Positions 1 to 43,366 of a DNA stretch of 43,366 nt are shown here, in pieces; within the stretch, counting starts at the first letter, position 1, and the number at the start of each line of letters is the position of its first letter. The notes under the pieces are model-generated. The model worked only from the letters and a program-made list of their open reading frames with translations, was not told the DNA's origin and searched no databases. Source of the stretch: Candidatus Bathyarchaeota archaeon (GTDB lineage Archaea > Thermoproteota > Bathyarchaeia > TCS64); the NCBI GenBank assembly GCA_018396695.1, contig JAGTQU010000016.1, positions 1-43,366 of the forward strand, in the 5' to 3' direction. A program made the position numbers and the translations under genes.

Positions 1-240
1 GACCAAGAACTTCTCGTCTGGTGATTCCTCGTCATACCATGCTAAACACGCTATCAAGACAAAACCTGCACGCTTTTCACTAGTAGGTGCGGGTGCTGAA
101 ATCCCTTCCCTCAAGGCACCATAATTAACCCGAGAGTTTGAACGTCGTCCTGACTTGGGTTCATGGTAGCCCGGGAGAGATTCGAACTCTCGTGAGGAGG
201 TCCAGAGCCTCCCATCCTTGACCGCTAGATGACCGGGCTG
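1..240 (-). other. Open frame through tRNA-Gln, running off the window (possible split integrase remnant)
   Basis: On the minus strand one frame stays open for 80 codons from position 240 to the window edge. It passes in frame through the whole tRNA-Gln gene and continues with residues such as GALREGISAPAPTSEK and AWYDEESPDEKF. There is no ATG or GTG in the frame inside the window. The only possible start after the tRNA is TTG at 114-112, so the frame may be the 3' part of a gene interrupted at the tRNA. SSV-type archaeal integrases carry the tRNA 3' half (attP) inside their own gene and are split on insertion, leaving a fragment that reads out of the tRNA. That fits the layout, but I recognise no integrase motif in the visible part. 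It could also be chance or an unrelated partial gene. Confidence 0.35.
164..239 (-). tRNA. tRNA-Gln (anticodon CUG)
   Basis: The minus strand folds as a standard tRNA. The acceptor stem AGCCCGG (239-233) pairs with CCGGGCT, followed by discriminator A and an encoded CCA (166-164). The anticodon stem GGAGG/CCTCC closes the loop CTCTGGA, giving anticodon CTG, and the T arm contains GTTCGAATC. The AGCCCGG start is typical of archaeal tRNA-Gln. No intron is present. In archaea this tRNA is normally charged by way of Glu-tRNA(Gln) and amidation by GatDE (established knowledge, not seen here). Confidence 0.95.
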
Positions 241-268
241 CTACGTCTCGAATATCCTTCATCTGGGG

Positions 269-278
269 TAATATAAGC
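269..278 (-). promoter_or_regulatory. TATA box of tRNA-Gln
   Basis: Read on the minus strand the site is GCTTATATTA. It lies 30-39 nt upstream of the mature tRNA 5' end, the usual distance for an archaeal TATA element driving a tRNA gene with a short leader. Confidence 0.55.
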
Positions 279-421
279 ATAATCCATGAAATATGTGAGA
301 CCCAATATTTGTATGACTTCAATTTTATAAATTTAGAGCTTTTTAATCTTAAAGGATTCTATAAATATTTAGATGGCTCTATTATGAGAGTTTAAAATAT
401 ATAGAGAATATAGGTGAAAAC

Positions 422-439
422 CGAAAACTTTAAATATAT
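422..439 (+). promoter_or_regulatory. BRE/TATA promoter of the first TFB gene
   Basis: CGAAAACT followed by TTTAAATAT is a good archaeal BRE plus TATA box. Transcription would start near 460, leaving a leader of about 85 nt. A Shine-Dalgarno GAGGGGG at 537-543 sits 5 nt before the TTG start, so this gene is probably not leaderless. Confidence 0.55.
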
Positions 440-548
440 GAATCATGCGGAGAGTATTGCTTCACAGCACAAATATTTCTGAATTAAAAGATGAGGAATG
501 TTTGTGTAATAATTATGAAGCATCGTCCCATATGTTGAGGGGGAAGCT

Positions 549-1475
549 TTGTCTAGAAGAAGAGATAAGACAATATCTGAAGATATATGCCCTGAATGCG
601 GGAGTCGAGCTATTGTAAATGATGAGGATTCAGGGGAAGTTATCTGTAGTAATTGTGGTCTAGTTTTAACCGAATCAGTAGTTAATAAAGGCCCTGAGTG
701 GAGGGCTTTCACTCAAAGTGAGAAAGAGTCTAGGAGTAGAGTCGGCGTTCCAATATCATTTTCCGTTCATGATAAAGGGCTCACAACGATGATTGGTAGA
801 GTCGGAAGAGACGCGTTTGGGAGAAAGATTCCTTTAAAGACTAAACTACAAATGCTCAGATTACGTAAATGGCAGATAAGATCAAGGGTTCACTCGTCGA
901 TTGATAGAAACCTCGCTCAAGCCATGGCTGAGTTAGATAGATTAACAGATAAGCTTCACATCCCACCTCCCATCAAAGAAAGGGCGGCTATAATCTACAG
1001 GAAGGCTCTTGAAAAGGGGCTTGTTCGAGGACGCTCAATATCAGCCATATCTGCAGCCTCGCTCTACGCTGCTTGTCGAATCACACAGACGCCGAGGACT
1101 CTGAGAGAGATATCTAGACACAGCCCAATAGACAAGAAGGACATTGCACGGTGTTATAGGCTCCTATTGAGAGAACTTAGGATTCAGATGCCTATCCCCG
1201 AGGCCCAAATGAGGGTTCCAAAGATAGCTGCCAAAGCGGGTATAGGAGAAAAGACTCAGCGTGCAGCGATAGAGATACTCAGGAAGGCTGAAAGCCTCAA
1301 AACAACTGCTGGCAAGGATCCCATGGGTCTAGCTGCGGCAGCACTCTATATTGCATGCGTTATGAATGAAGAGAAAAGGACTCAGAAGATGATCGCTGAC
1401 GCTGCTGGTGTAACAGAGGTTACAATAAGGAATAGATATAAAGGTTTGAAGGAAGCTTTAAAGCTCGACATTTAA
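549..1475 (+). CDS. tfb: Transcription initiation factor IIB (TFB), first copy
   Basis: TFB bridges TBP at the promoter and RNA polymerase and recognises the BRE. The 308-residue protein has the N-terminal zinc ribbon (C14, C17, C33, C36), then the B-reader/linker segment with GPEWRAF and a basic HDKGLTTMIGR stretch. Two cyclin folds follow, at about 105-205 and 210-305; the second carries the recognition helix TEVTIRNRYKGLKE. The TTG start at 549 is chosen because GAGGGGG lies just upstream and the zinc ribbon begins soon after. A second, clearly different TFB lies about 11 kb downstream. It stands apart from that translation cluster and is followed by a DUF373 gene with its own promoter. 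Confidence 0.96.
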   Translation: MSRRRDKTISEDICPECGSRAIVNDEDSGEVICSNCGLVLTESVVNKGPEWRAFTQSEKESRSRVGVPISFSVHDKGLTTMIGRVGRDAFGRKIPLKTKLQMLRLRKWQIRSRVHSSIDRNLAQAMAELDRLTDKLHIPPPIKERAAIIYRKALEKGLVRGRSISAISAASLYAACRITQTPRTLREISRHSPIDKKDIARCYRLLLRELRIQMPIPEAQMRVPKIAAKAGIGEKTQRAAIEILRKAESLKTTAGKDPMGLAAAALYIACVMNEEKRTQKMIADAAGVTEVTIRNRYKGLKEALKLDI

Positions 1476-1480
1476 CAAGC

Positions 1481-1489
1481 AATATAAAT
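1481..1489 (+). promoter_or_regulatory. TATA box of the DUF373 gene
   Basis: ATATAAATA is centred about 26 nt before the TTG at 1511. This predicts a leaderless or nearly leaderless mRNA for the downstream membrane protein. Confidence 0.45.
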
Positions 1490-1510
1490 ATCGTCAACCC
1501 TTTTTTCTAA

Positions 1511-2665
1511 TTGTCCACAATGGTAACAGAGGAAAAAAGGGATCACATTCTCATCCTCTGTGTAGATCGAGATAACGACGTAGGGGAAAAAACAAAGATC
1601 CAGACTCCTATACTCGATCGAGAGGCGAATTTGAAGGCAGCAACAACCTTAGCTCTAACCGACCCTGAGGAAGCAGACGCTAATGCAATGTTCGCTGCAA
1701 TCAAGCTATACGATCAGCTTCAATCCAAAGACAGTAAAATAGAATATCACATCGCAACAATAACAGGCTCTTCTCTCGGAGGAATAGAAGCGGATAGAAA
1801 GTTAGCCAGCGAGCTCGAAAACGTCTTAAAGATCCGTCCCTCCTCTCAGGTGATTCTAGTCACAGACGGTTTCTCAGACGAATCAATCATACCGATAATA
1901 CAGTCGAGAACTTTAATAACCTCCATCTATAGGGTTGTCGTTAAACATAGTGAAAGGATTGAAGAGAGCTGGGCATTATTTTTTAAATATTTTAAAATGC
2001 TTATCAATGAACCCCACTACTCCCGATTCTTCCTAGGCGTTCCAGGGATCATGCTCATGATCCTTGGGATACTCCTAGTTTTCAACCAGCTGGAGAATGC
2101 TGGCATGGCTCTTACGTTCATCTTAGGCGCAGCTCTTCTTGTGAGAGGTTTCGGCTGGGACAAGAAGCTATCAGCGATTCGGTTCGTCCTTCCCCCCCCT
2201 GAGAGACAACTGATTCTAGCTTCACTCAGCGTTGGAATAATCGTAGCTATAGTAGGATCCTATCAAGGAGTAGTTAACGCTTCTAAATTGGTGGAGAAGG
2301 ATGCACCATACTTCTGGTTGGACTATTATTACTGGCTGCAATTGTCTCCTAGACTTATCTCAGCGTTTATTATAAGTTCGATTGATCTCATCATAATCGG
2401 AGTAATGGTCGCGTTGCTGGGAGGATTCGCATCGTATTATATACAGAAGGATCCTAAAAAATGGCAGAATCTAGTAGGCATAATAGTGGCCTTTTGGCTC
2501 CGGTTCATTCTCATAGAGTCTGCTTTTCAGCTTAGTCAACCTGACAGACCGTTAACTCTCTGGTCGCCTCTAGTGGTGATGACTTTCTGGGGTGTATTAA
2601 CCACCGTTACCGCAGTATTCTTCATTTATGGCGCCTATAAAAAGCTCCCTCCATTCAGAAAATAA
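1511..2665 (+). CDS. DUF373 family archaeal membrane protein
   Basis: This 384-residue protein matches the archaeal DUF373 family. Its cytosolic N-terminal part (about 1-165) begins ILCVDRDNDVGEKT and continues with PILDREANLKAA and a conserved DPEEADANAMFAAIKLYD stretch; the second half has several membrane helices (about 172-190, 197-212, 230-252, 283-305, 320-335, 350-373). The function of the family is not known. The acidic D-R-D-N-D motif and the repeated small-residue loops suggest a Rossmann-like fold that may bind a ligand (inference). The start could be TTG 1511 or ATG 1520. The upstream TATA box favours a leaderless start near 1511. Confidence 0.85.
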   Translation: MSTMVTEEKRDHILILCVDRDNDVGEKTKIQTPILDREANLKAATTLALTDPEEADANAMFAAIKLYDQLQSKDSKIEYHIATITGSSLGGIEADRKLASELENVLKIRPSSQVILVTDGFSDESIIPIIQSRTLITSIYRVVVKHSERIEESWALFFKYFKMLINEPHYSRFFLGVPGIMLMILGILLVFNQLENAGMALTFILGAALLVRGFGWDKKLSAIRFVLPPPERQLILASLSVGIIVAIVGSYQGVVNASKLVEKDAPYFWLDYYYWLQLSPRLISAFIISSIDLIIIGVMVALLGGFASYYIQKDPKKWQNLVGIIVAFWLRFILIESAFQLSQPDRPLTLWSPLVVMTFWGVLTTVTAVFFIYGAYKKLPPFRK

Positions 2666-2740
2666 CATTAAGGTCGAAGGTGAAACAGAATATTCAGGAT
2701 ATTAAATTCATCATTCTTTTATGTATGACATTTCAATTTA

Positions 2741-3535
2741 TTGAAGAGCAAAATGCTTCGAGGACTCCTATCCGCTCTCGGTATATACTCGATATATAGA
2801 CGCTGGTTACGATCGCAGATAAACCAAAAAAATAATCCAAAACATATTGGAATAATCCTTGATGGGAATAGGAGATGGGCGACTAGCCGGCAGCTAAATC
2901 CTTGGGAAGGACATAAGGAGGGAGCTACTAAAGTAAAGAGTTTTCTCAAATGGTGTGTAGACCTCGGGATCAAGACAGTCACTCTCTACGTGTTTTCGAC
3001 CGAGAATTTTCAAAGACCAAAAAAAGAGGTTGACGAACTTATGAAGATCGCTGAAGAGAATCTGAAAGAGGTTTTGAACTCAACCGTCATCCACCAGAAT
3101 AAAGTACGTATAAAGGCAATAGGCAGGTTGAGCATGCTCCCAGAAAGCCTGAGACAACTTATCTATAAGGTTGAAGACGCTACGAAAACATATGACAAGT
3201 TTTATCTTAATCTTGCTTTAGCATACGGAGGAAGAGCAGAGATAATCGACGCTGTAAAAAAAATTGCTCATAGCGTTGCTGAGAAAAAAATGGATTCAAG
3301 CATGATCGATGAAGCACTCTTTGAGAAATACCTTTATACTTCTTACCTCCCTCATCCAGACCCGGACTTAATAATAAGAACGTCTGGAGAATCTAGGCTT
3401 AGCGGATTTCTATTATGGCAGTCAGCCTATAGCGAACTCTTTTTTGTAGACGTCTACTGGCCCGATTTTAGAGAGATAGATTTAGAGCGAGTTTTAAGAG
3501 CGTATCAGTCTCGTCACAGACGCTTCGGAAAATGA
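2741..3535 (+). CDS. uppS: Polyprenyl (undecaprenyl-type) diphosphate synthase, cis-prenyltransferase
   Basis: The enzyme adds isopentenyl units in cis to a prenyl diphosphate, making the long lipid carrier used for glycan transfer at the membrane; archaea use it for dolichyl-type lipids. The 264-residue sequence has all family motifs: ILDGNRRWA with the catalytic Asp at 41, YVFSTENFQRP, LALAYGGRAEI, RTSGESRLSGFLLWQ and ELFFVDVYWPDF. A basic segment of about 30 residues precedes the catalytic domain. The start may be TTG 2741 or ATG 2753. Its stop codon directly abuts the stop of the convergent peptidase gene, with no base between them. Confidence 0.94.
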   Translation: MKSKMLRGLLSALGIYSIYRRWLRSQINQKNNPKHIGIILDGNRRWATSRQLNPWEGHKEGATKVKSFLKWCVDLGIKTVTLYVFSTENFQRPKKEVDELMKIAEENLKEVLNSTVIHQNKVRIKAIGRLSMLPESLRQLIYKVEDATKTYDKFYLNLALAYGGRAEIIDAVKKIAHSVAEKKMDSSMIDEALFEKYLYTSYLPHPDPDLIIRTSGESRLSGFLLWQSAYSELFFVDVYWPDFREIDLERVLRAYQSRHRRFGK

Positions 3536-4600
3536 TTAAACAGTCAAGTCTTCAATTGTTTCATCGAAATGCGTCAGTTTTTTCGGCTCTCCATTGCTCA
3601 CTAAGATAGTGTCTTCAATCCTTACTCCGCCAAATTTTGGAATATATATTCCAGGCTCATTGGTTGCTACATTTCCTGCAGTGAGAGTCTCTGAGTTTTC
3701 CTCCCCTATGGTTGGAGGCTCATGAACATCTAAGCCAATCCCATGCCCTAAAGAATGTATGAAGTAATCCCCGTAGCCTCCATTTTCAATTAGCCTCCTT
3801 GCAGCAGCATCTATTTCGCTACATTTGAAACCATCTTTGTATTTGGTTAGAGCAGTTGCCTTTGCATTCAGAACCAACTCAAGTATTTCTCTTTGCTTTT
3901 TAGTCGGCACTCCCAGAATGAAGGTTCTGGTTATATCGGATCTATAATTTTTATAGACCGCGCCTATATCCACTGTAACTAGATCACCTTCTCTAAGCCT
4001 TCTATCCGTGACATCTGCGTGGGGATAAGCAGATCTAAAACCCGAGGCTATTATTACAGGGAATGCTCGATCCTGAGCTCCGTTTCTCATCATCGCATAG
4101 ACTGCTTCAGCAGCTATCTCGTTCTCCTTCACTCCTTCTTTGAGATGTTCTCTGACGGCTTCCATCCCAATCGAGGCTAAATCCCCAGCCTTTTCAAGCA
4201 GTTTGACTTCGTCAGCGTCTTTCACTCTCCTCATCTTCCAGACAACATCTCTCCTATCTCTAAAGACTTTATCTTTGAATTTTTCTTTTATCTTATTGAA
4301 TAAGCTGAGAGGGAGCTCATCGACTCCAATAGATTTACATTCATTGTCAAGAATTTTTTCCATCAACTCTAAGAGATCCTTTTGTCTATATGGCTTGAGA
4401 CAGCAACCTCTAGATTGTTCTTTGGCAAACTCAAGGTTTAACTTAGGGAGAAGAAGCTGCGGTTCTTCTCCTCTTTTTAAGATTAATAATCCTCCACTTG
4501 TGGAACCTGAAAAATAGCATATACTTGACTCCAGACCGATGATGAAAGCATCTAACCCCTCATTTTCTAGATATCCTTCAAGCCTCTTAATTCTCATCAT
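3536..4600 (-). CDS. pepQ: M24 family Xaa-Pro peptidase (prolidase)
   Basis: This 354-residue cytosolic metallopeptidase would cleave X-Pro dipeptides. The N-terminal creatinase-like domain (about 1-120) is followed by the pita-bread M24 domain. The metal ligands are visible in order: Asp in VTVDIGAVYKNYRSD, the second Asp in SDITRTF, His in HSLGHGIGLDVHE, Glu in NEPGIYIP, and the last Glu in GGVRIEDTILV. The length fits prolidases. Tandem ATGs at 4600 and 4597 start the gene. A TATA-like TTTTAAATAAAT at about 4641-4652 lies upstream on the same strand. It faces uppS tail to tail. Confidence 0.93.
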   Translation of the reverse strand: MMRIKRLEGYLENEGLDAFIIGLESSICYFSGSTSGGLLILKRGEEPQLLLPKLNLEFAKEQSRGCCLKPYRQKDLLELMEKILDNECKSIGVDELPLSLFNKIKEKFKDKVFRDRRDVVWKMRRVKDADEVKLLEKAGDLASIGMEAVREHLKEGVKENEIAAEAVYAMMRNGAQDRAFPVIIASGFRSAYPHADVTDRRLREGDLVTVDIGAVYKNYRSDITRTFILGVPTKKQREILELVLNAKATALTKYKDGFKCSEIDAAARRLIENGGYGDYFIHSLGHGIGLDVHEPPTIGEENSETLTAGNVATNEPGIYIPKFGGVRIEDTILVSNGEPKKLTHFDETIEDLTV

Positions 4601-4788
4601 GTTTCGCTCTCATAACCTCTAGACATCTAACCTTCATAGAGATTTATTTAAAAGATTGGATTGAGAAACAAAATGACTCGACGCCAGTTTAGACAATAAT
4701 CCCACTCTAATACGTAATAATACTGGCATAAAGATGCGTTTCTCGATCGCTTATTTTGAATTGTTTAAAGGATGATAGAAAAATCGCA

Positions 4789-4841
4789 TCAGATAATCCC
4801 ATCCAGGTTCTCGTATCGATGAATGTGGATAGGATATCTGA
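4789..4841. other. Long imperfect inverted repeat in the smc leader
   Basis: TCAGATAATCCCATCC (4789-4804) can pair with GGATAGGATATCTGA (4827-4841) around a 22-nt loop, with one bulge and one mismatch. It ends 20 nt before the smc ATG and lies downstream of a TATA-like TTGTTTAAAGG at about 4761-4771. It would therefore form a hairpin in the smc 5' leader. In the minus-strand transcript the mismatch becomes a G-U pair and the stem is followed by TTTTT, so an antisense terminator or small RNA is also possible. Confidence 0.4.
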
Positions 4842-4861
4842 CATCGTAGGGGACCGGTCGT

Positions 4862-7800
4862 ATGGTATACATTAAAAAGATTATGATTAAGAACTTCAAA
4901 TCGTTCGGCAACCTGGTTAAGCTTAACTTTGAACCAGGATTCAATATCGTAACCGGTCCTAATGGCAGTGGAAAGAGCAACATTATAGATGCTGTTCAAT
5001 TCGTCCTAGGTGAGCTACATACTCGTAGGATGCGTGTATCAGACCATTCAGGTCTCATCTACGACGGGAATGAAGAGGGCGGTTCACAAAAAGCTTCCGT
5101 TGCTCAAGTAACCTTAACCTTTGAAAATACTGACAGGAATTTAGCCATCGATAAAAATCTAGTAAGCATCAGTAGAAAAGTCGACCGTCAAGGGAATAGC
5201 CAGTACTATCTCAACGGCAAGAGAGTTTCAAGACGAGCCATCTTAGATATGTTGGAGATGGCTGGAATCAGCCCAGGAGGCTACAATATCGTGCTTCAAG
5301 GTACAGCGACCAGGCTTAGCGATCTGACTCCGCAGGAGAGGATGAAAGCTTTTGAAGACCTCATAGGAATTACGGAATATGACGAAAAAAAGGCTGAAGC
5401 TAAAGAAAAGCTTTCTGAAGCTGAGAGAAAGATCGAGATCGCATCAGCTAGGATCGATGAGGTTAGAAAACGTGTCTCAGAACTCGAGGCTCAAAGAAAT
5501 GATGCTATTAAATTCCAACTTCTTCAAAATCAGGAGAACAATCTAAATGCCATCAAAACTTCATACAAATTAAATCAGCTTCAAATAGAAGCTGAAAAGA
5601 TAGGAGCGCAAATTGAAAATACGAAACGTGAGATTGAAGCGTTAGAAAAAGAAAAATCGCAACTTATCAAAGAGAGAGATTCTGCCAAAGCTTCATTTGA
5701 AGAATTCAATAAAGAAAATTCAGAAAAAGGGAATACTAGACTGCCTCTACTCAAATCAGATCTTGTTGCAAAAAAAACTCTGAAAAATTCTTTAACTTCG
5801 AGTATAAATAGCCTTGAGCGGCAAAAAAAGGTCCTTGAAGAGGATGAGAAGAATAAACTAAAAGATATAGATAATTTAAAAAATGATTTGATAGTGAAAG
5901 AACAAGAGATAAAAATAAAATCAGATAAATTAAATATTTTAGAGAATGAAATCTCAGAAAAAGAAATTTTTCTGAAAGAGTTAAATGAGAAATTAAATAC
6001 GATTAAAGAGACATCTAAATCAAACCTTAAGAAAATAGAACAATTAACAGAAATATTATCATCTCATCAAGAGATGATAAACGGATATGAAATAGAAATT
6101 AATGGGAAAAAAATAAAATATAATGCGATTAAAGAGAAGTTAGAAGAGAATGACAGGAAAAAAGAAGAAATATTAAAAGTAATTAATACACTAAAGACAA
6201 ACATAGAAAAATATAATGAACTGAAGGAGGAAGAAGCAAAAAAGCTAGAAGATTTACTGAACACCATAGAATCTCAAATAACTCATCAGAGAAATCTGAG
6301 AAATACTATACAAAACGCTAGCAAGCTTGCAAAAGATGCAGAAATAATAGTTACTCAATTTTCTGCTAAGAGAGACCTGTGGGAGAAGCTAGCAGCCGAT
6401 GAGAAAGCATATGAAAGGGTAAAAGAGATGGGTGAAGCTGGCGCTCTGAAAGGATATTATGGGGCTTTAAGGTCGCTAATAAAAGTTGATTTAAAATACC
6501 AAAGGGCAGTGATTGCATCATCTAAAGGTTGGTCTTCTGCCTTCATTTTTGATGAAATCCAAGATATCCTTGAATGTATTGAACATTTGAAAAAAAATAG
6601 ACTCGGCTCAACGAAATTTATCCCCTTAAAAAACATTCAAGAAACGGATCAAGGACACGAAGTCTCTGGAGAAGGAATAGTCGGACTTATCCCTAATCTA
6701 ATCCGTTATGACGATAAGTTCAAACCTGTAATCAACTTCGTCTGGGGAAACACAGTAATCGTTCAAGATACCTCTGCAGCTCTTGAAGCGGTTAAAAAAG
6801 GTTATATAGCGGTAACCTTATCAGGCGACGTCTATGAGTTAAAAGGAGGGATCATAGGCGGGTTCTATCAGCCTCCACCTGATGCTTCAAAACTCATCCC
6901 GAAAAAAGAATCCATTGACAACTTATCCTCGTATTTGAAATCGCTCAGAGATAGACTCATAAAAAGAATGAGTGACCTTAAGCACTCTGGTGAGGGATTA
7001 CGAAAATTCACCAAGTTTATGGAAAGTTCTCAGAAAATGATTGAAAACATAGATAAACAGATTGAGGAGACTAAAGAAAATATTAGTAGACTTGAGAAAA
7101 ATATTATCGCAATAGAAGATAAGAATAAGGAGATAAAATCAGAATTAGAGCAAGAGCAGAATCTTATAGCTACTCTTGAGGAACGTCGAAGCAAAACGCT
7201 TCAAGAGATAGAAAAAATAAAGACTGAAATCAGTGAAGTTAGAGAGTTAGCCAAACCTTCAAACACAGTAGATCTTGAGATTAGAATCAACGCTCTCAAC
7301 GCTGAGATTTCTAGCCTTCAAAATGAGAGAAACCAGCTCAGATCAGATGTCTCGATATTAACCAGTCTCGTTAATGATCTCATAAGGAGAAGGATTTCTG
7401 AGTCCGAGACTCAAGTTGAAAAATGGCGCGAAAAGATTAGAGAGGTTGAAGAAGAACGCAAAGAGGCAGAAGCAAATCTATCCAATTTAGCAGATGAAAT
7501 AAAAAATTTGGAGAAAGAGTTTGAAAAAGTGGCTTCGGAAGTAGAGGCTTCGACTCAGGTTATCGTTCAGCATCAAAAGACCTTGAAACTATTCGAGCAG
7601 AGAATAGATCATCTTGATCAAAAACGAGAAGCATTATCAAAGAAACACATGGATCTATCTTTCGAATATGAAAAACTCAAGCTGCAGATCAATCAAGTCA
7701 AAAACGATCTGTTTGCTCTAGGGTTCAATGAAAAAATCGATACATCAAACATTAACCTAGATCTTGTCGAAATAACACTATCCTCGATCAAAGCAGAGAA

Positions 7801-8413
7801 GTCTTCACTTGGAGCGATAAACCAGCTCGCTGAGTCTCAGTATGCCGAGATCGTGGGAAACTTTAAGCAGATGAGTGTTAGATTGAACGAACTTGAAGAA
7901 GAAAAAAACTCGATATTAAAGTTCATCGAAGAAGTTGAGAAAGAAAAACAGGAACACTTTATGAAAGCATTCAACGAGGTCTGCGAGAATTTCTCCACAA
8001 TATTCGCTAAACTTACAGGCGGGGGGGAGGGACGTCTAGAACTTCAGAAACCTGAAAATCCATTCTCCGGAGGCGTGGACCTTTATGTCCAGTTCCCAGG
8101 GAAGCCTATGCGATTAGTCGCTGGAGCTAGTGGGGGTGAAAGATCGGTTGCAGCTATTGCTTACCTGCTATCCATACAAAAGTTCTTGAAGGCCCCGTTC
8201 TACCTTTTTGATGAAATAGATGCTCATCTTGACGATCTAAACGTTTTAAAACTGGCTGAGACTCTTAAAGAGAATTCCGATGGCGCCCAATTCATTGTTG
8301 TGACTTTGAAGGATGCTATGGTTCAAAATGCGGAGAGAATATACGGGGTATTTAATCAGGGGGGTTCAAGCCGGGTCATTGCACTCCCCTTAAAATTGGA
8401 GGTGGTATCCTAA
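4862..8413 (+). CDS. smc: Chromosome segregation protein SMC
   Basis: SMC is the ATPase arm of the condensin complex that loops and compacts DNA with ScpA and ScpB. The 1183 residues show the full layout. The N-terminal ATPase half has Walker A GPNGSGKSN (32-40). A first coiled coil runs from about 165 to 500, a hinge at about 520-670 includes GALKGYYGALRSLI and GGIIGGFY, and a second coiled coil extends to about 1020. The C-terminal half carries signature ASGGERS (from 1089) and Walker B APFYLFDEID (about 1111-1120). The first coiled coil at 5860-6260 is much richer in A/T and in Lys/Asn/Ile codons than the rest. The scpA ATG follows the stop directly. Confidence 0.97.
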   Translation: MVYIKKIMIKNFKSFGNLVKLNFEPGFNIVTGPNGSGKSNIIDAVQFVLGELHTRRMRVSDHSGLIYDGNEEGGSQKASVAQVTLTFENTDRNLAIDKNLVSISRKVDRQGNSQYYLNGKRVSRRAILDMLEMAGISPGGYNIVLQGTATRLSDLTPQERMKAFEDLIGITEYDEKKAEAKEKLSEAERKIEIASARIDEVRKRVSELEAQRNDAIKFQLLQNQENNLNAIKTSYKLNQLQIEAEKIGAQIENTKREIEALEKEKSQLIKERDSAKASFEEFNKENSEKGNTRLPLLKSDLVAKKTLKNSLTSSINSLERQKKVLEEDEKNKLKDIDNLKNDLIVKEQEIKIKSDKLNILENEISEKEIFLKELNEKLNTIKETSKSNLKKIEQLTEILSSHQEMINGYEIEINGKKIKYNAIKEKLEENDRKKEEILKVINTLKTNIEKYNELKEEEAKKLEDLLNTIESQITHQRNLRNTIQNASKLAKDAEIIVTQFSAKRDLWEKLAADEKAYERVKEMGEAGALKGYYGALRSLIKVDLKYQRAVIASSKGWSSAFIFDEIQDILECIEHLKKNRLGSTKFIPLKNIQETDQGHEVSGEGIVGLIPNLIRYDDKFKPVINFVWGNTVIVQDTSAALEAVKKGYIAVTLSGDVYELKGGIIGGFYQPPPDASKLIPKKESIDNLSSYLKSLRDRLIKRMSDLKHSGEGLRKFTKFMESSQKMIENIDKQIEETKENISRLEKNIIAIEDKNKEIKSELEQEQNLIATLEERRSKTLQEIEKIKTEISEVRELAKPSNTVDLEIRINALNAEISSLQNERNQLRSDVSILTSLVNDLIRRRISESETQVEKWREKIREVEEERKEAEANLSNLADEIKNLEKEFEKVASEVEASTQVIVQHQKTLKLFEQRIDHLDQKREALSKKHMDLSFEYEKLKLQINQVKNDLFALGFNEKIDTSNINLDLVEITLSSIKAEKSSLGAINQLAESQYAEIVGNFKQMSVRLNELEEEKNSILKFIEEVEKEKQEHFMKAFNEVCENFSTIFAKLTGGGEGRLELQKPENPFSGGVDLYVQFPGKPMRLVAGASGGERSVAAIAYLLSIQKFLKAPFYLFDEIDAHLDDLNVLKLAETLKENSDGAQFIVVTLKDAMVQNAERIYGVFNQGGSSRVIALPLKLEVVS

Positions 8414-9076
8414 ATGTCGAAAGACAAACCCTTCTATCTAAATCCTCCTTGGGAGATTCTATTCAAAGAGTCGAAGCTTGAGAAGATCTCTCCTTGGAGC
8501 ATCAATCTTGTCAAGATTTTGAATTCTCTGCTCGAAGAGATGAATAAGGCTGGAATAGATTTCAGGATCGCGGGGATAGCAATCAACTCATCCGTAATCA
8601 TACATCTGAGAAAGGCTGAAATGCTTTTAAAATTAGAGGAGCCCCCACTTCCTCCTCAAGAGAAGGAGATATTCTATCAGCCTCCTCCTCTTAGCCTACC
8701 ATATCGTTTCGAGTTGACAACCACTTCAGTGATCGACCTAATAAACGCTCTCGAAAAAGCCCTCTCAGAAGCAAATCTCAGCATAGTTAAACCAAAGCTC
8801 CCTACTCTCCCTATGCCGATCCCAGATTTTACAAGCTATGATCCTTACCTTCTTCAAATAGAAGACCGTTCAAACGATCTCCTAGAAAAAATTAAATTGA
8901 TTACTCGAGGGAAAACTTCCATAAATTTTCTAATACTCGTTGAAGGATTAAGCCGAATGGAGATCGTCAGGGTTTTCATGATCCTCCTTTTCCTCGCCCA
9001 AAAAGGGGAGATCCAACTTCATCAGGATGAAAATGAGGAGAAAATTATGATTTCGATTAGAGGTGATGAAAAATGA
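8414..9076 (+). CDS. scpA: Segregation and condensation protein ScpA (kleisin)
   Basis: ScpA is the kleisin that bridges the two SMC heads and binds ScpB. The 220-residue protein is short, as archaeal ScpA usually is. Its N-terminal part (FYLNPPWEILFKESKLEKI) would contact the SMC neck. A proline-rich middle (PPLPPQEKEIFYQPPPLSLP) acts as linker. The C-terminal winged helix (about 155-220, with FLILVEGLSRMEIVRVFMILLFLAQKGEI) would bind the SMC cap. It starts on the base after the smc stop and overlaps scpB by ATGA, so the three genes are translationally coupled. Sequence similarity within this family is weak; position supports the call strongly. Confidence 0.9.
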   Translation: MSKDKPFYLNPPWEILFKESKLEKISPWSINLVKILNSLLEEMNKAGIDFRIAGIAINSSVIIHLRKAEMLLKLEEPPLPPQEKEIFYQPPPLSLPYRFELTTTSVIDLINALEKALSEANLSIVKPKLPTLPMPIPDFTSYDPYLLQIEDRSNDLLEKIKLITRGKTSINFLILVEGLSRMEIVRVFMILLFLAQKGEIQLHQDENEEKIMISIRGDEK

Positions 9077-9762
9077 AAAAAGTAAAAGAAGCTAATCAAC
9101 AACTAGCCCTTCTCGAGGCAGCATTATATGCTACTGGGAGACCAGTAGATATTGAAAGCTTGAAAAAAATTCTGAAAACAAGATCTGAGAAAAAAGTTTT
9201 CACGTTAATTAAAAAGCTAAGAGAAAGATACGAACAACGCGAAAGCCCTTTAGAGGTTAAAGAGCTTGGGAAAAAAGTAGTTCTTCAGCTTAATAATCAA
9301 TACACGAAACTTGTTAGAAAAATTATGAATAGGCCTCTGCTGTCGATCGGTCCTCTAAAGACCCTTTCATACATTGCTTATAATCAACCAGTCTTCCAAA
9401 CAAGAATCGTCTCCGAACGCGGGATACATGTTTATTCACAGCTTAGATTGTTGGAGGAGAAAGGGCTCATAACTAGAGAACGCGGGCAAGGAAACGAGAT
9501 CATTGTAAAAACTACGCCCTATTTTGCGGAATACTTTGGCTTCAACGAAGACCCTGTAAAAACCCGATTACAGTTACATAAAATCTTCACTGAGCTGAAA
9601 ATTACTAAAATTGATAACGGGAACGGACATATAAGACAAGATATATTTGCAAATGAAGGAGATCTGTTAAACCTAGAACAGCTGGATTTAGCAAACCCTG
9701 GGGATTGGCTCACCGATAGGCTTCCTAATTATCCTAGTCCCCCCGACCACGGTTCTGATTAA
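9073..9762 (+). CDS. scpB: Segregation and condensation protein ScpB
   Basis: ScpB forms dimers of tandem winged helices that bind ScpA in condensin. Here the first winged helix is about residues 8-80 (LLEAALYATGRPVDIESLKK) and the second about 85-160 (GPLKTLSYIAYNQPVFQTRIVSERG, then LRLLEEKGLITRERGQGNEI). The C-terminal tail from about 170 is less conserved, and its last 25 codons lie antisense to the end of hypE. The start ATG at 9073 overlaps the scpA stop. The tail-to-tail overlap of 75 nt is unusually long. Confidence 0.92.
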   Translation: MKKVKEANQQLALLEAALYATGRPVDIESLKKILKTRSEKKVFTLIKKLRERYEQRESPLEVKELGKKVVLQLNNQYTKLVRKIMNRPLLSIGPLKTLSYIAYNQPVFQTRIVSERGIHVYSQLRLLEEKGLITRERGQGNEIIVKTTPYFAEYFGFNEDPVKTRLQLHKIFTELKITKIDNGNGHIRQDIFANEGDLLNLEQLDLANPGDWLTDRLPNYPSPPDHGSD

Positions 9763-10722
9763 CACGTTTCCTGGATACTCTTGTTTCACTTCCCCAATTA
9801 TCTCGGCTTCAGCCCCATAGCGGGTCTTCCTTACAGCTTCTAACACAGACTGGGCTTTTGATTCGCTGACGCATATTACCATCCGTCCTTCACATGTAAC
9901 TTCGTAAGGATCGAGACCTAGCATCTCTGAAGCTGCTCTAACTTCATCTTTGATTAAAACCTTGTCTTCGTCGATCCATATACTAATATTAGATTTTTGA
10001 GCTATCTCATTGAGCGCGGATGATAGCCCTCCTCTAGTTGGATCCTTCATCGCTCGAACACCTCCGACATCCAATGCAGCCTTAACTGTTGACCAGATTG
10101 GAGCCACATCGGATTTAAGTTCGGTATCGAAAGCGATCCCTTCTCTAGTAGACATCAACGCTATGCCATGATCTCCAATCGATCCTGTTAAAATTATTTT
10201 ATCTCCAGGACTTGCTCCACTGTCAAGAATAGGTTTTCTGCCGCGAAGGATCCCTAAGCAGCAGGTCGAGATTGTGATGCCCTTCAAGTGACCGCGGGGC
10301 ATAACTTTGAAATCACCATTAATGATGGAAACACCCGCTTCAACGGAGGTTTCGTCCATCGATTCAAGTATGGATCGGAGACTTGAGGTGCTGAACCCCT
10401 CCTCTACGATAATCGAGTCTAATATCGCAACTGGCTCTGCTCCCATAGCGGATACATCATTTACAGCACCTGAGATGGCTAATCTACCTATGTCACCGCC
10501 AGGAAAGAAAATAGGATCAACGATATGACCATCTATTGATGCAACGATCTCCTGCCCATCTGTTATGATGGATGCACCATCGTCTAAAGCATCTAAGCTT
10601 ACACCGTTCAAGGCTCTACGTCTACTGAAAGAAGAGAGAATGAGGCTGTTCACGATATGATCCATCGCGGAGCCGCCAGCTCCATGCTCTAGCTTCACTA
10701 TTTCATCTTGAAAAATATTCAT
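9688..10722 (-). CDS. hypE: Hydrogenase maturation protein HypE (AIR-synthase family)
   Basis: HypE dehydrates the thiocarboxamide placed on its C-terminal cysteine by HypF, using ATP, and so supplies the cyanide ligands of the NiFe-hydrogenase iron. The 344-residue sequence has the PurM-like N-terminal domain with LEHGAGGSAMDHIV, GDIGRLAISGAVNDVSAMGA and an ATP-binding region, then DPTRGGLSSALNEIA. It ends in EPIPRVC, matching the family's PR(I/V)C tail with the modified Cys as last residue. No HypF, HypC, HypD or hydrogenase gene is in the window, so it is isolated here. The start is ATG 10722, just divergent from the S8e promoter. Confidence 0.93.
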   Translation of the reverse strand: MNIFQDEIVKLEHGAGGSAMDHIVNSLILSSFSRRRALNGVSLDALDDGASIITDGQEIVASIDGHIVDPIFFPGGDIGRLAISGAVNDVSAMGAEPVAILDSIIVEEGFSTSSLRSILESMDETSVEAGVSIINGDFKVMPRGHLKGITISTCCLGILRGRKPILDSGASPGDKIILTGSIGDHGIALMSTREGIAFDTELKSDVAPIWSTVKAALDVGGVRAMKDPTRGGLSSALNEIAQKSNISIWIDEDKVLIKDEVRAASEMLGLDPYEVTCEGRMVICVSESKAQSVLEAVRKTRYGAEAEIIGEVKQEYPGNVLIRTVVGGTRIIRKPIGEPIPRVC

Positions 10723-10803
10723 CGGATATCACCTCTAAATTTTTGAAGGAAAGATATAAAGTAGATATTAAAAAGCAGCTTAGGCATAGTTTACAACCAC
10801 ACG

Positions 10804-10812
10804 TTTTTATAT
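10804..10812 (+). promoter_or_regulatory. TATA box of the S8e cluster
   Basis: TTTTTATAT gives a predicted transcription start near 10836, downstream of the first possible ATG/GTG-type starts in this frame. It therefore decides in favour of the TTG start at 10866 for S8e. Confidence 0.5.
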
Positions 10813-10865
10813 CTCCGATTTTCCATAGCCTACAGAAATCAAGTCATCTAGGAAAAGGATGTAGA

Positions 10866-11264
10866 TTGGTCTGGCATAGTGGGATTACTAAGAGGAAGAA
10901 GACAGGGGGTAAAAGAAAATCTTATCGAGATAAGAGAAAATTTGAGCACGGCCACCACCCAACAGAGACTCGATTGGGAGAAGTAAAAATTAATAAGGAT
11001 CTGGGTAGAAGCAACATTCCCAAGATCCGATTAGTTTCAACGAATATTGTAAATGTTTCTTTTCCTGGTTCTGGAAAAACAGAGAGGCTTAAGATTTTAA
11101 GCGTTTTAAGCAATCCTGCAAATATCGATTACAATAGGAGGGGGGTAATCACGAAGGGAACCATCGTCCGAACTGATAAGGGGTTAGCAAAAATTACTTC
11201 TCGACCAGGCCAAGATGGGATATTAAACGCAGTTATTTACACCGAGGAAGTTAAAAACGCTTAA
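10866..11264 (+). CDS. rps8e: Ribosomal protein S8e
   Basis: S8e is a small-subunit protein of archaea and eukaryotes. The family begins close to W..R..RKxTGGKRKxYRDKRKFE, and here that stretch begins at TTG 10866 (VWHSGITKRKKTGGKR). The frame is open further upstream, but that part (10743-10865) resembles no ribosomal protein and overlaps the TATA box. An AAAGGATG Shine-Dalgarno lies just before 10866. From this start the protein has 132 residues, the usual archaeal size. It heads an apparent operon with SRP19, Gar1 and TFB2. Confidence 0.93.
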   Translation: MVWHSGITKRKKTGGKRKSYRDKRKFEHGHHPTETRLGEVKINKDLGRSNIPKIRLVSTNIVNVSFPGSGKTERLKILSVLSNPANIDYNRRGVITKGTIVRTDKGLAKITSRPGQDGILNAVIYTEEVKNA

Positions 11265-11284
11265 CATCTAACTGTGGACATGGA

Positions 11285-11590
11285 ATGAGAGAGAAAAGAA
11301 TAATCATATGGCCAAAATATTTTGATTCCAACTATTCTATTAGTGAAGGGCGTAAAATATCTAGACAGTTTGCTTTAAAGAATGTGAGGGCTGAAGAAAT
11401 CCACAATGCTTCGCTTGAGCTCGGATTAAAAATTGAGTTGAGGATGAACGCAGCCCATCCACGCCATCCGTGGGAGAAGAGCGGGATGATTCTGGTTGAG
11501 AAATCTCAAGTAAAGAGAAAAATGTTGATGAAGATAGCGGAGAAAATAAGAGAGAACAGAGAATTAAGGAAACCTGCTGAAAAAAAATAA
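11285..11590 (+). CDS. srp19: Signal recognition particle 19 kDa protein
   Basis: SRP19 binds helices 6 and 8 of SRP RNA and prepares it for SRP54. The 101-residue protein shows the family start IIIWPKYFDSNYSISEGRKISR, with the W-P and the basic-R segments that contact RNA, then HPRHPWEKSGMILVEK and a basic C-terminus. Size and position 20 nt after S8e agree with conserved archaeal gene order. Confidence 0.95.
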   Translation: MREKRIIIWPKYFDSNYSISEGRKISRQFALKNVRAEEIHNASLELGLKIELRMNAAHPRHPWEKSGMILVEKSQVKRKMLMKIAEKIRENRELRKPAEKK

Positions 11591-11639
11591 TAGTTATAAG
11601 CTAGGAACTAGTAATCATCATAGCTATTCTGGGAGTTCT

Positions 11640-11876
11640 ATGAAGACTGAAAGGCTTGGCACTGTCATACATCTTTCAAAAGGTAGCGGCAACTTAATAG
11701 CAAATGCTGAAACTGACGTTAAACCCGGTGAAGAAGTTTTCAATAATAAAAGAGAAAAAATAGGGATCGTTTTAGATGTTTTCGGTCCGGTCACGAAACC
11801 ATACGTTTCCATTAAACCTAAAGCAGCTTCGCCTGAAACCCTTGTAAACGAACTCCTATTCATAAGAAAAAAGTGA
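11640..11876 (+). CDS. gar1: H/ACA RNP protein Gar1
   Basis: Gar1 binds the thumb loop of Cbf5 in the H/ACA pseudouridylation complex. At 78 residues it is a minimal archaeal Gar1, essentially one beta-barrel: LGTVIHLSKGSGNLIANAE, then GEEVFNNKREKIGIVLDVFGPVTKPYV, which holds the family's G.V.D.FGP motif. There are no glycine/arginine-rich tails, as expected in archaea. A TATA-like GTTATAAG at about 11593-11600 may give it its own promoter. Gar1 next to TFB is a known archaeal arrangement. Confidence 0.93.
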   Translation: MKTERLGTVIHLSKGSGNLIANAETDVKPGEEVFNNKREKIGIVLDVFGPVTKPYVSIKPKAASPETLVNELLFIRKK

Positions 11877-11881
11877 TTCAT

Positions 11882-12802
11882 ATGGCGGCTTCGGAGAAGG
11901 TTATCCGATGCTCAGAGTGTGGCAGCACTGAGCTGATTAGGGATTATGAAGCAGGAGAGCTCGTCTGCGAACATTGTGGATTTGTGATCTCATCTCTCAT
12001 ATTTGATCAGGGACCTGAATGGCGCGCCTTCGATGAAGAGCAGAGGGAGAAAAGGATGAGAGTTGGAGCTCCTCTCACATGGACGATCCATGATAAGGGG
12101 CTCTCGACGATCATCGACTGGCATGATAGGGATGTTTATGGACGAAAACTAAAGCCCATCCAGAAAGCTAAGGTTTATAGGCTGAGGAAATGGCATCGTC
12201 GGTCAAAAGTGTCTGGTGCAACGGAGAGAAACCTAGCATTCGCTTTATCCGAGTTAACGAAGGTCTCCTATAAATTAAACCTGCCGAAGAACGTGCTGGA
12301 AACGGCCTCCGTCATGTATAGGCGAGTAGTCAGGCAGCGGCTGATTCGAGGGCGATCAATACAAGGCGTGGCCGCAGCATCGATTTACATGGCTTGTCGC
12401 CAGTGCAACGTGATCCGAACCCTTGAAGAAGTTGCTAAAGCTGCGCACATCTCCAAGAAGGAGGGGGGGAGAAATTATAGATTCCTTCTTAGAAGGCTAC
12501 AGACGAAGGTCCCTCCAGTTGATCCACAGAACTACATATCAAAGTTTGTCAACCAGCTCACTTTATCAGGTGAGACGGAGACTATAGCTATGAAGATTCT
12601 GGATAGGGCTTCGGAACTCAAGTTGACGAGTGGGAGGGGACCCGCAGGCATCGCAGCAGCGGCAACTTATATAGCTAGTCTATTGACCGACGAGAGGAGG
12701 ACTCAAGGCGAAATCGCAAAGGGGGCCCACGTCACGGAAGTAACGATAAGGAATCGATATAAAGAACTAACTCAAAAGCTGAATATTAAAATCTTAATGT
12801 AG
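11882..12802 (+). CDS. tfb: Transcription initiation factor IIB (TFB), second copy
   Basis: This is the second general initiation factor, 306 residues from ATG 11882. The zinc ribbon is C10, C13, C29, C32; then GPEWRAFDEEQ and HDKGLSTIIDW, and two cyclin folds with recognition helix TEVTIRNRYKELTQK. A GTG at 11873 overlapping the gar1 stop is an alternative start that adds three residues. The two TFBs share all motifs, but their sequences differ throughout, including the B-reader region, so this is not a recent duplication. Its location with Gar1 and SRP19 suggests this is the conserved ancestral copy. Confidence 0.95.
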   Translation: MAASEKVIRCSECGSTELIRDYEAGELVCEHCGFVISSLIFDQGPEWRAFDEEQREKRMRVGAPLTWTIHDKGLSTIIDWHDRDVYGRKLKPIQKAKVYRLRKWHRRSKVSGATERNLAFALSELTKVSYKLNLPKNVLETASVMYRRVVRQRLIRGRSIQGVAAASIYMACRQCNVIRTLEEVAKAAHISKKEGGRNYRFLLRRLQTKVPPVDPQNYISKFVNQLTLSGETETIAMKILDRASELKLTSGRGPAGIAAAATYIASLLTDERRTQGEIAKGAHVTEVTIRNRYKELTQKLNIKILM

Positions 12803-12874
12803 CAAGTTTCGCAAAAAGTTTTATCATCATTTTTCTGACAAGGGTTCTTGGATTTGTTCTCAACTATTTTTAAA

Positions 12875-13315
12875 CTAAAAAGGTTTTTCCCGCCAAACCT
12901 TTACCGTTTCATACCATAAAATAATTGTAGGGATAGCCCCCATTACGACAGTCGTCAAGTAAAATCTTGTGAAACTGGCGGGATACTGTAGAATGAACGT
13001 CGCAAGCATGGTAGTTAAGAGGACTGCATAGAAAAGAAACCTTGGGAGGATTAAGCCCCGCAGAGTGACAAATTGGCGTAGCACACCTATCTTCACTTCG
13101 CGTACAAGTTTGTAATCTCCCCGCTCATTTTCAACGAGTCCTAGTTCAAGAAGCTTATTGAGGTGGTATGCTGCTACGCTTGGACTACTTAGATTCAATG
13201 CTTTCTGAACTTCCCTGACGCCGATTGTTGATTTATTAACCTTTAACAGGTGCATATATACGAGGAGAGTTTTCCCTTTGAGCTCTGATTCGATGACGGC
13301 TTCACTCTTAGACAA
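12875..13315 (-). CDS. Membrane-anchored winged-helix regulator
   Basis: The 146-residue protein has an ArsR/MarR-like winged helix at about 12-75 (KTLLVYMHLLKVN, then REVQKALNLSSPSVAAYHLNKLLELGLV with recognition helix, then wing NERGDYKL). Two membrane helices follow, at about 90-108 and 116-134, and a short basic tail. Such membrane-tethered one-component regulators are common in archaea, but their signals are mostly unknown. The start is TTG 13315. It faces tfb2 tail to tail, and its target is not evident; autoregulation would be typical. I do not recognise a named family. Confidence 0.75.
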   Translation of the reverse strand: MSKSEAVIESELKGKTLLVYMHLLKVNKSTIGVREVQKALNLSSPSVAAYHLNKLLELGLVENERGDYKLVREVKIGVLRQFVTLRGLILPRFLFYAVLLTTMLATFILQYPASFTRFYLTTVVMGAIPTIILWYETVKVWREKPF

Positions 13316-13366
13316 TGTAATGTTTTCCCTAAATTATCCTGTAATTAGACATATTAATAATTAGGC

Positions 13367-14212
13367 TTATTGTGAACATAGAAGATTCAGTATCGCTAAG
13401 GTAGAATATATCGCCTCTTCGGTGCGAACAGATTCACATCCCTGTTCAGGCACCATATTGAGAGTGTAATGGAAGGCCTCATCTATAGTCAACCCTTCTC
13501 CAGATAGAATCTCTTTCAAACCTTTTCTAGGAGATCCGAACGCGATGAATATGCTTCTCACCTCGTTTAACTTTGAAGCCAGTTCTGCATCTATTTTTCT
13601 AATATCTGTACCAAGCCTAGATGTCGCTATTGTTAACTCAAATTTTTCATCGAGGGCGATCTCCCCTAATCTGCGTTCAGAGACGTGAACATCGAATCCC
13701 CAATAATCCTCAACCTCCGAGTCGCCTATGAAGACTCCTTTAAGCTCGGGAGCTGTCTCTGTTATTCGAATTATCGCTCTTCCACCGATCGAGGGGGCTC
13801 TACCAAACGCTTTCAGATGCCTATCCACGCCTACGTCTACCATAAACTCGCCCCCTGATTTTGTTAGCACCACTCCTTCCCTTACATCCCCCTTCTTCAA
13901 CATAGAGGCTCTACTCTCAGTTGGATGGTTTGGAGTTCTGAGAGGCGGCAGTACGCCGGCGAATTTAAGCTCCTTGCGGCGTTTGAAAAGGTATTTCCTC
14001 AGATACTGTGGAGTCTCCATATAATCTAGAATTAACTTGATGAATCGAGACTCGTCCGGATGGTCAGGGTATATGTAAATTTTATCCACTCTAAAGATAG
14101 AGGCAGCTCTGCCTATCTGACCGATAAGGCTTGTCTTCTCCCTCTGATGCGGGATCTCTGAGACGAGGGAGGATGGGATCGCTATTGAAAAAGGGATTTT
14201 TCTACGCTTTAC
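13367..14212 (-). CDS. SPOUT-class RNA methyltransferase (COG2106 type) with non-standard start
   Basis: This is a SAM-dependent SPOUT methyltransferase related to the MTH1-type RNA-methylating family. It has the deep-trefoil C-terminal part (IRKIDAELASKLNEVRSIFIAFGSPRKGL, LNMVPEQGCESVRTEEA) and an inserted OB-like domain at about 105-205. The first ATG/GTG/TTG in frame is GTG 14089, but this would remove a conserved N-terminus. Between 14212 and 14090 the frame encodes SIAIPSSLVSEIPHQREK and GQIGRAASIFRVDKIYIYPD, exactly the family's opening. An in-frame TAG at 14224-14222 limits the frame. A strong GGAGGG (14232-14227) lies upstream. I place the start at GTA 14212 provisionally, giving about 281 residues; ATA 14185 is another option. 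It overlaps the upstream gene end. Confidence 0.8.
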   Translation of the reverse strand, partial: VKRRKIPFSIAIPSSLVSEIPHQREKTSLIGQIGRAASIFRVDKIYIYPDHPDESRFIKLILDYMETPQYLRKYLFKRRKELKFAGVLPPLRTPNHPTESRASMLKKGDVREGVVLTKSGGEFMVDVGVDRHLKAFGRAPSIGGRAIIRITETAPELKGVFIGDSEVEDYWGFDVHVSERRLGEIALDEKFELTIATSRLGTDIRKIDAELASKLNEVRSIFIAFGSPRKGLKEILSGEGLTIDEAFHYTLNMVPEQGCESVRTEEAIYSTLAILNLLCSQ

Positions 14213-14732
14213 TTTCGAACCCTACTCCCTCCTTCCTATATTTCAGCCAAGACCTCCAACCAGTTTTAACATAGCGTTCTCTACGCTCTAAATCTTTCAT
14301 CACCCATCTAAGCAACGATTTAAAGCTACGCATCTTTTCGACATCTTCTTCGCAGCCTACACCTAAACGGACAAGGCTTTTTACGAACTCTCTTTCAGCG
14401 AGCAGCTGAGTCTCTCCCTTAATTTTTCTCAACACGATGGAATAGCCCTGCTTCCTCAATTCTTCCGCAGCCTTCGATAGAATATACCCGGTGCAGAGAT
14501 GTATCGGCTCAGCCTCGTCAACTTTCAGAGCACATATACCTTTACAGATTACGTCGACGGCTTGATTCAAATACAGTTTCTTTTCGAAAACCCCCTCCTT
14601 AAAAAATTCGAGAGGAATCTCTCCCACATATGATTCACCGGTATCGACGCGTCGCATTACGATGACGACGCCGCCTATAAGGTCGCCCCAACCTGCTTGA
14701 CGCCCGGTTTCACCGAGTATCGTCCACTTCAA
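14202..14732 (-). CDS. Unknown archaeal protein, 176 residues
   Basis: I do not recognise a family. The sequence starts MKWTILGETGRQAGWGDLIGG with two short beta strands, and a middle segment HLCTGYILSKAAEELRKQGY looks like a strand-helix unit. A long basic and aromatic C-terminus follows, including RRERYVKTGWRSWLKYRKEG, which might contact nucleic acid (inference). The start is TTG 14732, behind a TATA-like TTTAAAAAG around 14773-14781. Its last codons contain the Shine-Dalgarno sequence of the SPOUT methyltransferase and overlap that gene, so the pair is probably cotranslated and may work together on RNA. Confidence 0.7.
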   Translation of the reverse strand: MKWTILGETGRQAGWGDLIGGVVIVMRRVDTGESYVGEIPLEFFKEGVFEKKLYLNQAVDVICKGICALKVDEAEPIHLCTGYILSKAAEELRKQGYSIVLRKIKGETQLLAEREFVKSLVRLGVGCEEDVEKMRSFKSLLRWVMKDLERRERYVKTGWRSWLKYRKEGVGFESKA

Positions 14733-14784
14733 CGACCATTAAGCATCTACACATTAAAAGAACGATTAATACCCCCTTTTTAAA

Positions 14785-15852
14785 TTAAAGGGGAGGCTGG
14801 ACCCTTTTTAGCTTCTCGATCGATTCAGTGGAACTTGGATCAAATCCGTAAAGAAGAGAGAGGTAGGCGGATGCATAATCTCCAACGTATATAGTGGAAA
14901 GCATACGAGCAAGTCTGCCCCCGCCCCTCGCCTCTATTTCGATTATGTCGCACAAATTTGCCTTAAATAACTGTTTGAAGAACTCAATTTTACGAAGCAC
15001 CGTTTGAGACTCCCTCGGGTCGATAAGGAGAACATAGCTTATTTGGTTTAGAAGTTCTGGCGGCCCCTCACTGCTTACAACCACATTGTGAAAAGCCTCG
15101 GGGAAGAATCCTGACCCAGAAACGATCTTAGAATTCTCGTTCAATTGCGTCTTGATACGGTAAGCGACGCTTTTTAGAAGCCTGCATCCGTAAATGAAGG
15201 GGATTTTTCCCTTCAAGGATATTGCTATTTTCTTTGCCATGTTTAGTTCAGTAGGTGTAGCTGGAGAAAGCTCTACCCGCATCTCTTTAATCAGGGCTAA
15301 AGCCTCATCGACTTCTCCCCAAACCTCTTTAATCAGCCCTAATCTTTCAAAAAGTTTCGCCAATCCGAAAAATTGGTTAGGCAGAGACGCCCTAGGCTTC
15401 AATCCGGTCTGCAGTTTTAGGCAAGGTATTCCAAAGTTGAAGGATAAACCTTCCATAAAACCTCCAGAAGTAAGAGCTACCGTGCTGCAACCATGTTTAA
15501 CCGCTTCTTTTAAAGCGCTCAGCGTCTCCTCAGTATTGCCTGAATAGCTAACAGCGAAGACGAGTGTTCTCTCATCTACGAATCTTGGCAAACCATATCC
15601 TCTATGAACATAGATTGGTTTGGCACATTCGTCCTCAACCCAGTCTTTAATTAAGTCTCCTCCGATAGCTGAGCCCCCGATGCCGAGAATCACAACCTCA
15701 TCGAAAGATTTTCCAATCATGTTCTCAAGCGGTAGCCGTTCAGCCTCTTCGATGGCGGCTCTACAAGCCTCTGGAAAAGAGCTTAAAGCCTTCAGCATGC
15801 CGCCGAGATCTCTTGATTTAAGCAGCTCAGGGTCATCAAGATTAATAGACAT
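14785..15852 (-). CDS. Bifunctional phosphoglucose/phosphomannose isomerase
   Basis: The enzyme interconverts glucose-6-P or mannose-6-P with fructose-6-P in archaeal sugar metabolism. The 355-residue protein has two SIS domains. The sugar-phosphate motifs GIGGSAIGG (57-65) and SYSGNTEE (102-109) are present, as is the PGI/PMI-specific TQLNENSKI and FPEAFHNVV with the catalytic Glu and His. The PASLPNQF-like segment is RASLPNQFFG. The length fits archaeal bifunctional enzymes rather than the cupin type. It shares direction with the two genes downstream but has a 52-nt gap with its own promoter in between. Confidence 0.92.
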   Translation of the reverse strand: MSINLDDPELLKSRDLGGMLKALSSFPEACRAAIEEAERLPLENMIGKSFDEVVILGIGGSAIGGDLIKDWVEDECAKPIYVHRGYGLPRFVDERTLVFAVSYSGNTEETLSALKEAVKHGCSTVALTSGGFMEGLSFNFGIPCLKLQTGLKPRASLPNQFFGLAKLFERLGLIKEVWGEVDEALALIKEMRVELSPATPTELNMAKKIAISLKGKIPFIYGCRLLKSVAYRIKTQLNENSKIVSGSGFFPEAFHNVVVSSEGPPELLNQISYVLLIDPRESQTVLRKIEFFKQLFKANLCDIIEIEARGGGRLARMLSTIYVGDYASAYLSLLYGFDPSSTESIEKLKRVQPPL

Positions 15853-15913
15853 GTCTGAATGAATATTAGATAGAAACTAAAAGAGCTTATGTCTCCAAGA
15901 ACATGAAAAAGAT

Positions 15914-17125
15914 CTATTTTAAGCCACATATCCTGCAGGCTAGACTTGCATAAGCTTTTATCGAATCCAAGTATTCTTCAATCCTTATGTGATCCATATT
16001 TGTATGAGTGAACCTTTCTTCACATGGACCGAATCCAAGAACAGGATATCCGAGATAGTGGTAGAACCTCCCATCCGTCGCGAATCTCCAAACAGTTTGC
16101 TTAACTTCACGATTTAATACAGCGTTTAAAGTCTCTTCAACCTCTCTCACAACAGGCTGAGCTTCAGGGTCAGTGTAAAAGCCGGTAAAGCTTCTAACTC
16201 CTCTCAAAAGGTTTGAGGGCAATACTATGGCTTCAAGCTCTTTATCCTTTTCTTTCAAGGAATCTATGACGGCTTCGATCTCCTCTTTAAGTCTCTCAGC
16301 AGGGTAATCGGGCCCATTCCTACAGTCGATATAAAATCTACACTCTTCTGGGATAACATTACTCGTGTTCGGCTTAACCTCGATCCGAGTTACCGCTAGA
16401 GTAGTTTTACCGAAGATTGGGTGTTCGGGTAACTTTGGGATTAAGTCTTGTCTAATCTTTGAGACGATGTCTAATGCCTTGTAAAGCGCGTTGATGCCCC
16501 TCTCAGGAGCGCTAGCGTGGCTACTTACCCCCTTCACAACGACGTTAACCCCAGCCCCGCCTCTATGTCCAAGGGCGAGGTTCATATTCGTCGCCTCCCC
16601 GATTATGACCAAATCTCCTAAAAACTGACTTTCTTCTATTGTGGCGATTGTGCCTATTCCTCCAATCTCTTCTTGAACAACAGCTGCAATTTTGAGGTCA
16701 CCTTTAAGCTCAAGGCCGAGATCCTTCAGAACTGCCCCAGCCATAATCATCGCGGCTAAAGCACCCTTCATGTCGGATGCTCCTCGACCATAGATTATTT
16801 TTCCATGGACACCGAACACCGAGCCATCTAGAACCCTCCCTGAATATGGATTCGACATCTCCCCAGGGGGAACATGATCTAAATGCCCGTTGAGTAGGAG
16901 GTCTCTCCCGTCTCCACTCCCCTTAATTATAGCCATTACATTGTTCACTCTGTCGAGCTTAACAGAATCATAGTGGAGAGAATGCATCTTCTCTATTAGG
17001 AATTTTGAAAGATTCTCTTCTTGACCACTCGGGCTAGGGATGCTGATCATATGCTGCAGAAACCGAATTGCATTATCTTTATGTTTTTCAACACCTTCAG
17101 CAATCTGCTTGATTAGATCAATCAT
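15914..17125 (-). CDS. M20 family deacylase/peptidase (ArgE/DapE type)
   Basis: This 403-residue zinc hydrolase has all M20 motifs: GHLDHVPPGE with the first metal His, GRGASDMKGALAAMI with the bridging Asp, QEEIGGIGT with the catalytic Glu pair, and HTNMDHIRIEEY at the end. A dimerisation domain lies at about 195-305. It opens with a helix and SIPSPSGQEENLSKFL. Relatives include acetylornithine deacetylase, succinyl-diaminopimelate desuccinylase and the LysW-carrier carboxypeptidase. Substrate cannot be decided from sequence. ArgG and ArgF lie 14 kb away and would fit an arginine role, but this is only suggestive. Confidence 0.88.
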   Translation of the reverse strand: MIDLIKQIAEGVEKHKDNAIRFLQHMISIPSPSGQEENLSKFLIEKMHSLHYDSVKLDRVNNVMAIIKGSGDGRDLLLNGHLDHVPPGEMSNPYSGRVLDGSVFGVHGKIIYGRGASDMKGALAAMIMAGAVLKDLGLELKGDLKIAAVVQEEIGGIGTIATIEESQFLGDLVIIGEATNMNLALGHRGGAGVNVVVKGVSSHASAPERGINALYKALDIVSKIRQDLIPKLPEHPIFGKTTLAVTRIEVKPNTSNVIPEECRFYIDCRNGPDYPAERLKEEIEAVIDSLKEKDKELEAIVLPSNLLRGVRSFTGFYTDPEAQPVVREVEETLNAVLNREVKQTVWRFATDGRFYHYLGYPVLGFGPCEERFTHTNMDHIRIEEYLDSIKAYASLACRICGLK

Positions 17126-17171
17126 TTTTCAAAAATTGAGATTACTAAGTATAAAAACCTGATTACTCTCG

Positions 17172-17354
17172 TCAATTTTTAAGGGTTATCGCATCAACTG
17201 GGCATGCCACTTCGCATGCATGACAGTTGATACAGTTGTTAACATTAACAGGAGATATCAACCCCTCTTTATTTTCATATACACCCATCGGGCAGATCCT
17301 GATGCATGACAGACAGAGCATGCATTTATCTTTATCTAATATGATGTCCGTCAT
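17172..17354 (-). CDS. Ferredoxin, two 4Fe-4S clusters
   Basis: This 60-residue protein has two complete cluster motifs: C11, C14, C17, C21 (CMLCLSCIRICP) and CINCHACEVACP near the end, about 40-50. The first Cys run and the following Pro are standard for low-potential bacterial-type ferredoxins. It would carry electrons in the cytosol for partners not in the window. The ATG start at 17354 has an AT-rich TATA region upstream (about 17375-17390). It is separate from the M20 gene by 46 nt and may be cotranscribed with it. Confidence 0.93.
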   Translation of the reverse strand: MTDIILDKDKCMLCLSCIRICPMGVYENKEGLISPVNVNNCINCHACEVACPVDAITLKN

Positions 17355-17670
17355 TGGAGTTAATGATTAATATAAAAATTATTTATATTTTTTTATAATT
17401 GTTTAACTAAAGCTTAAATCTCTTCACGGAACCGTATTTTAACATGTAAATCAAAACAAATGATTTCTGCAATTATTCAAAAGAGAGAATTGAAGATTGT
17501 CCTTTTTTGAACATCTCGAAGTAGGTGAAACTAAATACTAATACCCAAAAAAATAAACAATATTAAATAATTTTGAAGAACCCTTCGAAAAATTTGTTTG
17601 CAAAATCTAAAGCTATTAAAATAATGTTTTAAAATATTCTAAGAAAATTAGATTCATTGAAAGGGTTTCA
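17355..17670. other. AT-rich intergenic stretch without a gene
   Basis: These 316 nt are strongly AT-rich, have stops in all frames, and hold only the ferredoxin promoter near 17375-17390 and T-runs at the 3' end of the exported-protein gene. I see no RNA fold or repeat of note beyond the short arms ACGG/CCGT at 17426-17435. Confidence 0.6.
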
Positions 17671-19392
17671 CTATTTCACATTCGTAAAACCGTGAATGAT
17701 CTCTTCAAGCCTTCTTCTGGTTTGACTCAATTTCCTCATGGCTTCCTTCCGTTTACTAATATATTCAACACGGGGAATCCTTCTTATTCTAAACCTGGTT
17801 TGAAGATTCCTTAAATCCGTTACTGCATTTTCTAGATCCATATCTGCATTTTTAATTATCTTTAACTTTTCAACGAGGTTTGGTTGTTCAGCCTTGAGTT
17901 TATCCTCGACCTTTCTGATAAGTGTTCGAAGTTCGTTAAGACGTTTTGTTATTTCAGCGGCTCTTCTCTCGAAGTGTTCTCTGCTAACCTCTCTTTTTTC
18001 AAGTTTTTCATCCATCTGCTCAAACTCTAAAAGTAGTGCAAGTCTCTCTTTATAGTATTCTAGAAGATTATTTAAATCGGAGGAGGCTGTAGGGGCTTCA
18101 AGTTTCTCCGCTCTTTTCGGTTTTCTTCTATAAACAATGTAGAAAGACCCTGCAACAACGACCCCTACGAGAATCCATTGTAGAGGTCGAAAGATGATCC
18201 AGATAACTGACCTGTTATAGTTTAGAAGTAGTTCTAATCTATCTGAAGGGGCAAAAGAACCTATATTAAACTGAATCTTCTGTGTAAAGGAGGATTCCTG
18301 TTGGATCTTGGTTGGAGAAGGGGTTGAAGAGGAGAAGCTAGCCCCTTCAGGGAGGGTGATGGCTAGGGAGAGATTATACAAGTAAAAGGGGTATTCTTTA
18401 AAAGAGTAATTAAAAAGGTATTTTTCATTCACAGTCGTCAAAAATTCCCCGTCTGGAATATAATATTCGACTCTTAGGTTTAGCCGATCATTCTGTCTTA
18501 GAGACGACCTCAACCTTACAGTTAACTCAGTGTATGTCTCGTTTCCGTCAATGACCTTTGAGCTTGCCTCTAAAGCGCCAACAGAGTCGAAACCCTTCAT
18601 ATCTGAAGCACTTTCCGGGAGTTTTAATACGAGTTTACTCAGCGAAGATCCCCTATTTTTCAAACTGTAAACGTCTTCGAACAAAACTTTTCCCTGCAAA
18701 ATTGTTAAGTGTCGTGTTAAACTCTCAAATTCGAACAGATACGAATCGTCTACGGATGGTTTATACTTCAATGTTACATTCTCATTTCTTAAAGAGGATA
18801 GGTCACTTGCAACATGATTAACCCTGGTGACACCATTTATCGTAATATTTGTGAAAGAGAGAATTGAATCGAGCTTAACCAATTCGGCGTTAACTGGTAA
18901 ACTCATGTTAAACTTGAAGGAAGAAATGTTGAAGTTTAAGGCTGGATAGATAGGGATCACTGCCGAATAAACGTTCACATTCCACTCGACTTGCTTCACA
19001 GAAAGGTATGAAGCCTTCACGTATAGTTTTTTGTTTTGACTAAGCTGAACTGTAGTCGGTAGATCAATCCGATAGAAGATGAACATAGAGTCCATGCCTT
19101 CTATTTTTTCAGAGGGCAGAAGCTCCCATCTTTCATCTTCAGTAAAGAGGTAGAAGGAGCATTTCTCAACAGAAAGATATGTAGGGTATCCTACACGTAT
19201 ACTTGAAACCGTTACGGCAGTATTCGCTGGAGCCTCGAAAACGAGAGTATCATTTACAATGACGATGCCTCCTCTCATTATTGAAACCTCTCTCATAGCA
19301 CTGACGACTGGCTCATCTACTGTTTGAGCTGAAACATTCAATGAAGCCTGAAGAAACATTATACACATGAACACTACCAGTATCTTTTTCAT
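17671..19392 (-). CDS. Exported single-pass membrane protein with cytosolic coiled coil
   Basis: I do not recognise a named family. From ATG 19392 (Shine-Dalgarno AGGTG 6 nt before it) the protein has 573 residues. There is a signal peptide (KKILVVFMCIMFLQASLNVSAQ region), about 370 residues of extracellular beta-rich sequence with N-glycosylation-type N-x-S/T sites, a membrane helix near 405-425 (WILVGVVVAGSFYIVY) followed by RRKPKR, then a charged coiled coil of about 140 residues in the cytosol. The two repeated extracellular modules each include a YYIP/YLSV-type strand. The layout recalls archaeal S-layer-side sensors or ribophorin-like proteins, without proof. GTG 19401 is an alternative start. 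Confidence 0.75.
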   Translation of the reverse strand: MKKILVVFMCIMFLQASLNVSAQTVDEPVVSAMREVSIMRGGIVIVNDTLVFEAPANTAVTVSSIRVGYPTYLSVEKCSFYLFTEDERWELLPSEKIEGMDSMFIFYRIDLPTTVQLSQNKKLYVKASYLSVKQVEWNVNVYSAVIPIYPALNFNISSFKFNMSLPVNAELVKLDSILSFTNITINGVTRVNHVASDLSSLRNENVTLKYKPSVDDSYLFEFESLTRHLTILQGKVLFEDVYSLKNRGSSLSKLVLKLPESASDMKGFDSVGALEASSKVIDGNETYTELTVRLRSSLRQNDRLNLRVEYYIPDGEFLTTVNEKYLFNYSFKEYPFYLYNLSLAITLPEGASFSSSTPSPTKIQQESSFTQKIQFNIGSFAPSDRLELLLNYNRSVIWIIFRPLQWILVGVVVAGSFYIVYRRKPKRAEKLEAPTASSDLNNLLEYYKERLALLLEFEQMDEKLEKREVSREHFERRAAEITKRLNELRTLIRKVEDKLKAEQPNLVEKLKIIKNADMDLENAVTDLRNLQTRFRIRRIPRVEYISKRKEAMRKLSQTRRRLEEIIHGFTNVK

Positions 19393-19401
19393 TCGAAACA
19401 C

Positions 19402-19723
19402 CTTGAGATTCTAATAGATGATTATCCTAAATTTAAATGGTAGCTTCTAAATCGAAAAATAGTTGAATTGTAATTCATACGACGGGATAATTCGAGCCTA
19501 AAATCGTTATCAAAAAGAATTCGATTTTAATTAATATGTGAATCTTTCGAGAGGACTTGATTAAATTTGACGCCATCTAACTAAATAATATATGCTTTAT
19601 AGAAAATGATATTTATGTGACTTACACTTTCAAAATCATGCTTAGACGTAAATCTAGTCAATATAGCCTATTCGGATTTTTAAAACAAGAAATAAAAAAC
19701 AACACTAAAGGAGAAGTCGATCT
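19402..19723. other. Divergent intergenic region between exported protein and gcvPA
   Basis: The region holds promoters for both sides. For gcvPA, GATTTTTAAAA at about 19674-19685 is TATA-like, and AAAGGAGAAG at 19707-19716 is a strong Shine-Dalgarno 7 nt before ATG 19724. I looked for a glycine riboswitch and saw no convincing tandem aptamer. The rest is AT-rich with no open frame of note. Confidence 0.5.
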
Positions 19724-21112
19724 ATGAACAAGTCTCATCCTTACCTACCTAACAGCGTTCCAGAGATTAAAGACAAGATGATGGACGAACTGGGGATAAA
19801 ATCCATCGAAGATTTGTATTCAGACGTACCTGAAGAGCTAATCTTCAAAGGGACCCTCGACATCCCTGGACCATATACCGAGGAGGAAGTAAAGACAATA
19901 GTTTTCAACCAATCGCAGAAGAACTCTGATTTTAAATGTGCCCCCTTCCTAGGAGGAGGAGTCTGGCCTCATTATGTTCCTTCAGTAGTCGACGAAGTTA
20001 TTCATCGAGCCGAATTTCTAACAAGTTATACACCATACCAGCCTGAGATAAGCCAAGGGATGCTTCAAGCCGCCTTCGAATACCAGAGTCTAATCTGTGA
20101 ACTAGTTGGAATGGAGGTATCATGCGCATCCTTATATGATTGGTCGACGGCTCTAGGAGAAGCCGCACGTATGGCTAATAGGCTTACCCAAAGAGACGTT
20201 ATCATCGTTCCTTATTTGATTAGTCCCCAACGCTTAGCGGTTTTGAAGACTTATGCTGAGCCAGCTGGCATCAGAGTCGTTCAGGCGGATTATGATAAGT
20301 CTTCAGGGTTAATGGAGCTTGAAGATCTTAAAGAGAAGGTTAATGAGAACACCGCTGCAGTCTACATAGAGAACCCTTCGTATCTAGGATTTATCGAGGA
20401 AAGAGTTGAATCCATAGCCGAGATAGCCCACGATGCTAATGCTCTTTTCATAGTTGGAGTGAACCCTATCTCTCTCGGAATCTTGAAGGCTCCTGGCAAT
20501 TACGATGCAGACATCGTAATCGGCGAGGGGCAACCACTTGGAAATCATATGAACTTCGGTGGGCCCCTTCTCGGGATCTTTGCGTGTAGAAACGATCCTA
20601 AAATGATTAGACAGATCCCTGGCAGAATAATCGGTATGACTCAGACTTTAGATGGTTCAAAAAAAGGATTTTCAATGGTTCTACAAACCAGAGAACAACA
20701 TATAAGACGGGAAAAGGCTACGTCGAATATATGCTCTAACGAGGCATTATGCGCGTTAGCTGGTGCCGTATACCTTTCTCTCCTAGGTCCTAACGGTTTG
20801 AGAGAACTCTGCAGAGTCGTAGTGAACCGAGCGCATTATGCGATGAGGAGGGTAAATGAGTTAACCAATGTGAGAGCCCCTCTCTTTAGAAGCTTCCATT
20901 TCAACGAGTTTACAGTCGGTTTCGAAGGGATTGAAGTTGAAGATGTCCATAAATCACTTTTAAAGAAGGGGATCCATGGCGGAAAAATTTTGAAGAGGGA
21001 TTTCCCTGAACTGGGGGAAGTCGCTCTATACTGTGTAACTGAGACGCATAAGAAGAAAGACATCGATCTCCTGATCTCGTCTCTAAAGGAGATTCTAGAG
21101 GTGGAAGAATGA
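19724..21112 (+). CDS. gcvPA: Glycine dehydrogenase (decarboxylating) subunit 1
   Basis: This is the alpha half of the two-subunit P-protein of the glycine cleavage system, which decarboxylates glycine on PLP and passes the aminomethyl group to GcvH. The 462-residue sequence shows the family opening HPYLPNSVPEIKDKMMDELG, FLGGGVWPHYVPSVVDEV, YTPYQPEISQGMLQAAFEYQ, and TREQHIRREKATSNICSNEAL. The PLP lysine is in the other subunit. It overlaps gcvPB by ATGA, so the two chains are made together. GcvT and GcvH are not in the window. Confidence 0.96.
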   Translation: MNKSHPYLPNSVPEIKDKMMDELGIKSIEDLYSDVPEELIFKGTLDIPGPYTEEEVKTIVFNQSQKNSDFKCAPFLGGGVWPHYVPSVVDEVIHRAEFLTSYTPYQPEISQGMLQAAFEYQSLICELVGMEVSCASLYDWSTALGEAARMANRLTQRDVIIVPYLISPQRLAVLKTYAEPAGIRVVQADYDKSSGLMELEDLKEKVNENTAAVYIENPSYLGFIEERVESIAEIAHDANALFIVGVNPISLGILKAPGNYDADIVIGEGQPLGNHMNFGGPLLGIFACRNDPKMIRQIPGRIIGMTQTLDGSKKGFSMVLQTREQHIRREKATSNICSNEALCALAGAVYLSLLGPNGLRELCRVVVNRAHYAMRRVNELTNVRAPLFRSFHFNEFTVGFEGIEVEDVHKSLLKKGIHGGKILKRDFPELGEVALYCVTETHKKKDIDLLISSLKEILEVEE

Positions 21113-22647
21113 GAAAGTTTAGACAAGCCGATTGGGATGAGCCTTTAATTTTCGAACTAAGTAGGGAGGGGAGAGTAGGGTTTTTTACTCCAAGCATTGA
21201 GCCTGGTGTCCGAGATCCTATTGGAGAAGTCGAAGACCATATTCCCGCCAACATGATCAGAGAAAGCCTCCCGAAACTCCCTGAATTGTCTGAGATAGAA
21301 GTTCTCAGGCATTATCTGCACCTCTCCCAAATGAACTACGGGGTCAATTCAGGGCTAATATACCCGCTTGGTAGTTGTACGATGAAGTATAATCCTATAA
21401 TAAACGAGGTTATTGCATCATATCCTAAAATCACTGAAATACATCCCGACCAAGATGAATCAACTGTTCAAGGAATTCTCGAGATCATGTACCAGTTGAA
21501 AGACTGGCTCCTCACTTTGACAGGTATGGATGATGGAAGCTTTGAACCAGCAGCAGGTGCCCACGGAGAGTATCTCGGCAATTTATTAATTCGGGCGTAT
21601 TTTAAGGAGATTGGAGAAATTGAGAAACGCTCAGAGATAATAATCCCCGACTCAGCTCATGGAACAAATCCAGCTAGCGCTGCTATGGCAGGGTTCAAGG
21701 TCGTCGAAATCCCTTCAAAAGAAGATGGCTGCCTTGATCTCGAAGCTTTGAAAAGTGTAGTGGGCGACCATACCGCTGGGCTGATGCTCACGAACCCAAA
21801 CACTCTTGGAATCTTCGAGAGTGAAATATCAAGAATCACCGAGATAGTCCACAAAGCTGGTGGATTAACATACTATGACGGTGCAAATATGAACGCCATC
21901 TTAGGAAAATGCAGACCGGGAGACATGGGCTTCGACATCGTCCATCTTAATCTCCATAAAACTTTTTCAACTCCACATGGTGGAGGAGGACCAGGCGCCT
22001 GCTTTGTGGGCGTCAAGTCCTTTCTCTCAGACTTCCTACCTGTCCCGATCATAGAAGAAAAGGATGGAGAGTACAGGCTGAATTATGATAAGCCGAAGGC
22101 TATAGGTAAAATAAAAGGATATTACGGCAACATCTCTCCAATATTGAAGGCTTACGCTTACACGCTTTCATTGGGAGGTTCAGGTTTAAAAGAGTCTTCT
22201 GAGATCGCGGTTCTTAACTCGAATTATGTTGCTACTAAACTTAAGAATATTCGTGGATTAAGCCTTCCATGCTCCCCTGATAAGCCTAGGAAGCATGAGG
22301 CCGTATTAAGTGCAAAGAAGATGATGGACGAGACTGGGGTGCGGGCATTAAACATTTCGAAAAAGCTTTTAGACTTCGGCATCCACGCTCCTACAGTATA
22401 TTTCCCCCTTATAGTGCCTGAAGCCCTCATGATCGAGCCGACCGAGTCCGAATCTTTAGAACGACTTGAGGAGCTGATATTCGCCTTTAAAACTATATCG
22501 GATTTAGCGTACTCTAAGCCGGATGAGGTTTTAGATGCTCCAAAAAACACTTCAGTAAACCGTCTTGACGAGGTCCGTGCATCCCATCCGAAGACGATGT
22601 GTTTAAGCTGGAGAAACTACTGCACGATATCAAAACAACAAACCTAA
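21109..22647 (+). CDS. gcvPB: Glycine dehydrogenase (decarboxylating) subunit 2
   Basis: The beta half of the P-protein carries the PLP-binding lysine in NLHKTFSTPHGGGGPG (about 285-300). Other family motifs are GLIYPLGSCTMKYNP, EPAAGAHGEY and IIPDSAHGTNPASAAMAGF. At 512 residues it is slightly longer than usual: the family normally ends close to RLDEVRAAR..LRW, matched here by RLDEVRASHPKTMCLSW, followed by 11 extra residues. The start codon lies inside the end of gcvPA. The stop sits just before the TATA box of the EMC3-like gene. Confidence 0.96.
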   Translation: MRKFRQADWDEPLIFELSREGRVGFFTPSIEPGVRDPIGEVEDHIPANMIRESLPKLPELSEIEVLRHYLHLSQMNYGVNSGLIYPLGSCTMKYNPIINEVIASYPKITEIHPDQDESTVQGILEIMYQLKDWLLTLTGMDDGSFEPAAGAHGEYLGNLLIRAYFKEIGEIEKRSEIIIPDSAHGTNPASAAMAGFKVVEIPSKEDGCLDLEALKSVVGDHTAGLMLTNPNTLGIFESEISRITEIVHKAGGLTYYDGANMNAILGKCRPGDMGFDIVHLNLHKTFSTPHGGGGPGACFVGVKSFLSDFLPVPIIEEKDGEYRLNYDKPKAIGKIKGYYGNISPILKAYAYTLSLGGSGLKESSEIAVLNSNYVATKLKNIRGLSLPCSPDKPRKHEAVLSAKKMMDETGVRALNISKKLLDFGIHAPTVYFPLIVPEALMIEPTESESLERLEELIFAFKTISDLAYSKPDEVLDAPKNTSVNRLDEVRASHPKTMCLSWRNYCTISKQQT

Positions 22648-22650
22648 CAT

Positions 22651-22660
22651 CTTTTTATAT
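22651..22660 (+). promoter_or_regulatory. TATA box for the EMC3-cmk-L14e operon
   Basis: CTTTTTATAT follows the gcvPB stop by 3 nt and predicts a transcript start near 22684. This places the mRNA 5' end at the TAAGGAG Shine-Dalgarno (22681-22687) and rules out the upstream GTG 22599 and ATG 22662 starts. Confidence 0.5.
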
Positions 22661-22694
22661 GTCAGCGACGTTGAGATTTGTAAGGAGATTAGAA

Positions 22695-23222
22695 ATGGAG
22701 TCTACGATTATTTTCCGATTAATCTCACAGAACATAAGTTTTATGCAAGAACCTCCGATGTCAGCGGTCGTAATCTTACTGATATCGATTGCAATCAGCA
22801 TTACCACAACAATGGCTAATAGGATGGTGGTTAAGATGGACGAATATAAAAAATTTACAATAGAGTCGGCTTACCTGAGACAAGAACTCATGGCCGCTAT
22901 TAGGAGCGGAAATCAACGGCAGATTGCGAAAATTCAAAAACAGCAGCAAGATATGATGAAGATCCAGCAGAAGATGACTTTAGACAGGATGAAGATCATG
23001 CTCTTCTTCTTCATACCCTTCATACTAATATGGCAGATCCTTGGAAACTTCTTTGTAGGGACTATAGCCTACTTGCCCTTCGACGCCCCATGGATTGGAA
23101 GAGAGCTTTCAGTAGGATCATGGTACATAATGTGTTCGATATCTACGAATGTGATCATCTCGAGGGCTTTAGGTTTAACCTTCGAGATAGAGCCTAGGAA
23201 GATAGAGGTTAAGAAATCGTGA
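22695..23222 (+). CDS. EMC3/TMCO1-like membrane insertase (DUF106)
   Basis: The DUF106 family belongs to the Oxa1/YidC/Get1/EMC3 superfamily, which inserts membrane proteins. The 175 residues give a first helix (about 24-40, VVILLISIAISITTTMA), a charged cytosolic coiled coil (about 42-98) rich in Gln, Lys and Met (QQQDMMKIQQKM), and two further helices (about 100-122 and 140-158). The start ATG 22695 is fixed by TAAGGAG and the TATA box. It overlaps cmk by GTGA, matching the common archaeal order EMC3-like, cmk, L14e. Confidence 0.88.
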   Translation: MESTIIFRLISQNISFMQEPPMSAVVILLISIAISITTTMANRMVVKMDEYKKFTIESAYLRQELMAAIRSGNQRQIAKIQKQQQDMMKIQQKMTLDRMKIMLFFFIPFILIWQILGNFFVGTIAYLPFDAPWIGRELSVGSWYIMCSISTNVIISRALGLTFEIEPRKIEVKKS

Positions 23223-23800
23223 AAGAAGAAAATAGCCTTCAGCGAAGAGAGAAATCTAAATTTAAAGAGTTAGTTGTGACGGTTAGCGGACTCCATGGAA
23301 CAGGAAAATCCACTCAAGCAAAAAAACTGGCTGAATACTTTGGGCTAAGATACGTATCAACCGGCACAATTTTTAGAGAGATGGCGAGAGAGAGGGGGGC
23401 CAGCCTTGAGGAGATGCTGAAGATCGCTGAGGAAGACCCAGCAGTAGACAAGGCTCTTGATAGTAGAACACGTGAAGAGTCTCTTAGGAGAGGCGTCGTG
23501 ATAGATGCCTCTCTCTCAGCATGGATGGCTGTGAACCCAGATATAAAAATCCTTTTAACAGCTCCTTTGAAAGCGCGTGTGAAAAGAATAGCTGATCGAG
23601 AGAGTCTCGCGGAAGAAGAGGCGCTGAGAAAGACTCTCGAGCGGGAGGAAAGCGACAGGAAGAGGTACAAAGAATATTATAGAATCGATATTAACGATAC
23701 CTCCATATATGATCTTGTTTTAAATACTGAATTATTTAGCCCTGATAGCACTGCACGAATCCTTAAAAAGATCATAGAAGAATATAGCAGATCAAGGTGA
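23219..23800 (+). CDS. cmk: Cytidylate kinase, archaeal type
   Basis: The enzyme phosphorylates CMP and dCMP with ATP. The 193-residue protein is the short archaeal form: P-loop GLHGTGKST (24-32) after a basic N-terminal tail of about 17 residues, NMP-binding segment YVSTGTIFREMARERG, GVVIDASLSAWM, and the lid region VKRIADRESLAEEEALRKT. The tail is somewhat longer than usual, and the family core begins near VVTVSGLHG. It starts at GTG 23219, overlapping the previous stop. L14e follows after 4 nt. Confidence 0.94.
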   Translation: MKEENSLQRREKSKFKELVVTVSGLHGTGKSTQAKKLAEYFGLRYVSTGTIFREMARERGASLEEMLKIAEEDPAVDKALDSRTREESLRRGVVIDASLSAWMAVNPDIKILLTAPLKARVKRIADRESLAEEEALRKTLEREESDRKRYKEYYRIDINDTSIYDLVLNTELFSPDSTARILKKIIEEYSRSR

Positions 23801-23804
23801 AAAA

Positions 23805-24056
23805 ATGTCGGCAATAGAGATCGGTCGAGTATGTGTTAAAACGAAAGGGAGAGAAGCAGGGAAGCGTTGCGTTGTTGTCGACATCATAGATAAGAATTTT
23901 GTGATAGCATCTGGGCCTAAAGAACTTACAGGTATAAAAAGGAGACGAGTCAATATAAACCACCTTGAACCGACGGAAGAGAAGATAAACATAAAGAGAA
24001 ATACAACAGATGAAGAGATTAGAGAATTGTTAGAAAAAGAAGAAAAGAAGACATAA
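23805..24056 (+). CDS. rpl14e: Ribosomal protein L14e
   Basis: L14e is a large-subunit protein found in archaea and eukaryotes. It has 83 residues with a KOW-like SH3 fold: IGRVCVKTKGREAGKRCVVVDIID, then VIASGPKELTGIKRRRVNINHLEP. The acidic and basic C-terminal tail ends KKT. Length and motif match the archaeal family. It ends the operon with the EMC3-like gene and cmk; T-rich tracts after the stop (24071-24125) could terminate transcription. Confidence 0.94.
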   Translation: MSAIEIGRVCVKTKGREAGKRCVVVDIIDKNFVIASGPKELTGIKRRRVNINHLEPTEEKINIKRNTTDEEIRELLEKEEKKT

Positions 24057-24188
24057 ATCCTTCAAGAATTTTAGATTTTCTGCCACTAGATTTTTGAGCA
24101 ATAAACTTTTTTGAAATTCTTTTTATGTTGAAAAGTTTATATTTTGAATGGTGGTGAAGGGGGTTCATAAACGTCTTCAAAAAACTAT

Positions 24189-24806
24189 TTGAAGTATAAA
24201 CCAATATCTGTTAGAGAACTTCTTACAGAGCTTCACACAATCTCTACTTTGATCATAGATTTAGCCTATTCTTCAGTCCTTTTCGATGACTATGAGCTTG
24301 CAGAGGAGGTTATAGAACTTGAAGAGAAAGTGGAGGAATTGAAGAGCCTCCTATTGATGAACACAGCCATCGTTGTCCGAGACGCTGATGATGCTGAAGC
24401 TATGATCGGCATCATGCGGGCGGGGAGCGTTGCTGAAAGAATCTCACAAAACGCGGGGGAGATCGCCAGAATTGTTTTATCAGGGCTTAAGATAGATCCT
24501 TTCATCATAGAAGCCTTCAACAAGACTCAAGAGAGGCTTGTAAAAACGATAATTTTGCCCGGTTCTATTCTCTCAGGGAAATCCATCGGTAAACTAAATC
24601 TTGAAGCAAATATAGGAGTTGATATAATCGCTGTTAGACGTGGGAAACAGCTTTATGCTAAACCCAAGCATAGTCTTATCCTCCTCGAGGGAGATATTCT
24701 GATAGCTCGGGGGGGAAATGTAGGTGTCTCAGAGCTTGGAAAATTAGCGAACGGAGCGCTACGGGATATTCCAAAGCCTAAGATAGATGTTAAGGAGAGC
24801 CTATAG
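24189..24806 (+). CDS. PhoU-like / TrkA-C (RCK-C) domain protein, first paralog
   Basis: The 205-residue soluble protein has an N-terminal helical PhoU-like half (about 8-110; SVLFDDYELAEEVIELEEKVEEL, then MRAGSVAERISQNAGEIARIV). The C-terminal TrkA-C half (about 125-195) is ILPGSILSGKSIGKLNLEANIGVDIIAVRRG... with ILLEGDILIARG. TrkA-C domains bind ligands such as nucleotides and regulate ion transport. The start is TTG 24189, the first possible after an in-frame stop; TTTATATTTT at about 24137-24146 is a likely TATA. A paralog and a transporter follow at spacings of 2 and 1 nt, so the three proteins probably form one transport unit. Confidence 0.86.
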   Translation: MKYKPISVRELLTELHTISTLIIDLAYSSVLFDDYELAEEVIELEEKVEELKSLLLMNTAIVVRDADDAEAMIGIMRAGSVAERISQNAGEIARIVLSGLKIDPFIIEAFNKTQERLVKTIILPGSILSGKSIGKLNLEANIGVDIIAVRRGKQLYAKPKHSLILLEGDILIARGGNVGVSELGKLANGALRDIPKPKIDVKESL

Positions 24807-24808
24807 AA

Positions 24809-25387
24809 ATGAGTAAAGAAACTATCGCATCGATGTTCGCGCAGCTGAAAGATTTGAGCGAGATGATGGTAGATCTGGCATACTCTGCCCTCCTATTTGA
24901 GAGTGAAGAAGTGGCAGACCATGTTATTGACATGGAGAAAACGGTGGAGATACTTCACACAGAATTCGAGCTTGCTATTTTAGGATTAAGAGACGAGCGA
25001 CCTATCAACGGTCTTTTAGGCATTCTAAGGATCGGGGGGGCAGCTAAAGGCTTGGCTTCTGCAGCGTCTGCAATGGCGGATATTGTAAAAAGAGGGGTGC
25101 GCGCACATCCTGTAATTCAGATTGCATTAGAGAGATCTGAGGAAACGATCACTGTTGCAACAGTAGCTTCAAACTCCAGTGTTGTGGGTAAAGCAATTAG
25201 AGAATTAGGTCTCGAAGATGATATTGGTATGCATATAGTGGCTGTTAAAAGTGGTGACTATTGGACATATAACCCTGCAGGTTCCTTCAAACTGAATATT
25301 GGCGATCTAGTAATCGCTCATGGATATGCTGAAGGAAGAGAAAAGTTTCTAAACCTCATAGATCCATCGCGTATTCATCCAGACTAG
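24809..25387 (+). CDS. PhoU-like / TrkA-C domain protein, second paralog
   Basis: This 192-residue protein has the same two-domain plan as its neighbour: a PhoU-like helical half (LSEMMVDLAYSALLFESEEVADHVI, GILRIGGAAKGLASAASAMA) and a TrkA-C half (VGKAIRELGLEDDIGMHIVAVKSG, FKLNIGDLVIAHG). The two paralogs differ clearly in sequence, which suggests a heteromeric regulator, perhaps one of each per transporter dimer (inference). The stop is followed after one base by the GTG of the transporter gene. Confidence 0.86.
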   Translation: MSKETIASMFAQLKDLSEMMVDLAYSALLFESEEVADHVIDMEKTVEILHTEFELAILGLRDERPINGLLGILRIGGAAKGLASAASAMADIVKRGVRAHPVIQIALERSEETITVATVASNSSVVGKAIRELGLEDDIGMHIVAVKSGDYWTYNPAGSFKLNIGDLVIAHGYAEGREKFLNLIDPSRIHPD

Positions 25388-25388
25388 G

Positions 25389-26591
25389 GTGAATATATTG
25401 GTACGCTATTTCAATAAAGGCGTCTTCATAGAGGCTTTAAGTGCTCTTACATTCGACTTTCTAGGGTTATTCTCGGGGAGGATAGCTCTCCTATTTTCAC
25501 CTTTTTTTCAGTCTTCTCTTTGGATCCTTGCACTATATCCTCCCATTCTCACAATTCGAGGGAATATTGGAGGAGTATACTCTGGAAACATGAGTACAAT
25601 GTTGCATATCGGAGAAGTTGAGCCGAGATTTAAAAATAACACAAAAAAATTCTATTCCCTGCTGGAATCAATGTTTATCCTCACGTTTATAGATTCTTTT
25701 ATTTTATCTATGCTGGCATACTTGTTGAATTTCTTTTTAGGGAAAACTGACTTCAGCCAACTACAATTTTTTGTCACAGTGCCGCCTTTAACGTGCCTGT
25801 TAGGTATATCTTTAGCTCTACCTTTAGCAACTTATGTAGCCAATGAGGCATTCAAGAGAGGCGCAAATCCAGATATATTACTCTATCCAGTAATGTCTAC
25901 ACTAGACGACATAATCATTACGATAAGCTATATAGGTGTAGTCTACTTAACATTCATCTCAGGAAGCATTATTATAATGTTTACTGCACTATTTTTACTA
26001 GGGATATTCTTTACATATATTTTTTTAAAAAATCGGAAAGATGAGTTTTTTAGGCGAATTTTAAAGGAAGGCAGTCCATCAATCTTATTTTCAAGTATTC
26101 TAGGAGTTTTAGGTGGAGTAGGGCTGGCAAATCTAAAGGAAAAAATTGAGAATACCCCAGCCATACTAGTATTATATCCTGCGTTAATAGACGCTTTGGG
26201 AGACTTGGGCTCGATAGTCGGGAGCCTAGAGACTACTAACCTTGCACTCGGCTACACTTCAAAGTTATCTGACACGTTACGCATGATGTTCTCAGATGTC
26301 ATCGCGATAGGTTTCGCATCAATAATCTTACACTTCTTTTTAGGAGTAGCAACTTATTATATTTGTTTAATGACAGGTTTGAGTGCTGATCCTATAACTA
26401 TTATCAGAATCGCCATATTTTCAAATATTCTTAGCTTCACGCTGATCTCTATTCTCTCCTTGTTAGTCTCCACTCAAACATTCAAGCATGGTCTAGATCC
26501 AGATAATTTTACTATCCCGGTGATAGCGTCATCTTCAGATCTTATTGCCACCATCACTCTACTCCTTCCTTTCATTACACCGAATCTATGA
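25389..26591 (+). CDS. Duplicated MgtE/SLC41-type divalent cation transporter
   Basis: The 400-residue membrane protein contains two copies of an MgtE-like membrane domain, as in eukaryotic SLC41. Copy one (about 1-200) has LYPPILTIRGNIGGVYSGNMST and a pore-side NPDILLYPVMSTLDDIIIT. Copy two (about 225-400) has LYPALIDALGDLGSIVGSLETT and DPDNFTIPVIASSSDLIAT. About ten helices are seen. The cytosolic N-terminal and CBS domains of bacterial MgtE are absent; the two PhoU/TrkA-C proteins upstream may replace that sensor. Mg2+ is the most likely substrate; other divalent cations are possible. Confidence 0.88.
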   Translation: MNILVRYFNKGVFIEALSALTFDFLGLFSGRIALLFSPFFQSSLWILALYPPILTIRGNIGGVYSGNMSTMLHIGEVEPRFKNNTKKFYSLLESMFILTFIDSFILSMLAYLLNFFLGKTDFSQLQFFVTVPPLTCLLGISLALPLATYVANEAFKRGANPDILLYPVMSTLDDIIITISYIGVVYLTFISGSIIIMFTALFLLGIFFTYIFLKNRKDEFFRRILKEGSPSILFSSILGVLGGVGLANLKEKIENTPAILVLYPALIDALGDLGSIVGSLETTNLALGYTSKLSDTLRMMFSDVIAIGFASIILHFFLGVATYYICLMTGLSADPITIIRIAIFSNILSFTLISILSLLVSTQTFKHGLDPDNFTIPVIASSSDLIATITLLLPFITPNL

Positions 26592-26617
26592 ATTGAGAAG
26601 CGAGGAAATAGTTTGAT

Positions 26618-26941
26618 TCAGGATTTTAAAGGGTAAAGAGATCCACAGAAACTGCATTCTACTATTTTATTCCTAGAAGATTTGAGTTGAATCCATTCAC
26701 CGCAATCGCAACATTTAACAAAATATCTTTTATCTCCTTTCTTTATCCCTAAGAGAACAGACGGAGAAGATCCAAAGAATATATCTGGTCTTTTAATACC
26801 CAATCTCGAAGCCTTCATCCGAATAGCATTCTGGGTTCTATTAGGAAAGGCTTTTAAAATCTCATTGAAAGTATCCGACGATGTATAAAGTTCTTTAAGC
26901 CTCCTAATCTCCTCTTCTGTCCATCTATTCTCCTTCAACAT
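26618..26941 (-). CDS. Myb/SANT-like helix-turn-helix protein with zinc ribbon
   Basis: This 107-residue protein has a Myb/SANT-type N-terminal domain (about 5-48: RWTEEEIRRLKELYTSSD... RTQNAIRMKASRLGI, with the aromatic and the T-x-N-A-I helix), a linker, and a C-terminal zinc ribbon with C77/C80 and C96/C99 (CCDCGEW, CSFCG). DNA binding is likely from both parts. The start is ATG 26941, with GAGG at 26954-26951 as Shine-Dalgarno. Its roughly 110-nt leader contains the inverted-repeat element at 26974-27052. It is opposed to the transporter gene. Target unknown. Confidence 0.8.
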   Translation of the reverse strand: MLKENRWTEEEIRRLKELYTSSDTFNEILKAFPNRTQNAIRMKASRLGIKRPDIFFGSSPSVLLGIKKGDKRYFVKCCDCGEWIQLKSSRNKIVECSFCGSLYPLKS

Positions 26942-26973
26942 TTATAGTATCCTCTACCATATCGTTTTTGAAA

Positions 26974-27052
26974 AGTTCAAAGAGCTTCAGGAGATGGGTG
27001 CTTGAGCCGTTATAGTTGAGAAAGCCCCCATCTCATTTTAAACCCTTGAACT
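26974..27052. ncRNA. Structured element: leader or independent small RNA
   Basis: The outer arms AGTTCAA (26974-26980) and TTGAACT (27046-27052) pair perfectly, and inside them GAGATGGG (26991-26998) pairs with CCCATCTC (27027-27034) around a further small stem (GCTT/AAGC). On the minus strand a TATA-like AAAAATATTTATG at 27074-27087 predicts transcription starting at about 27053, exactly at the outer arm, so it would form the beginning of the Myb-like gene leader. On the plus strand TTTATAGTA at 26941-26949 would also put a start close to the element. It is not a tRNA. Strand and function are undecided. Confidence 0.4.
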
Positions 27053-27399
27053 ATGCTGAACAAGTATCCTGTTCATAAATATTTTTTAATTCTGTTGCAT
27101 GAAAACTGAATAAAAATTCGGCTCAACTACATTTAAAGATTAAGTTTTGTAACAACAATGTGAAGAACATCTCAAATCTTTGAAACATCTCCAAGTTAAC
27201 TAAGTTAATGAAAAGGAAGCAAATTCCTAAGGGTTTTTTAACACAATCTCATTGAAAGATCAAATTCTTCCTGAAAGAAGTTTAAAAAAGAAGCTTTTCA
27301 GGATTTTGAAAACAATTCTAAATTAGGTGTGCTGTTTTAAATCCGAGAAAAGTTTAGCGAAAGGTTTAATGGAAATCATTATCCATACTGTGAGATAGT
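27053..27399. other. AT-rich intergenic region before the PAC2 gene
   Basis: No gene or tRNA is apparent in this 347-nt stretch. It carries the minus-strand TATA at 27074-27087 and an AT-rich segment. At its right edge lies the palindrome at the PAC2 gene start, described separately. Confidence 0.5.
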
Positions 27400-27403
27400 A
27401 TGG
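27383..27403 (+). promoter_or_regulatory. Perfect inverted repeat over the PAC2 gene start codon
   Basis: CCATACT (27383-27389) and AGTATGG (27397-27403) are exact reverse complements around a 7-nt loop. The ATG at 27400 lies in the right arm. In mRNA the hairpin would hide the start; in DNA it could be an operator. Which of these applies depends on where transcription starts, and no clear TATA box decides that. Confidence 0.4.
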
Positions 27404-28140
27404 AGTTGCACATATTCAATAAACCATGCCTAAACAATCCAACAATGATAGCCGTATGGCCTGGAATGGGATATCTAGCTAAAACCTCTGGAGATTATCT
27501 TAGAAAACGTCTTAATGCCACTTTATTTGCTGAGATCAGATGTTTTCAGAACTCGATAATCTATAGAGATAGTGTCGTTGAGCTCCCTTATGTGAGCCAT
27601 CGATTCTATTCGGCGCCAAAACATGATCTGATAATATGCGTTGGAGACTCTCAGCCTTCGATTCCTGAAGAAGGATATAGACTTGCCAAACTGATAATTA
27701 AACTAGCTGAGAGGTTTAATGTTAAACGAATATACACTTTGGCAGCATATCCCTCTGAATATCATGATGAGCCTCAAGTTTACGGAGTCATTTCAAACGA
27801 TAGCTTAAAAAAGACACTCCTCGACCATAATATTCATCTCATCGAGGGAGAGGGGGCAGTAAACGGTCTCAACGGGGTTTTAATCGGCGTTGCGAAGAAA
27901 AGAGGAATCGAAGGAATATGCCTAATGGCAGAAATAAAATATGCAAATGTTCCACAACACCTCTCCTCGAAAGCTGTTTTGGAGAAGCTAACATCTATCC
28001 TAGGCATAGAGATCGACACCTCCTTCTTAGAGAAGAGGGCTCGGAAAGTAGAAGACTCTATTCTCCGGCAACTCAAGCTAAATAACGAACTAGATTATGA
28101 AGATAGTAAGTCTGACAATAAATTTAGATACATATGCTAA
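27400..28140 (+). CDS. PAC2 family (proteasome assembly chaperone-like) protein
   Basis: Archaeal members of the PAC2 family resemble proteasome assembly chaperones; some (PbaB-like) bind the proteasome core. The 246 residues show the typical plan: MIAVWPGMGYLAKTSGDYLRKRLNA, VGDSQPSIPEEGYRLAKLI, RIYTLAAYPSEYHDEPQVYGV, then GEGAVNGLNGVLIGVAKKRGIEGICLMAE and a C-terminal helical part. It has no neighbours in an operon; a 60-nt gap separates it from the small membrane protein. The C-terminal 15 residues are charged and probably flexible. Confidence 0.88.
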   Translation: MELHIFNKPCLNNPTMIAVWPGMGYLAKTSGDYLRKRLNATLFAEIRCFQNSIIYRDSVVELPYVSHRFYSAPKHDLIICVGDSQPSIPEEGYRLAKLIIKLAERFNVKRIYTLAAYPSEYHDEPQVYGVISNDSLKKTLLDHNIHLIEGEGAVNGLNGVLIGVAKKRGIEGICLMAEIKYANVPQHLSSKAVLEKLTSILGIEIDTSFLEKRARKVEDSILRQLKLNNELDYEDSKSDNKFRYIC

Positions 28141-28200
28141 ACCTAGTGGACACTTTTAAATATGTTCTATTATGTTTAAGAGTTATTAAGCCTCGGAGAG

Positions 28201-28473
28201 ATGCCATTGACTCCAGCTGAGAAGATATGGTGGTTAAAGGTCGTTCTAGCCATCTTAGTAGCTTTTCTAACGCTTCTAACTCAAATCTACTTTGATTTAA
28301 GTGGGTTAACCTCATTTAGCCTAGGGATAATAATGTATCTTGCTTTTTCAGATATTTTATCCTCTATGAATAAAATAGACAGGTTCAGAGGACTTAAAAT
28401 AGGGGTCGGAGCATATTTTTTAACATGGCTTACTGTGTGGATACTTCTATACACTTTCTTTGTTACGAGCTGA
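28201..28473 (+). CDS. Small three-helix membrane protein
   Basis: This 90-residue protein has three hydrophobic segments: about 13-30 (VVLAILVAFLTLLTQIYF), 36-51, and 70-88 (AYFLTWLTVWILLYTFFV), with polar linkers including MNKIDRFRGLK. Size and three-helix plan recall EMC6-like archaeal proteins, which pair with EMC3-type insertases such as the one at 22695, but sequence alone does not prove this. CGGAGAG directly precedes ATG 28201, and a TATA CTTTTAAATAT lies at 28152-28162. Its end overlaps the convergent gene by 27 nt. Confidence 0.7.
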   Translation: MPLTPAEKIWWLKVVLAILVAFLTLLTQIYFDLSGLTSFSLGIIMYLAFSDILSSMNKIDRFRGLKIGVGAYFLTWLTVWILLYTFFVTS

Positions 28474-28842
28474 CACTGTTTTTTCATTTATCTGGTAGTT
28501 GAGAAAGTCTGACCAGGCAGAGAAGAAGCCTACGTCGAATGGTGTGTGGATGCCACTCTTCAAAAAAGAAGAAAATTCGTGGCTATATTTCTTTTTAGCT
28601 TCAATATCAGCCGACATTCTGTTAATGAAATCTCTTGGATCTCCTGTCCGTGTTGAGAGTAGAATTCCTTCAAGAGCGTTAAGATATCCTGTCTTAAACT
28701 CATTGTCACCAGTTTTCTCCCTTATCAATGCGAGATTTCTCTCAGCGTCCGTGAACTTCCTATCCATGACGCATCTAAAGAAATTTATAATATCTTCCCT
28801 AGAATTATTAGACCAGATAAGGCCTTTCTTATCTCTAGGCAT
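28447..28842 (-). CDS. Unknown protein coupled to radA
   Basis: I do not recognise a family. The most plausible start is ATG 28842, inside the radA stop region, giving 131 residues; TTG/GTG-type starts upstream reach 28863. The protein is mostly helical and charged, with DIINFFRCVMDRKFTDAERN and FKTGYLNALEGILLSTRTGD, and a conserved-looking SGIHTPFDVGFFSAWSDFLNY end. It follows radA with an 8-nt overlap, so it is probably a cotranslated partner in recombination (inference). The 3' end overlaps the small membrane protein gene. Confidence 0.65.
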   Translation of the reverse strand: MPRDKKGLIWSNNSREDIINFFRCVMDRKFTDAERNLALIREKTGDNEFKTGYLNALEGILLSTRTGDPRDFINRMSADIEAKKKYSHEFSSFLKSGIHTPFDVGFFSAWSDFLNYQINEKTVSARNKESV

Positions 28843-29812
28843 ACTCCTCGCCTTCAACTCCACGTTCAGTTATCTTAATAGGAGCTTCACCTTCAGGCAA
28901 GTATGGGCTTACAGTAAGTTTAGCTATCCGCACATTGTCTCTCCCCTTCCTTAAAAAGATTCGAGAGTGGCTAGTATGGCCTATAATATGACCCCCTACT
29001 GGTTGAACCATCTTAGAAAAGAAGACGTCTGGTTGAGCCATCACCTGATTTGTTATCACCGCAGCCGCATTAAAAGCCCTTGAAAGGCGGATCAGTTTAT
29101 GTAGATGTTTGTTAAGAGTTTGCTGTCTCGAAGCTAGCATCTCTCTTCCGACGTATTCGCTTCTAAAATGGCTTGTGACGCTGTCTATTATGATCAATCT
29201 AATGTTGTATTCTTTTATAATTTCGTCAGCATTTTCTAGTAGAACCATCTGATGATTCGACGTATACGCCTCAGCGAAGATTATTTTTTTCAAAACATCC
29301 TGAGGATCGAGATTGAACCTTGAAGAAATTCGTATTACTCGTTCAGGTCTGAAAGTGTTCTCCGTATCTATGTATAGCGCTCCGCCTTCTAACCCCCCTT
29401 GGTCATACGGCAGCTGAACAGTGACACATAATTGCTGACAGATTTGGGATTTACCTGTTCCGAACTCTCCATAAAATTCAGTAATGGATTGGGTCTCGAT
29501 CCCTCCTCCAAGCAGCTGATCGAGGCTTGGGCAACCCGTTGTGAGGTGCCGGATATTACTCCTCAACTTAACGAGCTCGTCTCCCCTAACAAATGTGAAA
29601 GCAATAGATTTCCTAGCAGCCTCTATAATTTTCTCAGCAGTTGCTTCACCGATTCCGGATACGACAAGCTCACTGACAGTGGCTGTCGCAACGGCTTCTA
29701 CTGTTTTAAACCCGTTCTCCCTAAGTTTAGCAGCTGTAGCCGGTCCTACTCCCGGGAGATCCTCTATGGTTTGATATTTCGCTTTATAATATTCTATCTG
29801 ATCTTCAGCCAT
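28835..29812 (-). CDS. radA: DNA repair and recombination protein RadA
   Basis: RadA is the archaeal RecA/Rad51 recombinase that forms filaments on single-stranded DNA. The 325-residue sequence has an N-terminal helix-hairpin-helix domain (EDLPGVGPATAAKLRENGFKTVEAVATA), the linker FVRGDEL, Walker A GEFGTGKS (115-122) and Walker B LIIIDSVTS (about 205). The L1/L2 region follows (ITNQVMAQPDVFF, GGHIIGHTSHSRIFLRKG), with the family's C-terminal end. TTTAAATA at 29850-29843 is the TATA box on its strand, giving a leader of about 10 nt. It overlaps the next gene. Confidence 0.97.
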   Translation of the reverse strand: MAEDQIEYYKAKYQTIEDLPGVGPATAAKLRENGFKTVEAVATATVSELVVSGIGEATAEKIIEAARKSIAFTFVRGDELVKLRSNIRHLTTGCPSLDQLLGGGIETQSITEFYGEFGTGKSQICQQLCVTVQLPYDQGGLEGGALYIDTENTFRPERVIRISSRFNLDPQDVLKKIIFAEAYTSNHQMVLLENADEIIKEYNIRLIIIDSVTSHFRSEYVGREMLASRQQTLNKHLHKLIRLSRAFNAAAVITNQVMAQPDVFFSKMVQPVGGHIIGHTSHSRIFLRKGRDNVRIAKLTVSPYLPEGEAPIKITERGVEGEEYA

Positions 29813-29871
29813 ATTCTTACACTTTCAAAATCCGTTTTAAGCTATTTAAACTCGTAGCCAGCCTTGGAGAG

Positions 29872-29893
29872 AGTTGAATGAAACTGTTCAACT
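29872..29893. terminator. Short inverted repeat between the zinc-ribbon gene and radA
   Basis: AGTTGAA (29872-29878) pairs with TTCAACT (29887-29893) around an 8-nt loop. It lies 9 nt after the stop of the minus-strand zinc-ribbon gene and before the radA promoter, the place for a 3'-end hairpin of the eIF1/zinc-ribbon transcript. No long T-run follows immediately, so its strength as a terminator is uncertain. Confidence 0.35.
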
Positions 29894-29901
29894 GTGAAAG
29901 T

Positions 29902-30102
29902 CTACTCTTTAGGACTCTTTTCAAGCTCAACTGTGAGAACCCCTTTGTACCCACATTCTCTGCATACGTATATAGATGGGAGTATGCCTGTCATCAATAA
30001 CCTATCAAGCTTAGGACTGTTACAGATTGGGCAGAACTTCGGTTTAACTTTTTCATGTTTAATCTCTTTTAGAGTCGTTTTAAACTGTTTCAGGGCCTTC
30101 AC
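29902..30102 (-). CDS. Zinc-ribbon protein
   Basis: The 66-residue protein is basic in its N-terminal 22 residues and then forms a zinc ribbon with C24/C27 (FCPICNSPKL) and C47/C50 (YVCRECGYKG), ending in an acidic tail. Such proteins occur in archaeal translation and transcription clusters. It starts at GTG 30102, one base after the stop of the eIF1 gene, so it is likely cotranslated with it. Specific function unknown. Confidence 0.8.
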   Translation of the reverse strand: MKALKQFKTTLKEIKHEKVKPKFCPICNSPKLDRLLMTGILPSIYVCRECGYKGVLTVELEKSPKE

Positions 30103-30103
30103 T

Positions 30104-30412
30104 TCACTGGACCTCTATGTTTTCTCTTGGAAAACCAAGTTCTATTAGAACATCTTTCGCTGTTTCTCTATGATCACCCTGTAGGAGAATCTGCTCGTTT
30201 TTAGCTGTTCCCCCACAAGCGCATTTGGCTTTGAGAGTTGTTGCAATCTTGTTTAGCTTCATATCTTTTGAATTGATCCCGTCTATTACCGTCGTAGTTT
30301 TTCCCCATTTTCTAGTTTCGAGGCGTATTCGAATTCGTTGTTGCTCTTTACTCATTTCTTCGCATACGCAAATGTCCTTAGGCAAACCACAAACTGGACA
30401 GATCTCTGCCAT
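30104..30412 (-). CDS. Translation initiation factor eIF1/SUI1
   Basis: Archaeal aIF1 binds the small subunit near the P site and controls start-codon fidelity. The 102 residues (ATG 30412) begin with a cysteine-rich segment C5, C8, C15, C17 (ICPVCGLPKDICVC) that would hold zinc. The SUI1 fold follows: RIRIRLETRKWGKTTTVIDGI, LKAKCACGGTAKNEQILLQGDH and VLIELGFP. An upstream TTG 30418 is less likely. It precedes the zinc-ribbon gene. Confidence 0.94.
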   Translation of the reverse strand: MAEICPVCGLPKDICVCEEMSKEQQRIRIRLETRKWGKTTTVIDGINSKDMKLNKIATTLKAKCACGGTAKNEQILLQGDHRETAKDVLIELGFPRENIEVQ

Positions 30413-30488
30413 TCTCAATTACCTATTGTAATCTCGAATTAAAGAGTTTTGGATTTCTTTAAAGAGTTTATGATGCACACATTCGTTT

Positions 30489-31094
30489 TCAGACATAGTT
30501 TTGAATGAGGGCGAACGCGTTTAGAGCGTCCTTGGAGTCCAGAACAATGACGGTATTCGTAGAGCAACTAATAAATTCAACAATATTGATTCTCTTGCTT
30601 GCTAGAAGCTGAGTCATGAAAGCTACGAACCCTGGAGTATTCTCAACTCTTGGAGGGCTTATAAGGATCAGTGCCGTTAGATTACTAGTCATTTTAACGT
30701 AGTTGGGGATTTTCACCTTGAGCTTTGTCTGGTCAACTATGTATACATAGCTGTCAGTTAAATATGCAGTGACTATGTAGGGTATGTCTAATATTTCGGG
30801 GGAGATAAGCACGGCTATCTTGTCTTGAAGCTTCACATTTGATTCTCTTAGAATCGACAGTACTTTCTCCTCCTGTAAACTGCTATCTTTGGATAATTCT
30901 TCAGCTATTCTGATCACAGCAGCCTTGACGGATTCAAGACTTACGTCACCGAGTTCTCCTCTAAGCATCCTTGCTAACGCTGAGTAGTTAACTATCTTCA
31001 TTTTTAGAGCGTCGGTAAGCGAAGGTCTCATTCGAATAGTTTCTCTCACTCTTTCAGTGGTTGATTTTGTTCTATCTGCTGAATTATTAACCAT
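30489..31094 (-). CDS. ACT-domain protein, possible regulator of the arginine genes
   Basis: From ATG 31094 the protein has 201 residues. A basic, helical N-terminal part (about 1-105; VRETIRMRPSLTDALKMKIVNYSALARMLRGELGD) resembles a DNA-binding segment seen in archaeal ACT proteins. The C-terminal ACT-like half (about 110-200) has TALILISPPRVENTPGFVAFMTQLLASKRINIVEFISCST. ACT domains bind amino acids. The start is preferred over the upstream 31163 because the TATA at 31126-31115 predicts transcription at about 31095. It is divergent from argG over the same TATA element, suggesting regulation by arginine or a precursor (inference). Confidence 0.78.
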   Translation of the reverse strand: MVNNSADRTKSTTERVRETIRMRPSLTDALKMKIVNYSALARMLRGELGDVSLESVKAAVIRIAEELSKDSSLQEEKVLSILRESNVKLQDKIAVLISPEILDIPYIVTAYLTDSYVYIVDQTKLKVKIPNYVKMTSNLTALILISPPRVENTPGFVAFMTQLLASKRINIVEFISCSTNTVIVLDSKDALNAFALIQNYV

Positions 31095-31114
31095 ATTTGT
31101 AACATTTATGTCGC

Positions 31115-31126
31115 AAAATATATAAG
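31115..31126. promoter_or_regulatory. Shared TATA element between the ACT gene and argG
   Basis: AAAATATATAAG reads as CTTATATATTTT on the other strand, so one AT-palindromic core can serve both directions. Its centre is 26 nt from the ACT start and 21 nt from the argG start, giving leaderless or nearly leaderless mRNAs on both sides. One bound TBP cannot serve both simultaneously, so the two promoters should compete. Confidence 0.6.
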
Positions 31127-31140
31127 ATTGATCCCGGTTT

Positions 31141-32436
31141 ATGTTCTCCAATCTCTTAAACAAGGTGAAAGAGTTGGCTAAGAAGAAGATAGTTCTAGCC
31201 TATTCAGGAGGACTCGATACTTCAGTCATGCTGAAGTGGCTTCAGGAACAGTATGACTCAGATGTTGTTAGTGTTACCCTCGATGTGGGGCAGGGTGACG
31301 ATCTAAAAGCTATAGAAGAGAAGGCCTGGAAACTTGGAGTAGTGAATCATTACACATTCGATTCCAAGACCGAGTTTGCGGTAGAATATGTATTTCCGGC
31401 GATAAAAGCTAACGCGCTCTACATGGATACATATCCAGTAAGCAGTAGTCTCTCGAGACCTCTGATAGCAAAAAAGCTTGTCGAAGTAGCTGAGATGGAG
31501 GATGCTTATGCAGTCGCCCATGGGTGTACAGGAAAAGGAAATGATCAAGTAAGGTTCGACGTTACGATAAAGTCTCTTAACCCTAAGCTAAAGATTATTG
31601 CTCCCGTTAGGGAATGGAAGTTTGATCGCCACTCAGAAATTCTCTGGGCAAAAGAGCATGGAATCCCTGTCCCTGTAACAGTTGACTCGCCTTACAGCAT
31701 AGACCAGAACTTGTGGGGGAGGAGCATTGAAGGAGGAGTTTTAGAGTATCCTAATAAGATAGCGCCGGACGAGATCTGGGATTGGACAGTCCCCGTAGAA
31801 AAGGCACCAAACGAGCCAGAGTATATCACTATAGGGTTTCATAAAGGCGTACCAGTTTCGATTGATGGGGTCGAGATGAAACCAGTCGAGCTTCTACAGA
31901 AAGTGCATAAGGCAGGCTGTCGGCACGGTATTGGAAGGATAGAGCATATGGAGGACCGGACAGTGGGATTGAAGAGCAGAGAGACGTATGAAATACCCGC
32001 AGCCGAGATATTGCTTATCGCCCATAAAGACCTTGAGAAAATGGTGCTCACCATCCATCAGATGTTGGTGAAAAGAGAGATCGACCATAAGTGGACTACG
32101 CTTGTGTATCAGGGGTTATGGGTGGATCCCCTAAAAAAGGATCTTGAAGCATTCATCGATAGCACTCAGGAGAATGTTACAGGATGGGTCACGATGAAGC
32201 TCTTCAAAGGTACAGCGAAGCCTGTTAAACGCGACAGTCCCTATAGCCTATACGACTACAATCTCACAAGCTTCGACATAAACGTCAGCTATGACCAAGG
32301 AGACGCGGTAGGGTTCATATCTCTCTGGGGGTTACCAAGCGTCACAAGCTGGAACCTTAAACGAAAGATGATTGAAAAACAGACTGTAGAAGAAGAGACG
32401 CAAAAAGTTGCTCCCACGGCGAAATCGAAGATCTAA
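31141..32436 (+). CDS. argG: Argininosuccinate synthase
   Basis: The enzyme joins citrulline and aspartate using ATP. The 431-residue protein has the PP-motif ATP-binding AYSGGLDTSVMLKWL (20-34), the family's YPVSSSLSRPLIAKKLVE, AHGCTGKGNDQVRFD and SPYSIDQNLWGRSIEGG. It is about 30 residues longer than common, mostly from a C-terminal tail and a KELAKKK-containing N-terminus; GTG 31165-region starts are possible. The following argF begins 38 nt downstream, so the two form an arginine operon. Confidence 0.96.
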   Translation: MFSNLLNKVKELAKKKIVLAYSGGLDTSVMLKWLQEQYDSDVVSVTLDVGQGDDLKAIEEKAWKLGVVNHYTFDSKTEFAVEYVFPAIKANALYMDTYPVSSSLSRPLIAKKLVEVAEMEDAYAVAHGCTGKGNDQVRFDVTIKSLNPKLKIIAPVREWKFDRHSEILWAKEHGIPVPVTVDSPYSIDQNLWGRSIEGGVLEYPNKIAPDEIWDWTVPVEKAPNEPEYITIGFHKGVPVSIDGVEMKPVELLQKVHKAGCRHGIGRIEHMEDRTVGLKSRETYEIPAAEILLIAHKDLEKMVLTIHQMLVKREIDHKWTTLVYQGLWVDPLKKDLEAFIDSTQENVTGWVTMKLFKGTAKPVKRDSPYSLYDYNLTSFDINVSYDQGDAVGFISLWGLPSVTSWNLKRKMIEKQTVEEETQKVAPTAKSKI

Positions 32437-32474
32437 TAATATCCTCCTTTTTAGTTTAAATAAGTGGATATATT

Positions 32475-33401
32475 ATGGTTGTTAAGCACATTCTTTCAGA
32501 CTACGATCTCTCGAAAAGCGAGATCGCTGAGATTATAAAACTCTCCGAAGAGATTAAGGCTGAGCCTCCAAAATATAGGGATGCTTTGAAGGGGCGGGTT
32601 CTAATCATGTTATTTGAGCTCGCATCTTTAAGAACTCGTGTTTCCTTCGACGCTGGGATGGCTCAACTAGGGGGGCATGCAATCTTCTATGATGTGAAAG
32701 GAGGAGGCTTTACTAGAGGAGAAGAGTTGGAAGACGGGGTCAAGGTATTGAGCAGATATGCGGATTGTATAATGGCGAGAGTGCTTAAACAAGAGGATAT
32801 TGAGAGGATCGGTAGAGCTTCAACAGTCCCCGTCATTAACGGTATGACGAACATGTTTCATCCCTGCCAGAATCTGGCGGATTTACTCACTATAAGGGAG
32901 AAAAAGAAGAGGTTTGAAGGGCTCAAGATCGCATATGTTGGGGATGGGGGATGTAATACGGCTTACTCAACTATGATTGGCTGCTCATCTGTAGGAATGA
33001 AGGTAACGATCGTATGCCCAGACAATCCTAGATATGCTCCAAAAGAAGAGTGGCTGGAGAAAGTGAAGGCCCATTCAGGGAGAACCGTTGAAGTATCACG
33101 TGATCCTATTAAGGGTGTACAAGATGCTGATGTGATATATACTGATGTCTGGGTTAGCGCGGGAATGGAGGAAGAGAAGATGACAAGGATGAACGCTTTT
33201 CCTCCTTTTCAAGTCAACTCCAAGCTCGTCTCCCATGCTAAACCAGACTGTATAATCATGCATTGTTTACCCGCCCATCGCGGATTAGAAATTACAAGCG
33301 AAGTTATGGATTCGCCCAACTCTGTAGTCTTCGACCAAGCGGAGAATAGGATGCACGCGCAAAAGGGTCTACTTTACTGGCTCATTAACTTGAAGAAATG
33401 A
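32475..33401 (+). CDS. argF: Ornithine carbamoyltransferase
   Basis: The enzyme makes citrulline from ornithine and carbamoyl phosphate, feeding ArgG. The 308 residues contain HPCQNLADLLTI, DVWVSAGMEEE and HCLPAHRG, all near family motifs. The carbamoyl-phosphate loop is SLRTR (51-55) where STRTR is usual, the ornithine loop SMG is SAG, and the NGLTD segment is NGMTN. Partial change of several binding loops could mark an altered substrate, yet the key Ser, Arg, Thr and Cys residues remain. Placement after argG supports arginine synthesis. Confidence 0.88.
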   Translation: MVVKHILSDYDLSKSEIAEIIKLSEEIKAEPPKYRDALKGRVLIMLFELASLRTRVSFDAGMAQLGGHAIFYDVKGGGFTRGEELEDGVKVLSRYADCIMARVLKQEDIERIGRASTVPVINGMTNMFHPCQNLADLLTIREKKKRFEGLKIAYVGDGGCNTAYSTMIGCSSVGMKVTIVCPDNPRYAPKEEWLEKVKAHSGRTVEVSRDPIKGVQDADVIYTDVWVSAGMEEEKMTRMNAFPPFQVNSKLVSHAKPDCIIMHCLPAHRGLEITSEVMDSPNSVVFDQAENRMHAQKGLLYWLINLKK

Positions 33402-33414
33402 ACGTTCCACTAAT

Positions 33415-33426
33415 CTTTTTTATAAA
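33415..33426 (+). promoter_or_regulatory. TATA box of the HTH-hjc genes
   Basis: TTTTTTATAAAT lies centred about 28 nt before ATG 33449, which predicts a leaderless mRNA for the HTH gene. Confidence 0.5.
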
Positions 33427-33448
33427 TCCCTAATCATATTGAATCTTA

Positions 33449-33766
33449 ATGTCAAAAGAGAAAGAACTTTTAAAGATAGTTGAAAAAACCCTTCCGTTTC
33501 CTACCAAAGTTATAGTAGGCTATGCAAAACTTGACACCTCATTCACGAGTGGGGACTTAGCAAGAATATGCAACATCCCAAGTTCTTCAGCAAAGTTTTA
33601 CCTGAATAAGATGATCGAACTTAGGATGGTAACGAAGATCCCTCATAAGAAGCGATACCAGAAGTTCTCAAACGCTGAGACAGTCTCTTCATGGCTTAAG
33701 GATCTAATTAAGGTAGGGCTGCTTCCATTGGAGACAGGCAGCTTGACGATCCCTGAGAAAGAATAA
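33449..33766 (+). CDS. Small helix-turn-helix protein next to hjc
   Basis: This 105-residue protein has a winged-helix core at about 18-75 (TKVIVGYAKLDTSFTSGDLARICNIPSSSAKFYLNKMIELRMVTKI), then a basic wing (PHKKRYQKFS) and a short helical tail. This suggests a DNA-binding protein or a nucleic-acid-binding helper. It shares an operon with hjc, whose ATG lies 3 nt after its stop, so it could be a helper in recombination or its regulator (inference). Confidence 0.78.
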   Translation: MSKEKELLKIVEKTLPFPTKVIVGYAKLDTSFTSGDLARICNIPSSSAKFYLNKMIELRMVTKIPHKKRYQKFSNAETVSSWLKDLIKVGLLPLETGSLTIPEKE

Positions 33767-33768
33767 AA

Positions 33769-34239
33769 ATGTTAAACATGTCGCTTAGAGATCTCGCAAA
33801 AGAGGATAAAAAGAAGAGTCTTAGGCCTCCAAGAACTCTAACACGTCTCGAGGTGAAACGATTAAAGAAGAGGGGGTATGATGCTGAGAGAGAGCTTGTT
33901 CAAATGTTTCGGATGGCGGGGTTTGAAGCACTTCGGATCCCTGTAAGCGCTCCAAGCAATGAACCGTTTCCAGACGTATTTGCAATAAAGGACGATTGCA
34001 TAATTGCACTTGAAGTAAAAAGTCAGGAGAGATATACATATTTCAAAAGAAAGCAGATCAACAAGCTGTTTAGCTTCTTAGAAGTCCATAAATATTATCC
34101 GCGTAGATATGCTGTTCTCGCTTCAAAGTTCAAATATAAGGACTGGACTTTTCTAATAGCAGACAAGAAGCGGGACTACTCAATAAGAGCTGGAGAGGGG
34201 TTAACATTTAAAAGGCTCTTAGAGATAGTTCAAGGATAA
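33769..34239 (+). CDS. hjc: Holliday junction resolvase Hjc
   Basis: Hjc resolves four-way DNA junctions in archaea. The nuclease core begins near residue 36 with GYDAERELVQMFRMAGFEALR (catalytic Glu at 40); then PFPDVFAI (Asp 69) and IIALEVKSQ (Glu 82, Lys 84), which together form the metal site. The protein has 156 residues because of a basic N-terminal extension of about 33 residues (RPPRTLTRLEVKRLKKR), longer than usual. Another ATG at 33778 is possible. RadA lies 4 kb upstream, but on another strand. Confidence 0.92.
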   Translation: MLNMSLRDLAKEDKKKSLRPPRTLTRLEVKRLKKRGYDAERELVQMFRMAGFEALRIPVSAPSNEPFPDVFAIKDDCIIALEVKSQERYTYFKRKQINKLFSFLEVHKYYPRRYAVLASKFKYKDWTFLIADKKRDYSIRAGEGLTFKRLLEIVQG

Positions 34240-34307
34240 TTTATATTAGAACAGAATATTACTTTATTCTTTAAGCATCATGTACTCAATACTCGGAGAG
34301 AATTTTA

Positions 34308-36686
34308 ATGATAGAGCTTGATCATACTCAAGTAAGGAAAACAGTTCAAGTAGAATTAGAATGCAAATCTACTTCAGAATTATTACCATTAACCGAGATC
34401 CTAGGACAGGATAGGGCAGTAAAGGCTATAAAGTTTGGATTGGAGATTAAGGAAAAAGGATTTAATATCTATGTAGCTGGGCCTCCAGGGACTGGAAGAA
34501 AGACAGCTACAACGAATTTTCTAAGCGAGATCGCTAAAACCATGCCGACTCCTTCTGACTGGTGTTACGTTAATAATTTTGATGACCCTCTTAGACCGAA
34601 TGCTCTTAGAATTCCAGCTGGAAAAGGGAGGAAATTTCAGAAAGATATGGATAAGTTCGTTGAGGAAATGAAGATCGCATTATCCAAGGCTTTCGAAAGC
34701 GAAGAATATGGAAAGAGAAGAAAAGAAATACTGGAGATTATTGAAAGAGAGAGCAATGAGCTAAGCAGGAGGCTAAACGAGAAAGCTCAAAATGAAGGGT
34801 TCATCCTTCAAAGGTCTCCGATAGGAATACTGATGATCCCAGTGATCCATGGTAAGCCCCTTTCCGAAGAAGAAGTTTTAAACCTCTCTCAAAATCTCAG
34901 AAAAGAAATAGAAAGGAAAAGGCTTGGTCTGGAGGAAAGCCTTAGAGTCGCGTCTAGGCAGCTAAGAGATCTGCAAAAGAAGGCTGATGAAGAAATAAAG
35001 GAGCTTAACAGAAAAGTCGCAAACTTTTCGCTAGACCCCCTTCTAAAAGGTTTAATGGAAGAGTATAGTGAAATCCCTGAAGTTAAAGAATTCCTAGAGA
35101 AAGTGCATGAGGACATCTTAAACAACCTGGACAGCATTCTAGAAAAGAAGGGGAAAACGCCCGAAGTAACTTTTCCGCTACCTTTTCTCCAAGAGGATCC
35201 AACCAAGAGGTATCGAGTAAACCTCCTAGTAGATAACTCGAATGTGAAAGGTGCGCCGGTCATCATGGAGCTTAATCCTAATTATCAAAATCTCTTCGGA
35301 AAAATAGAGAAAGAAGCCCAATTTGGAATCTTAACTACGGATTACACGATGGTTAGAGGCGGTTCCGCGCACAGAGCTCTAGGGGGGTTCCTGGTAATAC
35401 CTGTAGAAAGTCTCTTAACGAACCCCTATGCTTGGGAGTCTCTAAAGCATACCCTCATGAATGAACGACTGGAGATTGAAGAGATCGGAGAGCGCTTCGG
35501 GCTACTCACCACAAAAACCCTTAAGCCTGAGCCCATTCCATTCGACGCGAAAGTCATCTTGATCGGGAGCATTGAACTTTACTATCTTCTTTACAACCTG
35601 GACTTGAACTTCAGGGAGCTTTTCAAAGTTAAGGCTGATTTTGATACAACTATGGATAAGAATGAGGAGAATATCAAGAAATATGCGTCGTTTATCTGCT
35701 CCGTCTGCATGAAGGAGAACCTCAAACACATGGATCGTTCTGGAGTATCTGAGATAATTGAATATAGTTCAAGGCTAGCTTCTGATCAAGATAAACTGTC
35801 TACGTGGTTTGCTAATGTAGCTGACATCATAAGAGAGGCGAACTTCTACGCTGCTCAAGATGGGGCTGAACTGATCTCAAAGAGACATGTGGTTAAGACT
35901 CTTGAAGAGAAAGTATATCGCTCTAACCTAATCCAGAAGAAGATAGAAGAGATGATCGATAAAGGCATCCTGCTAATAGATACAGAAGGAGAGAAAGTTG
36001 GACAAGTAAATGGTTTATCCGTCGTTAGCTTAGGTGACTACGAGTTTGGGAGACCAAGTAGAGTAACCGCGACAGTCAGTTTAGGCAGAGAGGGAATAGT
36101 GGACATCGAGAGAGAGTCGAAGCTGGGGGGGCCAATACACACCAAAGGGGTTCTGATCATAAGCGGATTGCTAAGCGAGAGATACGCTCAAGAGAAGCCT
36201 CTGAGCCTTAATGCTAGACTCGTGTTCGAGCAGAGCTATAGCGGAGTCGAAGGAGATAGCGCATCTAGCACAGAGCTCTATGCAATACTGTCTGCTCTAT
36301 CAAACAAGCCGATAAAACAATATATAGCTGTCACCGGGTCGATTAACCAGAAAGGAGAGGTGCAAGCTATAGGCGGAGTGAACGAGAAGATAGAGGGGTT
36401 TTTCGAAATCTGTAAAATGAGGGGGCTCAACGGAAAGCATGGGGTCGTAATACCCTGGAGCAATGTCAAAAACCTTATGCTAAAGGAGGAAGTGGTTGAA
36501 GCAGTTAAAAACAGAATGTTCCACATATATCCAGTCAGAAACATCGATGAAGGGATCGAGATACTTACAGGTGTGAAGGCGGGTAAAAAGTTTCCTGATG
36601 GAAAGTATGAAGAGTGTTCAATAAACGATCTCGTTCAAAAGCGTCTGATCGAGATGGCTGAAAAAGTTAAAGAGTACGCAGAATAA
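34308..36686 (+). CDS. Cytosolic Lon-family ATP-dependent protease (COG1067 type)
   Basis: This 792-residue protein has an AAA domain with a P-loop GPPGTGRKT (58-66), a long helical insert at about 105-290, and a C-terminal Lon protease domain (about 560-790) with catalytic Ser651 in VEGDSASSTELYAILSALS and Lys694 in GGVNEKIEGF, exactly 43 residues apart as in bacterial Lon. No transmembrane helices are seen, unlike the usual archaeal LonB. The AAA part matches the AAA_32 type found in bacterial COG1067 proteases, so the family may have been acquired by transfer (inference). Shine-Dalgarno CGGAGAG precedes ATG 34308. Confidence 0.9.
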   Translation: MIELDHTQVRKTVQVELECKSTSELLPLTEILGQDRAVKAIKFGLEIKEKGFNIYVAGPPGTGRKTATTNFLSEIAKTMPTPSDWCYVNNFDDPLRPNALRIPAGKGRKFQKDMDKFVEEMKIALSKAFESEEYGKRRKEILEIIERESNELSRRLNEKAQNEGFILQRSPIGILMIPVIHGKPLSEEEVLNLSQNLRKEIERKRLGLEESLRVASRQLRDLQKKADEEIKELNRKVANFSLDPLLKGLMEEYSEIPEVKEFLEKVHEDILNNLDSILEKKGKTPEVTFPLPFLQEDPTKRYRVNLLVDNSNVKGAPVIMELNPNYQNLFGKIEKEAQFGILTTDYTMVRGGSAHRALGGFLVIPVESLLTNPYAWESLKHTLMNERLEIEEIGERFGLLTTKTLKPEPIPFDAKVILIGSIELYYLLYNLDLNFRELFKVKADFDTTMDKNEENIKKYASFICSVCMKENLKHMDRSGVSEIIEYSSRLASDQDKLSTWFANVADIIREANFYAAQDGAELISKRHVVKTLEEKVYRSNLIQKKIEEMIDKGILLIDTEGEKVGQVNGLSVVSLGDYEFGRPSRVTATVSLGREGIVDIERESKLGGPIHTKGVLIISGLLSERYAQEKPLSLNARLVFEQSYSGVEGDSASSTELYAILSALSNKPIKQYIAVTGSINQKGEVQAIGGVNEKIEGFFEICKMRGLNGKHGVVIPWSNVKNLMLKEEVVEAVKNRMFHIYPVRNIDEGIEILTGVKAGKKFPDGKYEECSINDLVQKRLIEMAEKVKEYAE

Positions 36687-36715
36687 TCCAAAACTAATTT
36701 GAATAACCTTTTTCT

Positions 36716-36731
36716 TATAGTGTAAACTATA
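36716..36731. promoter_or_regulatory. Palindrome overlapping the promoter of the TrxB-like gene
   Basis: TATAGT (36716-36721) and ACTATA (36726-36731) are exact inverted repeats around GTAA. The site lies at the TATA position for a start near 36745, and GAAGGAT (36735-36741) is the Shine-Dalgarno before ATG 36748. A regulator binding here would block TBP. Confidence 0.4.
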
Positions 36732-36747
36732 AAACGAAGGATACTCG

Positions 36748-37665
36748 ATGGGAGAAGCGATCTACGACGTCATAGTTATCGGCGGAGGCCCTGCTGGACT
36801 CACAGCAGGAATCTATACTGCTCGGCATGGTCTAAAGACGCTTATTCTGGAAGGATCCAAGCTCGGAGGCAGGGCATCAGAAGCTCAATGGATAGAAAAT
36901 TATCCAGGGTTCCCTAAGGGAGTATCAGGCTTAAAACTGATGAAGAGATTCATATCGCAAGCGAAAAGATTTAACGTAGAGTTTAGAATTGAGCATGCAA
37001 CTGGCTTAAGCTTGACAGAGGAAGTAAAAACAGTAATGACTCGGAAAAACATCTACCTTGCTAAATCAGTTATAGTCTCAACAGGTATTCAAAAGAAAAC
37101 TCTTAAGGTTCCTGGGGAGATGGAGTTTAAGGGTAGAGGGGTTTCGTACTGCTCTATTTGCGACGGCCCTTTCTTCGCTGGCAGGGATGTAGCTGTTATT
37201 GGTTCTGGAAAAGAGGCTATCGAAGATGTTTCAAACCTCTCCGAGATTGCGAATAAGGTCTATTTTATACCTAGTAGTGAAGGAAGCGGGAACCAATTGC
37301 CTAAAAAACTTGCTGCTAACGTTGAGATTCTTGAAGACGCAGAAGTCGAATCCATTGATGGCGATGTAACTGTTAAAAGCATAAAGCTTAGCGATGGCAC
37401 CAGCCTGAAGGTTGACGGAGTATTCATAATTTTAGAACATGTCTCGACGACAGATATCTTAACCGAGGCAGGGATAAGAACAGATAAACGAGGATGTATA
37501 ATCATAGACAGGGAAAACGCTACAAATATTAAAGGAGTCTTTGCAGCTGGAGACTGTGTCTGCGGAGGGATGCAAATCGTCACAGCGGCCGGTGATGGGG
37601 GGAAAGCAGGGCTATCTGCTTTAAGATACGTGAAGTCTCTTAAAAATCAAATAGATATTAAGTAA
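36748..37665 (+). CDS. trxB: Thioredoxin-reductase-like flavoprotein
   Basis: The 305-residue flavoprotein has an FAD motif GGGPAGLTAGIYTARHG (12-28), a redox pair C135/C138 (SYCSICDGPFF) and a second dinucleotide motif VIGSGKEAIED (150-160). The end motif GVFAAGDCVCGGMQIVTAAGDG closes the FAD site. Normal NADPH-dependent TrxB has HRR...R after the second motif; here that stretch is VYFIPSSEGSG, without the arginines. The electron donor is therefore uncertain, and NADH or F420 are options known for archaeal relatives. It stands alone. Confidence 0.88.
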   Translation: MGEAIYDVIVIGGGPAGLTAGIYTARHGLKTLILEGSKLGGRASEAQWIENYPGFPKGVSGLKLMKRFISQAKRFNVEFRIEHATGLSLTEEVKTVMTRKNIYLAKSVIVSTGIQKKTLKVPGEMEFKGRGVSYCSICDGPFFAGRDVAVIGSGKEAIEDVSNLSEIANKVYFIPSSEGSGNQLPKKLAANVEILEDAEVESIDGDVTVKSIKLSDGTSLKVDGVFIILEHVSTTDILTEAGIRTDKRGCIIIDRENATNIKGVFAAGDCVCGGMQIVTAAGDGGKAGLSALRYVKSLKNQIDIK

Positions 37666-37667
37666 AA

Positions 37668-39011
37668 TCAGGAAACAGGTTTCTGAAATTCTCCGTAACC
37701 AGGTTTTCCGACCGCTTCTCCTGCTTCCATCACAATGCACCCTCTTAGAATCGTGTATAGTGGAGCCCCTTCCCCTCTCCAACCTTCAAATGGTGTATGC
37801 TTTTGCTTCGAATGTAGTCTTTCTCCGAGAATCGTAAATGGACGTTTCATATCCACGATCACGAAGTCTGCATCCGAGCCCACGGCTAAGGCTCCTTTTT
37901 TAGGGTAAAGCCCTAGAATCTTCGCAGGATTTACTGAGAATACTTCAACAACCCTATCCAGCGTTATCAACCCCCTGTTTACACTGTCCAACATCAATGG
38001 CAGTGATGTTTCTATAGCTACACTTCCAGAAGGAGCTTCGAAAATATCTTTCCACCCGAGATCTTTCTCTTCCCTAGTATAAGGGGCATGATCACTTGCT
38101 AGAACATCGATGCCTCCACTTCTCAAAGCTTCCCACAAGCTTAACTGATCATCAATACTCCGTAACGGCGGATCAATTTTAGCATAGGGACCAAGCTTTA
38201 GCATAGCGTCCGAGGTTAGCAAAAGATAATTAGGCGAGGTTTCACCTGTCACTTTTAGGCCTTCTTTTTTAGCATGCCTTAAAACTTCTACTCCTCCTTT
38301 ACAAGTCATATGGCAGATGTGCAGCTTAACCCTGGTTTCTCTAGCTAGTAGTATCGTCCTCGCAGTGGCTTCGACCTCCGCGATTGCTGGTCTGAACTCA
38401 ACATGCGCTATCGGATCTTTTCTATTCAGTTTCTTTGCCACCTCTATTCCGTGTGCAACTATACTCTCATTCTCCGCGTGCATTAGACAAGGTCTACCTG
38501 TTTGGGAGATTACTCTAAAATTATCAAGCATCTGACCATCTGAGGCAGCGAGCTCCTTGAACCTCGCAATCATAAAAGATTTGAAGGCGGCAGCCCCCGC
38601 TTCAGCCATCGATCTAAGTGCTTCTCCAGCGACCTCTCCAGCTCCAGCTATCAATGCATAGTCGACGACTGCTTTATTCCTAATCCTTCTCCTTTTCTCT
38701 TTAAAGGCTTCAAGCGTAGTCACAGAAGGAGACGTGTTAGGCATATCTGCAACGGTCGTTACGCCTCCACAAGCAGCGGCGCGAGTTCCAGATTCAAAAT
38801 CTTCCCTCTCAGGAGAACCCGGATCTCTTAAATGAACATGCATATCGATCATGCCAGGGAGGATGAAGCCTCCGCAAGCATCTATTGTGTTATCGGATCT
38901 AATCAAATCGCTCTTCGCTATTGCTGCGATTTTTCCTTCATTGATGTAGATGGATCCTTCAATAAAACCTTGAGACGTATATATTCTCCCATCTTTAATA
39001 GCGAGATCCAT
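37668..39011 (-). CDS. pyrC: Dihydroorotase-type amidohydrolase
   Basis: The enzyme most likely closes carbamoyl-aspartate to dihydroorotate in pyrimidine synthesis. From ATG 39011 it has 447 residues: metal motif DMHVHLRDPG (H58, H60), ADMPNTSPSVTT, the lysine that becomes carboxylated in AAAFKSFM (K144), the ligand His in HICHMTCKGG, and the catalytic Asp in SDHAPYT. The FKSFM form also occurs in allantoinases and hydantoinases, so those remain possible. It ends 2 nt after the convergent TrxB-like gene. A palindromic TATA CTTAAAGATTTAAG lies at 39031-39044. Confidence 0.88.
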   Translation of the reverse strand: MDLAIKDGRIYTSQGFIEGSIYINEGKIAAIAKSDLIRSDNTIDACGGFILPGMIDMHVHLRDPGSPEREDFESGTRAAACGGVTTVADMPNTSPSVTTLEAFKEKRRRIRNKAVVDYALIAGAGEVAGEALRSMAEAGAAAFKSFMIARFKELAASDGQMLDNFRVISQTGRPCLMHAENESIVAHGIEVAKKLNRKDPIAHVEFRPAIAEVEATARTILLARETRVKLHICHMTCKGGVEVLRHAKKEGLKVTGETSPNYLLLTSDAMLKLGPYAKIDPPLRSIDDQLSLWEALRSGGIDVLASDHAPYTREEKDLGWKDIFEAPSGSVAIETSLPLMLDSVNRGLITLDRVVEVFSVNPAKILGLYPKKGALAVGSDADFVIVDMKRPFTILGERLHSKQKHTPFEGWRGEGAPLYTILRGCIVMEAGEAVGKPGYGEFQKPVS

Positions 39012-39162
39012 TTTCAATACCTGACACGCTCTTAAAGATTTAAGCAGAGTATAATTAAGGGTTTGCTTGAAGAAGATATGGTTTTAGACGTTCCAAGTAT
39101 TAATTTAGAAAAGGAATAAATTGTTAGTTTAAGCTCTGATAGTTAAAGGAGTAGAAACTATA

Positions 39163-40089
39163 TTGGCAGAAGAGGATCGTTTCTTAGATGTATTAGAGAA
39201 ATTGAGCAAGAGTGTAGTGCACGTAAACACTGTTAAAGTCATACATGACTTCTATCATAGGACGTTACCTATCAAAGGAACCGGAAGTGGGTTCATTATA
39301 GATCCAAACGGTTTAGTTGTGACCAATGCTCATGTAGTCAGCAACGCCGATAGAATAGGTGTAGTTCTATACAACAACAATCTTGTTGAAGGAGTTGTAA
39401 TCGGAGTATGCAAAAACATCGATACCGCAGTAATAAAAATAGATGCGAAAGATCTACCGTTCGCACAGCTTGGAGACTCGGACAAATTGAGAGTTGGTCA
39501 GAGAGTTTACGCCATAGGTAACCCATTCGGTCTCGAAGGAGGGCCGTCGATCACTTCGGGAGTAATCAGCGCCGTAAACAGGACTATTCAGACCGGAGAA
39601 AACCTGTTCATCAATCTTGTGCAAACAGATGCCGCAATAAACCCTGGCAACAGTGGGGGACCACTTGTAGATATGTATGGGAAAGTTATCGCAGTAAATA
39701 CTGCGATTATCCCTTACGCTCAGGGCATAGGCTTTGCGGTTCCTATAAATGCTGTTAGAGAATGTATTGAACAGATAAAAAACAATAGAAGATTCACGAC
39801 CCCTTGGATAGGTGTATACGGGATCTCTATCACGCCGCAGATATCTGCATATTATGGTCTTTCATCAGAGTGGGGATTCTTAGTTACTAACGTTGTTGCG
39901 GGAAGTCCCGCTTATAAATCTGAGTTGGCTGCAGGCGATATAATAACTAGAGTAAACGACTCTCCCATAACTTCGGCAGAAGACCTCAAGAAGAAGATAT
40001 CTCTAAGCAACATAGGAGAGACTGTTAAAATACACGTTATTAGAGGAAACCAAAGAAGGATTCTAGACCTTACCATCGAGGGTAGATAA
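39163..40089 (+). CDS. HtrA/DegP-type serine protease with PDZ domain, no signal peptide
   Basis: The 308 residues contain a trypsin-like domain with the triad H57 (VTNAHVVS), D87 (KNIDTAVIK) and S164 (AAINPGNSGGPLVD), and one PDZ domain at about 205-300 (AAGDIITRVNDSPITSAEDLKK). Usual HtrA proteins have a signal peptide or membrane anchor; here the sequence starts directly with a charged MAEEDRFLDVLEKL helix, so the protease seems cytosolic. The start is TTG 39163 with AAAGGAG at 39145-39151. It is followed by eno after 33 nt, perhaps in one operon. Confidence 0.92.
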   Translation: MAEEDRFLDVLEKLSKSVVHVNTVKVIHDFYHRTLPIKGTGSGFIIDPNGLVVTNAHVVSNADRIGVVLYNNNLVEGVVIGVCKNIDTAVIKIDAKDLPFAQLGDSDKLRVGQRVYAIGNPFGLEGGPSITSGVISAVNRTIQTGENLFINLVQTDAAINPGNSGGPLVDMYGKVIAVNTAIIPYAQGIGFAVPINAVRECIEQIKNNRRFTTPWIGVYGISITPQISAYYGLSSEWGFLVTNVVAGSPAYKSELAAGDIITRVNDSPITSAEDLKKKISLSNIGETVKIHVIRGNQRRILDLTIEGR

Positions 40090-40122
40090 AATAGAGCCTT
40101 CAGATATAGGATAGTAGAGAAA

Positions 40123-41382
40123 ATGAGATGTGAGATATCTAGAATCTATGCAAGAGAAATATTAGATTCAAGAGGCAATCCTACAATAGAGGTTGAAGTC
40201 GAAACCTCTTCAGGAGTCCATGGAGTAGCGGCTGTTCCAAGTGGAGCTTCAAAGGGCAAAGCAGAGGCGGTGGAACTCAGAGATGGGGGAAAGCGGTATC
40301 ATGGGCTTGGCGTCAGAAAAGCAATAAACTCTGTAAAGATTATTGAAACTAAACTTCTCGGATTAGATGTAAGAAAGCAGAAAGAGATAGACGATATAAT
40401 GATAGAGCTTGACGGGATGGAAAATAAATCCAAGCTAGGAGCTAATGCGATCTTAGGCGTCTCTCTAGCATGTGCTAAAGCTGGAGCCCTATCAAATAAA
40501 CAGGAACTCTTCGAATATATTGGAGGCTTAGAGGCTAATATGATCCCAATACCTTTCTTCAACATAATTAACGGAGGAAAACACGCAGGTAACAAACTTG
40601 ATTTTCAAGAATTCATGATAGTTCCAATCGATTTCCAAGATTTCAAAGAAGCTGTAAGAATGGGAGCAGAAGTTTACCACACTCTAAAAGGGATGCTTCT
40701 TAAAGAGTATGGAAGATCGTCAATAAATGTTGGAGACGAAGGAGGTTTTGCGCCCCCCCTTGAGAACCCTAAAGAAGCTTTAGATATGATTATGAAAGCT
40801 ATAAGCGAAATAGGTTATGAGAAATCCATAAGGGTTGCTCTAGATGTTGCCGCATCTAATTTCTATGATGGAAAGGAAAATTATATGATTGCAGGAGAGG
40901 CTTGGGCTAAGGAAAAACTGTTCAATTACTATTTAGAACTAGTCGAGGAATATCCGATAATTTCTTTAGAGGATCCTTTTCATGAAGAAGACTTTGAAGG
41001 ATTCAAGGAACTAACCGAAAAATTAGATATTCAAATCGTCGGGGATGACCTATTCGTTACAAATATTCGACGACTTAAGAAAGGAATAGAAAAGAAGGCG
41101 GGTAATGCACTAATATTAAAGGTCAACCAGATTGGAACATTGACAGAAGCTTTAGAGACTGGAAGGATAGCTATGAGGAATGGATATAGGGTTCAAACAT
41201 CTCATAGGTCTGGGGAGACGGAAGATACTTTTATCTCAGATTTAGCCGTAGCCATAAGGTGTGGGCAGATTAAGTCAGGTGCCCCTTGTCGAGGAGAGCG
41301 GACGGCAAAATATAATCGTCTCATCAGGATAGAGGAGCGTCTGGGAGAGCGGGTGAAGTATCCCAAGAATTTCTTCAAATAG
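40123..41382 (+). CDS. eno: Enolase
   Basis: Enolase converts 2-phosphoglycerate to phosphoenolpyruvate. The 419-residue sequence has the family motifs: ILDSRGNPTIEVEV, VPSGASKGKAEAVELRDG, NVGDEGGFAPP, metal ligands in SLEDPFHEEDFEG and GDDLFVTN, the catalytic Lys in LILKVNQIGTLTEA, and QTSHRSGETEDTF. Length is normal. A 41-residue miniprotein with its own promoter follows. Confidence 0.97.
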   Translation: MRCEISRIYAREILDSRGNPTIEVEVETSSGVHGVAAVPSGASKGKAEAVELRDGGKRYHGLGVRKAINSVKIIETKLLGLDVRKQKEIDDIMIELDGMENKSKLGANAILGVSLACAKAGALSNKQELFEYIGGLEANMIPIPFFNIINGGKHAGNKLDFQEFMIVPIDFQDFKEAVRMGAEVYHTLKGMLLKEYGRSSINVGDEGGFAPPLENPKEALDMIMKAISEIGYEKSIRVALDVAASNFYDGKENYMIAGEAWAKEKLFNYYLELVEEYPIISLEDPFHEEDFEGFKELTEKLDIQIVGDDLFVTNIRRLKKGIEKKAGNALILKVNQIGTLTEALETGRIAMRNGYRVQTSHRSGETEDTFISDLAVAIRCGQIKSGAPCRGERTAKYNRLIRIEERLGERVKYPKNFFK

Positions 41383-41453
41383 GATCCCGAAGCTTATAGT
41401 TTGAAAATGCTCCTCAAACCTTAAATCTTGAATACGAGTATCACCTAATAGAC

Positions 41454-41579
41454 ATGTTGGAGCTCAAGGATCTGTTTATAATCATTGGATTGAATATTTT
41501 TGGAGTCTACGCCTTTTATAAAATACTTCAGTTTATCTACTGGTTTATTAAAGATAAATCTTCAAGGAACGATCTTTAG
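41454..41579 (+). CDS. 41-residue single-helix membrane miniprotein
   Basis: ATG 41454 to TAG 41577-41579 encodes 41 residues, with the acidic opening LELKD, a hydrophobic stretch from about 7 to 32 (FIIIGLNIFGVYAFYKILQF) and a basic/polar tail KDKSSRND. This is a single-pass membrane protein in outline. A TATA-like CCTTAAATCTT at 41419-41429 lies about 28 nt before the ATG, fitting a leaderless mRNA. No stop interrupts the frame, and the composition is protein-like. No homolog is recognised. The gene lies between eno and the aldolase. Confidence 0.5.
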   Translation: MLELKDLFIIIGLNIFGVYAFYKILQFIYWFIKDKSSRNDL

Positions 41580-41655
41580 AATTTAAACTAAACTGCTAAA
41601 ATCATTTATACTCTAACTAGACAATACTCACATTCAACTATTCGAGGAATGAGAG

Positions 41656-42408
41656 ATGAAGAATGAGCTTAAAAGGAGGCTTAAGAGAGGAGACCAAGTT
41701 TATGGGATTTGGGTAACTATTGAAAGCCCTATGGTAACCGAACTTCTCTCAACGATGGGGTTCGATTACTTCGTCTTTGACACTGAGCACAGTCCATTAG
41801 ACATTTTCCAATCTCAAACACTGATGCAAGCGATGAGACCTATGGGGACTACTCCGATAATAAGAGTCTGGTGGAACGATCTTGTCGCAATAAAGAGGGC
41901 ATTAGACGTAGGAGCCTACGGGGTGGTAGTTCCATGGATTAATAACAAAGAACAAGCCGAGATGGCGGTTAGAGCCTGTATTTATGCTCCAAGGGGTTTA
42001 AGGGGATGCGGTCCTAGGCGGGCAGCCTTAATGGATCCAGAATATCTTAAAACTGCAGACGAGGAGATTCTAATAATTGCCCAGATTGAGACAAAAGAAG
42101 CTGTTAACAATATTGAGGAGATTCTGTCAGTTGATGGTATAGATGTAAGCTATATAGGGCCTTCGGACCTATCTGCATCCTATGGTCACCTGGGGGATCA
42201 ATCCCATCCGGAAGTGCAGAAAGCTATTGATAGAGTATTTGAAGCATCGAAGGATGCTGGAGTTGCCGCAGGGATCCATATGGGCTCAGGGAAAACTATT
42301 CTCGATCGAGTCAAAAGGGGATACAATTTCATAACTGTTGGAAACGATCTAGATTTCGTGAAGCAGGGCGCTTTACAGATTCTTAGGCAATTAGGAAGGG
42401 CGAAATAA
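41656..42408 (+). CDS. HpcH/HpaI family aldolase
   Basis: This class II (metal-dependent) aldolase family splits or makes 2-oxo-3-deoxy acids with pyruvate. The 250 residues show the catalytic base FDTEHSPLD, the Arg in IIRVWWND, the metal site QIETKEAVNNI and IGPSDLSASYG, and the substrate-loop RGCGPRRAAL. Substrate could be 4-hydroxy-2-oxoheptanedioate, 2-keto-3-deoxyrhamnonate or another. A TATA-like CATTTATACT at about 41604-41613 and GAGGAATGAGAG before ATG 41656 mark a separate transcript. Confidence 0.9.
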   Translation: MKNELKRRLKRGDQVYGIWVTIESPMVTELLSTMGFDYFVFDTEHSPLDIFQSQTLMQAMRPMGTTPIIRVWWNDLVAIKRALDVGAYGVVVPWINNKEQAEMAVRACIYAPRGLRGCGPRRAALMDPEYLKTADEEILIIAQIETKEAVNNIEEILSVDGIDVSYIGPSDLSASYGHLGDQSHPEVQKAIDRVFEASKDAGVAAGIHMGSGKTILDRVKRGYNFITVGNDLDFVKQGALQILRQLGRAK

Positions 42409-42480
42409 ACTTTTAAACCCTTTTTATTTACGTAACAGATTTATTTCTATATCTTACATGGATTGTAAAAGGTTGGGAAA

Positions 42481-43287
42481 TTGGTGAAAGTTGTATCGAT
42501 AATCGGCGCGGGAGTCATTGGCGGAGCGATTGCAAGATGTTTAGCAAGATCTAATATTGTTGAAAAGGTTGTAGCTACTAGAAGAAAAATAGAAAAACTG
42601 GAAATTTTAAAGACCGAAGGCATAGAATTAAGTGAGGATAATCTCCATGCTGCGGAGATAGCTGACGTTATCTTCATATGTGTGAAACCGGGAGATGTGG
42701 AGAAGGTTCTGAAGCAGATCACGCATAAGATTTCAGGGAAGCTTATCATATCAACGGCTGCAATAATACCGCTTAACTTCTATCATTCCATCTCGCCTAA
42801 ATCCAAGTTTGTTAGAACGATGCCAAATGTTGCTGCCCTTGTTGGAGAATCCTTTACTGCTTATTGTTGTGATGAAAACGTAACAAGAGAGGATAAAGAG
42901 ATCGTTAAAAAGCTATTACGCACACTAGGATCTTGTGAGGAGGTAGAGGAGAAGCATATGGACGCTATAACAGGATTGAGTGGCAGTGGTCCCGCATATA
43001 TTGCTCATATGATCGAGGCTCTAATGTATGCTGGGCTAAAAGTGGGGCTCCCAAGAGATTTAGCCATGTACTCTGCTGCTCAAGCAGTCCTTGGAACGGC
43101 AAAAATGATCCTAAAAGGAGGATTTAGCCCTTCGGCTATTAAAGAGATGGTTACGACCCCAGGTGGGACAACTATTGAGGGAATCTATCAGCTAGAGGAC
43201 GGTAAGATAGCCACCGCCTTAATTAAAGCAGTAGAGGCGGCTACCAGTAAATGTGCCAATATCCGTTACAGTTGGAACAACAAATAA
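42481..43287 (+). CDS. proC: Pyrroline-5-carboxylate reductase
   Basis: The enzyme makes proline from pyrroline-5-carboxylate with NAD(P)H. The 268-residue protein begins with a Rossmann motif IGAGVIGGAI (8-17), has VKPGDVEKVLKQI, a conserved RTMPNVAALVGESFTAY, and the family's signature GLSGSGPAYIAHMIEALMYAGLKVGLPRDLA plus TPGGTTIEGIYQLEDG. The start is TTG 42481 or GTG 42484. The C-terminus ends YSWNNK, a normal length. The window ends 79 nt later with T-rich tracts and no further gene. Confidence 0.95.
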   Translation: MVKVVSIIGAGVIGGAIARCLARSNIVEKVVATRRKIEKLEILKTEGIELSEDNLHAAEIADVIFICVKPGDVEKVLKQITHKISGKLIISTAAIIPLNFYHSISPKSKFVRTMPNVAALVGESFTAYCCDENVTREDKEIVKKLLRTLGSCEEVEEKHMDAITGLSGSGPAYIAHMIEALMYAGLKVGLPRDLAMYSAAQAVLGTAKMILKGGFSPSAIKEMVTTPGGTTIEGIYQLEDGKIATALIKAVEAATSKCANIRYSWNNK

Positions 43288-43366
43288 CCCTCGTTTTAAA
43301 ACTACTTTTTAAAGAGAAGAGATTAAATTAAGGTAGATTTTCTTCAAATATACGATCTAGATTGTA

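Follow-up and report, generated by a model that had tools for sequence, protein, structure and literature searches.

The window, as we call the whole 43,366-nucleotide stretch of Bathyarchaeota DNA analysed here, carries a SPOUT methyltransferase gene that has no ordinary start codon: its frame contains not a single ATG, GTG or TTG between the TAG that bounds it upstream and a GTG well inside the conserved protein (Table 1). The open reading frame is best explained, on the strength of sequence comparison, as a functional methyltransferase gene lying second in an overlapping same-strand pair, and we consider it likely that it is translated from a non-standard codon inside that overlap, the two genes being probably coupled. 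We infer both the coupling of initiation and the codon actually used.

Table 1. Features of the overlapping gene pair and their positions in the window
Feature	Positions	Strand	Remarks
SPOUT methyltransferase ORF (COG2106, PF02598)	13367..14221	minus	stop to stop
GTG, first standard in-frame start	14087..14089	minus	residue 45
Predicted catalytic Arg38 codon of the SPOUT ORF	14110-14108	minus	upstream of GTG 14089
TAG stop of the upstream gene	14202..14204	minus	overlaps SPOUT N-terminal codons
GTA candidate	14210..14212	minus	codon -8, SD spacing 12
TCG at the family start slot	14216..14218	minus	codon -10 before SIAIP, SD spacing 6
TAG bounding the SPOUT frame	14222..14224	minus	
Shine-Dalgarno (SD) GGAGGGAG	14225..14232	minus	inside the end of the upstream gene; same distance to the slot in g7
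Upstream gene of the overlapping pair	14202..14739	minus	exon 1 14739-14719, exon 2 14696-14202
Putative 22-nt bulge-helix-bulge mini-intron	14697..14718	minus	inside the upstream gene, after codon 7

Identity and conservation of the SPOUT reading frame

The frame, which ends at TAA 13369-13367, matches PF02598 at 2.4e-53 and 182 bits (cut-off 27), with ORF residues 11-278 spanning profile positions 2-302 of 302, as befits a full-length member of the family. Its alignment with PDB 1k3r (M. thermautotrophicus MT0001) begins at residue 8 and pairs R33 of MT1, the conserved residue that corresponds to the catalytic Arg in 2'-O-methyltransferases (PMC1829167), with Arg38 of the window ORF, seven residues before GTG 14089. 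In the segment that precedes this GTG, 25 of 39 residues are identical between the window and G006, a species of the sister genus g7. The original prediction had regarded the N-terminal extension as genuine family sequence, a view that the profile match, the structural alignment and the identity to G006 all uphold; the absence of a standard start between TAG 14224-14222 and GTG 14089 and the position of a GGAGGG (14232-14227) within the end of the upstream gene were also verified, every coordinate being correct, and the analysis bears out its general conclusion that the SPOUT N-terminus requires either initiation at a non-standard codon or a differing base.

Substitution patterns within g7 show the ORF to be under purifying selection, pN being 0.03-0.04 and pS 0.21-0.29 over 200 codons. 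Over the 33 codons that run from the TTA at the start slot of this genus (see below) to the first standard start, G006 and G011 differ by 3 synonymous and 0 non-synonymous changes; these numbers are small, and together with the identity between the window and G006 they indicate that the segment without a start is translated. Initiation at GTG 14089, the first standard start in the frame, would produce a shortened protein that begins after this segment, conserved as it is between genera, and that lacks strand 1 (SIAIP) and the predicted catalytic Arg38; because of the loss of these two elements we hold such a start to be very unlikely, the least credible of the readings considered here. Readthrough of TAG 14224 was rejected as well, given that the stretch from the preceding TGA to this TAG contains no start codon at all.

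The start slot among relatives

SPOUT homologues were sought in 60 related genomes and their start regions read, 24 order-level homologues were aligned, and the start slot was defined by its distance in codons upstream of the S-I-A-I-P motif; the window's own genus is sampled by one genome. Most species of the window's family and order start the gene with ATG, GTG or TTG. In the nearest relatives the slot is codon -10 before SIAIP, 5-8 nt after the SD, and it is occupied by ATG in G007, G020, G012 and G010, by TTG in G017, G008, G023, G021 and G013, by CTG in G003 (genus g4), by TTA in g7 and by TCG in the window, the spacing being 6 in the last two cases. Alignment of the locus, which the original prediction had proposed in order to see whether relatives carry a standard codon in place of GTA 14212, did reveal a standard start in nine relatives, but the homologous codon of the window is TCG 14218-14216 and not GTA 14212.

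The three g7 species (G006, G016 and G011), represented by independent assemblies, have no standard SPOUT start either. After the bounding TGA their start region reads agg agg/ggg gag ctg gcc tta gcc ctt agg cgc, with caa acc replacing ctg gcc in the third species, and TTA is the only candidate near the SD that is common to them. Across the window, g7 and the other relatives, the SD and its spacing have been retained while the codon in the slot has drifted. The recurrence of the missing start in g7 excludes chance and makes it unlikely that we are dealing only with a base error in the assembly of the window. Two further observations were made among the homologues: in G051, G068 and G069 (family f11, genus g27; L028, L058 and L061) the sole candidate near the SD is a CTG, placed shortly after AGGGGA at a spacing of 3-5, and one homologue (L018, G013:C82) contains a single in-frame TAG.

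These comparisons bear directly on the possibility that the start in the window is ordinary and that an error in the consensus or a variant from a minority strain has made a TTG in the slot appear as TCG, or a GTG at 14210 as GTA. Each candidate codon is indeed one base away from a standard start, TTG is common in the slot of relatives at an identical SD spacing, and a single genome stands for the genus; however, one error would not account for both genera, and the three independently assembled g7 species have no standard start at the slot either, from which it follows that the loss of a standard start is tolerated in the family. We therefore consider this explanation possible but rather unlikely. 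In the form given to it originally, that a single base differs from GTG, it leaves unexplained the three g7 species as well as the f11 trio that has CTG alone. If there is nevertheless a base error in the window, it may just as well lie in the slot codon as at base 14210: a single substitution separates TCG from TTG, which is common in this position.

Candidate start codons within the overlap

Relative to the upstream gene, SPOUT is read in the +1 frame in both the window and g7, and the candidate starts at 14218-14210 are a few nucleotides away from the stop of that gene at 14204-14202, as would be expected of a coupled pair. The sole near-cognate candidate remaining in the overlap of the window is GTA 14212. 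In three genomes of the window's family the spacing from SD to start peaks at 5-11 nt and is at least 12 nt in 24 of the 173 measured starts. GTA 14212, which the original prediction had put forward, is a possible start, but its long spacing of 12 counts against it: it falls two codons past the homologous slot TCG 14218 and outside the 5-8 nt seen in its relatives. ATA 14185, put forward alongside it, was rejected as an unlikely start on account of its position inside the first beta strand and its distance from the SD.

Translation from a non-standard codon, the reading that we favour, could proceed as follows. Ribosomes ending the upstream gene at 14204-14202, together with the strong SD GGAGGGAG, would position the small subunit over 14218-14210, and initiation there would no longer depend on ATG, GTG or TTG. 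The start codon in g7 would probably be the TTA at the homologous slot and that of the window probably GTA 14212, since the TCG in its slot is not near-cognate. Termination-reinitiation at overlapping gene pairs is established in archaea, namely in Haloferax (PMC6728339). A bolder version of this scheme, which we put forward only tentatively and regard as doubtful, is that in this lineage the start codon of a coupled gene with a strong SD has become dispensable: the SD and the terminating ribosome set initiation at a slot that has drifted from TTG to CTG, TTA and TCG, and use is made of codons that pair poorly or not at all with the initiator tRNA.

The +1 arrangement in the window and g7, with the upstream stop inside the overlap, would also suit a fusion in which ribosomes shift by +1 near that stop into the SPOUT frame and no start is needed. 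We judge such a fusion improbable: the loci without a start share no slippery site, the window reading GCG TAG A and g7 reading CCT TAG G; the SD stands at initiation spacing from the slot rather than adjoining the stop; and genus g2, with the same +1 arrangement, uses separate ATG or TTG starts.

Non-standard start codons elsewhere in the lineage

A survey of start codons compared conserved ORFs over approximately 238 kb of the window genome, 745 kb of G006 and 1.2 Mb of G017, the many flags that arose from antisense or out-of-frame artefacts being discarded. In G006 a CTG stands opposite the partner's TTG in Nop10, NrdD, SpoIIM and an unnamed 275-aa gene; in G017 a CTG stands opposite the partner's ATG in a TFS-like protein and an ATA opposite ATG in a 391-aa gene, and a gene with a tRNA-editing domain probably starts with CTG (L124, L164 and L128 in G006; L106, L092 and L090 in G017). 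Most of these genes have an SD at 6-10 nt, that of the SpoIIM gene being closer, at 2-4 nt, and odd starts make up roughly 1-2% of the approximately 360 conserved genes in each of G006 and G017. CTG or ATA thus occupies the homologous start position in several conserved genes, and CTG starts are therefore not exceptional in this lineage. The survey contained no second secure GTA or TTA start, leaving the SPOUT gene as the one that argues for these two codons. To our knowledge, neither TTA nor GTA is used naturally as a start codon, and we know of no precedent for TCG.

A transketolase-like gene with an extended N-terminus presents a similar case: in both genera (L049, G000:C17, about 6692-7850; L154, G006:C2) no standard start is present where its conserved N-terminus begins, for which an ATT or ATA start or a change of frame are possible explanations.

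A putative mini-intron in the upstream gene

The upstream gene is conserved, with no Pfam family matched to it. In the relatives that have the gene its protein begins with MVVEVDD...GWGDL or close variants, and in five relatives whose sequence was read the two N-terminal parts are continuous. In 11 species including the window they are split by an insert of 20-22 nt that breaks the frame or adds stops (besides the window, at L002-L004, L007-L010, L012, L013 and L019). All 11 loci present a strict bulge-helix-bulge motif, that is, two 3-nt bulges and a 4-bp central helix, in the same position and with cuts that restore the frame. The central helix is GACG/CGTY and the bulges are ATA and, in most cases, AAG/AAT; cutting each bulge after its second residue yields GAC GAT, followed by GCA or TCA and then GG- TGG, and the predicted spliced product, DD(A/S)GWGD, matches the uninterrupted relatives. 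Over the 11 loci 98.3% of the cells are paired and 3 pairs have changed on both sides.

The machinery that such an insert would need is encoded: RtcB is found in G000, G006, G011 and G017, and genes for the splicing endonuclease (PF01974) number two in each of G000, G006 and G011 (L170-L172) and one in G017, two per genome suggesting a two-subunit enzyme. The insert probably represents an archaeal mRNA intron in a gene other than cbf5, although its splicing is something that we infer, and on the intron model the TTG 14732 at which the ORF mechanically begins would be an artefact. No convincing further mini-introns came out of a frame-change scan of three genomes, a procedure blind to very short first exons. 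Near 5798 of L117 (G006:C9) a conserved ORF switches frame with no residues missing, through an indel of 1-2 bases or a frameshift.

The presence of this insert in the upstream gene, together with RtcB and the two endonuclease subunits, raises the question of whether a second bulge-helix-bulge intron near the junction might supply the SPOUT start codon or join both ORFs. A scan for the strict motif from -150 to +120 relative to the start returned no site common to the four loci without a start, and splicing there would alter the upstream protein at its conserved end; we find this account highly improbable.

Significance and comparison with known systems

Genes of this kind would be shortened or missed by gene finders limited to ATG, GTG and TTG, and in the case of the SPOUT gene truncation would remove the predicted catalytic residue. 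A slot that holds TTG in some genera and CTG, TTA or TCG in others, with the SD kept throughout, amounts to a natural test, in archaea, of the extent to which recognition of the start codon can give way to SD pairing and termination-reinitiation. The neighbouring insert, if it is an intron, would extend the occurrence of introns that the tRNA-splicing endonuclease cuts from cbf5 to another conserved protein-coding gene.

As regards the protein, the window ORF shares with the COG2106/PF02598 RNA methyltransferases (MT0001/1k3r; human C9orf114) a full-length domain match, the N-terminal strand with the catalytic Arg and the C-terminal NxxPxQGxxxVRTEEA, and differs from the family in that its gene has no standard start codon. 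The same difference separates it from the coupled pairs of Haloferax (PMC6728339), which resemble the window in their overlapping stop/start region and in an SD inside the upstream gene, whereas the downstream gene of the window is without ATG, GTG or TTG. Among the rare non-AUG starts of NCBI table 11 (CTG, ATA and ATT), CTG and ATA also occur at homologous starts in this lineage; in contrast, the TTA of g7 and the GTA or TCG of the window lie outside that list. Finally, the insert in the upstream gene is comparable to the mRNA introns of archaeal cbf5, which measure 16-39 nt against its 20-22 nt (PMC2738675): both are of the bulge-helix-bulge type, with cuts, predicted ones in the insert, that fall between residues 2 and 3 of the bulge, but most cbf5 motifs are relaxed while that of the upstream gene is strict, and the putative intron belongs to a different gene and a different lineage.
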